The notes under the pieces were generated by a model, which was not told the origin of the DNA, ran no database searches, and was given only the letters and a program-made list of their open reading frames with translations. From Tautonia marina (GTDB lineage: Bacteria; Planctomycetota; Planctomycetia; Isosphaerales; Isosphaeraceae): a DNA stretch of 57,836 bases. Location of the stretch: contig NZ_WEZF01000030.1 in NCBI RefSeq assembly GCF_009177065.1, positions 1-57,836 on the forward strand, read 5' to 3'. Position numbers and translations under genes: made by a program. Below, in pieces: positions 1-57,836 of this stretch. How positions within the stretch are numbered: position 1 is the stretch's first letter; each line of letters starts with the position of its first letter.

Positions 1-416
1 CCCGTAGCGAAGTCATCGTAATATCCATGGTTTAAGTGAATTAAGTTGGCGTAAGCATGCTCTGTCTTCAATCGAAAACCCGCCTCTTCTATCTGCTTAC
101 AAAGCGTGATCAAGTCATGAGTGCGAGGTGGGTTTATTCCCGCGGCAGCTAGACAGGCTTTCATCGATAACTCAAGTGCTTGCCCCATGAGTTGGTACCA
201 AGGCATTATTGTGCGGTGGTGTGCCGTCTCGCATTGATGGAGTATTTGCGCAGACTCAAGGTAATCGCCCGCATTCAGGTAGTAGAGTTCCGCCAGTTGA
301 CGTAGCGGAACATCAGCCGCCTCATGACGATAGGGGCGATATATCTTTTTGATCTGCGCTATAACTTCGTCTATGTCTTTCAACGACTGCTCCGCTTTCT
401 GCGATGCTCGCCTCAC
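1..416 (-). CDS. HEPN-domain protein, 5' part, cut by the window edge
   Basis: An open frame on the minus strand runs from a GTG at 416, directly after an in-frame TAG at 417-419, to the left edge with no stop; 138 codons are visible. The product is helical. Residues about 79-116 (QALELSMKACL, then THDLITLCKQIEEAG) match the core of HEPN domains, where a QA.E...KA helix is followed by tHdL..L. A later HLNHGYYDDF segment also fits. HEPN proteins often act as RNases in toxin-antitoxin or defence pairs, but many are inactive, and the R-x4-6-H catalytic motif would lie beyond the visible part. A TTG at 383 has a better ribosome-binding site (GGAG, 6 nt spacing) and may be the true start. Codon use is AT-richer than in every neighbour, suggesting transfer. 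No nucleotidyltransferase partner is visible on the right side. The family call is by eye. Confidence 0.6.
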   Translation of the reverse strand, partial: MRRASQKAEQSLKDIDEVIAQIKKIYRPYRHEAADVPLRQLAELYYLNAGDYLESAQILHQCETAHHRTIMPWYQLMGQALELSMKACLAAAGINPPRTHDLITLCKQIEEAGFRLKTEHAYANLIHLNHGYYDDFAT

Positions 417-589
417 CTAGAGCCCCGTGGGTTCCTTTGTGCGGACCAGCGGATGCGGCACCCAGTCGAAGATCCGCACAGCGAATCCTACGAAACTGTT
501 CGTTTGTGCAAGACGATAGAGTGAATTTATCCTGCCAGCATTGCTGCCATGTTGCAAGCAAAAACCCCGGGAGACGCCTTCAACGCAAA

Positions 590-625
590 CCGGCCGCCGG
601 GTTCCGGGGGGAACACGGCGGCCGG
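590..625 (-). terminator. Long GC-rich hairpin after the DUF1552 gene
   Basis: The 10-base arms 590-599 and 616-625 are perfect inverted repeats. An inner 5-base pair (601-605 with 610-614) extends the stem. It lies about 50 bases past the DUF1552 stop. Read on the minus strand the stem is followed by a T/G-rich stretch rather than a clean T-run, so it is a terminator-like structure and not a textbook one. Confidence 0.5.
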
Positions 626-674
626 TAGGAGGAAGGAGGTGGAAGCCCTTGATGAACTTAAGGGCAACTCATGC

Positions 675-2000
675 TCAGGTCAGATCCGGCAGGGTGCCTT
701 CGCCGCAGTAGTCGGGGTTGCCGAAGCGGTCGATGTGGTGGCCGAAGGCGTGGGCGAAGGACATGAGCAGGCGGTTGTGGTTGACGCGGTCGTAGTGGAC
801 GGCGCGGCCCATGCGGTAGTTGAGGCCGCCGCCGACGAGGACGAAGGGGATGTCGTTGCGGGTGTGGGAGTTGCCGGCGCCAAGCTCGTTGGTCCAGACG
901 ATGGTGGTGTTGTCGAGCATGGTCCCCTCGCCGCCGGGCTCGGGGGTCTCGTCGAGGCGCTTGGCGAGGTAGGCGATCTGCTCGGCGAACCAGTGGTTGA
1001 TCTTGGTGAGCTTGTCCTGGGCCTCGTCGTTGCTGTTCGGCTCGTGGGAGAGCTCGTGGTGACCCTCCTCGACGCCGACCCAGCGCATCTTGGCCTGGCC
1101 GACCGAGTTGGTGTACTGCAAGGTGGCCACGCGGTTGAAGTCGGCGGCGAAGCTGTTGACCAAAAGGTCGATCTGGGCCTTCGAGATCTCGGGCATCTGG
1201 TCGTTCTCGGCCTCGTCGAGGCCGGGGTCGAGCTCGGGGACGGCGTGGCCGACGTCCTCGATGGGCTTGCTGGTGGAGAGTTGAAGCTCCATGGCGCGGA
1301 CGAACTCGGCGTGCTCGTCGAGCAGGCGGCGGTCTTCCGCGCTGACGTGCGAGCGGACCTTCTTCAGGTCGTCTTGCAGGTCGTCGAGGATGCTCTTGAG
1401 GCTCTCCTGGTCCTTCAGGCGACCGTAGAGCTTGTTGAACATCTGGTAGGGGTCGTCGATCGGGGTGAGGGGCTTGTTCGGCCCGGCGTAGGACATGCGG
1501 GTCCAGGTGTCGGCCCGCTCGGGGACCATCACGCCGAACTCAAGCGAGCCGAAGCGGGTGCGGGTGGCCTCGTTCGCCTGCAGGAAGTTAGCGATCTCCT
1601 GGTCGATCGACACTCCGCTGGCCCAGCCGGCGGGGGTGTCGGAACCGCCCTGGATGTTGCCCGGGAACAGCTCGGCCCCGGTCAAGAGGCAGCCGATGCC
1701 GCGCATGTGGCCGTCGCCGTCTCCCTTGATCTTGTTGCAAACCCCCTTGAGCAGGAGGGTGCGATCGCGGAACGGTTCGAGCGGTTCGAGGCTCGGCTTG
1801 AAGGAGGTCAGCGGCCCTGGCTCGTCGGCCCAGAAGTTCTTCTGGACGACGCCGTTGGGGCTGAAGACGACGACCAGGCGTTGCTTCCGCCCCCCCTGGT
1901 TCGCGAAGCCGAGGCTCGGCAGGTTCAGGATGAACGGCAAGGCGGCGCCGCCGATGCCAAGCTTGCGGACAAAGTCGCGTCGGGTGGTGGTCCGGGCCAT
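675..2000 (-). CDS. DUF1552 family exported protein
   Basis: This 441-residue protein belongs to the DUF1552 family, which is widespread in planctomycetes and of unknown function. The N-terminus has a twin-arginine signal ([10 protein letters not shown], residues 6-15, then a hydrophobic stretch), so folded export is likely. Family features include [12 protein letters not shown] near residue 46, a GHMRG segment, [10 protein letters not shown] and a C-terminal [19 protein letters not shown] stretch. The fold is thought to be related to DUF1501 and alkaline-phosphatase-like proteins; that relation is general knowledge, not visible here. The start is the ATG at 2000, with GGGAG about 9 bases upstream. 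It follows the DUF1592 gene on the same strand. This pairing is very common in planctomycetes, and the two products probably work together on an exported substrate or electron-transfer process that is not known. Confidence 0.93.
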
Positions 2001-2257
2001 GTTGGCACGCTCCCTCTCTTCGGATTCGCCGGGCGGGGCGGCAGGGGAACCAAACGCCGGTCGCCGGGCTCGGTGATCGTGGTTCGGGAAGACGGTTTCG
2101 GGGCTCGTCGGTCGCCCCGGAACGCTGGGTCAATCGTCGCCCCGGCCGAACCCTTCTATTGGAACGGACCGGGGCAAGCAGGTCAAGAGGACGGTTAAAC
2201 AAAACTCCAATCGAGCGGCCCGGCATGAAGGGGTCATTCAGGAAGAACATCCGAGGG

Positions 2258-2389
2258 TTTCGGGTGGCCGCGGTTGCTGTGCAACCGGGGCGGCGGAGCC
2301 GCAAGAGGACTGAGGGTCAGCCGAGCGTCTCGGTCGGGCCTCGTGTCGCTGCACGACCCCGGTTGGCGAGCAACCGGGGCCACCCGAAA
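2258..2389. repeat. Palindromic intergenic element A, copy 1
   Basis: The ends are a perfect 12-base inverted repeat: TTTCGGGTGGCC at 2258-2269 and its complement at 2378-2389. Inside lies a second hairpin, CCGGTTG-GCGAG-CAACCGG (2359-2377). A diverged inverted copy is at 30048-30144. The shared parts are about 22 bases around GGCGGCGGAGCCGCAAGAGG and about 40 bases at the right end with two mismatches; the centre differs. No ORF is contained. It sits between the DUF1592 and DUF1552 genes and may affect their shared transcript. Confidence 0.75.
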
Positions 2390-2439
2390 ACCTCACTCGA
2401 AACGCGGAGGTTGTTCCTGAATGCCTCCTCAGGCCGGAA

Positions 2440-4815
2440 TCATTCACCTGTCGAGGCCAGTTCGGCGCTCTGGCGGGGGGTCAGGGCCGACTCGGCGACG
2501 ATGTCGACGAGCAAGGTTTGGATGTTGTAGTCGTGCGTCACGAAGGCGTCTCGGAGATCCGGGAGCGTCTCGGGACCGAAGGCGCGGATCGGCTGCTTGA
2601 TCTGGTGCTGAAAGAGGCGTTCGACGAAGGCATCGGCCACCTCGTCACTGGCGGCGAGGAATGCGGCCAGCTCGCGGACCCCCTCGAAGGTGGCAGTGTC
2701 GCCGGTGCGGGTCTGGTAGAGGCCGGTGGCATCGATCGGCTTGCCGTTGTCTTGTTCCCGGAATCGGCCGACGGCGTCGTAATGCTCCAGCGCGAAGCCG
2801 AGCGGGTTGATCAACGCGTGGCACGACATGCAAGATTCGGGGCTGGTTTGCAAGGCCGTCCGTTCGCGGGTCGTCAGGTCGGGGTGCAGGTCGGGGGCGA
2901 GGGGGGCGAACGCCTCCTGAGGCGGCCGGAGCCGGACCCCCAGGACGTTCCGCGCGAGGAAGACCCCGCGGAAGATCGGCGACGACTCGCTGGTGTAGGC
3001 GAAGTTGGCCATCAGGTAGGGATGCGAGAGCAGGCCGGCCCGCTGGCCGATCCCTTCGGCGACGGGAGCGAAGGGGGAGTCCTCGGGCAGATCGGCGCCG
3101 TAGAAGGCGGCGAGACGGCCGTTGAGCATCAGCGGCTCGTCGAGCAAGAGGCGGCGGAAGTCGGCCGCGTCGCTGTTCCAGATCACGTCTTCGAGGAACA
3201 GTTCGAGCGAGGTCCGCAGGTCGGAGATGACCTCGGGGGTGAATTCGGCGAACAGCTCCGGGTCCTTGGCCAGGTCGGGAATGTCGTCGATCTTCAGCCA
3301 CTTGCGGAAGAAGTCGAGGACCTTGGCGCGGGCCCGGGGGTCGTCGAGCATGCGTCGGGCCTGCTCGGCGACCTGGTCTCGGGTTTCGAGGCGGCCCTCG
3401 GCGGCGGCCTTCATCAAGGCGTCGTCGGGGAGGCTATCCCAGAGGGCATAGGAGATGCGGGAGGCGACGGCGTAGGGGTCAAGCTCCGGGTCGATCTCGT
3501 GGTAGAGGAACCGGGGGGACTTCAGCGCCAGCAGAACGACGCGCTTGATGGCCGTTTCGGTGTTCGGCGAGGTGTCGAACTGGCGATCGACGTACAGGTC
3601 GCGCTGTTCGGGGTCGAGCGGGCGGCGGAAGGCGCGTTCGACGAAGCTCGCGGCGAAGTCGCGCAGTTTGATTTCGCGTTCCGGGTCGTCGTCCTTCACC
3701 TTGGCCAGATCGTTGAGATGCTCAACGACGTAGGCGGCCGTTTCGATGGCCGCGTCGGTCGAGGCCTGGGACCAGGCGGCGGAAATGGTCGTGCCGCGCT
3801 CGTAGCCGACGCTGCGGTCGTCGGGCGGAAACGGGGTGGTGACGACAAAGACCTGAGGGGCCCACTGGGGCGAGAGATACCGGCTCGGGATGACTTCCTC
3901 GGCCCGTCGAGGAGGAACCCACGACAGGCGGATCGTGGCCGGAATCTCCGGCTCGTCGTCGTCCTTGCGAACTCCCTGATACGCTTTCGAGAACTCCAGG
4001 CGAATCCGGTACGGTCGGCCGGCGAGTAGGGGGATCGACGCCCGGCGCTCGCGGTCGTCGCCCGACTGCACCCAGCCGTCGATCAACGGGGTCCGCTCGT
4101 CGTTGACAAAGAGCCGGACGGCGTGCTCGGTCCAGACGACGAACTCATACGTGCCCGACTCCGGAGGCATGAGCGACCCTTGCCAGCGGGCGGAGAACTG
4201 GTTGCGCTTGTCGAACTTCTCGGTGTCGCCGTCGGGCACGCCGATGCCGAAGTCGAAGTTCAGCTCGGGGTCGATCCGCTCAATCTGCTTGCGATCACGG
4301 CGGAACCCGCGGTCGCTGTAATACTCGCCTTGCAGGCCGCGCTCGTCGGGCCACTGGCCTCGGCCTCGAAAGCTGGCGATCAGGTCGGAGACCGTATTGC
4401 GGTACTGATCGACGGTCAGGCGGGCCAGCTCGATCCGGGCCGGGGCGTTGCGGGCCTGGGCGATCTCGGAGTAGAAGGCGTCGTAAACGTAGCGGGCGAC
4501 GGCCTCGGCATCCTCTCCCGTCACCTCGTCCTCGAAGCCGGGGGGCATCTTCTCGTCGATGTAGGTCGTCAGACCTTCGAGCGTCTTATCGCCGTGCAAG
4601 GGGTGAGGGTAGTCCAGCTGAGAGCCTTCGCCGTTCTCGCCGTGGCACTCGGCGCACGACTGCTGATAGACCTTCAGGCCGAGGGCCTGGATCGGGTCAT
4701 CCTTGTCCTGGGCCGCGGTGGCTGCTCCCATCGGCAATCCCAGCAGTCCAACCATCACCAGCATCCCAAGCGCGAGGGACCGGCGGCGCGGTCGGGTCTC
4801 AAACAGCATCTTCAT
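2440..4815 (-). CDS. DUF1592 planctomycete cytochrome C protein with PA14 domain
   Basis: This 791-residue exported protein has the classic modular order of planctomycete cytochrome C proteins. After a signal peptide (residues 1-35) comes a heme-binding motif CAECH (C54, C57, H58). DUF1587 follows near residue 130 (RLTVDQYRNTVSDL). A PA14 carbohydrate-binding-like domain spans about 160-300 (GLQGEYYSD, FSARWQGSL). DUF1595 lies at about 380-440, DUF1592 at 450-575, DUF1588 at 595-690 with a second CxxCH (CMSCH), and DUF1585 near the end. The two heme motifs imply covalent c-type hemes in the periplasm. The ATG at 4815 has GGAGG about 9 bases upstream. It is upstream of, and co-oriented with, the DUF1552 gene, with repeat element A in the 439-base gap. 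The substrate is unknown. Domain boundaries are estimates. Confidence 0.93.
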   Translation of the reverse strand: MKMLFETRPRRRSLALGMLVMVGLLGLPMGAATAAQDKDDPIQALGLKVYQQSCAECHGENGEGSQLDYPHPLHGDKTLEGLTTYIDEKMPPGFEDEVTGEDAEAVARYVYDAFYSEIAQARNAPARIELARLTVDQYRNTVSDLIASFRGRGQWPDERGLQGEYYSDRGFRRDRKQIERIDPELNFDFGIGVPDGDTEKFDKRNQFSARWQGSLMPPESGTYEFVVWTEHAVRLFVNDERTPLIDGWVQSGDDRERRASIPLLAGRPYRIRLEFSKAYQGVRKDDDEPEIPATIRLSWVPPRRAEEVIPSRYLSPQWAPQVFVVTTPFPPDDRSVGYERGTTISAAWSQASTDAAIETAAYVVEHLNDLAKVKDDDPEREIKLRDFAASFVERAFRRPLDPEQRDLYVDRQFDTSPNTETAIKRVVLLALKSPRFLYHEIDPELDPYAVASRISYALWDSLPDDALMKAAAEGRLETRDQVAEQARRMLDDPRARAKVLDFFRKWLKIDDIPDLAKDPELFAEFTPEVISDLRTSLELFLEDVIWNSDAADFRRLLLDEPLMLNGRLAAFYGADLPEDSPFAPVAEGIGQRAGLLSHPYLMANFAYTSESSPIFRGVFLARNVLGVRLRPPQEAFAPLAPDLHPDLTTRERTALQTSPESCMSCHALINPLGFALEHYDAVGRFREQDNGKPIDATGLYQTRTGDTATFEGVRELAAFLAASDEVADAFVERLFQHQIKQPIRAFGPETLPDLRDAFVTHDYNIQTLLVDIVAESALTPRQSAELASTGE

Positions 4816-5395
4816 CGGAACTCACCCTCCGGAGCAGGAGGCTTCGGTGTCGATCGCGGGGCGACACACACCAAGCGGAACGGCGGGAACGAACTCGGTC
4901 GGCAACCCCCATCGAAACAACGGCGTGGGGACCAACCCAATCGAAAAGAACCAAGGCGGAAGGAGACGAACGAGGTCGACAAGGAAGGAGATGCCTGCAA
5001 CTCCCAGGAGGAATGATCGTGCCGTGGCACGCACAACGCCACAACATCGGCGGGAATTCGGCACCATGAATGTAATCGATCGGGGAGGCGGGGATCAAGA
5101 GTGCAAATTCCGGGCCGATCGAAAAAACAGCTATTTGGTGCCGAGTCCTCGGCAGGAAAACGGTGACCTTTGACTCCGGTATTGGGGTGATGGGAAGGGG
5201 GAAGGCCCTCGGGTTCGAGCGCTGGGAGTACCAGGGTCGAGGGTTGATCGACGCTCGCATCGTGTTAGGGTCGGTCCTCCGGGGCGAAGTCTCCAGGGGT
5301 TTCGCCGGGCGGATCTGCCGCGATCTCGAAGGTCTGTTCGACGGATCTGATGAGGTGTGATGATCTGTTGTGATGCATCAATCGAGTGAGGTTCG
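4816..5395. other. Divergent intergenic region, no gene seen
   Basis: These 580 bases separate the start of the minus-strand DUF1592 gene from the plus-strand BCCT gene, so promoters for both must lie here. The part nearest the DUF1592 start is purine-rich, and an A6 tract occurs near 5122-5127. Open frames here have no recognisable features. I could not assign a promoter or operator with confidence. Confidence 0.5.
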
Positions 5396-6940
5396 ATGAA
5401 CGATCGATTGCGAGAGACGCTGAACCGGTTGGGGCTCTTTCATTTGGCCTTGCCGCTCTGTATTGCCGTGTCGTTGATCGGCATCATCTGGCCCGAGACG
5501 TTTGCGGGCACAGTGTCTGACGTGACCCAGACCTTTTTTGAGAGTGTCGACTGGTTTTTCATGGGGTCGGTGACGGGGTTCCTGATTTTGGCCGCCTGGC
5601 TGGCCCTGGGGCGTTATGGGTCGATCAAGCTGGGAGGGCCGGACGACACACCGGAATTCTCGACCGGGTCGTGGCTGGCCATGCTGTTCGCGGCCGGGAT
5701 GGGGGTCGGCTTGTTGTTCTGGGGGGTGGCTGAGCCGATGACGCACTTCGCCTCGCCCCCGATCGGCGAGGCGTATTCGGCCGAGTCGGCGCGGCAGGCG
5801 ATAATCCTGACGATGCTGCACTGGGGGTTCCACGCCTGGGCCGTTTACAGTGTCGGGGCCTTGGTGCTGGCCTATTTCCACTACCGGCTCGGGACGAACT
5901 TTCTGGCCGGGGCACCGATCCGGGCGGCCTTTCAAGGGCGATGGGTCGAGCCGGTCGCCACGCTGGCCGATCTGTTCGCGGTGCTGGCCGTTGCGCTCGG
6001 GGTGGCCGGATCGCTGGCGATGGGGGTCTTTCAGCTTCAAACAGGGCTGAACCTTGTGCTGGGGACGCCGGCCGAGGCCCTCTGGTTCGCCATGCTCCTG
6101 CTTGGCTTGCTGTTCGCGGCCTTCATGACCTCGGCGGCGACCTCGCTCGACAAGGGAATCAAGATTCTCAGTAACACGAACATGTTGCTGGCGATTCTCC
6201 TGATGATCTTCGTCTTGCTGGCCGGGCCGACGCCGTTTCTCTTGCGGATCATGTTCACCGGCATGGGGGATTATCTGTCGGCCTTGCCCGCCATCTCCTT
6301 CCGGCTCTATCCGCACCAGAACCTGAGCGCCTGGGTCGGCTCGTGGACGTTGACGTACTTCATCTGGTGGATCGCCTGGGCGCCGTTCGTGGGAATCTTC
6401 ATTGCGAGGATCAGCAAAGGGCGGACGATCCAGGAGTTCGTCGCCGGGGTCTTGCTCGCGCCGACGGCCTTTTCGCTCATCTGGTTCTCGGTCTTCGGCG
6501 GCATGGGGATGTTCGAGGAGCTGCAAGGGGCCGGCGGCATCGGGTCGATTGTCAAGGAAGACGTGACGACCGCCCTGTTTGCCCTGCTCGACCGCCTGCC
6601 GGTTTCGGGATTCCTGACGGCGGTCGCCTTGCTCCTGCTCTTTATCTTCATTGTGACTAGTGTGGACAGCGCAACGTATGTGCTGGGGATGCTCAGTAGC
6701 CAGGGGGCGATGGACCCTCCTCGGTTCCGGAAGTTTGCCTGGGGGATCACGCTGGCGGCGCTCGGGGCGGCACTGGTGATGACCCGGAACATCGAGGTCG
6801 TCCGGGCCGGGGCGATCAGCTTCGCCCTTCCCCTGACCCTGATCCTGCTGCTTCAGGCCGCCGCTCTGGTGCGGATGATGCGCTCGAACTCTTTGATGGC
6901 ACCCGCCGTGGCCCCGCGACCGACGAAGGAGGTGAGCTGA
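5396..6940 (+). CDS. BCCT family betaine/choline/carnitine transporter
   Basis: This 514-residue polytopic inner-membrane protein is of normal length for the betaine-choline-carnitine transporter family, which imports quaternary-ammonium osmolytes with Na+ or H+. Signature segments are MGVGLLFWGVAEPMTHF (about residues 102-118) and the tryptophan-rich TM8 box (WTLTYFIWWIAWAPFVGIF, about 318-340), followed by ARISKGRTIQEF. Twelve hydrophobic segments are expected. The Gly-Met-Gly-Val-Gly Na+-site motif is intact (residues 101-105). The long regulatory C-terminus of osmosensing BetP is absent; only about 15 residues follow the last helix. Its TGA at 6938-6940 overlaps the ATG of the next gene by one base, so the two are translationally coupled. 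Substrate specificity cannot be read from sequence alone. Confidence 0.95.
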   Translation: MNDRLRETLNRLGLFHLALPLCIAVSLIGIIWPETFAGTVSDVTQTFFESVDWFFMGSVTGFLILAAWLALGRYGSIKLGGPDDTPEFSTGSWLAMLFAAGMGVGLLFWGVAEPMTHFASPPIGEAYSAESARQAIILTMLHWGFHAWAVYSVGALVLAYFHYRLGTNFLAGAPIRAAFQGRWVEPVATLADLFAVLAVALGVAGSLAMGVFQLQTGLNLVLGTPAEALWFAMLLLGLLFAAFMTSAATSLDKGIKILSNTNMLLAILLMIFVLLAGPTPFLLRIMFTGMGDYLSALPAISFRLYPHQNLSAWVGSWTLTYFIWWIAWAPFVGIFIARISKGRTIQEFVAGVLLAPTAFSLIWFSVFGGMGMFEELQGAGGIGSIVKEDVTTALFALLDRLPVSGFLTAVALLLLFIFIVTSVDSATYVLGMLSSQGAMDPPRFRKFAWGITLAALGAALVMTRNIEVVRAGAISFALPLTLILLLQAAALVRMMRSNSLMAPAVAPRPTKEVS

Positions 6941-8850
6941 TGCGATGGCGCCGAACGCCCTTTGGAAGCCTCCTGGCGGTTGCGGCCGCGATCAGCGCCG
7001 GTTGCGGCAATTCTGACGACTCGGTGACGATCCTTTGCAAGGATTTCGCCGAGCAGGCGATTCTGGCCGAGATGGCCGCCGAACTGCTTCGAGAGGCAGA
7101 GGTACCCGTCTCTCAGGTGCAGGCTGTGCCCGACAGCTACCAGGCGCAGGCCTTTCTCCGCGAGGGAACGGTCGACCTGATGGTCGATTACTCCGGTACA
7201 GCCCTGAACTTTCTGGGAGAGCTGAACGTCTCGGGAGACTCGACGATCGCCCAGGCTCGCAAGCAATACGCGCCGATCGGCATTGACTGGCTCGATCCGC
7301 TCGGGTTCGACAACGGTTACGCCCTGCTGGTGCCCTCGGTCCGAGCCGCCGCGATGGGATTGCGGAGCATCGACGATCTGGCCGACCGCTCCCGGTTTCC
7401 GGAAGGTGTGCGCGTGACGTGCCCTCCGGAGTATCTTCGCCGGCCGGGGGACGGTCTCGGCGCGCTGAGCGAGGCTTATGGGTTTCAACTGGCCGCGCCT
7501 CCCCTGGTGCTCGACAACGTGCTCGATCGGATGCGGGCGCTGGAAACCCGGCAGGTCGATGTGGCGATCGGGTTCTCGACCGATGGCGTGATTCGATCGC
7601 TCGGCCTTCGGATGCTCGACGATTCTCGGAATTTCTTCCCGTCGTACGAGGCCGCGTTCGTCGCCCGTCACGAGACGATTGAGCGCCGGCCGGAGATCAA
7701 GGAGGCCCTCGGCCGCCTGTCGGGCCTGCTCGACGAGGCGACCATGCGACGCCTGAACGCCGAGGTCGAGATCAAAGGGCGCCGACCGGCCAGTGTCGCC
7801 CGAGAGTTCCTGCTCGAACAGCAACTGATCGCCGATTCGTCGCGGTTCGGGCAAATTCCGGCGCGGCCCCGATTGACGCTGGCGCTGGCCGATCGGGACG
7901 AGTTCTACGAGCTTCAGGCCCGCGCGATGGTCGCCATCCGAGAGACCTTCCCTGATCGCTCGGTGGGCGAGGATCGGGTCGAGGAACCGGTCGACGCCGT
8001 GGCCCGCGGTCAGGCCCGGCTGGCCTTGCTGGGGGCCGAGCGCTTCTTCACTTTGCCCGATGATGCCAACGGTGAGGATGCCCCGCCCGATCGGGAAACG
8101 CGGATCGAGGCCGCCGCCGTGGTCGGAACGCGCCTCGTCCACGTCGTCCGGCGGCGATCGGAGCAAGGGGACGCCCCGGCCGATCCCCTCTCGGGGCGCG
8201 TCGGGGTTCCTCCGATCGGCAGCGGCGCGGCCCTGGTGGCGCAAAGTCTGCTCGACGACGGCCAGGAGCCCGACGCTTCGGGCGATCCGGCCACCTTGCT
8301 CGACGCGGTGCGCAACGGTCAGCTCGACGTGGCGATCCTCGTGCTGCCGGTCGGCGACCTGGAACTGCCCGAGGGAGCCGGAGAGGAGCTGGAGCTGCAA
8401 TCGCTCGCCAACTGGCTTTCGCCGTCGCGGGCCTTGCGGGCGCCGTTTTTGCGCCCGGCTCGGATCGCGGCCGGAAGTTACGAGGGACAGCCCGAGCCGG
8501 TCGAAACGCTGGGCGTGCAGGTCTTGCTGGCCGGACCCAGCCGCCGGGCCGTCGCCTTGACCGCCAACAGCGGGCCGGCCGCCGCGCTGACCGTGACCGG
8601 CTTGCCGCTCGAACCCGACCAGGTGCAAGCCCTGGCCACCGCAACCGGAGTGCCCGAGGCCCCCGACCCGACGCTCCCCTCAGCCTGGAGCCGTCAGCCC
8701 CCCGCTCCCGACCCGACCCTCTCGATCGCCTCGGCGATCCTGAGCACCGTGCTCAATATTCTGGCCATTGCGTTCCTGATCTGGGTCATCCGGATCGCCA
8801 CCCAGGTCACGCCCTCGCCCTCGACGGTTCCGGTGCCCCCGCCAGCGTGA
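6940..8850 (+). CDS. Composite receptor lipoprotein: OpuAC domain plus TAXI-like domain
   Basis: The protein has 636 residues. A lipoprotein signal ends at C22 (SAGC). Residues about 27-297 resemble OpuAC, the substrate-binding domain of glycine betaine/choline ABC importers (CKDFAEQAILAEM, then VDLMVDYSGTALNFLG). Residues about 310-560 look like a TAXI receptor of TRAP transporters: LSGRVGVPPIGSGAALVAQ near 418, then NGQLDVAILV, then the hallmark-like AAGSYEGQPEPVETLGVQV near 511-527. A hydrophobic helix at about 595-617 could anchor the C-terminus in the membrane. The start is the ATG at 6940, with AAGGAGGTGAG just upstream and a one-base overlap with the BCCT stop. No ABC ATPase or TRAP permease gene is in the window, so the likely partner is the BCCT carrier. 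The OpuAC call is fairly sure; the TAXI call is by motif only. Confidence 0.8.
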   Translation: MRWRRTPFGSLLAVAAAISAGCGNSDDSVTILCKDFAEQAILAEMAAELLREAEVPVSQVQAVPDSYQAQAFLREGTVDLMVDYSGTALNFLGELNVSGDSTIAQARKQYAPIGIDWLDPLGFDNGYALLVPSVRAAAMGLRSIDDLADRSRFPEGVRVTCPPEYLRRPGDGLGALSEAYGFQLAAPPLVLDNVLDRMRALETRQVDVAIGFSTDGVIRSLGLRMLDDSRNFFPSYEAAFVARHETIERRPEIKEALGRLSGLLDEATMRRLNAEVEIKGRRPASVAREFLLEQQLIADSSRFGQIPARPRLTLALADRDEFYELQARAMVAIRETFPDRSVGEDRVEEPVDAVARGQARLALLGAERFFTLPDDANGEDAPPDRETRIEAAAVVGTRLVHVVRRRSEQGDAPADPLSGRVGVPPIGSGAALVAQSLLDDGQEPDASGDPATLLDAVRNGQLDVAILVLPVGDLELPEGAGEELELQSLANWLSPSRALRAPFLRPARIAAGSYEGQPEPVETLGVQVLLAGPSRRAVALTANSGPAAALTVTGLPLEPDQVQALATATGVPEAPDPTLPSAWSRQPPAPDPTLSIASAILSTVLNILAIAFLIWVIRIATQVTPSPSTVPVPPPA

Positions 8851-8941
8851 TCCACCTCGTCTTGATCGGCACGCCGGCGTCTCATCGCTCCCCGAGCCGA
8901 ACGACGCGACGCTCGCCCCAGGCGATCCGGGGGCGCCCTGA

Positions 8942-9838
8942 TCAGAAGCGGAAGCCGAGCCCGACGTTGACGAAGTAGCCGGGGTTTTCCTGCAATTGCA
9001 TGCCGATGATGGTGCCGATTTCCAGGTCCGGCGTGATCAGGTAATGGAGCCCCGTGTCGAGGAAGTTGCTCGAGATGTTCTGCTCCTTGTTGGCCGAGTA
9101 GAGGCCGAAGAATTCGAGGTGAGTGAAGAAGCGATTCTCGGCGAAGGGGAACTTGATTACGGCCGAGGGGATCCACATCTCGTAGCCGTCCCCATCCTCG
9201 CCGTCGGGGGCGAAGCGGACCGCCCAGTCGAAGGTCCAGTCGTTGGGAAGCTCCCACCCGGAGATCAGGCCGGCGCGGATCTGGGTCGCCGTCGTCGGTC
9301 CCCCGGTCGGCGTATGGCCCTGGAGCAAGAGGGCGCTCCTCGGCCGTAGGCCCTCCTGCGCCGTCAATTGGATCTTGGTACCGTAGTAAATCTGGGACTC
9401 GGCGTTCACCCCGAAGCGCGCGGCGATGTTCCCCTCCTCGAACTCCTCGGGACCGCCGGTTTCGTAGTTCCAGCCGACGCGCAGCTCGATCCGACGGGTG
9501 ATCCCGAAGCGGAAGAGTGACTCGGGGAAGCTATGCTTGACCCCTTCATTGGGGAAATTCAAATAGGAGTACGCCAGCTCCATGATGCCGACGCCCCGAC
9601 CGGTGACCAGGGGAGCCCCCGTCAGGGAGTTGCGGTCGGTTTCGATGAAATCAAGGTTCTCCTCCTCGATCGACTCGGGATCGCCCCCCTCGCCGGGCTC
9701 CGGGCCGAGGTCGAAGAAGCGGAACAGCGATTCGGGCCAGGAGGGTTCGATCCTGGGCGCGAACTCCTGGGCCAGCGACGGCCTCGCGAGGATCACGAGC
9801 AGGGCGGCGACGAGCGAGAGGCGGGCCGGCGGAATCAT
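8942..9838 (-). CDS. Outer-membrane beta-barrel protein, MetA-pathway-of-phenol-degradation-like
   Basis: This 298-residue protein has a signal peptide (MIPPARLSLVAALLVILA, cleavage near SLAQ). It ends in a run of alternating hydrophobic residues with terminal phenylalanine (VNVGLGFRF), which is typical of outer-membrane barrels. Segments such as VTGRGVGIMELAYSYLNF, RIELRVGWNYETGG and TPTGGPTTATQIRAGL resemble the transporter family PF13557 (putative MetA-pathway of phenol degradation), found widely in planctomycetes. No enzyme role is implied. I chose the ATG at 9838, immediately before the signal peptide; an in-frame start at 9910 adds 24 residues of poor signal character. It is convergent with the receptor lipoprotein gene and co-oriented with the two genes to its right. 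The 285-base gap upstream shows no gene. Confidence 0.8.
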   Translation of the reverse strand: MIPPARLSLVAALLVILARPSLAQEFAPRIEPSWPESLFRFFDLGPEPGEGGDPESIEEENLDFIETDRNSLTGAPLVTGRGVGIMELAYSYLNFPNEGVKHSFPESLFRFGITRRIELRVGWNYETGGPEEFEEGNIAARFGVNAESQIYYGTKIQLTAQEGLRPRSALLLQGHTPTGGPTTATQIRAGLISGWELPNDWTFDWAVRFAPDGEDGDGYEMWIPSAVIKFPFAENRFFTHLEFFGLYSANKEQNISSNFLDTGLHYLITPDLEIGTIIGMQLQENPGYFVNVGLGFRF

Positions 9839-10123
9839 CCGGAAGCCCGCGGGCCGACGCTCGGTTCTGCTCCACCGGGGAGCTGGTGCCATCGCCGGGC
9901 TCCTCCACATTAGGTTAGGGGGGAGATCCGTGGGGGACGCACGACTTCGCGTCTCGGCCTCTCCTCAGGAGATGCGAATTCGGCCGGGCTTGCCGATTCT
10001 GACGGATTTCATCGGCTGTCCTCCCGGTCAGCTTGAGTCATACCCACGATGAGCGATGCGATCGTCCGGTCCTCGACGACGACCCCAGCCAACCCGACCC
10101 ACGCGAATCTCCGCGGCCGTGCG

Positions 10124-10660
10124 TCACGGACGATCGGTCGATGATGGCCCGGCGTCGATGGGGACCGGACGGTAGGCGGTGACGGTCCCCTCGGTCAGCT
10201 CACTCGGGTCGATCACCCAGCGCTGGACGACCTGGCGGCGATCGTCGCTCGCTCGGGTTCGGCCGGCATTTTGATGCAGGAGGGCGATGCGGAGGGTTCC
10301 GGAGCGTCGTTGCACGGCCGAGACGATCGCCACATGACGTTCCATTTTGGCCGTCGTGGTGCGCACGGCTCCGCTTCGGACCCGTTCCTGGTGCACGAAG
10401 ACCGCATCCCGGAAGACCAGCACGTCGCCCTCCTGAAGCTGTTCCGACGGCTGGACGGTTCGCCCCCACGGCTGGTCCCAATCGCTGGAGCCGAGCTTCG
10501 CGCCGGCCTCCTGAAGCGCCTCGGAGACCAGGCCGGAGCAGGTTCCATCGCCGACGCGCTCCCCCACCTTGGCCTCGGCCGCGGCGACGATCCGAGCGGC
10601 CAGGTCCGGCGAATCCTGCTCGGAGCAGACCAGCACGATCAAGAGGAGACAGCCAGCCAT
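10124..10660 (-). CDS. Small exported NlpC/P60- or CHAP-like protein
   Basis: A 178-residue protein begins at ATG 10660 with GAGG six bases upstream. A short hydrophobic N-terminus (MAGCLLLIVLVC) indicates export or a lipid anchor at an early Cys. Two segments fit the papain-like NlpC/P60 or CHAP hydrolase pattern: GTCSGLVSEAL with a candidate nucleophile Cys, and ERHVAIVSAV with a candidate catalytic His. Between them, EGDVLVFRDAVF resembles the GDlvff strand of those folds. Such enzymes usually cut peptidoglycan peptides, but this group in planctomycetes is not characterised and other Cys hydrolases are possible. It lies between the outer-membrane gene and the MscS gene on the same strand, 93 bases after the MscS stop. 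Confidence 0.65.
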   Translation of the reverse strand: MAGCLLLIVLVCSEQDSPDLAARIVAAAEAKVGERVGDGTCSGLVSEALQEAGAKLGSSDWDQPWGRTVQPSEQLQEGDVLVFRDAVFVHQERVRSGAVRTTTAKMERHVAIVSAVQRRSGTLRIALLHQNAGRTRASDDRRQVVQRWVIDPSELTEGTVTAYRPVPIDAGPSSTDRP

Positions 10661-10753
10661 CGACAACCTCGTTGCATCAAGAGATCCGGCAGATCATGGT
10701 TCGTTGCGGCGTTGGCCCGAGTCGATCCCGCCGCCTTTTGGCGAGCGAACGCC

Positions 10754-12322
10754 TCAGGACGCTCGGTCGGCCTGAGGTTTTTGCTTCGGGGGGTGGGCCT
10801 CGTCGACCGATTTCTGCGGGCGGAGGTCGTGGGTGAGGATGTTGTCTTGCTCGTCGCCGACGACATCCTGAGCGACGTGCAACGCCTGGTCGATCGGGTC
10901 GGCCTGGGAATCGTTCGAGACGTTCGAGGATTGGGCGACTGCGGTGTCGAGTTCCAGATTCGACCGGGCGCGATCGGGCGAAACGGTGGCGGCTCGGGGG
11001 TGGGGCAGGGGCTCCACGACGGGCTGGCCTTCGGCCGAGGTCAAGGTGACGTCAATCCGATCGGAGAGGCTGAGGCTGACGGAGGTCGGCGTCGGCGTGA
11101 TGCCGGCCTGTTGCAAGGCGACCTTGGCCTTCAAGCGGGCATCACTCAGGAGCTTGTCGCCGTCGACCCCCCGGACGGGTAACCAGAAGGTCGACCGAAG
11201 GCGAACCCCGTTGGGTTCGAGGGCCTCGACGAGGGTCCTCGGGCGCGGATCGTCAAGAATGCCGCCGTGCTCGATCAGGCTGGAGGCGATCGCCCGCTGA
11301 GCCTCGACCGCCGAGGCATCGTAGCCGATCACAACGTCGAAGCTCTGTCGCACGGCATTGGAGGCGGTTCGGTTGATGATCACGTTTTTGAAGACCGTTG
11401 CGTTGGGGATGCGGACCTGATGCCCCTCGAAGGTCACGAGGATGGTGGCTCGGGTCGTGAGCGCCCGGACGACTCCCGCATGCCCCGCCACCTCGACAAA
11501 ATCTCCCACACGAAACGGTTGCCGCACGCCGAGCAAGAGCGAGGCAATGAAGTTCTCGGCGAAATCACGAAACGCAAAGCTCAGGGCCAGGGCCACGGCT
11601 CCCGCCAGGCCGACGACCGAGAGAACCGCCCGAGCGACCCCCATCACCTCGAGCGCCGCGTAAAACCCGATCAGAACAATGCCGAGGGCCAGGACCGAGC
11701 CAATGACCGATCGCAGCAGCACACTCTCAAACAACGGTGCCAGCAAGCGATCTGATGACCCCGAGAACAGTTTTGCCACCAGAACCGACCCGATCAGCAC
11801 GACAAGGGCGGCCAGGAACGCTAGCCAGGTTTGAGCCACCAGATTCCCGAACCGGTTCAGCCGCTTGGCCAGCAGTTGACCAGCCGTGAGCACCTGTGCA
11901 TCGGTTTTCGTCTGATTGAGGACGAGCGTTACCCCCTCGACCCGCCGGACAAAATCGCGGACGCGGTCTTGAACCGAGGCGTCTTCCACATGCCCGGTGA
12001 GCGTGACGACCCCTTGATCGACGCTGACCTCGACGCTTCTGACCCCCGGATACCGCGGCAAGAGCCCCCGGAGCTTTTCCTCGATCTGATCGTCGGTCAC
12101 CACCTGCTCAATGGCGATCGGCCCCTCGGCCTCGGCCACGGTCCCCTCGGTCTCCTCGGGGGTGCTGGGGGGCGACTCAGCCTCCTGGCCGAGGATGGGG
12201 GCCACGATTTCCTCCTGGGCGGAAGCGGAGGGAATCGGCAGTTCGAGAGTGAGCATCGCCGCCAGGACGATCCCCCCCCAAGGGAAGATCAGGGCAGTTC
12301 GGAGGTGAGCGAAGGTGGCCAA
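10754..12322 (-). CDS. MscS-family mechanosensitive channel with periplasmic BON domain
   Basis: This 522-residue protein contains, in order: a signal peptide (LIFPWGGIVLAAMLTL to SASAQ), a Pro/Glu-rich linker, and a BON domain (TDDQIEEKLRGLL, VRSVEVSVDQGVVTLTGHV). Next come three membrane helices including the pore helix LAGAVALALSFAFRDFAENF. The MscS beta domain follows (QPFRVGDFVEVAGHAGVV, VRIPNATVFKN), then a C-terminal alpha/beta domain and a charged tail. It should release solutes upon hypo-osmotic shock. The most likely start is a TTG at 12322, preceded by GGAAGG seven bases upstream and leading straight into the signal peptide. An ATG at 12421 in the same frame has no ribosome-binding site and adds a non-signal leader. 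The open frame continues to 13939, but that part is antisense to the BatA gene. Confidence 0.87.
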   Translation of the reverse strand: MATFAHLRTALIFPWGGIVLAAMLTLELPIPSASAQEEIVAPILGQEAESPPSTPEETEGTVAEAEGPIAIEQVVTDDQIEEKLRGLLPRYPGVRSVEVSVDQGVVTLTGHVEDASVQDRVRDFVRRVEGVTLVLNQTKTDAQVLTAGQLLAKRLNRFGNLVAQTWLAFLAALVVLIGSVLVAKLFSGSSDRLLAPLFESVLLRSVIGSVLALGIVLIGFYAALEVMGVARAVLSVVGLAGAVALALSFAFRDFAENFIASLLLGVRQPFRVGDFVEVAGHAGVVRALTTRATILVTFEGHQVRIPNATVFKNVIINRTASNAVRQSFDVVIGYDASAVEAQRAIASSLIEHGGILDDPRPRTLVEALEPNGVRLRSTFWLPVRGVDGDKLLSDARLKAKVALQQAGITPTPTSVSLSLSDRIDVTLTSAEGQPVVEPLPHPRAATVSPDRARSNLELDTAVAQSSNVSNDSQADPIDQALHVAQDVVGDEQDNILTHDLRPQKSVDEAHPPKQKPQADRAS

Positions 12323-12535
12323 GATCGCGCCTTCCTTTGGGCCGTCGAGGGTCGGACGGGATGTGGTGGTCGCCGTTGCTTGCGAGGGGGGGAGTTTCCC
12401 CCTTAGGATATTGAAGATCATCGTAGCAGATTCGACGGATCCCGACAGCCGAAGCCGGTCCTTCCCCATGCTCCCCGACGTCTTCGCACGACCTCCCGCC
12501 GTCTCGCCCGAAGCCCTCCACGCGAGGGCTTCCGC

Positions 12536-14749
12536 GTGAGCTTTGCCAACGCCGCGATGCTGCTGGGAATGCTCGGCGTGGCGATCCCGGTTCTCATTCA
12601 TTTGTGGAACCGTCGACGGGTGCCGACGATCGACTGGGGGGCGATGCAATTCCTCGACCTCAGCCCCCGATCTCGAACGAGAATGCGTCTGGCCGAGTGG
12701 CTCTTGCTCGCCACCCGAATGCTCATTCTGGCCCTGGTTGCGCTGGCCGCGGCCCGGCCGATCTGGTCGAGCGGCCTCGGGCCGACGATCGGCGGCGAGG
12801 CGCCGAAGGATGTAGTCATTGTTGTCGATGCGTCGAGCGGTATGGCCCGGCAAGGCGGCGGCTCGTCTCCCCTGGCCGAGGCGAAGGCTTGGGCCGATTT
12901 GCTCGTCGATCAGCTCGGCCCGAGCGACGCGGTGGCGGTTGTTCGCGCCGGCGATCGGGCCAGGGCGGTACTCGACCCGCCAAGCGTCGATCGCTCGCGC
13001 ATCGAGGCCGCGCTCGATGCCTTGCCTTCCCCCGGCGGCTCGGCCGATCTGCCGGCCGCGCTTGGTGAGGCGTTTCGCATTCTCGAACAATCGGGCCGCC
13101 ACCCGACGTCGGAGGTTGTGATCCTTACCGACGGCGACCGTAACCCCTGGCAACTCGACGAGCCGGGGCGCTGGCAGCTTCTCCGAGCCCTGCACAATCG
13201 CCTGCCGAATCCCCCCTCGATCACGGTCGAATCTATTGAGGTGCCGGTCGATCCCGACGCCGCGGACGGTGAGGTGATGGACGCGGCCGCCTCGCGTCGT
13301 CTGATCGCGCCGGGCGGAACGATCCGGGTGAGCGCGACTGTGCGGAATCTTGGGCCGGGCCCCCTGGAGCGATCGGCCGAGCTGGTGGTTGATGGGGCCG
13401 CGGTTCCGGGATCGACGCGGGCGGTTGGTCCATTGGCGGCGGGAGGGTCGGTGGTGGTCGAGTTCCGAACGGTCTTGAGCACGATCGGCTCGCACGCAAT
13501 CGGCGTTCGACTGGCCGCCGGAGGAACCGAGGACCCGTTGCCCCTCAATGACGCCTCGGCCGTGGTGGTCGAGGTGGCCGAGGCGCTTCCCGTGACGCTT
13601 GTGGAGGGGAAGCCCGGCCTTCGGCCCATGACCGGCTCGACCGATTTTCTCCGGGTCGCCCTCATGCCCCTGGGAGACGAGGCTCCGCAGTTTCGCGCCA
13701 CCGTCCTTCGTCCTGAAGACCTGAACGCTGAGGCTCTTGAAGGTCAACGGGTGCTCGTCCTTGCGAACGTTGACGCACTTGAACCGGAAGGGTTGGCGGC
13801 CGTGGCGTCCTGGGTCGAGCAGGGGGGGGGCGTGCTGGTGGTTCCCGGCGATCGAACCGACGCGGAGTTCTGGAACCGAATGGCCTTCGGCAATGGAAAC
13901 GGCTGGCTTCCGGCTCGGATCGGGTCGCTTCTCGGGCAATGGACCGCGCGATCGGCGATTGCTCGACCCTTGCCGACGAGCTTCGCCGCTCCCGTGTTCG
14001 GCGCGATCGCCCGAGACGGCGCGCCGTCTGCCCTGGGATCAGCCGCCCTGTTCGCGGCCTTCGCGCTGGAACTGGTGGAGACGGACCCTCCCGCCGAGGT
14101 CCTGGCCCGGCTCGATTCGGGTGATCCGTGGCTCGTTGAGCGTTCGATTGGCTCGGGCCGCGCCGCGATTCTTGCCGGCTCGCTCGACGCCGACGGAGGA
14201 ACCTTGCCGGCCAACCCGGATTTTGTCCCGTTTGTTCATGAGCTGATGTTCCGACTGGCCGATCCTGCCCCCGACGCCTCTCCCACTCGCCCCGGCGCTC
14301 CGTTGGTTGTTCCGATCGACTCGCCCTTGGCCGAAGGGCGCACCACGATCGCCGTGCGGACCCCCTCTGGCCGCGACGCTGAGGCCCTGATCGACCGAAC
14401 CGGCGACGGCGTCTTCGCTCGCCTTCCCGTCACCGACGAACCCGGCCTTTATCGCTTCGATCTGCCCGACGACCGCCGCCTCTACCGCCTGGTTACCGCC
14501 GATCAAGCCGAGGCGACCCGATTGCCCCTCTCAACCGCCGATCGAGCGACAATCGCCGAGGGCTGGCCCCTCAACTTCGCCGACGATGATCGGTCGAGAC
14601 CGCTGGTGTCGAACACCCCGAACCGACCGTCAAGGCCGCTCTGGCGAGGGCTGATCCTGGCCGCCCTGGCCGGGCTTTGCCTCGAAGTCTGGCTCACCCG
14701 ACGCCTGGCTCGCCGCCGAGGGCTCGCCGCCGTCGCTGGGGCAAATTGA
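12536..14749 (+). CDS. BatA/VWA-domain membrane protein
   Basis: This 737-residue protein has an aerotolerance-type BatA N-terminus: a helix MLLGMLGVAIPVLIHLWNRR, then a second helix (LLLATRMLILALVALAAA, about 56-74). A von Willebrand factor A domain begins at KDVVIVVDAS. The MIDAS motif is D98-A-S100-S-G102, so the usual second serine of DxSxS is glycine and metal binding may be weakened. A CARDB-like segment (VSATVRNLGPGPLERSAEL) and a glutamine-amidotransferase-like part follow, with a C-terminal helix (LWRGLILAALAGLCLEVW). The start is a GTG at 12536 with GAGGG eight bases upstream. In planctomycetes this family usually follows MoxR and DUF58 genes. Neither is present here; a second VWA protein lies 13 kb away. 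It may assemble or regulate a membrane complex. Confidence 0.85.
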   Translation: MSFANAAMLLGMLGVAIPVLIHLWNRRRVPTIDWGAMQFLDLSPRSRTRMRLAEWLLLATRMLILALVALAAARPIWSSGLGPTIGGEAPKDVVIVVDASSGMARQGGGSSPLAEAKAWADLLVDQLGPSDAVAVVRAGDRARAVLDPPSVDRSRIEAALDALPSPGGSADLPAALGEAFRILEQSGRHPTSEVVILTDGDRNPWQLDEPGRWQLLRALHNRLPNPPSITVESIEVPVDPDAADGEVMDAAASRRLIAPGGTIRVSATVRNLGPGPLERSAELVVDGAAVPGSTRAVGPLAAGGSVVVEFRTVLSTIGSHAIGVRLAAGGTEDPLPLNDASAVVVEVAEALPVTLVEGKPGLRPMTGSTDFLRVALMPLGDEAPQFRATVLRPEDLNAEALEGQRVLVLANVDALEPEGLAAVASWVEQGGGVLVVPGDRTDAEFWNRMAFGNGNGWLPARIGSLLGQWTARSAIARPLPTSFAAPVFGAIARDGAPSALGSAALFAAFALELVETDPPAEVLARLDSGDPWLVERSIGSGRAAILAGSLDADGGTLPANPDFVPFVHELMFRLADPAPDASPTRPGAPLVVPIDSPLAEGRTTIAVRTPSGRDAEALIDRTGDGVFARLPVTDEPGLYRFDLPDDRRLYRLVTADQAEATRLPLSTADRATIAEGWPLNFADDDRSRPLVSNTPNRPSRPLWRGLILAALAGLCLEVWLTRRLARRRGLAAVAGAN

Positions 14750-14915
14750 GCGCCGATCGAGCAGAGATTGCCGCGAAGCGCATTGCGTCGGCTCCGGAGA
14801 CGGGGCACAATCCGAATCGAGGGAGCGAGGCTGGCCCGGCTCGCCTTGCGTGGACCCGATCCTCAGCCTCTCAAACACTCCGCCACCCCGATCGACCGCC
14901 ACGGAGAAACGACCG

Positions 14916-15719
14916 ATGACCCGACGCGCCTGGATAGCCCTGACCCTGGCCGCCGCGTTTGCCTCAACCGCCGCCGCGCAGGACGAGACGACGAACATCC
15001 TTCTAATTGGCAAGGACCGCGACCACCCACCGAAGACGCATGAATATATGGCAGAGTGTTCGTTGCTGGCCAAGTGCCTGGAGCAGACCCCCGGTGTGGA
15101 GGCGACCGTCTCTGACGGCTGGCCGACCGATGCCGACGCCTTCGACGGTGTGAAAACCATTGTCTTTTACACCGCCAACGCCGGCGACATCTTCCTGAAC
15201 CCCGCTCACCGCGAGCAGGCCGATCAACTGCTCAAGGACGGCGTCGGTCTGGTCGCCTTGCACTGGTCGACCGCCGCGAACATGGAGAACGGCCCGCGCT
15301 GGATGGAGATCATGGGGGGCTGGTTCAACCCCTCGTTTTCCGAGATTCCGGTGGTTGAGTCCTCGATCCGCCCCGTCGCCCCCGACCACCCGATTGCCCG
15401 CGGCTGGGACGAAACGCCCATGACCGATGAATATTACATCAAGCTCAGATACCTCGATGATGCCAAGCCTGTCGTCATGACCGAGGTGAACGGCACCGAT
15501 TACCCCGTCGGCTGGGTCTACGAGCGTCCCGACGGCGGCCGATCGTTCGGCTACGTCTGCGGACACTTCCACGACTGCTTCCGCATCCCCGCCTTCCGCC
15601 GATCGGTCGTCAACGGCATCCTCTGGACCGCCGGTCTTGAGGTCCCCGCAACCGGAGCCCCGGTTGACGTGACCGACGAGGATCTCGTCTTGCCGCCCGA
15701 TCCCCGAGTCTCAGAATAG
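14916..15719 (+). CDS. Secreted ThuA-domain protein (first of two)
   Basis: A 267-residue protein with a signal peptide (MTRRAWIALTLAAAFASTAAAQ) is followed by a ThuA-like glutamine-amidotransferase fold. Family segments include NILLIGKDRDH, TIVFYTAN, GVGLVALHWSTA, MGGWFNPS, YERPDGGRSFGYVCGHFH and VVNGILWTAGLEVP. ThuA was named from trehalose utilisation, but planctomycete members are mostly secreted and of unknown reaction; they often occur with dehydrogenases acting on sugars. The ATG at 14916 is chosen because it starts the signal peptide; earlier in-frame starts give an unlikely leader. A second ThuA protein is at 32510-33421. Downstream, a polytopic membrane protein lies 140 bases away on the same strand. 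Confidence 0.88.
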   Translation: MTRRAWIALTLAAAFASTAAAQDETTNILLIGKDRDHPPKTHEYMAECSLLAKCLEQTPGVEATVSDGWPTDADAFDGVKTIVFYTANAGDIFLNPAHREQADQLLKDGVGLVALHWSTAANMENGPRWMEIMGGWFNPSFSEIPVVESSIRPVAPDHPIARGWDETPMTDEYYIKLRYLDDAKPVVMTEVNGTDYPVGWVYERPDGGRSFGYVCGHFHDCFRIPAFRRSVVNGILWTAGLEVPATGAPVDVTDEDLVLPPDPRVSE

Positions 15720-15859
15720 TCATCGCCGATGGGTCGAGCCTGGGTGTGGTACGGGTTCGACCCTGGATTCGTGCCCCCTGGCGTCCCTGCTCGATCGGCG
15801 AAGACAACCAGAAGCAACAGCTCCCAGACCGGGTGGTTCGAGGGACGGGTGAGGAGAGG

Positions 15860-16975
15860 ATGATGACCGATTTCGAAACCGTCTCCCGAGAAATCCACGG
15901 CATCATCGACCGCCGACGGGAGCTTTATACGTTTCTCGGTTCGGTCTTTGCCGCGCTCGGGATCTTCCTGCAAAACGCCTTGCAAGGAGGACTCCCTGCG
16001 AGCCTTGGCCGGGTGCAGGACCACCTGTTCGCCTTCTATGCCGTTTTGGTGCTGGTGCCGTCGCTGGTGCTTTCGCTCCGGATGGGTCGCCTGCACGGCG
16101 GGTTGACGCTCAACGGAATGCTCTACGCCCGCTTGATGCAAGGGCGCGGCTTTGCAGGCCCGACCGACCCGGAGGCCGCCGGCCGTCGAAATTTCTTCGG
16201 TGTCTCGTATTTGCAATTCTTGCTGGCCGATGTGATTGCTGGGTTTTCGGCTGCGGTGCTCGCTCTGGCCTTGAATGCTCCTCCGGTGGCTGCGGCAGCC
16301 GTGGGATTGACCACGCTGGGCGCCTGGCTGCTGATCGACGGTCGGTTCCACCGTCAGGCGGTCTCCTACGCCCGTGCCCGGATCGCCGAAGATTCCTTTG
16401 AGGAGGTCAACCGCGAACAGTGGGAGGCCCACGTCCACGCGACACTCAAGGGTTGCAATCAAGATCTCATCGGCACCGTCTCATTCGTCGGTTTGATGAT
16501 GTTCTCGACCTTCGAGGTTCTCTCCTCCTTCGGCCAGATCGCCGAGGACGCAACCGTTGACATTCCGCTCGAGCTGGCGGGGGCCTTCGGGCCCGCATTA
16601 TTCACAGCGCTCTTGTTGCTCACCTGTCTCATCGGCTTGCTCGTGTATGTGCGGGTACGGCTGGCCATCGGCCACAATTCGCTTCACCTTTACCCGAACG
16701 ACGATCCCTTTCGTCCCTTGAAGCTGACCGACTCGCTGCTCGGCTACATCTTGCTCGCGTTCCTGTTCGCTGTTTCGCTGCACTTGTTCCTGACGGTCTC
16801 CCTTGATGCTCGGGAAGGGACTGAGGCGTGGGTGCTGGTGGCGGATTTCGTCGCGTTCGTCGTCGCGATTGTGGCCGCTCAGGTGGCTCTGGTCGTCGCC
16901 GGTCGGCGCGTGAAGCGGACCGGCACAGCGGTCCTCATCGCGGGAACACCAGGCGAGAGGGGCGACATCGCCTGA
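15860..16975 (+). CDS. Polytopic membrane protein of unknown function
   Basis: The product has 371 residues. A short charged N-terminus (MMTDFETVSREIHGIIDRRREL) precedes about eight hydrophobic segments, for example YTFLGSVFAALGIFLQ, AFYAVLVLVPSLVLSL, FLLADVIAGFSAAVLALAL, LFTALLLLTCLIGLLVYV, LLGYILLAFLFAVSLHLFL and VLVADFVAFVVAIVAAQVAL. The C-terminal tail is short and charged. I do not recognise the family and no catalytic motif is apparent. The start at 15860 follows GAGGAGAG at optimal spacing; 15863 is an adjacent ATG. It is co-oriented with the ThuA gene but nothing else ties them together. Confidence 0.8.
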   Translation: MMTDFETVSREIHGIIDRRRELYTFLGSVFAALGIFLQNALQGGLPASLGRVQDHLFAFYAVLVLVPSLVLSLRMGRLHGGLTLNGMLYARLMQGRGFAGPTDPEAAGRRNFFGVSYLQFLLADVIAGFSAAVLALALNAPPVAAAAVGLTTLGAWLLIDGRFHRQAVSYARARIAEDSFEEVNREQWEAHVHATLKGCNQDLIGTVSFVGLMMFSTFEVLSSFGQIAEDATVDIPLELAGAFGPALFTALLLLTCLIGLLVYVRVRLAIGHNSLHLYPNDDPFRPLKLTDSLLGYILLAFLFAVSLHLFLTVSLDAREGTEAWVLVADFVAFVVAIVAAQVALVVAGRRVKRTGTAVLIAGTPGERGDIA

Positions 16976-17179
16976 GGAGACCGTCAGAATTGGTGAGCCT
17001 GGGCGCGACGATCCGATCGCTTCTGCCTCGGCTTTTGAGGTTGATCCATACGATTCCATCGAGAGAGTGGGAGAATGCGCCGGGTCGCGAAAACGTACGA
17101 CCCAGGAAGGCCGATCTTCGCGGACGTGACAAACCCGACATCGACAACGGGACCGCTGGAGCCGAGTGGTCAGACCGCA

Positions 17180-17437
17180 TCAACGGCCGACAAGTTGATC
17201 ATACTCGGCATGCGATCCGATCCAGAACCAGACGAACTCCTGATCTCGCTGGACAGCCAGTGCCCGGTAGTGCAGTCCAACCCGGGCAGACCAGAAGCGA
17301 CCGACACGACGAAAGTGCAACGAGGGATGCCTTGGGTCGGCCCGAAGCAGGGCGAACGACGAATCGGCCAGTTGCTGGATCGGCTCAGGCAACTGGTGGT
17401 AGAGGGACCAGAATCTGGGGGAGGCTCGGTGATTCAC
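17180..17437 (-). CDS. RelE/ParE-superfamily toxin-like protein
   Basis: This 85-residue protein reads SPRFWSLYHQLPEPIQQLA, then HPSLHFRRVGRFWSARVG, LHYRALAV and VWFWIGSHAEYDQLV. That is the standard order of the RelE/ParE fold: N-terminal helices, then beta strands with a basic residue and a closing W.GsH.eYd motif. Family members are mRNA interferases or gyrase poisons. The GTG at 17437 overlaps the TGA of the upstream small gene (GTGA), implying coupling; a TTG at 17449 is the only alternative. The antitoxin-first order is typical of type II systems. Activity cannot be judged from sequence. Confidence 0.8.
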   Translation of the reverse strand: MNHRASPRFWSLYHQLPEPIQQLADSSFALLRADPRHPSLHFRRVGRFWSARVGLHYRALAVQRDQEFVWFWIGSHAEYDQLVGR

Positions 17438-17634
17438 AGGTCCGTACAAAGCCCTTCATCCAGGTCGCGAAGCGCTTCGTCCGCCAGCTCATCCAGACGG
17501 CCCTCACGGACATCCTCCTCGAACTCGTGGTCCCACACCTCAGCGTCAAACGCGGCGAACCACGAACGAAACTCCGCAAGTTGATCGGGCGGGAGATTCG
17601 CAACCGCCCGTTCGATCTCTTCCACGGTACTCAT
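17434..17634 (-). CDS. Small acidic antitoxin-like protein
   Basis: A 66-residue acidic, helical protein (MSTVEEIERAVANLPPDQLA, then EFRSWFAAFDAEVWDHEFEE) lies just upstream of the RelE/ParE-like gene and overlaps it by four bases. It resembles small antitoxins of type II pairs in size, charge and order, including the common VEEIE.AI..L...e...f..W pattern of Phd-independent antitoxins in cyanobacteria and planctomycetes. No DNA-binding domain is obvious, so autoregulation may need another factor. The ATG at 17634 is the only good start; longer in-frame starts give a composition unlike a protein. Confidence 0.72.
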   Translation of the reverse strand: MSTVEEIERAVANLPPDQLAEFRSWFAAFDAEVWDHEFEEDVREGRLDELADEALRDLDEGLCTDL

Positions 17635-18035
17635 CGCGGCAATCCCCGATCGGTGCACTCGGCCGATGATCTGAGTCTCTCTGCGGCTCTCCCCATCATA
17701 GCCCACGCGTTCGACCGGGCACAGTCGAGTCTGTTCATGGGAATCGTGACACCCCGCTCGTTCTCGTTTGGAATGATTTTCGAGGGAGAGTCGTTGCGAT
17801 TCCGACCCAATCAGGGTCAAGATGGGGGAGAGGTCGGTCGGCGGCAACGAGCCCGAAGCGCTTGGAATCGCCGATCCATCCGGGGATCTCGGTTGTGATT
17901 TCAAGGCCGGGCTCCGGGGCGGTCACGAGGCGCCGGGCTTTTGTTCGAGCATCGATCAAGCGGGATTGACCCGCCGGGAGCGATTCAAACCGGCCGGGTC
18001 GTCCCGACCTTATTGCTTGGGGAGCATCGAATCTC
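17635..18035. other. Divergent intergenic region, no gene seen
   Basis: These 401 bases separate the divergently read antitoxin and Gfo/Idh/MocA genes. I see no coding frame with plausible composition, no RNA gene, and no clear operator. Promoters for both flanking genes should be within it. Confidence 0.45.
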
Positions 18036-19358
18036 ATGGGACCTCGATCAGGAAATCCGACCCGTCGTGATTGGATCAAGACGTCCGTGGCTGTTGCCGG
18101 AAGCGCGGTGGCGATGCCCTGGATCGTGCCCGCCTCGGCCCTGGGACGACAGGCGGGAACGAAGGCGGCCTCGGAGCGGATCACCTTCGGTGTGATCGGC
18201 TTCGGTCCGCGCTGCACGTATGTGATGAAGGCCATGCTGCCGATGGCCGACCCGCACTTCGTGGCCATTTGCGACGTGCAGAAATCCCGACGTGAGGCCG
18301 GTAAGGCACTCGTGGATGAACAATACGGCAATACCGATTGCACCACGACCCGAGAGTTCGAGGACCTGCTCGCCCGCGACGACATCGACGCGATGCTCAT
18401 TGCCACCGGCGACCGCTGGCACGGCCCCGCCTCGATCCTGGCCGCGAAGGCCGGCAAGGATGTTTACAGCGAAAAGCCCTGCGCCCTGACCATCGAGATC
18501 GCCCAGAAGCTCGACGACACCTTCCGCGAGACCGGCCGCGTCTTCCAGGCCGGCACTCAGCGCCGGAGCGTCGCCAACTTCCAGGCCGCCGTCACCCTGG
18601 CGCAAAGCGGCAAGCTTGGCAAACTCAAGGAACTTCATGCGTCGGTCTATACCCCGACGCTCGACAACACCTGGCTCCCCGGCGAACCGACCCCGCCGAT
18701 CGACGTGGTTGACTGGGATCGCTGGCTCGGCCCTGCTCCCTGGCGGCCCTATAACGAAAAATATGTGCAAGGCCGATGGCGCGGCCAGTGGGATTTCGAC
18801 TCCGGCGCCCGCTTGCTGGACTGGGCCGCCCACACCCTCGACCTCTGCCAGCAGGCCAAGGGAGCCGACGACACGATGCCCGTCTCGTACGAGCCGGGTG
18901 AGAAGTCGATCATCGCCCGATACGCCGACGGCGTCCCCATCATCCTCGACTTCCTCGAAACCCCCTTCGGTGAGCGCGAGGGCTGGATTACCGAGCTGGG
19001 CACCTGCCCGGTGCGGTTTGTGGGCGAGGACGGCTGGGTCGAAACGGGCGACAACGGCGGGATCGTCGTCGAGCCCGAATCCCTCCGCGCCGAGCTGCCC
19101 GACGTCTCCGCCGCGCCCCAGGTCGGGCTCGATGTCGGCGCTCATGCGCAAGACTTCTTCGACGCGATTCGATCCCGAGGCACCACCAACGCCAATTCCC
19201 GGATCATGCGGCACTCTCACATCGCCTGCCACGCCGCCGCGCTCTCGTGGGTCCTTGGCCGCACCCTCACGCTGGACCCCAAGCGCGAGGAGTTCATCGA
19301 CGACGCCGAGGCCAACAGCCTCCGCTCCCGACCCGAGCGACAACCGTACGTGATTTGA
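18036..19358 (+). CDS. Tat-exported Gfo/Idh/MocA family oxidoreductase
   Basis: This 440-residue protein starts with a twin-arginine signal (NPTRRDWIKTSVAVAG), so it is probably folded with its cofactor and exported to the periplasm. The Rossmann motif GVIGFGPRC (about residue 52) would bind NAD(P). The family motif EKPCALT follows at about residue 148, with the Lys that helps bind cofactor and substrate. The C-terminal domain ends in a conserved HSHIACHAA-type stretch. The family oxidises or epimerises sugars and cyclitols. Exported members are abundant in planctomycetes, where substrates are largely unknown. The ATG at 18036 is the only start that keeps the Tat signal in place. The next gene, a thioredoxin-fold protein, is 124 bases downstream. 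Confidence 0.92.
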   Translation: MGPRSGNPTRRDWIKTSVAVAGSAVAMPWIVPASALGRQAGTKAASERITFGVIGFGPRCTYVMKAMLPMADPHFVAICDVQKSRREAGKALVDEQYGNTDCTTTREFEDLLARDDIDAMLIATGDRWHGPASILAAKAGKDVYSEKPCALTIEIAQKLDDTFRETGRVFQAGTQRRSVANFQAAVTLAQSGKLGKLKELHASVYTPTLDNTWLPGEPTPPIDVVDWDRWLGPAPWRPYNEKYVQGRWRGQWDFDSGARLLDWAAHTLDLCQQAKGADDTMPVSYEPGEKSIIARYADGVPIILDFLETPFGEREGWITELGTCPVRFVGEDGWVETGDNGGIVVEPESLRAELPDVSAAPQVGLDVGAHAQDFFDAIRSRGTTNANSRIMRHSHIACHAAALSWVLGRTLTLDPKREEFIDDAEANSLRSRPERQPYVI

Positions 19359-19482
19359 TGCCGAGATGGTTTTGGCACGAAGCCCCGGGGCGACCGGCTC
19401 CGGGGCGATTGGTTCATCGGCTCGTGACACTCCGACACGCTCCGTTGAGGCTTGGTCCGTACGCTCATCAGGGAGTTCTTTG

Positions 19483-20607
19483 ATGATGGTTTTGCGAACG
19501 CTGCTCGTCGTCTTCGCGTCTGCCGTTCTCGTGTCGATCGCCCCTGCGACGGCCCCGGCGCAGCAGCCCGCGGCACCGCTGGCACTGGGTGAGGCCGCTC
19601 CCGAGTTCCGCCTGCCGGGCGTGGACGGGAAAACCTATACGCTCAATGACTTCGAGGATGCCGAGGTTCTCGTCGTCTATTTCACCTGCAACCATTGCCC
19701 CACCGCCCAGGCGTACGAAGACCGCGTTGCCCGATTTGTCGAGACGTACAAGGACAAAGGAGTGGCGCTGGTCGCCATCTCACCGAACGACCCGAAGGCC
19801 GTTCGCCTCGACGAGCTGGGCTACAGCGATCTGAATGACTCGTTCGAGGAAATGAAAATCCGGGCGAGCGATCACAAGTTCAACTACCCCTACCTCTACG
19901 ACGGCGACACGCAAGAGGTGTCCCGCGCGTTCGGTGTCCTGGCGACACCTCATGTCTACATCTTCGACCATGATCGCAGGCTCCGCTATCAAGGCCGCTT
20001 CGACGACGCCGAGGTGAAGGAAGTGACCTCGCACGACGCGATCAACGCCGTCGACGCTCTGCTTGCCGGCAAGGAGGTTCCCGTTCCCACGACCCGTGTC
20101 TTTGGCTGCTCGACCAAGTGGTCCGACAAGCGCGAGGATGCCCGCAAATCGCTCGAACGCTGGAACGCCGAGCCGGTCGAACTTCAGACCATCGACCTCG
20201 ACGGCGTGGCCAAGCTGGCAAAGAACGACTCGGATGACCTCCTGCTCGTCAACCTCTGGGCCACCTGGTGCGGTCCTTGCGTGGCCGAGTTACCTGAGTT
20301 CGTCGAGATGAACCGGATGTACCGCGGTCGTGACTTCAAACTGATCACCATCAGTCTTGACGACCTCGACGCCCAATCCAAGGCGCTCGAAGTCTTGACC
20401 CAACACCACGTTTCCGCGACCAACTACCTGCTCGACGCCGAGAACCGCGATGCCTTCGCCGAGGCTCTCGACCCCCAGTGGCCCGGCCCCGTGCCGTACA
20501 CTCTGCTCATCGCCCCCGGCGGCAAGGTCCTCTACCGCCACACGGGCGAGATCGACCCGCTGGAGGTCAAGCGGGCGATCGTCGATTTCCTGGGCCGGAC
20601 CTACTGA
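19483..20607 (+). CDS. Exported protein with two thioredoxin-fold domains
   Basis: The protein has 374 residues. After a signal peptide (to about residue 27, APAQ) comes a peroxiredoxin/AhpC-TSA-like domain (residues 35-195). Its motif FTCNHCP has C69 and C72, a CxxC variant found in planctomycete redoxin proteins. The second domain (about 230-374) is TlpA/ResA-like, with the classical WCGPC (C263, C266) after NLWAT. Both contain the expected cis-proline segments (LATPHVYIFD and GPVPYTLLI). Periplasmic proteins of this type reduce disulfides, for example in cytochrome c maturation, which fits the c-type cytochrome gene nearby. ATG 19483 has GGGAG at good spacing. Its 3' end overlaps the convergent DUF4058 gene by 7 bases. 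Confidence 0.9.
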   Translation: MMVLRTLLVVFASAVLVSIAPATAPAQQPAAPLALGEAAPEFRLPGVDGKTYTLNDFEDAEVLVVYFTCNHCPTAQAYEDRVARFVETYKDKGVALVAISPNDPKAVRLDELGYSDLNDSFEEMKIRASDHKFNYPYLYDGDTQEVSRAFGVLATPHVYIFDHDRRLRYQGRFDDAEVKEVTSHDAINAVDALLAGKEVPVPTTRVFGCSTKWSDKREDARKSLERWNAEPVELQTIDLDGVAKLAKNDSDDLLLVNLWATWCGPCVAELPEFVEMNRMYRGRDFKLITISLDDLDAQSKALEVLTQHHVSATNYLLDAENRDAFAEALDPQWPGPVPYTLLIAPGGKVLYRHTGEIDPLEVKRAIVDFLGRTY

Positions 20608-21332
20608 TCGGTCTGGTCGCCGGTGACTGCCTCGCGTAAGGGGGCGGGGCAGTGGTCCCAGGTGGCCTGATAGGTCGCTTCGAGCGGCGCGGGGATGTAG
20701 GTGCCGGGGGTGAGGAACAGGGGCATCTCCGGCAGCGGGTCCCCCACCCCGACCGGATCGACGTAGGCGACCTTGGTCTCCCCGGCGGCATAGGAGACGA
20801 CCGTCAGGTTTTTGCCCGGGGGCGGTTCGAACGGCTCCTCCAGGAAGGCGTCCCAGATGGCCGGGTGGATGCCGTGCGGGTCGCGGTCGCTCGGCGGGAA
20901 CAGGTCGACGACCAGCAGGTGGATCCCCCCTCGCACCAGCTCAACCGCCTTTTCGGTGAACGACCGCAGGGCTGCCCGGCTGCTCTTGTTGCCTGGTGAG
21001 ACAATCTCGATGACGGCCACGACCTCGCCCAGCGGGTGGTGGATCGCGATCCGGTTGGCCTTCGCGGCGTAGGCGTCCTCATCCGCCTGCCGCACCGCCC
21101 ACGCCCTCGGCGGCCGTTCCGCCACGGCCAGACCCCCGGGGGCCGGTCGAGAAACGCTGTGCTGGAGCGTCAGCACGTCCGGCACCAGGCCGATCGCCCG
21201 CTGTTCCGCCAGGGCCGAGTAGCCTACGGGCAACACTCCGGCGTTCAGGGTGTTCGCCAGCTCGATCACCCAGCTTTGATGGAAGTGGTGGAACAGCCCG
21301 GTATAAACTCGCGTCCAGTCGTGAATCGGCAT
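20601..21332 (-). CDS. DUF4058 family protein
   Basis: This 243-residue protein begins MPIHDWTRVYTGLFHHFHQSW, characteristic of the short-form DUF4058 family. Members have a predicted nuclease-like core in some analyses but no proven role. Conserved stretches include VAVIEIVSPGNKSSR, GIHLLVVDLFPPSDRDPHG and VAYVDPVGVGDPLPEMPLFL. The first of these, with I-E-[VI] then a K, resembles the E..K part of PD-(D/E)xK folds; this is suggestive only. The ATG at 21332 matches the usual family start; an ATG at 21341 is possible. It is convergent with the thioredoxin gene and overlaps it by 7 bases. Confidence 0.85.
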   Translation of the reverse strand: MPIHDWTRVYTGLFHHFHQSWVIELANTLNAGVLPVGYSALAEQRAIGLVPDVLTLQHSVSRPAPGGLAVAERPPRAWAVRQADEDAYAAKANRIAIHHPLGEVVAVIEIVSPGNKSSRAALRSFTEKAVELVRGGIHLLVVDLFPPSDRDPHGIHPAIWDAFLEEPFEPPPGKNLTVVSYAAGETKVAYVDPVGVGDPLPEMPLFLTPGTYIPAPLEATYQATWDHCPAPLREAVTGDQTDQ

Positions 21333-21391
21333 GGTCGTCATCCCTATTCGCGCGGGCGTCTCGCAGCCCCGGACTCCCACGCCGATTCATT

Positions 21392-21688
21392 CTACGGCGC
21401 TTCGGTTGGCTCGTCGTCCCCTCCGACGCCGTCCGGTGACGCGGCGAAGAGCTCATCCTGCAGATCCAGGAGCGTCTCGGCCGGCCCAGGGCCGAAGCGC
21501 TCGCGCAGGCTCGCCGCCTCGTCGCCTCGGCCGATGGCCTCGTTCAGCCGGGCGATGTTCGGGTGATCGATCAGAACCAGGGCCTGGCGGTCGATCTCGA
21601 AGCGGGCGATGACCTGCTTCACGTCCATGTCTGGCTTGATTGTCTTCAGGGCGACGCAGCGGCTCGACGTTCGCTTCCAGCTGACCAT
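21392..21688 (-). pseudogene. Fragment of a Hanks-type serine/threonine protein kinase
   Basis: The open frame encodes 98 residues. Residues about 10-47 ([20 protein letters not shown], then [16 protein letters not shown]) match the VAxK lysine strand and alpha-C helix of planctomycete kinases, which normally read VALK.IK.GMDT.QV.ARFEaERQALALMDHPNIA. After this the sequence jumps to an unrelated acidic stretch and stops. The glycine-rich loop, HRD and DFG motifs are missing, and the N-terminus abuts the 3' end of the DUF1501 gene. It is best read as the relic of a kinase removed by deletion. A small expressed protein is possible but unsupported. Confidence 0.7.
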
Positions 21689-21701
21689 CGCCGCGGAGTC
21701 G

Positions 21702-23126
21702 TCAGCCGAGCAAGGCCCGAATCGGTCTGCCGTCGGTCAGCAGGTGAGGACGGTCGAGCGGATCGTGGAGGATCGTGTCATGAGGAATCCCCATCAATTC
21801 ATAAATCGTTGCGGTGATGTCTTGCGGCGTGACGGGATCGAGGGCGGGATAGGCGGCAAACGAATCGCTCGCGCCGAAGATGGCTCCGGCGGGCAGGCCG
21901 CCACCGGCAAACAGCGCGGTGTAGCAGTGCGGCCAGTGATCGCGGCCGTTGGCGTCGGCCCCGGCGTCGGAGGTGATCTGACCCACGCGAGGGGTCCGGC
22001 CGAACTCTCCCATGGCGACGACAAGTGTTTCATCCAGCAATTGCCGATCGTGCAAATCTTCGATCAAGGCCGAGAAGGCGCGATCGAACATCGGCAAGAT
22101 TGACTGCTTGAGCAGCGGGAAATGCTGGCGGTGCGTGTCCCAGGTCTGATCGTACCGCGCTCCGGTGCAAAGGGTCACGGTGCGCACCCCGGCCTCGATC
22201 AATCGTCGAGAGAGCAGGGCGCACTGACCCAGGTGCGGTAGGCCGCCGAACTGCCTCGCCTCCTTTTCGCGGGGGTTGTCGGGGTCGAGGCCGTAGCGTT
22301 CGCGGACCGATTCGGGCTCTTCCGACAGATCAAACGCCCGGCGCGCGGCTCGGCTGGAAACCAGTTCATACGCTTTCCGATAATGGGTGTCCATGCCTTC
22401 GACCACCGGCCAGGCATGGTCGATCGAGCGATCGACGGCATCGAGCAGCGATCGCCGAGCCTCCAGGCGATCGAGCGGCACCTCGGCCGGCAAGGTGAGG
22501 CCCGGAACCTGATAGCCGGGTAGGCTGGGATCGCCCGAGACGAACGGCTGGCACTCCGCCCCCAAAAATCCGGCATCCTGACCGGGCAGGAACTGGCCGA
22601 GATTGCTCATCCAGTCGGGCACATGCACGAAGTCGGGCAGGGGGCGTCCCGTGGGCCGAAGCTTCGCCAGGACCGCGCCAAAGGGGGGAAAGTTCTCCGG
22701 CCTCGGGCCGACAATCAGGCTCCCTCCCGCAAGGGGAGGCTTGCCCGTGAGGGCGAAATAGGCCCCAGCGTTGTGGTCGACAATCGAGTGATGAACCGAT
22801 CGAACAAGCGTCAAATGATGAGCAATCTTGCTGGTTCTCGGCAAATGCTCGCAGACCTGCAGCCCCGGTAACGAGGTGTCGATGGGCCGGAATTCGCCCC
22901 GAACGTTCTCCGGGGCCTCGGGCTTCATGTCCCAGAGGTCCTGATGCGCCGGGCCGCCTTCGAGGAAGAACAGGATCAGCGATTTCGCCTTCGCCTTGCT
23001 GGGATCGGCCGCCCGGATCAAGGTCGGCAACGTCAATCCCACGAGCGACCCCGCACCGATGCGGAGCACCTCGCGACGGGTCGGACCGTGGCACAGGCGA
23101 CGGGTTCGCGAGGTGAGCCGCAGCAT
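21702..23126 (-). CDS. DUF1501 family exported protein
   Basis: This 474-residue protein has the DUF1501 order: Tat signal ([17 protein letters not shown]), then [26 protein letters not shown]-like [69 protein letters not shown] and the closing [16 protein letters not shown]. The fold is related to alkaline phosphatases and sulfatases, and the Asp/His residues in these motifs may bind metal. In planctomycetes it usually follows a DUF1549/DUF1553 gene; none is present here, so this is an orphan copy. The ATG at 23126 begins a Tat-compatible leader. The kinase fragment directly follows it. Confidence 0.94.
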
Positions 23127-23140
23127 CGTCCCCTCCGTTG

Positions 23141-23168
23141 GGTCGAGGGTCGAGGGTCGAGGGTCGGA
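23141..23168. repeat. Four-copy heptamer tandem repeat GGTCGAG
   Basis: Three perfect copies of GGTCGAG and a fourth (GGTCGGA) with the last two bases swapped lie just upstream of the DUF1501 start. They could be a slippage tract that affects the promoter, or chance. Nothing else links them to regulation. Confidence 0.7.
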
Positions 23169-23277
23169 ACGAGGGGCAGGGGCCGGCGTTCGGCCCCCTG
23201 GTTCAAGAAATTCTCACGTTACGGTTCATCGACCAGGGTTGCAAGGAAGGATCGGCCGCTGCTCCCAACATCGAGAC

Positions 23278-23742
23278 TCATGGCGAGGGCGGGGGGGCCT
23301 TCGCCTCGGAGGAGGGCACGATTCGCTCGCTCGACATCCAGCGGCGGGCCTTGTCGCGGTGCTCCGTCGTAATGAAGGCGGAGATGGCGGTCAGGGCTCC
23401 GGTCAGCACCGTCACGTCGTCCATCAGGCCGACGACCGGAATGGCGTCGACGATTGCGTCAATCGGCAGCACGAAGTACGCCAGGGCCGCGGCGGCCACC
23501 CCCTTGACCCACTTCGGCGTGCTCGGGTCGAGCATGCAGAAGTAGGCGGCGGCAACATCCTCGGCCATCGGCAGCTTCGAGAGAAACGTGCGAGCCTTGT
23601 CCACAAAGCCTTCGCGGACGTACTGCTCGTTCTTCTCCTGGTCGTTGCCGACGTAGACCTCCGGCTCGATCGGCTCGGCCGGGGGAGTGACCCCCGATTC
23701 GGCCTCCGCCTTGCGAAACCATCGGGAGAGACGTTCATTCAT
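23278..23742 (-). CDS. YkvA/DUF1232 family membrane protein
   Basis: This 154-residue protein carries the DUF1232 core near residues 80-115 (AAAALAYFVLPIDAIVDAIP followed by VVGLMDDVTVL), a hydrophobic PxDxxxDxxPxxGxxDD pattern that defines the YkvA family. The N-terminal half is charged (MNERLSRWFRKAEAESG). Family members are small membrane proteins with no proven role; some are linked to metal or stress responses. The ATG at 23742 gives the usual family length; upstream in-frame codons give an unlikely leader. It is co-oriented with its neighbours but separated from them by more than 120 bases. Confidence 0.88.
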   Translation of the reverse strand: MNERLSRWFRKAEAESGVTPPAEPIEPEVYVGNDQEKNEQYVREGFVDKARTFLSKLPMAEDVAAAYFCMLDPSTPKWVKGVAAAALAYFVLPIDAIVDAIPVVGLMDDVTVLTGALTAISAFITTEHRDKARRWMSSERIVPSSEAKAPPPSP

Positions 23743-23821
23743 AAGACGGACTCGACAAGGGGAAGCCAGCACCAGGATGAACCGGACGGAGGAGAAGGAA
23801 GAAACACCTCTCTTACAGGTG

Positions 23822-23911
23822 CCAGGACGCAGAGCAAGGCCCCGAAGGTGTGCTACTGCCGCGGCCTTCCCTCTCCCCTCCACGCTCCGCGACTCTGCGC
23901 GAGGCCCCTCG
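23822..23911. repeat. Relic of the 26.3 kb inverted-repeat family (element B)
   Basis: The right part, GACTCTGCGCGAGGCCCCTC (23891-23910), closely matches the sequence just before the KsgA start (TCTCTGCGCGAGGTCCCTCC, 26331-26350). The left part has GGACGCAGAGC in inverse sense, and an AAGGCC/GGCCTT pair folds the middle. It looks like an empty or decayed copy of the unit that carries the GxxExxY gene. No ORF is inside. Confidence 0.5.
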
Positions 23912-23963
23912 GTCCGATCCGAATCGGCACCCTCGGCAGAGTCGCCACGCAAATCAACGAGGC

Positions 23964-24878
23964 TCAGGCCCGTTCGCTGCGGACGAAGTCGAGGGCCCGC
24001 TGCGCCCGGCTCAACAGGTCGTCCACCTGCTCGGTCGATTCCAGGCCGACGACGATCATATCCACGACGCCCAGCCCGAAGACGAACCGCAGCGAGGCAT
24101 CGCGCCGTTCCGGTTCCTTGAACTGGCCATTGCCGCAAATCTTCATGCCGATCACCCCCTTGCCCGCGTTGTGCATGATGCGGAGCTGATCGGTCACCTC
24201 GCTCGGGTCGGCGCTGTCCATCGCCACCGCTTCCGGATTGACGCGGGCCAGATCGACCTCAACCCACGGATGCTGCGCGGCGACCCGCAGCGGGTCCATT
24301 CCGTGACAGCTCACGCCGTGGGCGCGCACCAGGCCGGCCTCCTTGGCCTCGCTGATGTATTCCATCGCCCCGGCTTTCTTGTCGGTCCAGTCGGCTGTCT
24401 GCATGCAGTGAAGCAGCAGCGTATCGACATAATCGACATTCAGCTCCATGCGGAAGCGTTCCAGGTGGCTCTTGGCCTCTCGATAGTCGTTGGCGTGGGT
24501 CTTGGTCTGAATGACGTACTGGTCGCGCGGGATGCCCTTGAGCGCCTCGCGCAAATAGTGGTGGCTGCCGTACTGGTCGGCCACGTCGAAGAACCGGATG
24601 CCCGAGTCAAACGCATGCCGGATCACGCGCGAGCATTCCTTCACGCCCAGCTTCGTCTGGTTGCTCGACTGGTTCACGCCGTTGCTGCCGGTTCCCATGC
24701 CGATCAGGGAAACCTTGATGCCGGTCTGGCCCAGGGTGACGGTGTCGGTCGGACCGTCGGGCACGCGGTTCAGGGGACGGGCCGCGCCCGAAGCGTGGCC
24801 GGTGTTCGCCAGCGCGACGGCGGCCCCGGCTGCGGCGGTCCCGGCGAGAAACCCTCGGCGGTGGATCGGCGACATCAT
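23964..24878 (-). CDS. Tat-exported aldo/keto reductase
   Basis: This 304-residue protein has a Tat signal (MMSPIHRRGFLAGTAAAGAA) and then an AKR barrel. The catalytic tetrad can be located: Asp and Tyr in RFFDVADQYGSH, Lys in VIQTKTHAND, and His in TLLLHCMQT. NADP-binding residues are expected near the C-terminus (VVGLESTEQVDDLL). AKRs reduce aldehydes or oxidise sugars, and exported ones are common in planctomycetes. The two ATGs at 24878 and 24875 begin the signal; the longer frame up to 25205 has no signal-like composition and overlaps promoter space. It is divergent from riboflavin synthase. Confidence 0.92.
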   Translation of the reverse strand: MMSPIHRRGFLAGTAAAGAAVALANTGHASGAARPLNRVPDGPTDTVTLGQTGIKVSLIGMGTGSNGVNQSSNQTKLGVKECSRVIRHAFDSGIRFFDVADQYGSHHYLREALKGIPRDQYVIQTKTHANDYREAKSHLERFRMELNVDYVDTLLLHCMQTADWTDKKAGAMEYISEAKEAGLVRAHGVSCHGMDPLRVAAQHPWVEVDLARVNPEAVAMDSADPSEVTDQLRIMHNAGKGVIGMKICGNGQFKEPERRDASLRFVFGLGVVDMIVVGLESTEQVDDLLSRAQRALDFVRSERA

Positions 24879-25234
24879 GGCCCTGGCCTCCGGAATCAAC
24901 GAATCGAGACGAATGAGTGAACGTGTTGGGAACGGCTTCCGCAACCCTCTCCCCGATCGACGGGCACGACTCCCGACCCGACCGGCTCGAACACTCCCGA
25001 CCGCGATGTCCACCCGTGTTTGGGTGAATCCATTTCGCCTGTCGGAGGTTCCGATCGTGTATTCTATCGACCCGATCGGCCGGTTCGCCAGAGTCGATGC
25101 GTGATCCTTTGCCCGTCGAGCCGTGGCCGATGGGCCTGTTCTCCGGATACAGTGGACAGCACGCCCCGGCCCGATCGCCGCGCAACCCCTCAATGCCCCT
25201 TCCAACGCAGCGCTTTTGTTTTGAGAGTGACGAA
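24879..25234. other. Divergent intergenic region before riboflavin synthase, no riboswitch found
   Basis: These 356 bases must hold the promoters of the AKR and riboflavin synthase genes. I looked for the conserved blocks of an FMN riboswitch and found none that fit; GTTTGGGTGAATCC near 25018 is only superficially similar. No coding frame here is convincing. Confidence 0.45.
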
Positions 25235-25831
25235 ATGTTTACAGGATTGGTCGAAGTCCTCGGTCGGATCGAACGCGTGGTTGAGGAAGCCAACGGCCGA
25301 CGGTTTGTCATCTGCTGGCCCGGCCTTGCCCCCGACGAGCCGATGAGCCTGGGCGAGAGCGTCGCCGTGAACGGCTGCTGCCTGACGGTGGTCAAGCACG
25401 ATGGCGAGCACTTCGAGGTTCAGGCGGGGCCGGAAACCCTCGCGCGGACCAACCTGGGCCGCTCTCACGACGGCGACCCGGTCAACCTGGAGCGCTCGCT
25501 CCGCGTCGGCGACCGCCTCGGCGGGCACTTCGTGCAGGGGCACGTTGATACGACGGCCGAACTCGTCGAACGGCGCCCCGAAGGGGAGTGGGACTTCCTC
25601 CGCTTCCGCCTTGGCCCGAACTGGACCCCCTTGATGGTCGAAAAAGGCTCCATCGCCGTCGATGGTGTCAGCCTCACGCTCGTCACCGTCGGCGACGATG
25701 ACTTTTCCGTCATGCTCATCCCCCACACCCTGGCCGTGACGACTCTGGGCACCCTTTCGCTCGGCGATCGAGTGAACATCGAAACGGATATGCTGGCAAA
25801 GCATGTGAGGAAATTATTGGGGAAGGAATGA
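25235..25831 (+). CDS. ribE: Riboflavin synthase, alpha subunit
   Basis: This 198-residue enzyme joins two 6,7-dimethyl-8-ribityllumazine molecules to give riboflavin and a pyrimidine, the last step of the vitamin B2 pathway, in the cytoplasm as a trimer. The duplicated barrel is visible: half one starts MFTGLVEVLGRI and contains GESVAVNGCCLTVV. Half two has FVQGHVDT followed by GSIAVDGVSLTLV. The length is normal. The ATG at 25235 begins the universal MFTGL start, and other start codons upstream are rejected. Lumazine synthase and GTP cyclohydrolase genes are not in the window, so it is not in a rib operon. The inverted-repeat unit with the GxxExxY gene begins right after its TGA. Confidence 0.96.
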   Translation: MFTGLVEVLGRIERVVEEANGRRFVICWPGLAPDEPMSLGESVAVNGCCLTVVKHDGEHFEVQAGPETLARTNLGRSHDGDPVNLERSLRVGDRLGGHFVQGHVDTTAELVERRPEGEWDFLRFRLGPNWTPLMVEKGSIAVDGVSLTLVTVGDDDFSVMLIPHTLAVTTLGTLSLGDRVNIETDMLAKHVRKLLGKE

Positions 25832-26350
25832 AGGAAGATCGCGCGCAGAGACGCGGAGAAGAAGAGCGGTCAGAGAGAGCGGAGAGACACGAAGGGGGAA
25901 GTGGAATGAGAGAGAATGAGATTTCGGGCATGATTGTGGATGCGGCGTTCAAGATTCACACGGGGTTAGGGCCAGGGTTGCTGGAGTCGGTTGATGAGGC
26001 GACGATGATGTATGAACTGAAACGCAGAGGTCTGGCCGTCGAGACGCAGCAAGGGATTCCGGTCGTGTCTGAAGACGTGAAACTCGATCTCGGCTTCCGC
26101 GCCGATCTGATCGTCGATCGAATGGCGCTCGTCGAACTGAAATCGATTGAGCAGGTTGCTCCCATTCATCGCATGCAGCTGCTCACGGACCTCCGCCTCA
26201 CCGGCCTCCGTCTCGGTCTCCTTCTCAATTTCCATGTCGGCTTGATTAAAGACGGCATCACCCGCGTCGTCAACGGCCTCCACTAATCGCTCTCTTCTCC
26301 CTCTTTTCTCCTCTTCTCCCCGTCTCTGCGTCTCTGCGCGAGGTCCCTCC
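25832..26350. mobile_element. Inverted-repeat unit carrying a GxxExxY gene (element B)
   Basis: The unit fills the space between the ribE stop and the rsmA start. A perfect 12-base inverted match, GCGCAGAGACGC at 25843-25854 and its complement at 26328-26339, is embedded in longer imperfect arms. The left arm is almost all purine and the right arm almost all pyrimidine on the plus strand. No transposase is encoded. A related sequence is at 23822-23911. The unit looks like a non-autonomous or site-specific insertion, but how it moves is inference. Confidence 0.55.
25906..26286 (+). CDS. GxxExxY-family protein (PD-(D/E)XK nuclease-like) with a changed signature residue
   Basis: The product has 126 residues, the usual length for this family. 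The name-giving motif is altered: G24-x-x-E27-x-x-D30, with Asp where Tyr is expected. The rest of the fold is intact: FRADLIVD, then LVELKSIE, which provides the D...ExK metal site of PD-(D/E)XK nucleases, then a Gln (MQLLTDLRL) and a closing LGLLLNFHVGLIKDGI. Function is unknown; family members are often found inside repeats or between housekeeping genes. The ATG at 25906 has a purine-rich ribosome site and gives the family start (ENEISGMIVDAAFKIH). A longer frame from 25828 overlaps the ribE stop and is unlikely. Confidence 0.85.
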   Translation: MRENEISGMIVDAAFKIHTGLGPGLLESVDEATMMYELKRRGLAVETQQGIPVVSEDVKLDLGFRADLIVDRMALVELKSIEQVAPIHRMQLLTDLRLTGLRLGLLLNFHVGLIKDGITRVVNGLH

Positions 26351-26352
26351 CC

Positions 26353-27396
26353 ATGTCCACCCCCCGCCAAACCCTCACCTACCTCCGCCACCTCTTCGGT
26401 CACCGCGGCATCGCTCCCAACCGGAGATACGGACAAAATTTCCTCATCGACCTGAATACGCATGACCTGATTGCCCGATCCGCCGAGCTTGCCCCCGAAG
26501 ATGTTATCCTTGAGGTTGGCCCCGGAGCCGGAGCCCTGACCACCCTGATGGCCCCCAAGGTTTCCGCCGTGGTCACGGTCGAGATCGACCCGGCGATGGC
26601 TCAGCTCACGCGAGAGGCCGTTTCAGGCTTGCCCAACGTCCGCGTCTTGCAACTGGACGCCCTCTCGAAAAAATCCGAGATCAATCCCGAGGTCCTCGAC
26701 AACCTGCAGGCCGGCCTGGCCGTCGCGCCCGATCGCCGCCTGAAGCTCGTGGCGAACCTGCCCTACAACGTGGCAACGCCCATCATCAGCAACTTGCTGG
26801 TTCATCCCGATCTTTGCCCGGTCATGATGGTCGTCACCATTCAGCGCGAGTTGGCCGACCGCATGCTCGCCGAACCCAATACCGAGATGTACGGCTCCCT
26901 CTCCGTCATGGTCCAGGCCCTGGCCGATGTGGAGATCGTCCGCATCCTCTCGCCCAAGGTCTTCTGGCCGCAGCCGAGGGTCGAGTCGGCCATCATCAAG
27001 ATCGTGCCGGTCGCCGAGAAACGCGAGGCCATTCCCGACCTCCCCTGGTTCCACGAGGTCGTCCGCCGCGTCTTCACCCTGCGTCGCAAGAATCTCCGAG
27101 GCGTCCTCTACAGCCTCTGGAAACCCCAGTGGACCAGCAAGGCCGAGGTCGACACCCTGCTCGAATCGATCGACCTGACCGGCGAGGTCCGTGCCGAAGC
27201 CATGAACGTTACTGAATTCATCGATCTTGCCGAAGCCCTCCGCGCCCGATTCGGCCGCAACCCCGCCGAACTCCCCGACCCCTCCCTCACCGATCCCCCC
27301 CCCTATGACTTCCACTCCCGCGACGACGACGCAGACGCAGATGGTGATGGTGACGGTGGCGATGGCGGCGGCGATGGCGGGGGGGGCGACGGTTGA
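26353..27396 (+). CDS. rsmA: 16S rRNA dimethyladenosine transferase KsgA/RsmA with acidic Gly tail
   Basis: This 347-residue enzyme dimethylates two adjacent adenosines near the 3' end of 16S rRNA, using SAM, late in 30S assembly. Motif I is EVGPGAGALT (about residue 54). The catalytic motif NLPYNVATPI (about residue 138) is intact, as is RRYGQNFL at the N-terminus. Typical KsgA proteins have 265-300 residues. Here the last 26 or so residues are a run of Asp and Gly (about 322-347) made by a GAC/GGT-type microsatellite at 27323-27391. There is no clear ribosome-binding site; the bases before the ATG are pyrimidine-rich because they belong to element B. The start is fixed by the family N-terminus. 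Confidence 0.94.
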   Translation: MSTPRQTLTYLRHLFGHRGIAPNRRYGQNFLIDLNTHDLIARSAELAPEDVILEVGPGAGALTTLMAPKVSAVVTVEIDPAMAQLTREAVSGLPNVRVLQLDALSKKSEINPEVLDNLQAGLAVAPDRRLKLVANLPYNVATPIISNLLVHPDLCPVMMVVTIQRELADRMLAEPNTEMYGSLSVMVQALADVEIVRILSPKVFWPQPRVESAIIKIVPVAEKREAIPDLPWFHEVVRRVFTLRRKNLRGVLYSLWKPQWTSKAEVDTLLESIDLTGEVRAEAMNVTEFIDLAEALRARFGRNPAELPDPSLTDPPPYDFHSRDDDADADGDGDGGDGGGDGGGGDG

Positions 27397-27547
27397 ACAT
27401 CGCTCGGGAATGGCGCTTCCGAACCATCCCGCATCCTTTCGATCGAGCGAGACGGTATGATGGGGGCAATCGTTCGACCCGGGATCGAGGCACGTCCCGT
27501 GGTCCCTCATCACGGATACAAATAAGCGAATCGGGGAGGAAACGGGC

Positions 27548-30010
27548 GTGACGCTCGACCTCGGCAATGGTCGCCGGCTGGTCCTGGCCGTGGGTGATGA
27601 CGGGTGGATCTGGCTCGCGGCCGGGGCGGTCGCGCTCGGCGTGCTCCTGGCCCTTTCCCGGTACGAACGGCGATTGGTCCCCCGGACCACCGCTTGGCTC
27701 CTGCTCGGCTTGCGCATCGCGGCGGCGCTGGCCTTGGTCGTCGCTCTGCTCGAACCGATCGCCGCGCGCTCATGGACCGAGCGCATCGAGGGCCGTTTGC
27801 TCGTTGGGGTCGATGTCTCGGCCAGCATGGACACGACCGACGCCCGCCGCCCCCCCGACGAGGCCGACCGCCTCCGCAATGCCCCCGGCCTCGCTCCTCC
27901 CGCCGCCGACGCGCCGCTCGACCCTTCTCGACTCGCCACCGCCTCCCGCATCCTCCGGGGAGACGCCCTGGCCGAGCTTGATCGGTCGTTCGTCGTCGAG
28001 ACCTTCCGCTTCGCGCGCTCGACCGTTCCCGTCGAACTCGACCCCCTGGCCGAATCGCTCGATCGCGCCAATCCCCTGGTCGATGACCCCGACGACCGCC
28101 TTGCGACCGACTGGGGAACCGTACTCGAACGCGCTTTGGTCGATGACACGTCAACACCCGTCCTCGGTGTTGTCCTTTTGACCGATGGCCTCCGTAATTC
28201 TCCTCCCGAGGAATCGCGCGCCCGATCCGACGACCTCGCCGATCGCCTCGCCCGCGACGGAATTCCCGTCTTTCCCGTCCTGATCGGCTCGACCATCCCC
28301 CCCCGAGACACCGCGATCACCGCGATCCGAGCCCCCGAATCCACCTTCTCAGGCGACTCGGTTTCCATCGACGTTGAGGTCAAAGCCGATGGATTCGAGC
28401 CAGGAGTGGAAATCCCTGTCACCCTCGACGTGCCCGGCGTCGGCACCTTGCGCGAGGTTGTTCCCGCAGGCCCCGACGGCTCGCGCCCTGTCGCCTCGTT
28501 CCGCGTCACGCTCGAAGAACCGGGGTCATGGGAACTCGTTGCCACCGTCGAGCCCCCCGAACCCCCCGACGAACGCCCCGCAAACGACCAGCGTTCCGCC
28601 ACCATCCTCGTTAGCGATCAACCCGCCCGCGTTCTGCTCGTCGATGCCGAGGCCCGCTGGGAATTCCGCTACCTCCGCGCCGCCCTCGATCGCGACCGTC
28701 GCGTTGAGCTTTCGACCGTCCTTCTTGCCCCTCCCCCTCCTTCGGATGCCTCCGTCCCCACCTTTGCCCAAACCTTGCCCCTTGCTCCCCCCGAAGGCTC
28801 CGACGATCCCGACCCGCTCACCGATTTTGATGTGATTCTCCTGGGTGATCTTCCTCCTGAGCTGACACCGGCAGATCTCTGGAATCGCTTGCATGCCTAT
28901 GTGTCCGATCACGGCGGCACCCTCGTCCTCACCGCCGGTCCCCGCTCCTGGCCGTCGGCCTGGCAAGACAACGACCTGGCCCGTTCGCTCGTGCCTGTCC
29001 TCGATCCGAGCCTCCTCCCCATCGACCCCGCCGCCATCGACCCCGACCGAGCCACCTTGCCCCCCGGTGTCTCCGTCGTGCCCGCCGACGAGGCCGCTGC
29101 CTCCCCAACCGACTGGCCCATGCTCCAGTTCGCCGCCGACCCCATCGCAAGCCGCGCCGTCTGGGAAGGGCTCGCCCCCCTGACCTGGGCCCTCGCCGGC
29201 CAGGCCAAGCCGGGAGCCATCCCCTTGCTCGTGCCCGACTCCGCCGGGGGAATCCCATCGACGGTTGCCGTGGCCGCTGCGCATTCCTACGGCCTGGGCA
29301 AGGTCTTTTGGATCGGCACCGACGGCACCTGGCGCTGGCGGCTCCGGGTCGGCGACGCCTACCACCACCGCTTCTGGGGCCAGGTGATTCGCTGGGCCGC
29401 CGCGGCCACTCCCCCCAGCGGCAACCGCCTCGTCCGCTTCGGCCCCGACCGCCCCACCGTCCCTTCCGGCGCCCCGTTCCCCCTCTTCGCCCGCTTCTCC
29501 AGCGACGTTCCCGGCCTCGGCCCCGACCTCATCGCCGCCGTCCGCATCCTCGACGCAACCGACCCCGATCCCTCCCCCTCCGACTCCCCGCTCGCCCTCG
29601 TCCCGCTGCACCCCTCTCCCGACCGCCCCGGCACCTTCGAGGCCCTCGCCCCCGCCTTGCCCCCCGGCCGCTACCGCGCCCTGCTCGACGCCCCCTCCCT
29701 CTCCCCTTTCTTCACCTCCTCCGGCCTTGCTGCCCCCGAGACCACCTTCACCGTCTCCCCTGAGCCCACCACCGAATTGATCGACCTCGCCTCCGATCCC
29801 TCCCTCCTCTCCTCCCTCGCCTCCACCACCGGCGGCCAACTCGTCCCCGACGTCTCCGCCGGCCAGCTCCCCTCCCTCCTCCGCTCCCAGACCCTCGACC
29901 GCACCCTCACCGCCGAGACCCCCCTCTGGGACACCCCCCTCGGCCTGATCGCTTTCTTCTCCCTCCTCACCGCCGAGTGGCTCGTCCGCAAGCGCGCAGG
30001 ATTGCATTGA
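27548..30010 (+). CDS. Large membrane-anchored VWA-domain protein
   Basis: This 820-residue protein has two N-terminal helices (about 20-37 and 50-68), then a VWA domain whose MIDAS start is canonical (D89-V-S91-A-S93-M). VVLLTDGLRNSPPEESRAR continues the Rossmann-like core. A beta-rich region (DSVSIDVEVKADGFEPGVE) follows, then a glutamine-amidotransferase-like region (VLLVDAEARWEFRYLRAALD, FDVILLGDLPPE), and a final helix (LGLIAFFSLLTAEWLV) near the C-terminus. The plan matches planctomycete proteins paired with BatA-type proteins in MoxR-DUF58 clusters, and complements the BatA protein at 12536. The start is a GTG at 27548 with GGGAGGA before it. Codon use becomes extremely C-rich toward the 3' end. 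The role is unknown. Confidence 0.85.
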   Translation: MTLDLGNGRRLVLAVGDDGWIWLAAGAVALGVLLALSRYERRLVPRTTAWLLLGLRIAAALALVVALLEPIAARSWTERIEGRLLVGVDVSASMDTTDARRPPDEADRLRNAPGLAPPAADAPLDPSRLATASRILRGDALAELDRSFVVETFRFARSTVPVELDPLAESLDRANPLVDDPDDRLATDWGTVLERALVDDTSTPVLGVVLLTDGLRNSPPEESRARSDDLADRLARDGIPVFPVLIGSTIPPRDTAITAIRAPESTFSGDSVSIDVEVKADGFEPGVEIPVTLDVPGVGTLREVVPAGPDGSRPVASFRVTLEEPGSWELVATVEPPEPPDERPANDQRSATILVSDQPARVLLVDAEARWEFRYLRAALDRDRRVELSTVLLAPPPPSDASVPTFAQTLPLAPPEGSDDPDPLTDFDVILLGDLPPELTPADLWNRLHAYVSDHGGTLVLTAGPRSWPSAWQDNDLARSLVPVLDPSLLPIDPAAIDPDRATLPPGVSVVPADEAAASPTDWPMLQFAADPIASRAVWEGLAPLTWALAGQAKPGAIPLLVPDSAGGIPSTVAVAAAHSYGLGKVFWIGTDGTWRWRLRVGDAYHHRFWGQVIRWAAAATPPSGNRLVRFGPDRPTVPSGAPFPLFARFSSDVPGLGPDLIAAVRILDATDPDPSPSDSPLALVPLHPSPDRPGTFEALAPALPPGRYRALLDAPSLSPFFTSSGLAAPETTFTVSPEPTTELIDLASDPSLLSSLASTTGGQLVPDVSAGQLPSLLRSQTLDRTLTAETPLWDTPLGLIAFFSLLTAEWLVRKRAGLH

Positions 30011-30047
30011 GTTGTGCTGATATGTATTTAAGAGTACGCCTCGCCCG

Positions 30048-30144
30048 CGGGTGGCCCCGATTGCTCGCCAACCGGGGTCGCGCAGCGACAAGTGGTCACT
30101 CTGAGGCGCTCTACAGCCTCTTGCGGCTCCGCCGCCCCGTGGCC
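30048..30144. repeat. Palindromic intergenic element A, copy 2, inverted
   Basis: The sequence is the reverse complement of much of 2289-2386. Both ends agree closely (GGCGGCGGAGCCGCAAGAGG at one end, CGGGTGGCCCCGATTGCTCG at the other) while the central 30 bases differ. It lacks the outer half of one terminal arm found in copy 1. It lies 37 bases after the VWA gene stop and may act as a transcription barrier. Confidence 0.72.
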
Positions 30145-30452
30145 TTCCTCACGATATGGGGAAGGCCAAGCCGCATGCACTCCCAAACCAACATGGATCT
30201 CCAACGTGCATTTTGGCCCATGTGCTTACGCGAAACAGCACACGGAATCCTGTGATTCAGTCGTGCATTGACAGGCATTCATGGCCCGCGATACGATGCA
30301 TCATTCCTGGCCTCTTGATGGCGTTCGGAAGTGCGATCACGTCCCACTCGTCACGTTTTTGCAATTGAGTAGACGCAGATTTGTGGATCGGTTTCGCCCG
30401 TGGGGCGATGGGCCTGCCTCGTTCTCCTCTTCGATGCGGAGGATTCTCGACG

Positions 30453-31808
30453 ATGAGACAGACGTGTCTGGTGGTGTGTTGCTGGCTTGGTGCCTTGTCG
30501 CTGTCGGCGTCGGCACAGGACAGTCCCTCCCGTGAACTTTATCGCGCTCCCGTCTTCAACGGTGGCGATCCGATCGTCCGAGAAATTTCCGAGGATGGGC
30601 TCTACGTGGCCCACACGGCCAGGGAGGTCATCCGCAACAACAAAGGCGATGTCCAGCTCTACGGACAAACACTCGACGATGGAATTCCCGGCACCACCTG
30701 GGGCGCGGCGACGATGCAGGTGGTTCAGCGAACCCGCGACGGCTCGTTCGCACTGGTTGTGAGCCAGTTGCTGAACAACCGACAAAATGAAAGTCCCTTC
30801 AACAAGGAGCTGCCGGCGTTCGAATCCCTCCTCTACGACGCCCCCCCCGAGGTCGTGATCCGTTTCCCGGCCGAAGTCCGCGGGACCATTCCCGCGATCA
30901 CCACCTCGTTCTTCGGGGCGCCTCACACCTTGCGACTGATGGCCGGGGACCGTTCCAAGCACCGGCTCGCCGACATCAATCTGCAAGCTCCCAAGGCCCC
31001 CGAGCAATCCCTTCCGATCCGAAATACCCTGGATCGCTGGACCAGTTCCCTCGACCGCATTGTTTTCGGCAACGGCACGTCATACCTCGATGGGAGTCTC
31101 CGCCTGGTGAACCTCACCGGCCGAGGACCGGAATCGGTCCCGCTCGACTTCATCAACAAGGTCCCAAGCCGCTTCTCCAAAGGGCCGGGGCGGATCTCTC
31201 CGGGGCTGGACGATCAGTCCTTGCTGGTCCATTATCAGGAAGGCCTGATCCTTTGGAGCCTGTCAGGGCAACAACGCGCGACCTTTCCCTACGATCCCTC
31301 GGTAATCCCGCCCAACCGAGCCTACTCCGTGGCCATGCTCTCGGGCGATCGCGCGCTCCTGATGGAACGAGACGGCGACCTGTTCCTCATCGACCTCAAC
31401 GCCGGAGCCCTCCTCGCCCGCCATCACGTCGATGCCATCTTGACCGAGCCCGGCATCCAGTACGTGGCCGGTTCCGGTACGTACGTCTGCATGAGGACCG
31501 CAAACAAGCAGGAATACCGCGCCATGTGCCTTAAGATCGATGGCGACACGATCCAGGGGCCCTGGTGGGTTCCCGATCCCGAAACCGGCCGGCCGCTCAC
31601 CCCCGTCACGAACCTCAACGCTGCCCGCCGCGCCCCCACCCTCGCCGTCGAAACCGCCGGTCAATTGACCAGCAGGATGACCCCCGAAGAACGCCGGCGC
31701 GCGCTTCCCCGCATCCTCCTTGTCGATCTCGATCACCTCACCCGCGCCGCCCCCGCCGACGCCGAGGACAACGCCGTTCCCTTCCTGCGTGGCCGATCGT
31801 CCCAGTAA
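30453..31808 (+). CDS. Secreted protein of unknown function, WD/beta-propeller-like composition
   Basis: This 451-residue protein begins with a signal peptide (MRQTCLVVCCWLGALSLSAS, cleavage near SAQD). The mature part is rich in beta-strand patterns, such as REISEDGLYVAHTAREVI, RTRDGSFALVVSQLL, GLDDQSLLVHYQEGLILWSL and LMERDGDLFLIDLNAGALLA. These recall propeller blades, but no diagnostic WD or NHL motif is present. No catalytic signature is seen. The ATG at 30453 follows GGAGG at nine bases; starts further upstream would add a leader before the signal. A hairpin lies 40 bases after the stop. I do not recognise a named family. Confidence 0.75.
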   Translation: MRQTCLVVCCWLGALSLSASAQDSPSRELYRAPVFNGGDPIVREISEDGLYVAHTAREVIRNNKGDVQLYGQTLDDGIPGTTWGAATMQVVQRTRDGSFALVVSQLLNNRQNESPFNKELPAFESLLYDAPPEVVIRFPAEVRGTIPAITTSFFGAPHTLRLMAGDRSKHRLADINLQAPKAPEQSLPIRNTLDRWTSSLDRIVFGNGTSYLDGSLRLVNLTGRGPESVPLDFINKVPSRFSKGPGRISPGLDDQSLLVHYQEGLILWSLSGQQRATFPYDPSVIPPNRAYSVAMLSGDRALLMERDGDLFLIDLNAGALLARHHVDAILTEPGIQYVAGSGTYVCMRTANKQEYRAMCLKIDGDTIQGPWWVPDPETGRPLTPVTNLNAARRAPTLAVETAGQLTSRMTPEERRRALPRILLVDLDHLTRAAPADAEDNAVPFLRGRSSQ

Positions 31809-31848
31809 GGCACATCGCATCTGCGAGAACGCCTCAATCACGCCGTAT

Positions 31849-31878
31849 GCCCCGGACAACGCCCGCGTGGTCCGGGGC
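31849..31878 (+). terminator. Hairpin after the secreted-protein gene
   Basis: Arms GCCCCGGAC (31849-31857) and GTCCGGGGC (31870-31878) pair perfectly over nine bases around a 12-base loop. It starts 40 bases past the stop at 31808. There is no T-run, so intrinsic termination is only possible, not proven. Confidence 0.4.
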
Positions 31879-32509
31879 GCGGAGCGCCCCGAGGCGTTCC
31901 GGTGAGGTCTGGCTTGACTGCCAGGCGAGGCCTCCGCTTCGACCAGTTGCGGCGTTGCTTTCCGGAGAACGGGAGCGTCGTTCGGGCCGCCTGCATTCTC
32001 AAATGCCCGACTCCTCATCCTTCTCAACCAGCCAGCGAGGATGCTCGGCCCGGTTGATTTGCCTCGTCGGCCGGTTTGTGTGACTGCCGGGCCGGATTTC
32101 CACGATGATATGAAGGGGCAGGGGAGTCGCTCGATCGGGCCTCCCCACGCGCCGAGGGGCCCCATGCCTTTGCTCTCCGGGGCACCCCTCAACTCGGCCG
32201 GGTGTCTTTGGCAATCGGGTCGGAGCAAGACCATCGGGAGATGCCGGGGCACCCCCTGAGCCATCGCGCGAAACGAACCCACGCACGGGTTCCGAGCCGC
32301 GCCTCGCGGCGATCGGCAGGCGATGCGAGGTGCTCAGGATTCTCCTTTCGATCTCGAACAGGGGAATTCCCGAAACGAACGAGAGGCGATCGACGCAACC
32401 CTTTGTGAGTAAACCAAAATCGGGCGCCCCTGCCCAGCGCACCAAGGCGCACCGGGCCGGTGCATCGAGGCGCACCGGGCCAGTGAGATGGCTGAGGAGG
32501 AAGGGAGAA
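31879..32509. other. Convergent intergenic region, no gene seen
   Basis: These 631 bases lie between two convergent genes. Open frames exist on both strands, but their products are Arg/Pro-rich and show no domain. A short direct repeat, GGCGCACCGGGCC, occurs twice near 32447-32481. I see no RNA gene or terminator beyond the hairpin at 31849. Confidence 0.45.
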
Positions 32510-33421
32510 TCAGGAGGCGGGCTTCGGCTCGTCCTGGTTGGCTTCGAGCTGGGCCTGAGAGGGGGTGGCGCTGGGGACACCCCCCTCGGGGACCTCGCCG
32601 CCGGCGGCCCAGACGAGGGCGTTGAGGACGACCGTGCGGAAGTTGTCGTCCCCCCAGTTCCAGTGGACGTGGCCGCCGGTGAAGCCGAAGCCGCGGCCGC
32701 CGTCGGGACGCTCGTAGGCCCAGGCGACGTGCTGGGGCTCTCCGGCGGCCACCGCGCGGCGGACGTCGGGGTTGCCGCTGCGGTCGCCGTCGGGGCGGGA
32801 GAGGGAGGACTCGGGCGGCACGGCGGTGAGGATCGGCGTCACCCCCTCCATCTTGGGACGGAACCGCATGTGGTAATACCACTCGTCGTTGATGCCGAAG
32901 GGCTCGACGCCCCGGGTGATCGGGTGGTCGGGCAGCTCGGCGAAGGTCGGGGTCCAGTGCGGGTTGACCGACCAGTGCAGCTCGAAGTAGCCGCCGATCC
33001 AGTCCAGGAAGTCGTCCCCTCCGGGAGACCCGGCGGGCACCTCGACGGCAAAGTGCAGGCAGGCCAGGCCGACTCCCTTCTTCATGAGATCGTCGAGGAA
33101 GTCGCGGTGGGGCAGGGCGGGGTGGCCCCCCGCGCCATCGGAGTAAATCACGATGGCGTCGGCCCCGTCGAAGACGGCGTTGTCTTCGGGCCAGCCGTCG
33201 GTGACCACCTTCGCGGTGTAGCCGGGCATGCCCGCTTCGAGGGCCTCGGCCAGCAAGAGACACCCCGCGCGGTGTTCATGGGCCCCGTAACCGTGGCTCT
33301 GCTTGCCGGCGACGAAGACAACCGTCTTCGTCTGCTCGTCGTCGGCGAGGGTGTTCGGAACGACCGGCGATGCCAGCAGGGCGGTCAGCGTGGCGATCAG
33401 GCAACTGAGGGAGCGTGTCAT
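32510..33421 (-). CDS. Secreted ThuA-domain protein (second of two)
   Basis: A 303-residue protein with a signal peptide (MTRSLSCLIATLTALLASP) and a ThuA-like fold. Conserved stretches include VVFVAGKQSHGYGAHEHRAG, VVTDGWPED, AIVIYSDGAGGHP, GVGLACLHFAVE, IGGYFELHWSVNPHW, DEWYYHMRFRP and FGFTGGHVHWNW. The last stretch ends in the metal- or ligand-contact His region of the family. It is longer than the first copy, with an insertion around residues 135-160 and a low-complexity tail after residue 280. The two paralogs are only distantly alike, so they are not a recent duplication. The reaction is unknown. The ATG at 33421 begins the signal peptide. Confidence 0.9.
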   Translation of the reverse strand: MTRSLSCLIATLTALLASPVVPNTLADDEQTKTVVFVAGKQSHGYGAHEHRAGCLLLAEALEAGMPGYTAKVVTDGWPEDNAVFDGADAIVIYSDGAGGHPALPHRDFLDDLMKKGVGLACLHFAVEVPAGSPGGDDFLDWIGGYFELHWSVNPHWTPTFAELPDHPITRGVEPFGINDEWYYHMRFRPKMEGVTPILTAVPPESSLSRPDGDRSGNPDVRRAVAAGEPQHVAWAYERPDGGRGFGFTGGHVHWNWGDDNFRTVVLNALVWAAGGEVPEGGVPSATPSQAQLEANQDEPKPAS

Positions 33422-33625
33422 GATCGGGAGAGCCTCGCAAGCGATCCAAAGGAACGGACGACCCTCGGCCTCCCCGGTTGCCGATCGGAACTCGGTTCAA
33501 GGGGGGCCTCCTTCGGGCTTACGATACCGCGGTCGGCCGAGCCGTGCCACGAGATCATCACGACCCGGCAGAAAGGAGCCACGGGAGACGCGGCAATCAG
33601 CCCGTCATCACGTATACTGAGTGAC

Positions 33626-34582
33626 ATGAGCCCCGAATTGATCCCCCTCATCCGCTGCCGATCGTGTCGAGCCGCCCTGGAGCCGAATCCGGACCCGGCG
33701 GGAGCGGCAACCTTGCGCTGCGTCGGTTGTGGCGCCTCGTATCCGATCGTCTCCGGCGTGCCCAGGCTCGCCGAGAATCCCTATGTCGCCAGCTTCGGCC
33801 GCCAGTGGAACCGCTACGACGTGGTCCGCGACGAGGAAGACGAGGCCGTCTTCCGGGTGAAGACCGGGGTCGATCCGCAGAGCCTCGCCGGCAAACTCGT
33901 GCTCGACGCCGGGTGCGGCGGCGGCCGATACGCCCGCTTGCTCGCCCGGATGGGGGCGACCGTGCTCGGCGTCGATCTGAGCGACGCGGTGGACCAGGCC
34001 GCAAAGGCCACCGCCGAGTTCCCCAACGCCGCAATCGTTCAGGCCGACCTGCTCGACCTGCCGCTGGCCGAATCAGCCTTCGACCTCGTCTTCTCCATCG
34101 GCGTTTTGCACCACAGCCCCGACCCGCGCCGGGCCTTTGCCGAGATCGCCCGCCGCGTCAAGCCCGGCGGCCGCCTGGCCGTCTGGCTCTACCGCAAGAA
34201 CACCCCGCCGCAGGAGTGGATCAACAGCGCCCTCCGCGTCGTCACCTCCCGGATGCCCGCCCGGGTCCTTGAGCCGATCAGCGCGGGGCTCGGCGTTCTT
34301 GGCAGCATCCCGATTTTGAAACAAACACTCAATAAGGCTTTCAATTTCTCAAATCATCCTGATTGGACCCTCCGCGTCTGCGACAATTTCGACTGGTACG
34401 CCCCGACCTACCAGTCGCATCACACCGTGGCCGAGCTTCGTTCCTGGTTCGTGGCCGAAGGCTTCGGCGACCTGGTCGAGCTACGCCCCTTGAAGGCGGG
34501 ACGCGTGTATGATTGGGCCTATGATCATGATCTCATCATTGGCAGCGGTGTGAACGTGGCCGGCACCCGGCTCGGCGGCTGA
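33626..34582 (+). CDS. SAM-dependent methyltransferase with N-terminal zinc ribbon
   Basis: The protein has 318 residues. A Trm112-like zinc ribbon opens it (C11, C14, C32, C35), followed by a class I methyltransferase domain with motif I LVLDAGCGGGRYARLLA (about residue 91) and FDLVFSIGVLHHSPDP at motif IV. The C-terminal 90 residues include SHHTVAELRSWFVAEGF, as in lipid- or quinone-related methyltransferases, though the substrate is not identifiable. The ATG at 33626 lies only eight bases after a TATACT box (33613-33618), so the mRNA may have little or no leader; no Shine-Dalgarno sequence is seen. It is divergent from the second ThuA gene. Confidence 0.88.
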   Translation: MSPELIPLIRCRSCRAALEPNPDPAGAATLRCVGCGASYPIVSGVPRLAENPYVASFGRQWNRYDVVRDEEDEAVFRVKTGVDPQSLAGKLVLDAGCGGGRYARLLARMGATVLGVDLSDAVDQAAKATAEFPNAAIVQADLLDLPLAESAFDLVFSIGVLHHSPDPRRAFAEIARRVKPGGRLAVWLYRKNTPPQEWINSALRVVTSRMPARVLEPISAGLGVLGSIPILKQTLNKAFNFSNHPDWTLRVCDNFDWYAPTYQSHHTVAELRSWFVAEGFGDLVELRPLKAGRVYDWAYDHDLIIGSGVNVAGTRLGG

Positions 34583-34619
34583 GGGCCGCTTCGCGAGGGG
34601 TGCCGGTGCCGGGATCGGC

Positions 34620-35540
34620 TCAGTCGCCCGGATGGTAGCCGGTCAGGGTGGTTTCGATCCGATAAAGGCTCACGCCTGCGGTGATATAGAGGGTCGAGCG
34701 GTCGGGGCCGCCGAACTCGACGTTCGTGGGGTTGGCGGGGGTGGGGATGAAGTCGATGGGGGTGCCGTCGGGCTTGTAGATGTAAACGCCCCCGAGTCGA
34801 CCGGCCCCGGCGGTGGCGACGATCAGGCCGTCGGTGGTGATGGTCATGCCGTCGATGCCGCGCCCCAGGCCGAAGTCCTTGATCTTGCGGGGGTTCGAGA
34901 CGTCGCCGGTCTCGGGGTCGAGGTCCAGGCGGATCAAGGCCCGACGCTCGGGACCGTTGTCGGAGACGTAGAGATAGCGGTCATCGGGGCTGACAACGAC
35001 GCCGTTGGGCTTGCTGGCGGTTGTCTCCAGGCGGGTGACGGTGCCGTCCGGGTCGATCCGGAAGACGGCTTCGAAGTCCAGTTCGCGGGGCTCGTCTCCG
35101 ACGTATCGGGGGTCAGACACATAGACACGCCCCTTGCTGTCAACGGCCACGTCGTTGGGGCTGTTGAACCGCTTCCCCTCGTAGCCGTCGGCCAGGGTGC
35201 GGATGGTGCCGTCGGCCTCGGTGATCGAGACGCGGCGGTTGCCCCCCGTGTTCGCCCCCTCGGCGACGACGAGGCGGCCATCAGGGGTGAAGATCAGGCC
35301 GTTCGACCGGCCGCTCGGGTCGCGGAAGGCGGTCGTTTCTCCCGTCTCGGGGTCGAACCGCATCATCCGGTTGCCGATGTCCGAGAACAGGATCGACCCG
35401 TCGGCGGCCATCGCCCCCCCCTCGGTGAACTCCCCCTCCGACCAGAGGGTTTCCAGGGTCGCCCCCGGCTTCACCACTCCCGAGGGAACAGCCACTGTGG
35501 CGGTCGGCATCAAGAGAACGGCAAGTGTCGCGGCAAGCAT
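34620..35540 (-). CDS. SMP-30/gluconolactonase/LRE-like secreted protein
   Basis: This 306-residue protein is a six-bladed beta-propeller of the SGL family. After the signal peptide (MLAATLAVLLMPTATVA) the key stretches are SEGEFTEGGAMAADGSILFSD, with the Glu of the metal site, then RFNSPNDVAVDSKGRVYVSD with Asn and Asp ligands. KPNGVVVSPDDRYLYVSDNG, with a second Asn and Asp, and GRGIDGMTITTDGL follow. Such enzymes open lactone rings of sugar acids using a divalent metal; secreted planctomycete members may act on polysaccharide products. The ATG at 35540 has GAGGAG eight bases upstream and is preferred over the ATG at 35561. Element C lies in its upstream region. Confidence 0.92.
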   Translation of the reverse strand: MLAATLAVLLMPTATVAVPSGVVKPGATLETLWSEGEFTEGGAMAADGSILFSDIGNRMMRFDPETGETTAFRDPSGRSNGLIFTPDGRLVVAEGANTGGNRRVSITEADGTIRTLADGYEGKRFNSPNDVAVDSKGRVYVSDPRYVGDEPRELDFEAVFRIDPDGTVTRLETTASKPNGVVVSPDDRYLYVSDNGPERRALIRLDLDPETGDVSNPRKIKDFGLGRGIDGMTITTDGLIVATAGAGRLGGVYIYKPDGTPIDFIPTPANPTNVEFGGPDRSTLYITAGVSLYRIETTLTGYHPGD

Positions 35541-35593
35541 GGCAGGTGCTCCTCGGAGCATGAAGAGAGAAATCTCGGAGAGAAGACAAGTTC

Positions 35594-35785
35594 AGCCACG
35601 GATGGAACACGGATGAAACACAGATCAGAGAACACGTGAGTTTTGAGAGGTCGTGAACCGTGTCTCTGTTCACGATTCGGAGCAGGAGCATCGGGAAAAT
35701 GGCTGGGACACGCTGTTGCGAACCCTTCTCCCCACACTTCTTTCTCTCCTCCCATCCGTGTTTCATCCGTGTTTCATCCGTGGCT
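35594..35785. repeat. Inverted-repeat element C with 32-base arms
   Basis: The left arm (35594-35625) and the complement of the right arm (35754-35785) agree at 30 of 32 positions. Each arm is itself built of repeats of a 13-base unit around CACGGATGAAACA. A central hairpin, TCGTGAAC with GTTCACGA (35651-35658 and 35668-35675), adds a second stem. No ORF is carried. It occupies nearly all of the gap between the SGL start and the sulfatase stop, so it may end or attenuate sulfatase transcription or shape the SGL promoter. Confidence 0.8.
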
Positions 35786-35799
35786 CAAAACCTCCCAAG

Positions 35800-37263
35800 T
35801 CACTGGCCCGTGTCATCGTCGCCGCGGAGGCTTTGAACAACCGAGGCTTGCCATTCGGCCAGGGCCTCGCTCATCGCGGCGACGCGGTCGGGGTGGTCGT
35901 CGGCCAGATCATCGGATTCGGTCGGGTCGGTGTCGAGGTCGTAGAGGGAGAAGGTGATCGAGCCGTCTTGCTGGGGAATCCGGTGGAGCTTCCACGGGCC
36001 GTCGATCCAGGCGGCGTGCCCGGGGAGTTCCTCACCCGATTCGAAGGTGGCGATCAGGCGCTCGGCCGGTTCGGTGGGAAGCGGGGGGAGTTCCTCGGGC
36101 AGCGGCTCGCCCGCCTGCTGGGCGGCAAGGTGGGCGGCCATGATCTTGGCGCTCGGGGTGCCTCGGCCGGGGCTGGGGGCGACCCAGAAGCCCATCGGTT
36201 TGTGACGAGCCTCCATCTCCCCGGCGATCAACGGGGCCAGGCTCACCCCGTCGAGCGGCCGATCGGGCTCAGGGTAGGAGACGCCGGCCAGCTCGATCAC
36301 GGTGGGCAGGATGTCGACCGTCCCACCTGGCAAATCGCTGATGCGTCCCTCGGGGATCGCCTCGGGCCATTCCAGGATCGTCGGCACGCGGAGGCCCCCT
36401 TCCCAGAGCTGGCCCTTGCGGCCTCGCAGTCCGCCGGTCGAGCCGGGACCGTTGTTCTGGGGGCCGTTGTCGCTGGTGTACCAGACGAGGGTTTGATCGG
36501 CGATCCCGCGCTCGCGGAGGCTGGCCCGCAGGCGGCCCATGGCGGCGTCGATGCCGGTGATCTCGCCGTAGTAGTTCTTGAGCCGGTTGGTCAGTTCGAG
36601 GTCGTCGTACGGCTCCCTCGTCTCGGGGGTCGCCTCGTGCGGCGTGTGCGGCGAGCCGAACCAGACGACCGCCAGGAAGGGGCGATCGGCGGCGGTTGCC
36701 TTGTCGATGAAGTCGAGCGCGGCCTCGACCGTCACCATCGAGCTCTCCCCTTCGAGCGGGACCGCCGTCCCTTCCCGGCTGAGGATCGGGTCATTCTCGA
36801 AGAAGTTCGGGGCCGACAGCCACGTCTCGAACCCGCTCGACCCGGGGTTGTTCGCCCCGTCGGGCCGGACCGAGCCGAGGTGCCACTTGCCGAAGTGCCC
36901 GGTGGCGTAGCCGGCGTCTTGCAGCAACTCGGCCACGGTGATCTCCTCGGGCCGAAGCTCGAATCCCCAGGAAAAGCAGCCGAATCGGACCGGATGCCGA
37001 CCCGTCAAGACGCTCCCCCGCGTCGGCGAGCAGACCGGCGCGGCCGTGTTGAACCGATCGAGCCGCAGGCCGACGGCGGCCATCGCATCCAGGTTCGGCG
37101 TGTGCGGGATCGGGTCGCCGTTGTAGCCGACGTCGCCGAACCCCTGATCATCCGCCATGCAGAGGATGATGTTCGGCCGCCTGGGCAGCTCGGCCGCCGG
37201 GGCAACGGTCGCGACACTCAGGAGCAAGAACAAGAGCAGGGGGGGGACTCGCAATCGGATCAT
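35800..37263 (-). CDS. Secreted type I sulfatase
   Basis: This 487-residue enzyme has a signal peptide (MIRLRVPPLLLFLLLSVATV, cleavage after APA) and a formylglycine sulfatase domain. The signature C78-S-P-T-R (within APVCSPTRGSVLTGRH) provides the Cys that is converted to formylglycine by a separate enzyme. Metal ligands fit D38 and D39 (MADDQGFGDVGYNGD) and the DN of WYTSDNGPQNNG. GHFGKWHLG is the second family signature. Substrate is a sulfated polysaccharide or steroid-like ester, which cannot be told here; marine and soil planctomycetes carry many paralogs. The ATG at 37263 starts the signal; the frame extends to 37854 without plausible coding. Confidence 0.95.
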   Translation of the reverse strand: MIRLRVPPLLLFLLLSVATVAPAAELPRRPNIILCMADDQGFGDVGYNGDPIPHTPNLDAMAAVGLRLDRFNTAAPVCSPTRGSVLTGRHPVRFGCFSWGFELRPEEITVAELLQDAGYATGHFGKWHLGSVRPDGANNPGSSGFETWLSAPNFFENDPILSREGTAVPLEGESSMVTVEAALDFIDKATAADRPFLAVVWFGSPHTPHEATPETREPYDDLELTNRLKNYYGEITGIDAAMGRLRASLRERGIADQTLVWYTSDNGPQNNGPGSTGGLRGRKGQLWEGGLRVPTILEWPEAIPEGRISDLPGGTVDILPTVIELAGVSYPEPDRPLDGVSLAPLIAGEMEARHKPMGFWVAPSPGRGTPSAKIMAAHLAAQQAGEPLPEELPPLPTEPAERLIATFESGEELPGHAAWIDGPWKLHRIPQQDGSITFSLYDLDTDPTESDDLADDHPDRVAAMSEALAEWQASVVQSLRGDDDTGQ

Positions 37264-37735
37264 CGGTGCCTCTCCTCGGCCGTCCGGTCGTCTCGTTCGA
37301 TGGATTCGTGCCCCACTTTCCCGGACCCTGGCCCCGAAGGCAAGCCTCCCGCCGTCTCGGCCTAGGGTGGAGACGGGAGCAGTTCCGACCCCGTCGATCG
37401 TCCCGCAACGAGGGCCGCGCCCGTCATGCCTCGTCGCCGCCAGGGTGAGTCGAGTCGTACCGCTTCCCGTCGAAATGGGTGGGATCCGGGTGCCCCGGGT
37501 CCCGCGCCGCGGACCCCGGGGCACTCGCCGAAAACCGTGAACCCACCGATGAAGACTGGACGCGGCACGACGCGAGGGACCTTGCAATCGTCCTGCTCGG
37601 GAGGAGGGCGTCGTCTTGAGCTTCGTGCCCGCATCGGGAGATTTTTCCGATCCGATCCCAAAAACTCCGGACGCGCCGGGCGTCGAGCGGCCAGTACGAT
37701 GGTGACAGGGCAAACCGTAAGGGGGGGCGGAGTCG
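37264..37735. other. Divergent region with a long hairpin before the sigma-factor gene
   Basis: These 472 bases hold promoters for the sulfatase and sigma-factor genes. A hairpin at 37490-37524 pairs GTGCCCCGGGTCC with GGACCCCGGGGCAC, with one bulged C and an eight-base loop. A related hairpin lies after the sigma gene at 40735-40755. No coding frame of good quality is present. Confidence 0.5.
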
Positions 37736-40696
37736 ATGAGTCGGAGGATCACCGGCAGGGCGCTGGAGGACCTGGGCAAGGTCTTCACGGTTGGGGCGAT
37801 CGGCCGCCTGAGCGACGGCGAGTTGCTCGCCCGGTTCCTCGACCGCGACGGCAAAGGCGCCGAGGAGGCGTTCGCCGCCCTGGTCGAGCGGCACGGGCCG
37901 ACCGTCCTGACGGTCTGCCGGCGGATGCTCGGCGATACGCACGAGGCCGACGACGCCTTCCAGGCGACCTTCCTGGTACTGGCCAGGAGGGCGGCGTCGG
38001 TTTCCGGGCGCGATCGGGTGGGGAACTGGCTCTACGGCGTGGCGCTCCGGGTGTCTCAGGAAGCCCGGCGTCGGGCCGATCGGCGGCGGCGTCGCGAGCG
38101 TCTGCTCGGGGACGAGGCTGGCTCGATCCCGTCGAGCTTCGCTGTTGCTCCCGACCCATCGGTCGAGGAACTCCGCCGGCTCATCGTCGAGGAGTTGGCC
38201 CGGCTTCCCGACCGCTACCGTGGCCCCTTGCTCCTCTGCGACCTCGAAGGCCGCTCCCGCCGCGAGGCCGCCGACCGTCTCGGCCTCCCCGAAGGCACCC
38301 TCTCTAGCCGCCTTGCCCGCGGCCGCGATCTCCTCCGAGGCCGCCTCGTCCGTCGCGGCCTCGCCCCCTCAACCTCGATCGCGGCGATGGGCCGACCGGC
38401 GTCGGCGTTCGTGCCCGCCTCGTTGGTGCGGCGGTCGGTCGAGGCGGCCTGGCTTGCAACCACTCGCGGTCTTGCCGCCGGGACGGTCCCGGTGGCGGTT
38501 TCCGGACTGGCAGGAGAGGTGCTCAGGACCATGTTTGTCTTCAAGCTGACGGCAGGACTGGCAGCGGTAGGCCTTGCCGCCACGGTGGCGTTTGGCGCAG
38601 CGTGGGCCATCGGCCCGCGAGAGCGTGGGCCGGTGGTCGAGGAGTTGGCGGTCGATGCGCTGACGGTCGAACCGCCCTCGATCGCGAAGAACGAGCCAAC
38701 CGAGGGCGAGTCGGGGGACGGACCGATCGCCCGGGGGGTGGTGGTTGATGAGGAAGGTCGGCCGGTCGAGGGGGCGGAGGTGACCCTGGTCATTCCCGGT
38801 CGGTCATACGTGATCGGAAAGACGGATACCGAGGGGCGGTTCGCGATGAACGCTCAGCGCCCGAACCTGGGAGAGCGGCCAGTGGTGGCCTCGATCGACG
38901 GTGGGAGAAGGCTTGGGTACGCGGTCTACGACTGGCAAAAGGCCCGGGATGGGGAGGAGGAGCTCTTGCGGGTCGTCCTCAAGCCCAGTCGAGAGGTCAT
39001 TCTCCGGGCCGAGGACGGGGAGGGCCAGCCGGTCGAGGGGGCGACGGTCGAGGTGATCGCGGACCTGACCTCGATCGTCCAGGCCCAGACCGACGAGCAG
39101 GGGCAGGCCGTCGTGCGGTTGCCGGCCGAGGCGCCGATCACCTGGGCCTTCGGGTTGAAGTCGGGCATCGGGTTCGACTACGCCGAACTGAGCCCGAGGG
39201 AAAACCAGGGGATTCCGGCCACGGAACTGCCGGATGAGGTCGTGCTGGCCCTCGACGGCGCCCGGACGGTGCAGGTGAAGGCGGTCGATCGGCGCGGCGA
39301 GCCGCTGGAGGGGATCCGCGTCTACACCTGGGTGATCGCGAAGCCGGGTAAGCGGGACAGCATCAACCTGGGCGGGGCCAGAAGCGTCTTCAAGGTCACG
39401 GGGGCAGACGGGATCGCCTCCTATGACTGGATCCCGGCCGAAACGACTCAGCCGATCTCGGTCATGAACGGCGCCGAGGATTACCATGCTCCCGACCGGG
39501 CCTTGATCGCGCCGGAGCTGCCGTCGGGCGAGACGGTCGTCGCGGAATTCGTGCGGAAGGGGGCGATTCGGGGGCGGGTGACGCACGCCGACGGATCGCC
39601 AGCCGGTGGGATCACGATCCTCGCGTCCGGCATGGGTTCCGGGTTCGACAACAGTTCGCGGCTCGAAACCCGGACGGAGGAAGATGGGACCTACGAACTC
39701 GCGGCAGAGGCGACGCAATGCTACATGATCGGCGTGGTGGACGAGATCTGGGCGGCGCCGAGCCGAGCAGGGATCATCGTGGAGGAAGGGGAGGAGGTCG
39801 AGGGCATCGACTTCACCCTCAGCGGGGGGGCGATCATCCGGGGGACGGTGACGCTCGGCCCGGACGATTGGCCGGTGCCGGATGCGAATGTGTACCTCCG
39901 CGAGGATGGCGGGATGATGCCGGAAGGTCTGAAAAGAGAGGGTGATATCTTCCTCCGTGAAGTTAGCCTCGGCCGATGGGCGAGGACCGATGAACGGGGG
40001 GCCTTCCGGGCCCGGGTCGGCCCGGGGACCTATTCCGTGGGGGGCCTGGCACGGACCGACATGCGCACGGTGGAGGCGGTCGAGGGGGGCGACTATGAGG
40101 TCGATTTCCGGATGCCGAGGCCCGAGCGCGGGCCGCTGGCCGGCCGGGTCGCGCTGGCGTCCGACCCGTCGCAAGGGGTCGAGGGGGCCATCATCGACGC
40201 GACTCCGACCGAACCGCAAGGGCTTCGCATGATGACCGTCACCAGCGGACCCGACGGCCACTTCAAGGCCGATCGCCCGCTCGATCGCCTGGAGATCATC
40301 GCCCGGAGCGCGGACGGGACGCTCGGCGGCATCATCACGAGCCCGGCCAACGAGAAGGAGGTGACGATCCTGATCGGCCCGCTGGCCTCGGCGACCGGGA
40401 TCGCACTGGACGAGCAGGGCGAGCCGATCGCGGACCAGGATCTGGACTTCGTGAGGGTCGTTCGGCCGGAGGGGTACACGGGCAGCGCCCACAGGGCCAT
40501 CCCCGGCCCGAAGGTGACGACCGACGCCGAGGGACGCTTCACGATGGGAGGGATGGTGATCGGCTGCCCGTACAGACTCTCCTTAAAGCGGGGCAACGGT
40601 TACCATCCGCTGATCGAGTTCACGCCGACCGAGCCGGGCCTGACGGATTTGGGCACGCTCAGGCTGGAGGAATCACGGACTCGCGTTCGGGAATAG
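37736..40696 (+). CDS. ECF sigma factor fused to a membrane helix and carboxypeptidase-regulatory repeats
   Basis: The 986-residue product joins a transcription factor to an extracytoplasmic sensor-like region. Residues about 28-95 are sigma-70 region 2 (ARFLDRDGKGAEEAFAALVE, TVCRRMLGDTHEADDAFQAT). Region 4 spans about 150-210 (LPDRYRGPLLLCDLEGRSRR, LGLPEGTLSSRLARGRDLLR). A hydrophobic helix at about 266-292 (LTAGLAAVGLAATVAFGAAW) follows, then six or seven CarboxypepD_reg/Spa-type beta repeats, for example GVVVDEEGRPVEGAEVTL (about 334) and GRVTHADGSPAGGITILASG. Typical ECF sigma factors have about 180-200 residues. This architecture is known in planctomycetes, and release by proteolysis is the likely control. 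No anti-sigma gene is adjacent. The ATG at 37736 has GGAG very near. Confidence 0.88.
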   Translation: MSRRITGRALEDLGKVFTVGAIGRLSDGELLARFLDRDGKGAEEAFAALVERHGPTVLTVCRRMLGDTHEADDAFQATFLVLARRAASVSGRDRVGNWLYGVALRVSQEARRRADRRRRRERLLGDEAGSIPSSFAVAPDPSVEELRRLIVEELARLPDRYRGPLLLCDLEGRSRREAADRLGLPEGTLSSRLARGRDLLRGRLVRRGLAPSTSIAAMGRPASAFVPASLVRRSVEAAWLATTRGLAAGTVPVAVSGLAGEVLRTMFVFKLTAGLAAVGLAATVAFGAAWAIGPRERGPVVEELAVDALTVEPPSIAKNEPTEGESGDGPIARGVVVDEEGRPVEGAEVTLVIPGRSYVIGKTDTEGRFAMNAQRPNLGERPVVASIDGGRRLGYAVYDWQKARDGEEELLRVVLKPSREVILRAEDGEGQPVEGATVEVIADLTSIVQAQTDEQGQAVVRLPAEAPITWAFGLKSGIGFDYAELSPRENQGIPATELPDEVVLALDGARTVQVKAVDRRGEPLEGIRVYTWVIAKPGKRDSINLGGARSVFKVTGADGIASYDWIPAETTQPISVMNGAEDYHAPDRALIAPELPSGETVVAEFVRKGAIRGRVTHADGSPAGGITILASGMGSGFDNSSRLETRTEEDGTYELAAEATQCYMIGVVDEIWAAPSRAGIIVEEGEEVEGIDFTLSGGAIIRGTVTLGPDDWPVPDANVYLREDGGMMPEGLKREGDIFLREVSLGRWARTDERGAFRARVGPGTYSVGGLARTDMRTVEAVEGGDYEVDFRMPRPERGPLAGRVALASDPSQGVEGAIIDATPTEPQGLRMMTVTSGPDGHFKADRPLDRLEIIARSADGTLGGIITSPANEKEVTILIGPLASATGIALDEQGEPIADQDLDFVRVVRPEGYTGSAHRAIPGPKVTTDAEGRFTMGGMVIGCPYRLSLKRGNGYHPLIEFTPTEPGLTDLGTLRLEESRTRVRE

Positions 40697-40734
40697 GTCA
40701 TCTCCTCGTTCCAAACCCATACGTGCCGGGGTGG

Positions 40735-40755
40735 CCGGGGTCGTGGCGACCCCGG
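40735..40755 (+). terminator. Compact hairpin after the sigma-factor fusion gene
   Basis: CCGGGGTCG and CGACCCCGG pair perfectly around a TGG loop, 38 bases past the stop at 40696. No T-run follows. It is the best terminator candidate for this gene, and resembles the hairpin at 37490-37524. Confidence 0.5.
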
Positions 40756-40850
40756 GCGAGGGAGGACGGCTTTCAGCGACGGCAGGCCTTCGGTAGGATG
40801 GTCGAGGAGGGGAACACTCCGACCCAATTTCGTCGAATCGAAACAGGCCA

Positions 40851-41066
40851 ATGACGAACCTGACCCCGGAACTTCTGCGAGCCATTCGCGAGGCGGGCGA
40901 CGAGCCGGTGCGGCTGGAAGACCCCGACTCTCGCGACCGATACGTGCTGATCCCGGCCGATCAGTATGACCGTCTGCTGGCTCTGGCCGACGCTCGCGAG
41001 CGTTCCGCCTGGCTCGACCGATCCGAGGAGGCGGCCAAAGCCTGGATGCGCGAGAATCCTTACTGA
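40851..41066 (+). CDS. Small antitoxin-like protein upstream of a PemK/MazF-like gene
   Basis: A 71-residue protein contains LEDPDSRDRYVLIPADQYDR, then LLALADARERSAWLDRSEEA. The central pattern, with a strand then ypaeqYd.l, is that of Phd-like or MazE-like antitoxins of planctomycetes and cyanobacteria, in which the C-terminus neutralises the toxin. It ends two bases before the ATG of the toxin-like gene, so the pair is one unit. The DNA-binding half is minimal, so it may not autoregulate. The ATG at 40851 is chosen because other starts shorten the N-terminal helix; no strong ribosome site is seen. Confidence 0.72.
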   Translation: MTNLTPELLRAIREAGDEPVRLEDPDSRDRYVLIPADQYDRLLALADARERSAWLDRSEEAAKAWMRENPY

Positions 41067-41067
41067 G

Positions 41068-41412
41068 ATGAGTCCAGGCGAGATTTACTGGGCCGTGTTC
41101 GAGGATGTCCCGGCCCACCCGGTCGTCATCGTCTCCCGAGAGGAGCTGAACCGGGGCGAGTCGGTCGTCGCGGTGATCGTCACCTCCGCCCACTTCGAAC
41201 GTCGGGCTAAATTGCCGAACTGTGTGCCGATCTCAGCCGGATCGTTCGGGCTGGGCAAGGATTGCGTCATCCAGGCCGAGTCGATCTTCTCGATCCGCAA
41301 GTCCCACCTCGACCTCGAAGCCGGGCCGCTTGGAACCCTCGACGATCTGACCTTCCGTGACGTGATCCGGGCGATCGGCCATGTCCTCCGCTCCGACTGC
41401 GAGCCCGAGTGA
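41068..41412 (+). CDS. PemK/MazF-family toxin-like protein
   Basis: This 114-residue protein begins MSPGEIYWAVFEDVPAHPVV, the usual start of PemK/MazF proteins (G-[DE]-[IV]-[YW]). It continues VIVSREELNRGESVVAVIVT, CVIQAESIFSIRKSHL and LGTLDDLTFRDVIRAIGHVL, matching the SH3-like barrel and the closing helix. In active family members a conserved Arg and Ser/Thr cut RNA. Here IVSREELN supplies the Arg. The ATG at 41068 is one base past the antitoxin TGA. Toxicity cannot be read from the sequence. Confidence 0.82.
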   Translation: MSPGEIYWAVFEDVPAHPVVIVSREELNRGESVVAVIVTSAHFERRAKLPNCVPISAGSFGLGKDCVIQAESIFSIRKSHLDLEAGPLGTLDDLTFRDVIRAIGHVLRSDCEPE

Positions 41413-41542
41413 CGAGTCGGCCGGCTCCGGTTCAAGGCCGAGCCGAGGAGTGGGATCGGCAATGGTTCTGCGAACCCGATCGGCCCGGCTCATCGGCCCA
41501 AACGAGGGGAGCGATGAGCCGAGCGAAGGCAGGGGGAGAGGA

Positions 41543-42067
41543 TCAGTCCTTCACGCGGGAGAGGACGAAGGAGTGGGTGCCGGCGGGCTTGCCGTCCATG
41601 TAGCCGGTCCACTCGCCGGTGATGGAGTCGGCGTCGTGCAGGAGGATGCGGCCTTCGTGCATGTGCATGTCGGTGGTGGGGTCGAAGTTGGTGCCGCCGT
41701 CGAAGGCGAAGACGAGGGCCTCGGGGGAGGAGGCTTCCTGGTCGAGCAACAGCCGGGGCTGGTTGCCGGCGGCGCAGTAGTGGGTGGCGCGGAGCTGGTC
41801 GCCGTCGAGGTGGTAGACGCTCATCATCTCGAAGCTGGTGCCGGGGCCGTAGGTCTCGACGATGGCGCTGTCGTTGGCGGTCAGGCGATAGGTGATGACG
41901 AAGACGTTCTCGCCCTCGCGCTGCTCCCAGGTGCCGACGAGCGACTTGAGCCGCTCGAACGCGGCCGGGGCATCCAATTTGCTGGGCTCATCGGCCACGG
42001 CCAAGCCAGAGGCGGAGGCGAGCACGAGGATCGCAGAGGCAATCGGCAAAAATCGTCGGACAACCAT
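41543..42067 (-). CDS. Small secreted protein with lipocalin-like strand pattern
   Basis: The product has 174 residues. A signal peptide (MVVRRFLPIASAILVLASA, cleavage near AVADE) is followed by KSLVGTWEQREGENVFVITY, then SAIVETYGPGTSFEMMSVYH, LDGDQLRATHYCAAGNQPRL and ITGEWTGYMDGKPAGTHSF. The W-strand start LVGTW and the alternating strands recall lipocalin-like or DUF1579-like barrels, but the match is weak and no ligand can be named. The ATG at 42067 is at the signal start; upstream in-frame codons give unlikely sequence. It is divergent from the kinase gene and convergent with the PemK-like gene. Confidence 0.75.
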   Translation of the reverse strand: MVVRRFLPIASAILVLASASGLAVADEPSKLDAPAAFERLKSLVGTWEQREGENVFVITYRLTANDSAIVETYGPGTSFEMMSVYHLDGDQLRATHYCAAGNQPRLLLDQEASSPEALVFAFDGGTNFDPTTDMHMHEGRILLHDADSITGEWTGYMDGKPAGTHSFVLSRVKD

Positions 42068-42381
42068 GGGCAATTGCTCCCAAAGGGGCCAAAGGCACGA
42101 GGGGAAGAACGAGCGTCCCGAAACCATCCTGGGGGCCGATCGGTTCCACCTCGGCCGAGGACGCTGCGTACATTTGTATCCTATCGGACGAGCGAGTGGG
42201 AAAAAATCATCCAAAACGACCTCAACCCGTGGATCGGGAAGGGGTGACCGATCCGTCGAAACCGACTCGCGAATGCCTTGCATGGCAGGATGAATTCCGG
42301 ATCGCTCGGACGTAGACTTGATTTTCACGGGACGGTCAACCACGGCCCCCCTGAGTGAGTGCAACGGAAGGACACCAACGG

Positions 42382-43653
42382 ATGAGCTGGCTCGCGATTC
42401 ACTGGAACGACGATCAGCAGGAGGCGGCAACGACCGTGCTGCAACGCGCCGAGGGGTTGCTCGCGAAGTTCCCGGTGAAGGCGGCCGCGGACGTGGCCGA
42501 CGAGCTGGAGCGGATCGGGTTCGAGACGGTCGAGCGCGTGGAGGAATTACGAGCCCTGATCGAAGGCCCCGACTCCGATCCGCCCGTGGCGCTCCTGCTG
42601 TTCGAGGACCGGGCGATCGGCGGGGGGGGAGAGGTCGATGCCCTGATTCAGGACTGCCTGGCCCGGAACATCGCCCTGGCCCTGAACCCGGCCACGGCCG
42701 AGGCGGTGTTCGAGGCGCTGCGGGCCAAACGGCGGGCCGTGGTGATCTTCAACCCCGTGTGCGGTTCCGGGAACGCGGAGAAAGAACACGCGCGGATTCT
42801 CGAACTGCTCGAACCGTCGATGATGCTCGACGTGAAGGAGACGACGCCCGAGGTCGAGGCCGGCTCGCTGGCCCGAGAGGCGCTGAAGGCGGGGGTCGAT
42901 CTGGTGATCGCCGCCGGAGGAGACGGGACCGTCTCCGAGGTGGCCGAGGTGCTGACCGGAACCGACGTCCCCCTGGCGATCATTCCGCGAGGGACCGCCA
43001 ATGCCCTGGCGGTCGCCTTGTTCGGGCCGCAACTGTATCTGGACCCGATCGGCAGAAGCTGCGAGGCGATCCTCGACGGCGTGACGCGGACGATCGATAC
43101 CGTGAAATGCGGCGATCATCAAATGCTCTTGCTCGCGGGAATCGGGGTTGAGTCGGGGATGGTCGAGCGGGCCGAGCGCGACCTGAAGGCACGCTTCGGA
43201 GTGCTGGCGTATCTGGTCGGCGGTTGGGAAGAAATCAAGGCGCAAAACGAATTTGACGTGGAGCTGGAGTGCGACGGCAAACGGCATCGGTTCCGGAGCG
43301 GGAGCGTGGTGGTGGCCAACGCGGCCCCTCCCAGCTCGGTCTTCGCCCAGGGCAGCGGCACACCGATCTATGACGACGGATTGCTCGACGTCACCACGCT
43401 TGTGGATGTGAAAACCCCCTGGGAAGCCGTGCAAACGATCATGCAACTGTTCCAGGCCGGCCTGACGCAGCAGGCTCCCGAGGAGCGGGTCATCACCATG
43501 CGGGCCGCCAGGGTCCGGGTCGAAACGAATCCGCCGCAGACGGTCGCCATTGACGGTGAACTGGTCGGCCAGACGCCGGTCGAGTTCGAGGTGGTGCCGG
43601 CCTCGCTTAAAGTCATTGTGCCGAAGCACGACGATCGGCGGCAGGCGGAGTGA
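42382..43653 (+). CDS. Diacylglycerol/lipid kinase-family protein with methylglyoxal-synthase-like front segment
   Basis: This 423-residue protein has a DAGK catalytic domain from about residue 119: VVIFNPVCGSGNA, then the nucleotide loop VIAAGGDGTVSEVAE (about 175-189), IPRGTANALAVALFG, and the C-terminal GSGTPIYDDGLLDVTTLVDV. Members phosphorylate lipids such as diacylglycerol or ceramide. Residues 66-112 resemble the C-terminal part of methylglyoxal synthase (EVDALIQDCLARNIALALNP, then ATAEAVF). The first half of that fold, with the phosphate loop, is not visible, so synthase activity is unlikely. A related fusion is known from cyanobacteria. The ATG at 42382 has GGAAGG before it; a GTG at 42355 is an alternative. 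Confidence 0.85.
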   Translation: MSWLAIHWNDDQQEAATTVLQRAEGLLAKFPVKAAADVADELERIGFETVERVEELRALIEGPDSDPPVALLLFEDRAIGGGGEVDALIQDCLARNIALALNPATAEAVFEALRAKRRAVVIFNPVCGSGNAEKEHARILELLEPSMMLDVKETTPEVEAGSLAREALKAGVDLVIAAGGDGTVSEVAEVLTGTDVPLAIIPRGTANALAVALFGPQLYLDPIGRSCEAILDGVTRTIDTVKCGDHQMLLLAGIGVESGMVERAERDLKARFGVLAYLVGGWEEIKAQNEFDVELECDGKRHRFRSGSVVVANAAPPSSVFAQGSGTPIYDDGLLDVTTLVDVKTPWEAVQTIMQLFQAGLTQQAPEERVITMRAARVRVETNPPQTVAIDGELVGQTPVEFEVVPASLKVIVPKHDDRRQAE

Positions 43654-43766
43654 TCGAGCGAATCGCCGAGGTCCGCTGGTCGGTTGCCCGAGCCGCGGGG
43701 CATTGCGATGATCGGAAGACAGGGCGGATCGTCCCGATCGAGGCGACGATTTTTCGAGATTCAAGA

Positions 43767-44372
43767 ATGAGGCACACGATGATCACGCGAATCACGATCG
43801 GAAGCGCGATGGCTGCCCTGGTGGTGGGAGGGCTCGCGAGCCTGGCGGCGCTCGGCGGGGGGCAGATCGGCCTCGCGCAGGAGGCTCCCAACCTCCGGCT
43901 CTCTCAGGAACGCTCGCCCCGTGGCGAGGCCGCCCGGCAAATCGCTGAACTGTTGCGCAACGGCGTGGACGTTGACCCGCAAACGATCATCGACACGATG
44001 CCTTCGCTGGAAGAACTGGCCAATCGTCGATCAGAGATCGCCGAGGAGTTGATGGAATTCTCCCTGGTGAAATTCCTGGAGCCTCCCTCCCCCACAGCCC
44101 AGCGGGGCACCTTTCACGCGGCGATTGAAGATTACATGATGTGGTCCGGTCATCGACTCGACGCGACGCTCGATCTGGCCGATTCGGACAATGACCGCCG
44201 CACGGCGATTGCCCGGGAAGTGGCGAAAATTCGTCGCGTCGAGGAGATTTACCGCGAACTGACCGAGACGCAAGGGGTCGGAGTCACGCCCCAAAATTTG
44301 CTCGCGCTCGAATTCAATCGCCTGCAACTGGAAACACGGCTCGCTCACGAACTGCTTGCCTCGGGACACTGA
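43767..44372 (+). CDS. Exported protein of unknown function
   Basis: This 201-residue protein has a signal peptide (ITIGSAMAALVVGGLASLAA, cleavage near GLAQ). The mature part is mostly helical and acidic, for example ARQIAELLRNGVDVDPQTI, IIDTMPSLEELANRRSEIAE, RLDATLDLADSDNDRRTAIA and RLQLETRLAHELLASGH. No motif or domain is recognised. An ATG 12 bases downstream (43779) has a GAGG ribosome site and could be the actual start; it would remove four residues. It lies 113 bases after the kinase-family gene on the same strand. Confidence 0.68.
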   Translation: MRHTMITRITIGSAMAALVVGGLASLAALGGGQIGLAQEAPNLRLSQERSPRGEAARQIAELLRNGVDVDPQTIIDTMPSLEELANRRSEIAEELMEFSLVKFLEPPSPTAQRGTFHAAIEDYMMWSGHRLDATLDLADSDNDRRTAIAREVAKIRRVEEIYRELTETQGVGVTPQNLLALEFNRLQLETRLAHELLASGH

Positions 44373-44398
44373 GCGGCACCACGAGCGGCCTTCCGTCC

Positions 44399-44416
44399 GG
44401 GCCGAGGGCTCCCTCG
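44399..44416. terminator. Short hairpin between convergent genes
   Basis: GCCGAGG (44399-44405) and CCTCGGC (44410-44416) form a seven-base stem with a four-base loop. It lies between the exported-protein stop and the PPK2 stop, a usual place for a two-way terminator. No T-run is present on either strand. Confidence 0.35.
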
Positions 44417-44428
44417 GCTCGTAACGGC

Positions 44429-45277
44429 TCAGAAGGAGGACGGCACAACGCGGCGGCCTTCAACCTCGGTGTCGGGAATCCCTTCCGGCCGAGCGTCGCG
44501 CTCGCCGAGCTGGGGAGCTTCAAAGGGAATCGTCTCGTAAGGAATCTGGGAAAGCAGATGTGAAAGACAGTTGATCCGCGCGGCCTTCTTGTCGTCGGAA
44601 GGGACGATCCACCAGGGGGCGGCGGGGTGATCGGTCCGGCGGAGCATCTCCTCGTACGCCTGGGTATAACGCCACCAGCGCTGATACGATGCGATGTCCA
44701 TGGGACTGAGCTTCCACTGGCGGACGGGGTCGCCGATGCGCCGCTTGAAGCGTTTGCGTTGCTCGTCCTGGCTGACAGTGAGGAAGTATTTCAGCAGGAT
44801 GATGCCGTCTCTCACGAGGTATTGCTCGAACATCGGCACCTCGTGCAGAAATCGCTCGATCTGTTCGTCGGTGGCGAAGCCCATCACCCGCTCGACCCCA
44901 GCGCGGTTGTACCAGCTTCGGTCGAAGATGACGACCTCGCCTCCCGAGGGAAGATGCTGCATGTAACGCTGGGCAAAGACCTGGGTTTTCTCCCGATCCG
45001 ACGGCGCCGGTAAGGCCACCACGCGGAAGACCCGAGGACTGACGCGCTCGACGATCCTGCGAATCGTTCCCCCTTTGCCGGCGGCGTCTCGGCCTTCGAA
45101 CACGAGGATGATCCGCGCGCCGGTCGATTTCACCCAGCGTTGCAAATGGGAAAGTTCGACCTGAAGCCGCTCCAGCTCCCGATCATAGCGGGCGTTGCGC
45201 TCGGCCTTCGACTCGGCAGCGTGGTCGGGGCGGTCCTTCTTCGGTTTCCCCTTGGGCACGGTTGGCTCCCGGATCAT
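44429..45277 (-). CDS. ppk2: Polyphosphate kinase 2 (PPK2)
   Basis: This 282-residue cytoplasmic enzyme moves phosphate between polyphosphate and nucleotides. Walker A is E61-GRDAAGKGG70 and Walker B is F118-DRSWYNR125. The lid module KRRIGDPVRQWKLSPMD lies at about 178-194 and is followed by PWWIVPSDDKKAARINCLSH. Single-domain proteins of this size usually belong to the class that phosphorylates nucleoside diphosphates, but class I against II or III cannot be settled by eye. The N-terminal 30 residues are charged and variable. The ATG at 45277 fits the family; shorter starts would cut the first helix. The gene is monocistronic by layout. Confidence 0.94.
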   Translation of the reverse strand: MIREPTVPKGKPKKDRPDHAAESKAERNARYDRELERLQVELSHLQRWVKSTGARIILVFEGRDAAGKGGTIRRIVERVSPRVFRVVALPAPSDREKTQVFAQRYMQHLPSGGEVVIFDRSWYNRAGVERVMGFATDEQIERFLHEVPMFEQYLVRDGIILLKYFLTVSQDEQRKRFKRRIGDPVRQWKLSPMDIASYQRWWRYTQAYEEMLRRTDHPAAPWWIVPSDDKKAARINCLSHLLSQIPYETIPFEAPQLGERDARPEGIPDTEVEGRRVVPSSF

Positions 45278-45392
45278 GTTCTCTGATGGCGCGAACTGTT
45301 TCCGAGAATCCGCGTCAGACCCTCCATTGATTCAGGTCTACGAGGTGAACGCAAGAGCGCGGCCATTCGAAATGGATGTGCGCCCCTCCATC

Positions 45393-45434
45393 AAAAAAAA
45401 AACGGCCAGCGCCTTGCAGAAGGCGCTGACCGTT
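45393..45434 (-). terminator. Textbook rho-independent terminator
   Basis: Arms 45401-45415 and 45420-45434 pair over 15 positions with one C-A mismatch and a four-base loop. On the minus strand the stem runs directly into a T-run of about ten bases (plus-strand A-run 45393-45402). It ends transcription of the DUF11 gene, 39 bases past its stop. It is the clearest intrinsic terminator in the window. Confidence 0.93.
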
Positions 45435-45472
45435 ATGGTTGCAATCAACTGAAAATGCGATGATCACATTGC

Positions 45473-47281
45473 TCAGTTATTGTCGTTGTTCTTGGTGGTG
45501 TTCGACGAGTTGCCCGGCTGGGTGTTGCCCGGGGCAGACTCTCGGGGGCTGGTGCCGGAGCCGAGAATCGTGGTTGGCTCGACCGAGATGGCCGTGGTCG
45601 AGAGGAACGAACTGTCGAGATCAGCTCGGGTACTGACCTGACCAGACGTGTTGGCCTTGGCGGTCAGAATCCATCGCAGTTCTTCGCCCGGAGCAATCGT
45701 GTCGACCGCGCCGAAGCTGACCTTCCGGCCGTCGGCGTTGGCGTCGGTCGGGCCTTCCGCGTCGACGTATTCCAGCCCCTCGGGCAGGGTGACGACGATC
45801 TCAACATCGTCATCGTGGCCGGTGCCCTGGTTGACGACGGTCACGACGTACTCGACGTTCTCGCCCTGCGGAACCTGGTCGTTGCGGTCGACCAGCGCGA
45901 GCAAGAGGGCCGGCAACGTGAGGATCTCCGCCTCGGCGACGGTCTGGGCGGCGGCTCGCTGACGAATCTCCTCCGGCTGATCGTCGGCGGCGCAGAGCGA
46001 CGAAGCGACGGCGACGTGACGGAGCATCAAGGCTTCGGCGTCACCGCTTTGCTCATCGGCACCGCGATCGCCATAGCCCTGCGGGACCTGCGAGAGGTTC
46101 ACGCTGAAGCTGACGGCGGTTTCCTCGCCCGGTTCGAGGCGGCCGATGTCCCATCGCAGGGTGTCGTCGTCCTGTTCGGGAGCAACGCTGTTCAGGCTGG
46201 TCCGGCTGGTGCGGACAAGCCGGGTGCGGTCGTCGATCTCAACCTCAAGGGTCGTGTCGATGGCCGGCCCGTCTCCCTGGTTGCGGACGGTGACGCGGTA
46301 GGTGCTCGGCTGGTCCGTATACTGGACCTCGGGGCCTTCAATGCTGGCAGTCAGGTCGGCCGCGACGATTCGGGTCGACGGACGCTTCGACTGGGCTTCC
46401 AGGTCGTCGGACGTCTTGGCAACCGCCCGGCTGCTGAACTGGCCAAGCTGGGTGGCGCGAATGTCGGCGGTGAACTCCTTGGTTTCACCGGCCCGCAGGT
46501 CCCCCACGTCGTGCCGGATGGTGCGCTCGCCGCTGGCAAGGGTCAGGCCCTCGGGCAGCTCGTCGGTCACAACCACGTCGCTCACGTCGGCCGAACCGGG
46601 ATTGCTCACCGTGTAGCGGAAACGCAAGGGCTGACAGATATCTGCAACCTCAGGAACCGCCTTGGTCACTTCAAGGTCCGGCTTGACGAACCGGGTGACG
46701 AGGCAAACCGTCGGCGTGTACGAAACGCGGAAGCAGACGCCGGCCGTGCCTTCCGACTCGGCAATGGCTCGAACGCGCACCGTCTGCGTTTCTCCCGGCT
46801 TCAGCTCGCCGATGCGGACGGCGCCGTCGTTGCCCCGCCGGGCTCGCTGGCCCTGCTGGTTCTGGCCCTGCTGCCGCTGGCGCTGCTGAGCCTGCTCGCC
46901 CTGGCGCTGCCGGGCTTGCCGGGCCTCGCCCTGCTGGTTCTGGCCCTGTCCCTGCTGTTGCGTCTGGGCCCCTTCAATTGAAACGTCGCCCGTTTCATCG
47001 TGGTTAATGCGAACGTCTTCAAGCGTCAGGTTGTCGGTCAGGTTGCGGACGGTCAGCTGATATTCGAAGGGCTGGCCGACCCGGACCTCGCCGGGGGCCT
47101 GAGCCCGAATCATCAAGAGGCTGCTCGACTGCTCACCCGTTGGGAAGTAAAGGTCAACATTGCTCGATGCTTGACCCTCCTGCGATCGCTCTTGCGCCTG
47201 CGAGTACGCGGTCGGGCCAAATGCGGTCGCCGCGAGCAGAGCGGCCAGGCAGGATGTCAAATGTCGGGTTTGGAATGTCAT
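45473..47281 (-). CDS. Exported DUF11/CARDB-repeat protein with Gln/Arg-rich insert
   Basis: A 602-residue protein starts with a signal peptide (MTFQTRHLTSCLAALLAATA, cleavage near AYSQ). Three or more DUF11-type domains follow: VRVGQPFEYQLTVRNLTDN (about 68), CQPLRFRYTVSNPGSADVSD (about 215), STYRVTVRNQGDGPAIDTTL (about 318) and NVEYVVTVVNQGTGHDDDV (about 475). An insert at about 105-150, rich in Gln, Arg and Gly (QTQQQGQGQNQQGEARQARQ), interrupts the first domain. These proteins are typically surface or cell-wall linked. The C-terminus is Asn-rich and has no LPxTG-like signal. A small lipoprotein gene precedes it on the same strand, 203 bases upstream. Confidence 0.9.
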   Translation of the reverse strand: MTFQTRHLTSCLAALLAATAFGPTAYSQAQERSQEGQASSNVDLYFPTGEQSSSLLMIRAQAPGEVRVGQPFEYQLTVRNLTDNLTLEDVRINHDETGDVSIEGAQTQQQGQGQNQQGEARQARQRQGEQAQQRQRQQGQNQQGQRARRGNDGAVRIGELKPGETQTVRVRAIAESEGTAGVCFRVSYTPTVCLVTRFVKPDLEVTKAVPEVADICQPLRFRYTVSNPGSADVSDVVVTDELPEGLTLASGERTIRHDVGDLRAGETKEFTADIRATQLGQFSSRAVAKTSDDLEAQSKRPSTRIVAADLTASIEGPEVQYTDQPSTYRVTVRNQGDGPAIDTTLEVEIDDRTRLVRTSRTSLNSVAPEQDDDTLRWDIGRLEPGEETAVSFSVNLSQVPQGYGDRGADEQSGDAEALMLRHVAVASSLCAADDQPEEIRQRAAAQTVAEAEILTLPALLLALVDRNDQVPQGENVEYVVTVVNQGTGHDDDVEIVVTLPEGLEYVDAEGPTDANADGRKVSFGAVDTIAPGEELRWILTAKANTSGQVSTRADLDSSFLSTTAISVEPTTILGSGTSPRESAPGNTQPGNSSNTTKNNDNN

Positions 47282-47484
47282 TCAGATGGTCTCCTTGGTG
47301 AAACTTCGATCGAGGATGCAGGATTGGCCTGATCCGGGTACGGTCGCCCCGGGCCGAGTCGAACCGGCTCGGGGCGCAGAATCCCCAGAACCGGTCGACC
47401 CAAAACGGCCGATCGGCTGGGGGAAGATCAAACGTGGGGCAAACCCCGGGACCGAAGCCCCGAGCGTTTGCCGCCGCCTCAAGG

Positions 47485-47766
47485 TCAGGAGCCGGTGCCC
47501 GGCGCCTCGGGCTCGGCCGAGACGGGAATGTCGGGCGTGTCCTGGTCGGCGTTGGTGTCGGGAGCGGTCGCCCCCGCCCCCGCGTCCCGATCAACATCGG
47601 GAATGGTCGTTTGCCCCGGTTCGGCCGGATTGATTCCCGGCCCGCCGCCCAGGGGAACAGGCTCTTCCGCTGCTTGGTCGCCACAACCGGCGAGGACACC
47701 ACTCATACTCAGGCACAGGGCCAGGCTGAGGGTTGACAGGCCCCCGGCTCGAATGGGACGAGGCAT
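47485..47766 (-). CDS. Small Pro/Gly/Asp-rich lipoprotein
   Basis: This 93-residue protein has a lipoprotein signal ending in a canonical lipobox, LAGC with Cys at residue 28. The mature part (GDQAAEEPVPLGGGPGINPA and onward) is low complexity, acidic and Pro-rich, which suggests a disordered periplasmic tether. No domain is present. The ATG at 47766 is the natural start; a longer frame up to 47832 adds residues with no signal character. It precedes the DUF11 gene and may be co-transcribed with it. Confidence 0.7.
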   Translation of the reverse strand: MPRPIRAGGLSTLSLALCLSMSGVLAGCGDQAAEEPVPLGGGPGINPAEPGQTTIPDVDRDAGAGATAPDTNADQDTPDIPVSAEPEAPGTGS

Positions 47767-48271
47767 GGTTTCAGGTACTCCTTTCCCAGAGGTAATCCCG
47801 GCCCGGTGGTGAGCGCCGCCTTCGGTTTCCAAAGGATGGCACGACTCACCGGATCACCGGGGTGATCGCTCATTCGTTGCTGCGAACACGATGCCGAACG
47901 GTCCCTTTTTCTCGATCAAAACCGACTTTTTCGCGAATCCAGCGGCTGAACCCCCCTCCACCTGTGCCGCGGCTTCCGTGGCTGGTCATCCTCCGACCAG
48001 TCTGGGCTCGAACGAGACACGACACCTTCCCCTCGTCCTGAACACACAAATTGATGTTGAACTTCTGTGAATCGTGAGCAAGGCGACATGGACTGGTCGG
48101 ATTGACGCAAGCGCATAGGGATATGTGCCGATCGAGGCTAAAGGTTTGGCGCCGTCCGGGCTCTGGTCGGCTCCTGGAGAAGCGGCTACGATCGGCGTCG
48201 AGGCCCGAACCACCCCGGCGTCAATGGCGACCCGAGCCTGGGAGCGGGCCGGGGTGAATCAAAGGGATGTC
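47767..48271. other. Divergent region between lipoprotein and thiD, no riboswitch seen
   Basis: These 505 bases contain promoters for two divergent genes. I looked for a TPP riboswitch, since thiD is often under one, and found no CTGAGA-containing core with the expected partner. The stretch 47920-48120 has more T and A than its surroundings. No ORF is convincing. Confidence 0.45.
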
Positions 48272-49138
48272 ATGGTCATGCACGATCAGATCGTCTGCCT
48301 CAGCATCGCCGGGAGCGACCCGAGCGGAGGGGCGGGCATCCAGGCCGATTTGAAGACCTTCGCCGCGCTGGGGGTTTACGGCGCCGCGGCCATCACGGCC
48401 CTCACCGCCCAGAACACCACCGGCGTGCAAGGGGTCGATCTCATCGACCCGGCCTTCGTAGCCCAGCAGGCCGAGTCGGTCTTTGACGATCTGCCGGTCG
48501 TGGCCGTCAAGACCGGGATGCTCGGCACGGTGGCCATCATCGACGCCGTCGCCGATGTGATCGAAATGGCCCGCGATCGGTTCCCCGAGCTTCGGGTGGT
48601 GGTCGATCCGGTCATGGTCGCGCGGGGGGGCGATCCCTTGCTCGACCCTCAGGCGGTCATGCGACTGCGCGATCGGCTCATTCCGCTGGCGAACCTGGTG
48701 ACCCCCAACCGGCACGAGGCGAGCCTCCTGACCGGCTCCGGGCCGATCGAAACGGCCGACGACCTGCGGCGGGTCGCCAGGGCGCTGTTCGAACTGGTCG
48801 AGCACCGGCCGGTGCTGGTCAAGGGGGGCCAGGCGATCACCGGAGCCCTCGACCTTTTGATCGACGCCAATGGATCGGAGTTCCCCCTGACCATCGCCGG
48901 AGCGCCGATCCAGACCCGATCGACGCACGGATCGGGCTGCACCCTGGCGGCGGCCATCACCGCTCTCCTGGCCCGGGGTCACACCCTTCGAGACGCCTGC
49001 ACGGCGGCCAAGCAATTTGTGTTCGGGGCGATCGAGCACGCGCCGGGGCTGGGCCGAGGATTCGGGCCGCTCAACCACCTCTGGCTGCGTCGGATCGAGG
49101 AGCAGGCCGCCGCTCGGGATTCGCGTCAGGGGCATTGA
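48272..49138 (+). CDS. thiD: Hydroxymethylpyrimidine/phosphomethylpyrimidine kinase ThiD
   Basis: This 288-residue ribokinase-fold enzyme phosphorylates HMP and HMP-P to HMP-PP in thiamine synthesis. Signatures include IAGSDPSGGAGIQADLKTF (about 10-28), the TALTAQNTTGV segment, VVVDPVMVARGGDPLL, and the closing anion-hole motif THGSGCTLAAAI with catalytic Asp replaced as is normal for the family's GxGC form. The length is normal, somewhat longer than E. coli at the C-terminus. The ATG at 48272 follows AAAGGG at five bases. No other thiamine gene is in the window, and a TPP riboswitch was not found. Confidence 0.95.
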   Translation: MVMHDQIVCLSIAGSDPSGGAGIQADLKTFAALGVYGAAAITALTAQNTTGVQGVDLIDPAFVAQQAESVFDDLPVVAVKTGMLGTVAIIDAVADVIEMARDRFPELRVVVDPVMVARGGDPLLDPQAVMRLRDRLIPLANLVTPNRHEASLLTGSGPIETADDLRRVARALFELVEHRPVLVKGGQAITGALDLLIDANGSEFPLTIAGAPIQTRSTHGSGCTLAAAITALLARGHTLRDACTAAKQFVFGAIEHAPGLGRGFGPLNHLWLRRIEEQAAARDSRQGH

Positions 49139-49302
49139 ATGGCCTCGGGCCGAGGGATCGGCGGGAGCGTTGGGGTGTTCCGATCCTCGCGGGAAGGGAA
49201 GTCCCACTGGTCGGGCAGGGAATGCGGCGTTAAACTCGGCACGATGCCGCAATGCGATCGCGGAGCCAATCGGAATCCCAGTCCAGACAGAAGGAGTCAG
49301 AC

Positions 49303-50253
49303 GTGCGCCGTTCTTTGACGGTCCTGTTGTCGATGGGCCTGCTACTGCTCGGCCCGGTCGCGGTCCGATCGGTCCTGGCCCAGGATGAGGAGCCGGCCGC
49401 GCCCTCGCCCGCGTCGGAGGCCCCGGAAACCCCGGAATCCCAGGACCCTGCCGCCGCCCCACCGGCCGAGGCCGACGCCGCCCCCGCGCCGACGAGTCCC
49501 GACGGATTGCCTCCCGAGGTCGCCGCGAAGCGCGACGCGGCCTTGAAGGCGGTCGCCGAGCTGATCGTCGCCGCCGAGCAGGCCGGCCTGGTCCAGACCA
49601 ATCTCGACCCGCCGCCGATCCTCGACATCCTCGTCCTCGGCAAGGCGACCGACAAGACCGACCTCGAAGCCGCCCAGGGCCAAACCGAGACGCAGGTCGG
49701 CCTGGTCAACCCCGAGGCCTTCGCCGCCTACTTCACCGGCTACGCCGAGCCCCCCGAAGGCCTGACCGCCCAGGCGAATATCCGCATTCGCCAGCCGAGT
49801 GAAGGGCTGACCGATTTCTTCAAGCAGCGGGCCGACGCGCTCCGCCCGTACCTCGACGCCGCTCGCAGCGCCGCTTCGGCCCCGGCCGAGCCCACCGAGG
49901 AACCCGCTCCGGTCGAACCGGCCCCCGCCGAGCCGACCCCCGCTCCGGCCGAGGAACCGAAGCCCGAAGAGCCCAAGCCCGAGGAACCGAAGCCCGAAGA
50001 GCCCAAGCCCGAGGAACCGGCCCCGGCCGAAGCGCCCAAGCCTGAAGAACCGGCTCCGGCCGACGAGCCGAAGCCCGACGAGCCGAAGCCTGAAGAACCA
50101 GCTCCGGCCGAAGAACCGAAGGCCGAGCAACCCAAGCCTGAGGAACCCAAGCCTGAGGAACCGGCTCCGGCCGACGAGCCGGCTCCGGCCGACGAGCCGA
50201 AGGTCGAGGAACCGGCCCCGGCCGAGGAGCCGAAGGCTGACGAGCCGAACTGA
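49303..50253 (+). CDS. Exported protein with Pro/Glu/Ala/Lys repeat tail
   Basis: A 316-residue protein starts at GTG 49303 with AAGGAG six bases upstream. A signal peptide (LTVLLSMGLLLLGPVAVRSV) precedes a Pro/Ala/Glu-rich linker and a central structured part (about 80-205: EVAAKRDAALKAVAELIVAA, PPPILDILVLGKATDKTDLE, GLTDFFKQRADALRPYLDAA). The last 100 residues are tandem EEPKPEEPAP-type repeats. Such tails span the periplasm in TonB-like proteins or act as cell-wall spacers; no TonB domain is seen here. The central domain is not recognised. Confidence 0.78.
   Translation: MRRSLTVLLSMGLLLLGPVAVRSVLAQDEEPAAPSPASEAPETPESQDPAAAPPAEADAAPAPTSPDGLPPEVAAKRDAALKAVAELIVAAEQAGLVQTNLDPPPILDILVLGKATDKTDLEAAQGQTETQVGLVNPEAFAAYFTGYAEPPEGLTAQANIRIRQPSEGLTDFFKQRADALRPYLDAARSAASAPAEPTEEPAPVEPAPAEPTPAPAEEPKPEEPKPEEPKPEEPKPEEPAPAEAPKPEEPAPADEPKPDEPKPEEPAPAEEPKAEQPKPEEPKPEEPAPADEPAPADEPKVEEPAPAEEPKADEPN
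49951..50250. repeat. Coding tandem repeat, 30-base unit then variants
   Basis: A 30-base unit (starting GAGGAACCGAAGCCCGAAGA) is present twice without change at 49951-49980 and 49981-50010, followed by shorter units that encode EEPAP, DEPKP and related blocks. The arrangement points to slippage or unequal crossing-over in the gene, so copy number may vary between strains. Confidence 0.8.
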
Positions 50254-50646
50254 TCGCATCGCCTCACCCTCGAAACCCGCCTGGCTGGGGTCGCGGCCCG
50301 CGAGTTCAGCCGGCGAGGTTTCGAGTTCATCTCCCAAGGGCCCTCCCAAGCCAGGAGGTGCAGTAGACTTCGGACGTCGATCGCCGCGTGCTGGGAGCGA
50401 GCGAACCGAGGCGACGCAGGGCTCGATGGCGAGTTCGGTCGCAGGCTGCTTGACTCCTTTGCCCGCGGATCTTTGGAGTTCGAGCCGAGGGCACCATGGC
50501 GTATGGTTCTTGACGGGCCAAGTTGGCTGCGCCGGGGCATCGCGGGTGGTGTTTGCATTGATTGCACGCATCCGGTCGCCTAAGATTTCTGAAGAGACGT
50601 CCGGATTGGACCCTCCCTTCTCCTTATCTCTCTGAGAGTCCTTCTC
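50254..50646. other. Intergenic region before the DUF1559 gene
   Basis: These 393 bases have no convincing gene. The last 60 bases are pyrimidine-rich, ending CTGAGAGTCCTTCTC directly before the ATG, without a clear Shine-Dalgarno sequence. The promoter of the DUF1559 gene should be here. Confidence 0.4.
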
Positions 50647-51549
<903 letters not shown>

Positions 51550-51693
51550 TCGCGAGGCCGTCGGGCAACCTCGACGGCGTCTTGAACCCGGCGCGACGAA
51601 GGTCTGGACGGGGGCCGGCTCGACGGCGACGATAAGCCGATTGCCCCCTTGCCTTGGGGGGCGTCGTCTTCGTGTCTTCCGGGAGCCCTTGCC

Positions 51694-52398
51694 ATGAGAT
51701 TGCTCAGTGCCGCCGCGCTGTTGCTGGTCCTGCTCGCCTCGTCCCCCTTCGTGGGGGTGGCCCAAAGTCAGCCCCAGAACCCGGCCTACGTCCAGATCGA
51801 GGACGAGCCGGGATTGCCTCGGGTCTTGCTGCTCGGCGACTCGATCTCGATCGGCTACACGCTCGACGTCCGCGAGGCGCTTGACGGGGTGGCGAATGTC
51901 CACCGACCCGGCGAGAACTGCGGCCCGACGATCCGAGGGCTTGAGCGGCTCGATGCCTGGCTCGGTGAGAAGCCCTGGGACGTGATCCACGTCAACTTCG
52001 GCCTGCATGATTTGAAGTTCATTGACGACGACGGCAAGAACTCCACTCCGGATCGAGGCCATCATCAGGTGGCGATCGACGACTACCGCAAGAATCTCGA
52101 CACGATCTTCTCCCGCCTGAAGGAGACCGGCGCGACGGTCATCTTCGCCACGACCACCCCCGTTCCTCCTGGCGAGCCGATGCGACGGGTCGGCGACGAC
52201 CAGACGTACAACGCGGTCGCCCGCGAGGTCGCCGAGCAGCATGGCATCGCCGTCAACGACCTGCACGCCTTCATCGCCCCGAAGTTCGAGAGCGTCGCCA
52301 TCCGGCCCGGCAATGTCCACTTCACCGACGAAGGCTCCGACCTGCTCGGCAACCGCGTGGCCGACGTGATCGAGGAGGCGCTCAAGGCGCGCCGCTGA
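51694..52398 (+). CDS. Secreted SGNH/GDSL hydrolase
   Basis: This 234-residue esterase-fold protein has a signal peptide (MRLLSAAALLLVLLASSPFV, cleavage near GVAQ). Block I is LLLGDSISIGYT with nucleophile S50. Block III is HVNFGLHDLKF, with GLHD in place of the usual GxND. Block V is GNVHFTDEGSDLLG, supplying the catalytic His, though the expected Asp three residues before it is Gly or Asn. Substrates are probably acyl or acetyl groups on polysaccharides, but this is inference. The ATG at 51694 has GGGAG eight bases upstream. Confidence 0.9.
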   Translation: MRLLSAAALLLVLLASSPFVGVAQSQPQNPAYVQIEDEPGLPRVLLLGDSISIGYTLDVREALDGVANVHRPGENCGPTIRGLERLDAWLGEKPWDVIHVNFGLHDLKFIDDDGKNSTPDRGHHQVAIDDYRKNLDTIFSRLKETGATVIFATTTPVPPGEPMRRVGDDQTYNAVAREVAEQHGIAVNDLHAFIAPKFESVAIRPGNVHFTDEGSDLLGNRVADVIEEALKARR

Positions 52399-52539
52399 GC
52401 CGGATTCGACGCCCGATCGGTCGGCAATCAATCGGCCAGAGCCCGGCCGATCGTCGCTCATCCCAGACACGGCGAGGCGGTTGCGGATCGCCTCGCCACC
52501 GTCTCCGCATCGAACGCACGTCTCGCGGGAGTGACCCTC

Positions 52540-53253
52540 ATGACGACGCAACGAACCCTGACGATCGTCTCGATGGTGGGTCTGGCTGCCCTGGTGGCGG
52601 GACAGGCCGCCTCGTGGCATCTCCGCCCCTTCGAACGCCGAGCCGAGGCCCGAACCGTGACCGCTCAGGACCTGCCGACCGCCGAAACCCTGCCGAACGA
52701 CGACGGCGAGGCCCGTATCCTCGACGCCATCGCCCAGGCCCGCGAAGGCCAGCGCTTCGCCAACGTCTCGGACGCCGACGGCCGATTGCTCCGGCAACTG
52801 ACCGAGGCCATCAACGCCCAGCATGTCGTCGAGCTGGGCACCTCGACCGGCGAGTCGGGCCTCTGGTTTTCCCTCGCCCTGCGCAAGACCGGAGGCCGCC
52901 TGCACACCTTCGACATCGACCCCGACCGCCTGGCCGTGGCCCGCGAAAACTTCCGCAAGGCAGGCGTGGCGGATCTGATCACCATTCACGAGGGAGATGC
53001 CCACGTCGAGGCCCCGAAGCTGACCGAACCGATCGACCTGCTGTTCCTCGACGCCGAGAAGGAAGGCTATGACGCCTACCTCCGCGAGTTGCTCCCTCGG
53101 GTTCGTCCTGGCGGCCTGATCCTCGCCCACAACATGCGACGCCCGACCCCCAACCCCCGCTACCTGGAGGCGATCACCTCCGATCCGACCCTCGACACCT
53201 CCTTCCTCCTCATGGACGGCGCCGGCATGGGCCTGACCCTGAAGAAGCGGTAA
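52540..53253 (+). CDS. O-methyltransferase-like protein with N-terminal membrane anchor or signal
   Basis: This 237-residue protein has an N-terminal hydrophobic helix (LTIVSMVGLAALVAGQAASW, about residues 7-26). A class I methyltransferase of the catechol/caffeoyl-CoA O-methyltransferase type follows: HVVELGTSTGESGLWFSLAL is motif I, LHTFDIDPDRLAVARENFRK is motif II, and IDLLFLDAEKEGYDAYLREL holds the metal-binding Asp residues. It ends with PGGLILAHN. If the helix is cut or faces outward, the enzyme would be outside the cytoplasm, where SAM is not expected. If it is an anchor with an inward domain, there is no conflict. The ATG at 52540 is the best start. Confidence 0.85.
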   Translation: MTTQRTLTIVSMVGLAALVAGQAASWHLRPFERRAEARTVTAQDLPTAETLPNDDGEARILDAIAQAREGQRFANVSDADGRLLRQLTEAINAQHVVELGTSTGESGLWFSLALRKTGGRLHTFDIDPDRLAVARENFRKAGVADLITIHEGDAHVEAPKLTEPIDLLFLDAEKEGYDAYLRELLPRVRPGGLILAHNMRRPTPNPRYLEAITSDPTLDTSFLLMDGAGMGLTLKKR

Positions 53254-53510
53254 CCCCCCCTCGCTCGACGACTCCCGCCGCCCGGCCGACCCGTGTCACC
53301 GCCCCATGATCTCACCCTAAAACACCCGATTTGCCAGGTCACCTGAAACGCCCGAATTTTCGCCAAAGGGCGCAACGTGGTCCGAGGTTGGTTCCTGGAG
53401 GGGTCGGACTGGCGAAACAGGTCGGGTTGTTCCGAAGAACAGGAAGGAGCGGCCTGGACGAGCCGGGCGGGCCCGGATCAGTGTGACGCGGGAGAAGGAG
53501 TGCCCAGGGG

Positions 53511-54212
53511 ATGGGGAGGTCCGACCGGAGGGAGATCGGGCGGACGGCCCGGATGGCGGTCGGGGCGGTCGTGCTGCTGATCGGTGCGGGGTCGGGGTGC
53601 GGATCGATCCGGGTGACCGACACGCCGAGATCGGCGACCGAGCAGCTCTTGCTGACCCAGGCCTGGGACGAGGCGATCGGGTCGATCGATTTCTCGCAGT
53701 TCGCGGCCACGCCGGTCAAGCTCGATGACGCCTTGCTCGCCGGGCCGGACAAGAACTGGATGGTCTACCGGCTCCGCGAGTCGATGGCCCGGCAGGGGGT
53801 GATTCTGGTCGATGACAAGGAGAAGGCCGAGGTGGTCATCGAGGCGGCGGCGGGGGTCTACGGCACGAATTCGAACTCGGTGATCCTCGGCATTCCCGCC
53901 AATAACATGATGGGAGCCTTGCCCTTTGTGCCGCCGATGGCGATGGGAGAGGCGGCCCTGGCGACCCGGACCGATCAGTACGGCGTGACCCGCCTGGCCC
54001 TCTTTGCCCGAGACACCGCCACCGGGCATTTCGTCTGGGAGTCGGGCACAATCGACGCCGATTCCTACCTCCGCAATGCCACCATCGGGGGGATCGCCCT
54101 CCGCTCCGGTTCGATCGAGCTGCCCTCCGACCGCCATCGCCGGCGCATGCTCCACCGATTGACCGGCAGGGGCGAACCGCCGCCCCAACCGGGAGGCCAC
54201 GTCCACCACTGA
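53511..54212 (+). CDS. Conserved lipoprotein of unknown function
   Basis: The 233-residue product has a hydrophobic N-terminus ending in GSGC (Cys 30), a weak lipobox, so it is probably a lipoprotein. Segments such as KNWMVYRLRESMARQGVILV and AEVVIEAAAGVYGTNSNSVI resemble the LpoB/CsgG-type alpha-beta fold, in which proteins of the outer-membrane inner face contact cell-wall enzymes. PANNMMGALPFVPPM and SYLRNATIGGIALRS recur in planctomycete homologs I recall, but I cannot give a name with certainty. The ATG at 53511 has AAGGAG ten bases upstream. The gene is flanked by AT-richer spacers. Confidence 0.72.
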   Translation: MGRSDRREIGRTARMAVGAVVLLIGAGSGCGSIRVTDTPRSATEQLLLTQAWDEAIGSIDFSQFAATPVKLDDALLAGPDKNWMVYRLRESMARQGVILVDDKEKAEVVIEAAAGVYGTNSNSVILGIPANNMMGALPFVPPMAMGEAALATRTDQYGVTRLALFARDTATGHFVWESGTIDADSYLRNATIGGIALRSGSIELPSDRHRRRMLHRLTGRGEPPPQPGGHVHH

Positions 54213-54308
54213 GTGACCCGAGACCAGGGACTATGAATCACCTCTGATGATATGATTTTATGTTGCGGTTGTTCATGTTCTGGCCCCTGGTTGGAGAGGC
54301 TTCGGGGT

Positions 54309-55646
54309 TCAGGGCTGGTTTGGATCGCCATGTTCGACCAGGTCGAGCGCGGCCTCCATCAGGATCTCGCCGGTCATCTCGCCGAGGGAGACGCGGGAGA
54401 CGTAGTTGTAGCGCGGGAAGCTGTTGAAATCGACCCGGGCGAGGATATAGCCGAAGGCGTCGTTGGTTAGACCGAACAACAGGTTATGATCTCCTCGCAT
54501 TTTGCGTTTGAGATAAAAGCCGACGTTAGGCATGGCCTCGCCGGGGATGGTGAGGATCTGGGCGTTGCCGAGGTTCACCAGGTTGATCCGGGTCGTGATG
54601 GTGCGGTCTGCTTCGTTACGGGGGTAGTTCAGGGGGGAGTAGAGAACAACGTTCCAGAGGTCGTCAGACTCGACCGGGAAGGTGACGTCCTCGGCGAGGC
54701 ATTCGAGGACGGGGTCGGCTTGCTCGGGGGCGTCGGCGAGGATGCGGAGGGCCTCATCGGCCATCAGGTGACCGATCCGAATGCACTCGTCCCAGGTCTG
54801 GATGTCGGGCCATCGGCCGGAGAGGGGGTCGCCCTTGGCGTCCATGTCGCGGTTGTCGGCCGTGACCATCCCCCCCTGGGCGCTATTCATGAACAGGGCA
54901 AGGCCGCCGACGGTCGCCTCGACCCGGTCGCAGAAGGGGCCGATCAGGTCGGGGCTGAGGATGCCCAGGCCATTGCCGAGGACCTCGGGGTGGACGGCGT
55001 AATTGACCAGCGTGGCGATGGCGGCGCCGTCGGGATCAACGGCCTGGAGAACGCTCATGCGACGATCGTACAGGGCCGGGGCGTAGGAATTGAAGGCGAT
55101 CCGCTCGGCCGCCTCGCCGGTGGCGACCCGGAGGCGGGCGGGCCGAAGCTGATCGATGGCGGCGTTGACGGCCTCGGCGGCCTGGTTGCAGACGAAGTCG
55201 AGGTAATCAAGGTTGGCGGTGTGCCCCCCTTGGCCGTCGGGGAAGGCGTAGCAATCGGGGGCGCTATGGGTGTGGGTCACACCGATCAGGAGGTTCTCGG
55301 GCGGGATGCGATCGACCTTTGCCCGGACCCGGTCGCAGAGGACCGAGGGGAAGCCGAGCAGGTCGAGGGAGACGATCGCCACCAACTCCTCTCCCTTGCG
55401 GAAGACGAGGGCTCGGGCGGTGAGCTCGCCGCGTTGCTCGGTGGCCGGCTCGGGAAGGCCCATGCCTCCGGAGACGGGGAGCAAGGGATCGGGGGTGATG
55501 ACCCGCATGGCGGCCCCGGCCTGAAGCTCGGGCTCGGCGGCGCGGGCTTCGGGCTCGGTGGCCACGAGCAAGGCCAGCGCGAGGCCGGCCAGGGGGATCG
55601 ATCGGCTGAGCAGGAGCGGGGTGAACCTCGGGAGAAGCGTCGTCAT
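54309..55646 (-). CDS. Secreted neutral/alkaline ceramidase-like hydrolase
   Basis: This 445-residue protein has a signal peptide (LLSRSIPLAGLALALLVATE) and a domain like the N-terminal part of neutral ceramidases: LQAGAAMRVITPDPLLPVSG, VAIVSLDLLGFPSVLCDRVR, GVTHTHSAPDCYAFPDG with the zinc-binding His residues, and FMNSAQGGMVTADNRD. The end is LLFGLTNDAFGYILARVDFN. True ceramidases have about 650 residues and a C-terminal lid; this one is shorter, as are many planctomycete and Bacteroidota homologs. Its substrate may not be ceramide. The ATG at 55646 starts the signal; the long frame to 56180 overlaps the divergent hydrolase gene and is unlikely. Confidence 0.9.
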   Translation of the reverse strand: MTTLLPRFTPLLLSRSIPLAGLALALLVATEPEARAAEPELQAGAAMRVITPDPLLPVSGGMGLPEPATEQRGELTARALVFRKGEELVAIVSLDLLGFPSVLCDRVRAKVDRIPPENLLIGVTHTHSAPDCYAFPDGQGGHTANLDYLDFVCNQAAEAVNAAIDQLRPARLRVATGEAAERIAFNSYAPALYDRRMSVLQAVDPDGAAIATLVNYAVHPEVLGNGLGILSPDLIGPFCDRVEATVGGLALFMNSAQGGMVTADNRDMDAKGDPLSGRWPDIQTWDECIRIGHLMADEALRILADAPEQADPVLECLAEDVTFPVESDDLWNVVLYSPLNYPRNEADRTITTRINLVNLGNAQILTIPGEAMPNVGFYLKRKMRGDHNLLFGLTNDAFGYILARVDFNSFPRYNYVSRVSLGEMTGEILMEAALDLVEHGDPNQP

Positions 55647-55865
55647 GGTCGGGAGATCTCCGGGAAGACGAGCGAGGTGATGGGCCGAGTGGGCCGCGAG
55701 AACAGGACCCGAGAACCGAGAGACGCGGCTGGGTCGCGATGGTAACGCCTGGCGATCATGCAGCCAATGACCCACCCGGCCGAGGTGTTCGGGAGCGGGG
55801 GCAACGGGGCCGTGCCAGAGGGGGGGGCTTGTCGAGCGGGGGCCGAGCCTTTCACAATGAGGGGC

Positions 55866-56672
55866 ATGAGCACGAGCGAGACGACCTCTGCGAGCGGTGA
55901 TTCGTGGGCGAGCCCGGACGAGCGGCCGATGGCGGGCGTGGCGGGCCTGGAGCGAGAGCCTCGGGGCCTGGTCCTGGTGGCCGACGGCATCGGCGGCCTG
56001 GACCTGTGCGCGGGAAGCCTGGAACGGTTGGTCCCCCGGTGCCGGCTGCCGCTGGAGGTCCGTACGGTCCGGTGGGGGCATGGGGTCGGGCGGTGGCTGG
56101 CGGACCTGACCCGATCGGCCAACGTGGCGCATCATGCCAGGGGGATGGCCGAGCAGGTCCGGGAGTTCCTCGGCCGGCATCCCGACGGCCCGGTCTTCCT
56201 GGTGGGGAAGTCGGGGGGGGCCGGGGTGGTCCTGCAGGCGCTTGAGGGGCTGCCGGAGGGGAGCGTCGAGCGGGTGGTCCTGCTGGCTCCGGCCGTCTCG
56301 CCGGGGTATGACCTGACCAGGGCCTTGCGGAGCGTTCGGCGGGAGCTGGTGGTGTTTATCTCCCCCCTGGATTTCGCCTTGCTCGGGGCCGGGACGTGGG
56401 CGTTTGGGACGATCGACCGGGTGCGAGGGGTGGGGGCGGGGCTGGTCGGGTTCCGGAGGCCGGGCGCGGAGGAGTCGGCTGGTCGGATCAACTTATATGA
56501 GCGGGTTCATCACATCCGATGGCGGCCGGCGATGGCGAGGGTGGGCTATCTGGGGGGGCATCTGGCGGTGGACATGCCGCCGTTTTTGAAGCGTTACGTG
56601 GTGCCGATGCTCACGGCCGGCCCGGTGGATCTGGAGGGGATCGTCGCGGGCCGGGGTGTTTCCGAGGGGTAA
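55866..56672 (+). CDS. Alpha/beta-hydrolase-like protein
   Basis: This 268-residue protein has a short disordered N-terminus, a strand GLVLVADGIGGLDLC, then a turn PVFLVGKSGGAGVVLQALEG whose G-K-S-G-G is a nucleophile-elbow-like GxSxG. RVVLLAPAVSPGYDL is the following strand, and GHLAVDMPPFLKRYV near the end could carry the His. The usual Asp is not identified. The fold call is likely, but the reaction is unknown. An ATG at 55857 would add three residues; neither start has a well spaced ribosome site. It is divergent from the ceramidase-like gene. Confidence 0.78.
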   Translation: MSTSETTSASGDSWASPDERPMAGVAGLEREPRGLVLVADGIGGLDLCAGSLERLVPRCRLPLEVRTVRWGHGVGRWLADLTRSANVAHHARGMAEQVREFLGRHPDGPVFLVGKSGGAGVVLQALEGLPEGSVERVVLLAPAVSPGYDLTRALRSVRRELVVFISPLDFALLGAGTWAFGTIDRVRGVGAGLVGFRRPGAEESAGRINLYERVHHIRWRPAMARVGYLGGHLAVDMPPFLKRYVVPMLTAGPVDLEGIVAGRGVSEG

Positions 56673-56682
56673 GGGCCTGGCG

Positions 56683-57261
56683 TTACCAGCCGCCGAAGCG
56701 CCAGCTGCCGGGGGCGATCGAGTTCATGATCGAGAAACCGGTGGGGGCAAGGGCGTTGAAGGTTTGCGAGGGGGGGCAGAAGGGGCCGGTGTAAAGGGGC
56801 CCGGCGGGAATGCCGGAGACGGTGTACGGATACCCGCCATACATCCCCGGCCAGCCGTAGCCGTAGGCGGGGAAGCCGACCGGCCCGGCCAGGCCGAGGC
56901 CCGGCACGACGCCGACGTTGCCGAAGGAGCTGACGGCTCCCAGGCCGCCGACGTTTCCGACGCCGCCGAACCCTCCGCCGAAGCCGCCTCCAAAACCGCC
57001 GCCGGCCACGCCTCCGGCGGTGAAGGTGAAGGGCTGGACCCCTCGGAGGGCCTGGAACGAGGCGTTGATGCCGCCGATCCGGACGTAGCGGCGATCGGCC
57101 GAGACGACCGGCGTGGCGTTCAGGAACACGCCGTCGGCAAACGGGGTGAGGACCGGCTGGAAGCCGATCGCCCCCTGGCCCTTCGCCTCAGGAGCGGGAG
57201 CGGTCAGCAGCAGGGCCGTCAGGAGTCCGGTTGCGCCAAGGGTTGCGAGGGAGCGTCTCAT
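56683..57261 (-). CDS. Secreted Gly/Phe-rich protein
   Basis: A 192-residue protein has a signal peptide (ATLGATGLLTALLLTAPAPE). The first mature part (IGFQPVLTPFADGVFLNATP, VVSADRRYVRIGGINASFQA) resembles a planctomycete segment found near secretins and surface proteins, where A-x-VVSxDRRYVR recurs. From about residue 80 on, the sequence is a Gly/Phe/Val low-complexity run of GGGFGG type, then an aromatic-rich YGYGWPGMYGGYPY stretch. A disordered or adhesive surface role is possible. The ATG at 57261 starts the signal peptide. The stop is 10 bases from the hydrolase stop, so these genes converge closely. Confidence 0.8.
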   Translation of the reverse strand: MRRSLATLGATGLLTALLLTAPAPEAKGQGAIGFQPVLTPFADGVFLNATPVVSADRRYVRIGGINASFQALRGVQPFTFTAGGVAGGGFGGGFGGGFGGVGNVGGLGAVSSFGNVGVVPGLGLAGPVGFPAYGYGWPGMYGGYPYTVSGIPAGPLYTGPFCPPSQTFNALAPTGFSIMNSIAPGSWRFGGW

Positions 57262-57532
57262 GGGTGTTCCGCCTTGAGGAAGCCACAACGAAGCAGGGTG
57301 CTGGTCCTATCCTATGCCGCAAGGACGCAGGTTGGATACCAGTGCATTCGAAGATGAGGCCGAGAAATCGACACAAATTGCTCCGACCGCCTCAGAGGAC
57401 CGGGAGACGGCGTAACGTGGGAAAACGTCGTGGCTTGGGACGAGATCGCGGGTTGGGAAAGACCATGAACGGGCGGACGCTGGGCGAGCCTCGTGAACGA
57501 GGGGGAGGGGGGAGGCGGGAGTGAGGGGGGAA

Positions 57533-57836
57533 TCAGGAGCGTTGAGGGCCGTGATCGCCTCGGTTCGGGGTCGGATGGGGGGGGAGGCCGGCGGATCGGG
57601 GGTCGGTCGAGCCGGTCGGGGACGCCGGCCGAGACGGCTCGGTGCGCCGGGAGTCGGTGAAGGGGGCATCGGAGGGATTGGGTCGTAAGTTGCTGTGAGT
57701 GAGAGGGTTGAGGCGGTCGGTCTGGGGCTCGGGAGTGGTTTGGGACGGTTCGTTTCGGGAATCGACCGGGCACGGCGCGGCGGGAGGAGGCGGGGCGGGG
57801 TCGGGGGCCGCGCGGTTGGGGAAGCCGGCGCCGGTG
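57533..57836 (-). CDS. Possible Pro-rich C-terminus of a gene cut by the right edge
   Basis: A minus-strand frame enters from the right edge and stops at TGA 57533-57535, giving about 100 residues rich in Pro, Ser, Thr, Arg and Asp (for example GFPNRAAPDPAPPPP and DRLNPLTHSNLRPNPSDAPF). Third codon positions are mostly G or C and the composition is like other disordered tails in the window. It could equally be a chance open frame in C-rich DNA, so the call is weak. Confidence 0.33.
   Translation of the reverse strand, partial: TGAGFPNRAAPDPAPPPPAAPCPVDSRNEPSQTTPEPQTDRLNPLTHSNLRPNPSDAPFTDSRRTEPSRPASPTGSTDPRSAGLPPHPTPNRGDHGPQRS

Follow-up and report, generated by a model that had tools for sequence, protein, structure and literature searches.

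A likely ECF57-type sigma factor of Tautonia marina with a membrane anchor, a sensor-like outer part and a predicted promoter of its own

Sigma factors of the ECF57 group are described, in the available text of the review PMC8999054, as having WD40-type extensions and two conserved cysteines, one each in sigma2 and sigma4, with WP_015250107.1 of Singulisphaera acidiphila as an example. This review was the only account of ECF57 in the open literature that we searched. The extensions are described in its available text as protein-interaction parts, and no tested mechanism for ECF57-type sigma factors was found in that literature. In IutY of Pseudomonas putida (ECF243), according to the available part of PMC5411451, a sigma factor, a transmembrane segment and a periplasmic part form one chain that is cut by Prc and RseP. 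The available text of PMC8999054 likewise gives IutY as the one single-chain sigma factor with experimentally characterised proteolytic activation. Listings of the open literature searched, whose scope excludes the classification of 2021 and the planctomycete papers of 2012 and 2020, showed neither a membrane cassette nor an own-promoter code described for ECF57, and parts of the findings below may already be known.

We analysed a window of 57,836 nucleotides of Tautonia marina (positions 1-57,836 of contig NZ_WEZF01000030.1, forward strand). One gene in it contains the following features.

37736-40696, + strand: gene for an ECF sigma, linker, membrane helix and beta-repeat protein, 986 aa with ATG start (open reading frame, Pfam, relatives)
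37811-38086, + strand: sigma region 2, residues 26-117, with C61 (Pfam Sigma70_r2; AlphaFold2 and fold match to sigma-E region 2)
38177-38359, + strand: sigma region 4, residues 148-208, with C168 and a recognition helix carrying E186, S190, S191 and R195 (Pfam Sigma70_r4_2; alignment, fold match, covariation)
38360-38530, + strand: conserved cytoplasmic linker, residues 209-265, with a predicted helix at 228-244 (alignment column conservation; AlphaFold2)
38531-38611, + strand: single membrane helix, residues about 266-292 (hydropathy; spacing conserved in 118/120 proteins; AlphaFold2 helix 253-291)
38693-40693, + strand: predicted extracytoplasmic part, residues 320-986, about seven beta-repeat units (Pfam CarboxypepD_reg/Big_1; low-confidence model; secreted-looking and M56-linked homologues)

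Pfam matched Sigma70_r2 at residues 49-117 (45.7 bits, cut-off 24), Sigma70_r4_2 at residues 148-198 (42.7 bits, cut-off 25.7), CarboxypepD_reg in four stretches (102 bits) and also Big_1. TIGR02937, sigma70-ECF, was matched at 75.2 bits (cut-off 42.9), and the best 25 of 70 NCBIfam matches included solely generic sigma families. No Pfam match to sigma region 3 was found in the protein, which thus has the regions 2 and 4, without 3, that define an ECF sigma factor. The strongest hydrophobic segment lay in Kyte-Doolittle windows starting at residues 262-277, and the best window with at most one charge started at 274. Seven repeat units were counted by eye from the recurring motif G-x-V-x-D-x-x-G-x-P-x-x-G-A, with approximate boundaries, also set by eye, at 331-416, 417-508, 509-607, 608-697, 698-799, 800-881 and 882-986. 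The model of the ectodomain, which is of low confidence (pLDDT 52, two sequences), was beta-rich with a periodicity similar to this count. The original prediction of a sigma factor, a membrane helix and six or seven repeats in one chain was therefore borne out by the exact reading frame, Pfam, hydropathy and AlphaFold2, with about seven units, and its proposal that sensing and promoter recognition are built into one chain was supported. The chain unites an ECF sigma factor inside the cell with a membrane anchor and a predicted outer part that resembles a sensor.

At an E-value of 1e-10, matches to the 986-aa protein were found in at least 43 of 45 genomes of the family to which Tautonia marina belongs. 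Among the matches listed, the best relative (L061 and L103, which are the same protein) was co-linear over residues 1-981 at 45% identity, and twelve further ones at 34-43% identity extended from the sigma part into the repeats, in some cases without covering all of these. The architecture is thus not a product of chance. Many other relatives aligned over residues 1 to about 300 only, and others over the repeats only. When the phylum was scanned, 92 of 149 genomes gave a match at 1e-15; many of these matches were sigma-only, so that this number is no count of the cassette.

We then compared 120 proteins, the window's own and 119 others, of which 85 came from 80 loci of a single profile scan favouring close cassettes and the rest from other homologue-search loci and regions. 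A membrane helix followed region 4 in 118 of the 120, including the window's own, at a median distance of 65 aa (10-90% range 56-68). The two exceptions were L071, where region 4 is directly followed by an in-frame TGA, and L187, whose hydropathy of 1.47 lies below the threshold of 1.5. A survey of the own genome, which is less biased, found the cassette with its helix in 5 of 41 Sigma70_r2 genes; with the cassette sigma profile, none of these five scored below 197 bits, and the next gene reached 91. In the same genome, the 441-aa gene C35:3975 had a borderline hydrophobic segment and no cassette match, and the 1387-aa frame at C14:119072 was a shadow frame, the sigma ORF there being 219 aa. 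The ectodomains, on the other hand, were varied: 105 complete tails fell into 49 BLAST clusters, and Pfam found in them CarboxypepD_reg (13), AhpC-TSA (9), PD40 (7), CusF (5), WD40 (3) and DUF2807 (3). In an 86-row alignment, sigma2 and sigma4 were the best conserved parts, with a mean entropy of 1.4 bits versus 2.2-2.6 bits for the linker and the transmembrane segment. As judged from these sequences, the sigma part, linker and helix are a constant cassette, to which diverse ectodomains are joined.

Several relatives bear on the side of the membrane on which the repeats lie. The repeat-only relatives L073-L078 start with N-termini that look, by eye, like signal peptides, and in L079 and L080 homologous repeats stand behind an M56/BlaR1 domain; the beta-repeats are therefore probably outside the cytoplasm. 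Relatives' ectodomains also include CusF-like and thioredoxin-like domains. Net charge was higher before the helix than after it in 87 of 118 cassette proteins and lower in 19, and this positive-inside bias, together with the signal-peptide-like and M56-linked homologues, supports the extracellular placement proposed at the outset. ECF paralogues of Tuwongella immobilis were present in Triton- and SDS-soluble fractions according to the available part of PMC8567305, which is compatible with membrane attachment; the same text counts WD40-bearing ECFs of Tuwongella as predicted cytoplasmic proteins.

Pairs of short words were searched in the upstream regions of the sigma-fusion genes with no prior model. 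One motif emerged, and a matrix was grown from it in six rounds. The predicted promoter site of the window gene spans 37663-37704 and has the form GGACGCGC-N14-CCAGTA.

37669-37676, + strand: predicted -35 element GGACGCGC, with an A-rich stretch just upstream (de novo motif, split-half test, covariation with the gene's own sigma4)
37691-37696, + strand: predicted -10 element CCAGTA (upstream motif; -10 columns covary with sigma2 residues)

Of the 119 own upstreams, 86 had a motif score above the 99% shuffle threshold, which left 33 without such a site; on the reverse strand 3 of 119 did so. In six random splits, 27-39 of 60 held-out upstreams matched, with 0-3 on the reverse strand; these halves were not completely blind, since the whole set had contributed to the seed pattern. 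Control genes of the same loci (347, minus L061, a mislabelled sigma fusion) exceeded the threshold of 9.7 bits in 8 of 346 cases and 15 bits in one. Across 692 kb on both strands, 54 of the 58 sites above 15 bits were upstream of sigma fusions, a description rather than a test because the matrix was trained on these sites. The window's promoter scored 28.9 bits when the window was left out of the subgroup matrix, and the next site in the window scored 10.5. Among the five own-genome cassettes, three had clear sites (24-26 bits), L095 was marginal at 9.7 and L094 had none. A single promoter common to all paralogues was rejected, as the -35 and -10 variants differ by subgroup, and no sigma-70-type promoter was found in 37200-41000. 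An autoregulatory ECF-type promoter, which is common in ECFs and not strictly defining, was thus located computationally, and from the sequences the sigma part looks functional and autoregulated.

Covariation of residues and promoter bases was examined in 81 pairs, for which a site had to align and to score 12 bits or more. The strongest links joined the -35 columns with sigma4 residues 175, 186, 190, 191 and 195, and the -10 columns with sigma2 residues 90, 91, 94, 97, 105 and 109. At residue 191, serine was paired with G (53/56), glycine with T (20/20), threonine with A (2/2) and alanine with C (2/2); R195 was paired with G in 73 of 74 cases and K190 with C in 19 of 19. By alignment with SigW, residues 191, 195 and 190 are the SigW/sigma-E contact positions for -34, -35 and -31, and crystal structures of SigW and sigma-E show the corresponding contacts, as reported in the available part of PMC6713349. 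A more careful tree took in linker and helix columns and left out the covarying ones. On it, residue 191 and its base each changed 9 times, and all 6 independent contrasts on supported branches were concordant (p 0.031). On a quick tree, supported branches yielded a single independent contrast for each of residues 191, 190 and 195, the last two of which were followed on this tree only. Covariation and concordant contrasts together make it very probable that each sigma part recognises the promoter of its own gene. Pfam matches above their cut-offs and the covariation of promoter bases with the protein's own DNA-contact residues support a retained sigma function.

The upstream neighbour of the gene is a divergent sulfatase, and downstream lie a 71-aa ORF and a PemK/MazF-like ORF, a toxin-antitoxin-like pair; the lack of an adjoining anti-sigma gene was thus confirmed. 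In a synteny check of window ORFs of at least 100 aa at 25-55 kb, no other ORF recurred in 10 relative loci. Two hairpins had been proposed to be related to each other and to flank the gene. The region 37470-37545 folds better than shuffles (z -2.7), but 40710-40790 reached a z of only -1.5, the motif common to both occurred in shuffles at least as often as in the window, and a terminator-like character was found for neither, so the proposed relationship did not hold. The first hairpin is 5' of the predicted promoter and therefore outside the predicted mRNA. We rejected the hairpins as part of the system on these grounds, and they are probably irrelevant to it.

We consider it moderately likely that the protein is a tethered ECF57-type sigma factor with a beta-repeat ectodomain of about 660 residues outside, which is released by cleavage near the helix and acts as a self-transcribing receptor. 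In the resting state, as the structural model suggests, the linker helix and the tether would keep sigma2 and sigma4 compact and incompetent for RNA polymerase. A change sensed by the ectodomain, or damage to it, would then cause a site-1 protease and a site-2 protease to cut the chain near the helix, by analogy with IutY, and on the same analogy a soluble fragment of about 270 residues would be produced. The freed sigma factor would take RNA polymerase to GGACGCGC-N14-CCAGTA, its own gene first, as the promoter analysis supports computationally, and the receptor would amplify itself. By this analogy, proteolytic release would be the likeliest activation route, and we infer that the ectodomain repeats may be its trigger. 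The freed piece had been put at the first 210 residues; some 57 residues of conserved linker lie between region 4 and the membrane, and the estimate was corrected to about residues 1-270. Homologues of site-2 protease were found in the own genome, and the family was also present in 14 of 14 control genomes.

The AlphaFold2 model of the cassette (86 sequences) had a pLDDT of 88 and a pTM of 0.81. It contained a linker helix at 228-244, with a pLDDT of 94 for 231-240 and 78-81 at the edges, and residues 253-291 formed one helix. When sigma2 and sigma4 were compared with anti-sigma-bound sigma factors, the deviation was 7.1 Å for CnrH (152 aa), 8.5-8.7 Å for SigW, 9.3 Å for RpoE/NepR and 13.6 Å for BldN, versus 23-29 Å for RNA polymerase-bound sigma factors aligned over both domains. 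The compact model, a single one with the linker included, fits a closed resting form.

A closed form could also be opened with the sigma factor still bound to the membrane, if a signal from the ectodomain displaced the membrane helix together with the linker, or altered a latch formed by C61 and C168 (disulphide or metal), with no cleavage at all. Both cysteines were present in 84 of 86 alignment rows, the linker helix was predicted with high confidence, and no protease gene was found among the five neighbouring genes scanned, all of which would suit such a switch. The available text of PMC8999054 also places some ECF57 members under control by protein interaction and takes the two cysteines to suggest a strong conformational change. 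However, the closest relative has serine at position 61 and only 3 of the 5 own-genome cassettes have both cysteines, so the pair is not essential. A tethered sigma factor would, moreover, have to reach its promoter on the nucleoid, and IutY, proteolytically activated according to the part of PMC8999054 available, is itself a sigma-TM chain. We regard a switch of this kind as rather unlikely.

The exact promoter pattern occurred once in the 7.07-Mb genome (97.8% complete), at the gene itself. With up to two mismatches, 38 sites were found there versus 169 for the reversed control; of the 30 that were scored, the own site reached 36 bits with a matrix that includes it, and the next one 10. In 45 genomes, the exact pattern gave 9 matches versus 16 for the control, six of them just upstream of sigma fusions and three without a nearby sigma gene. 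A search of eight genomes gave 38 sites versus 101 for the reversed control. We scored 32 loci, namely 30 of these 38 and two of the exact matches from the 45 genomes: seven exceeded 28 bits, all upstream of sigma fusions, and the next site reached 18.4. Six of the seven were in the training set of the matrix, and only the window's was left out. In number the matches show no enrichment over the controls, and what stands out is where they lie. Location within an ORF was uninformative in this G+C-rich DNA, where 27 of 29 other sites, and the window's own, overlap an ORF of at least 150 aa. For the window's ortholog group, no other target of comparable strength was found among the sites scored (30 of 38, eight genomes) in this strict search, by which weaker targets may be missed.

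A second promoter class was searched in eight planctomycete genomes with up to one mismatch. An N15 spacing gave 1 match and was replaced by N14, which gave 13 sites versus 4 for the control. Seven of the 13 preceded sigma fusions. Three of the other six preceded ORFs with secreted-like starts, one of G8/CEMIP type and others with LTXXQ and PepSY matches below cut-offs, and the last three are ambiguous. The frames downstream of L234 and L236 look spurious, and L246 has no clear gene.

The ectodomain, as an envelope or binding protein, might instead be the main product, with the sigma factor as a built-in dosage controller that is freed when the ectodomain is lost or cut and makes more of it. 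This would agree with the own gene as the only exact match in its genome, with the seven strong sites all before sigma fusions, and with the CusF-like, thioredoxin-like and other ectodomains of relatives. Sites of the second class, however, also precede other genes, so relatives can have further targets, and we find this explanation quite improbable. That the sigma part has decayed to a membrane anchor without promoter activity, as large paralogue numbers alone could permit, is hardly credible given the Pfam scores above cut-offs, the best conservation in sigma2 and sigma4, and the covariation with the own promoter.

In planctomycetes, the constant cassette may be a plug-in receptor chassis in which unrelated ectodomains and private, co-evolved promoters form near-orthogonal self-amplifying loops, the window's group serving essentially its own gene with the ectodomain as both sensor and output. 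We put this forward only tentatively. Such systems would offer a natural set of single-gene sense-and-respond loops. The results provide the own promoter as a reporter, point to particular residues for mutation and offer a way of predicting targets for many uncharacterised planctomycete sigma factors, so that a class of planctomycete regulators about which little is understood becomes open to direct tests.

When compared with known systems, the protein shares with BlaR1-type M56 proteins a homologous repeat ectodomain, the one behind the M56 domain of L079 and L080, but the membrane part of those proteins is an M56 peptidase domain and not a sigma factor. The ECF48/52/53 fusions (SCO4117 of Streptomyces coelicolor) are similar in that membrane helices and extracellular domains are fused to the C-terminal end, as given in the available text of PMC8999054, whereas no zinc-finger anti-sigma Pfam match was found here at E up to 1. 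The protein resembles IutY in joining a sigma factor, one transmembrane helix and an extracytoplasmic part in one chain, and differs from it in showing no FecR-like Pfam match at E up to 1 and no TonB receptor alongside, where the sulfatase, the 71-aa ORF and the PemK-like ORF are found. With ECF57 it shares an ECF sigma factor, a C-terminal extension and two cysteines, here C61 and C168. WD40-type families were found in a few of the 105 tails of relatives and not in the 986-aa protein, which carries carboxypeptidase-regulatory-like repeats instead, and the available text of PMC8999054 describes the extension as serving protein interaction, with no mention of a fixed membrane helix. By the described traits, rather than by a group profile, the protein is likely an ECF57-type variant. 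Its extension has the appearance of an ectodomain tethered to the membrane, and a simple code linking residues to bases seems to let each member recognise the promoter of its own gene.

Sigma-fusion genes, which encode an ECF sigma part and a C-terminal extension in one chain, stood in tandem at three loci (four at L158, two each at L140 and L129). These rows suggest that sigma fusions expanded through local duplication.

The ectodomain of the fusion at L058:1408-3822 resembled, as judged by eye, an HlyD/RND periplasmic adaptor. In one relative (L062), a sigma fusion lay directly downstream of, and on the same strand as, a secreted-looking, repeat-only ORF (4681-7347; its true start is inside the listed frame). 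At L071:6422-10126, on a Singulisphaera sp. GP187 contig (G039), a single in-frame TGA interrupted the fusion immediately after region 4, and the linker, helix and ectodomain continued in the same frame beyond it. The split may reflect a naturally two-protein arrangement, decay of the gene or an error in sequencing.

Secreted-looking proteins were encoded downstream of promoter-like sites at L242:1566-3029, L243:839-1465 and L244:738-1463, with ORF starts 65-67 nt past the first base of the site. They are possible additional targets of a relative's sigma factor.

Besides the sigma gene, the window contains:
35803-37275, (-), sulfatase, in divergent orientation to the sigma gene
40851-41412, 71-aa ORF, then a PemK/MazF-like ORF; the two probably form a toxin-antitoxin pair
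42364-43650, (+), diacylglycerol/lipid-kinase-like protein
44432-45277, (-), polyphosphate kinase 2
45476-47281, (-), DUF11 repeat protein
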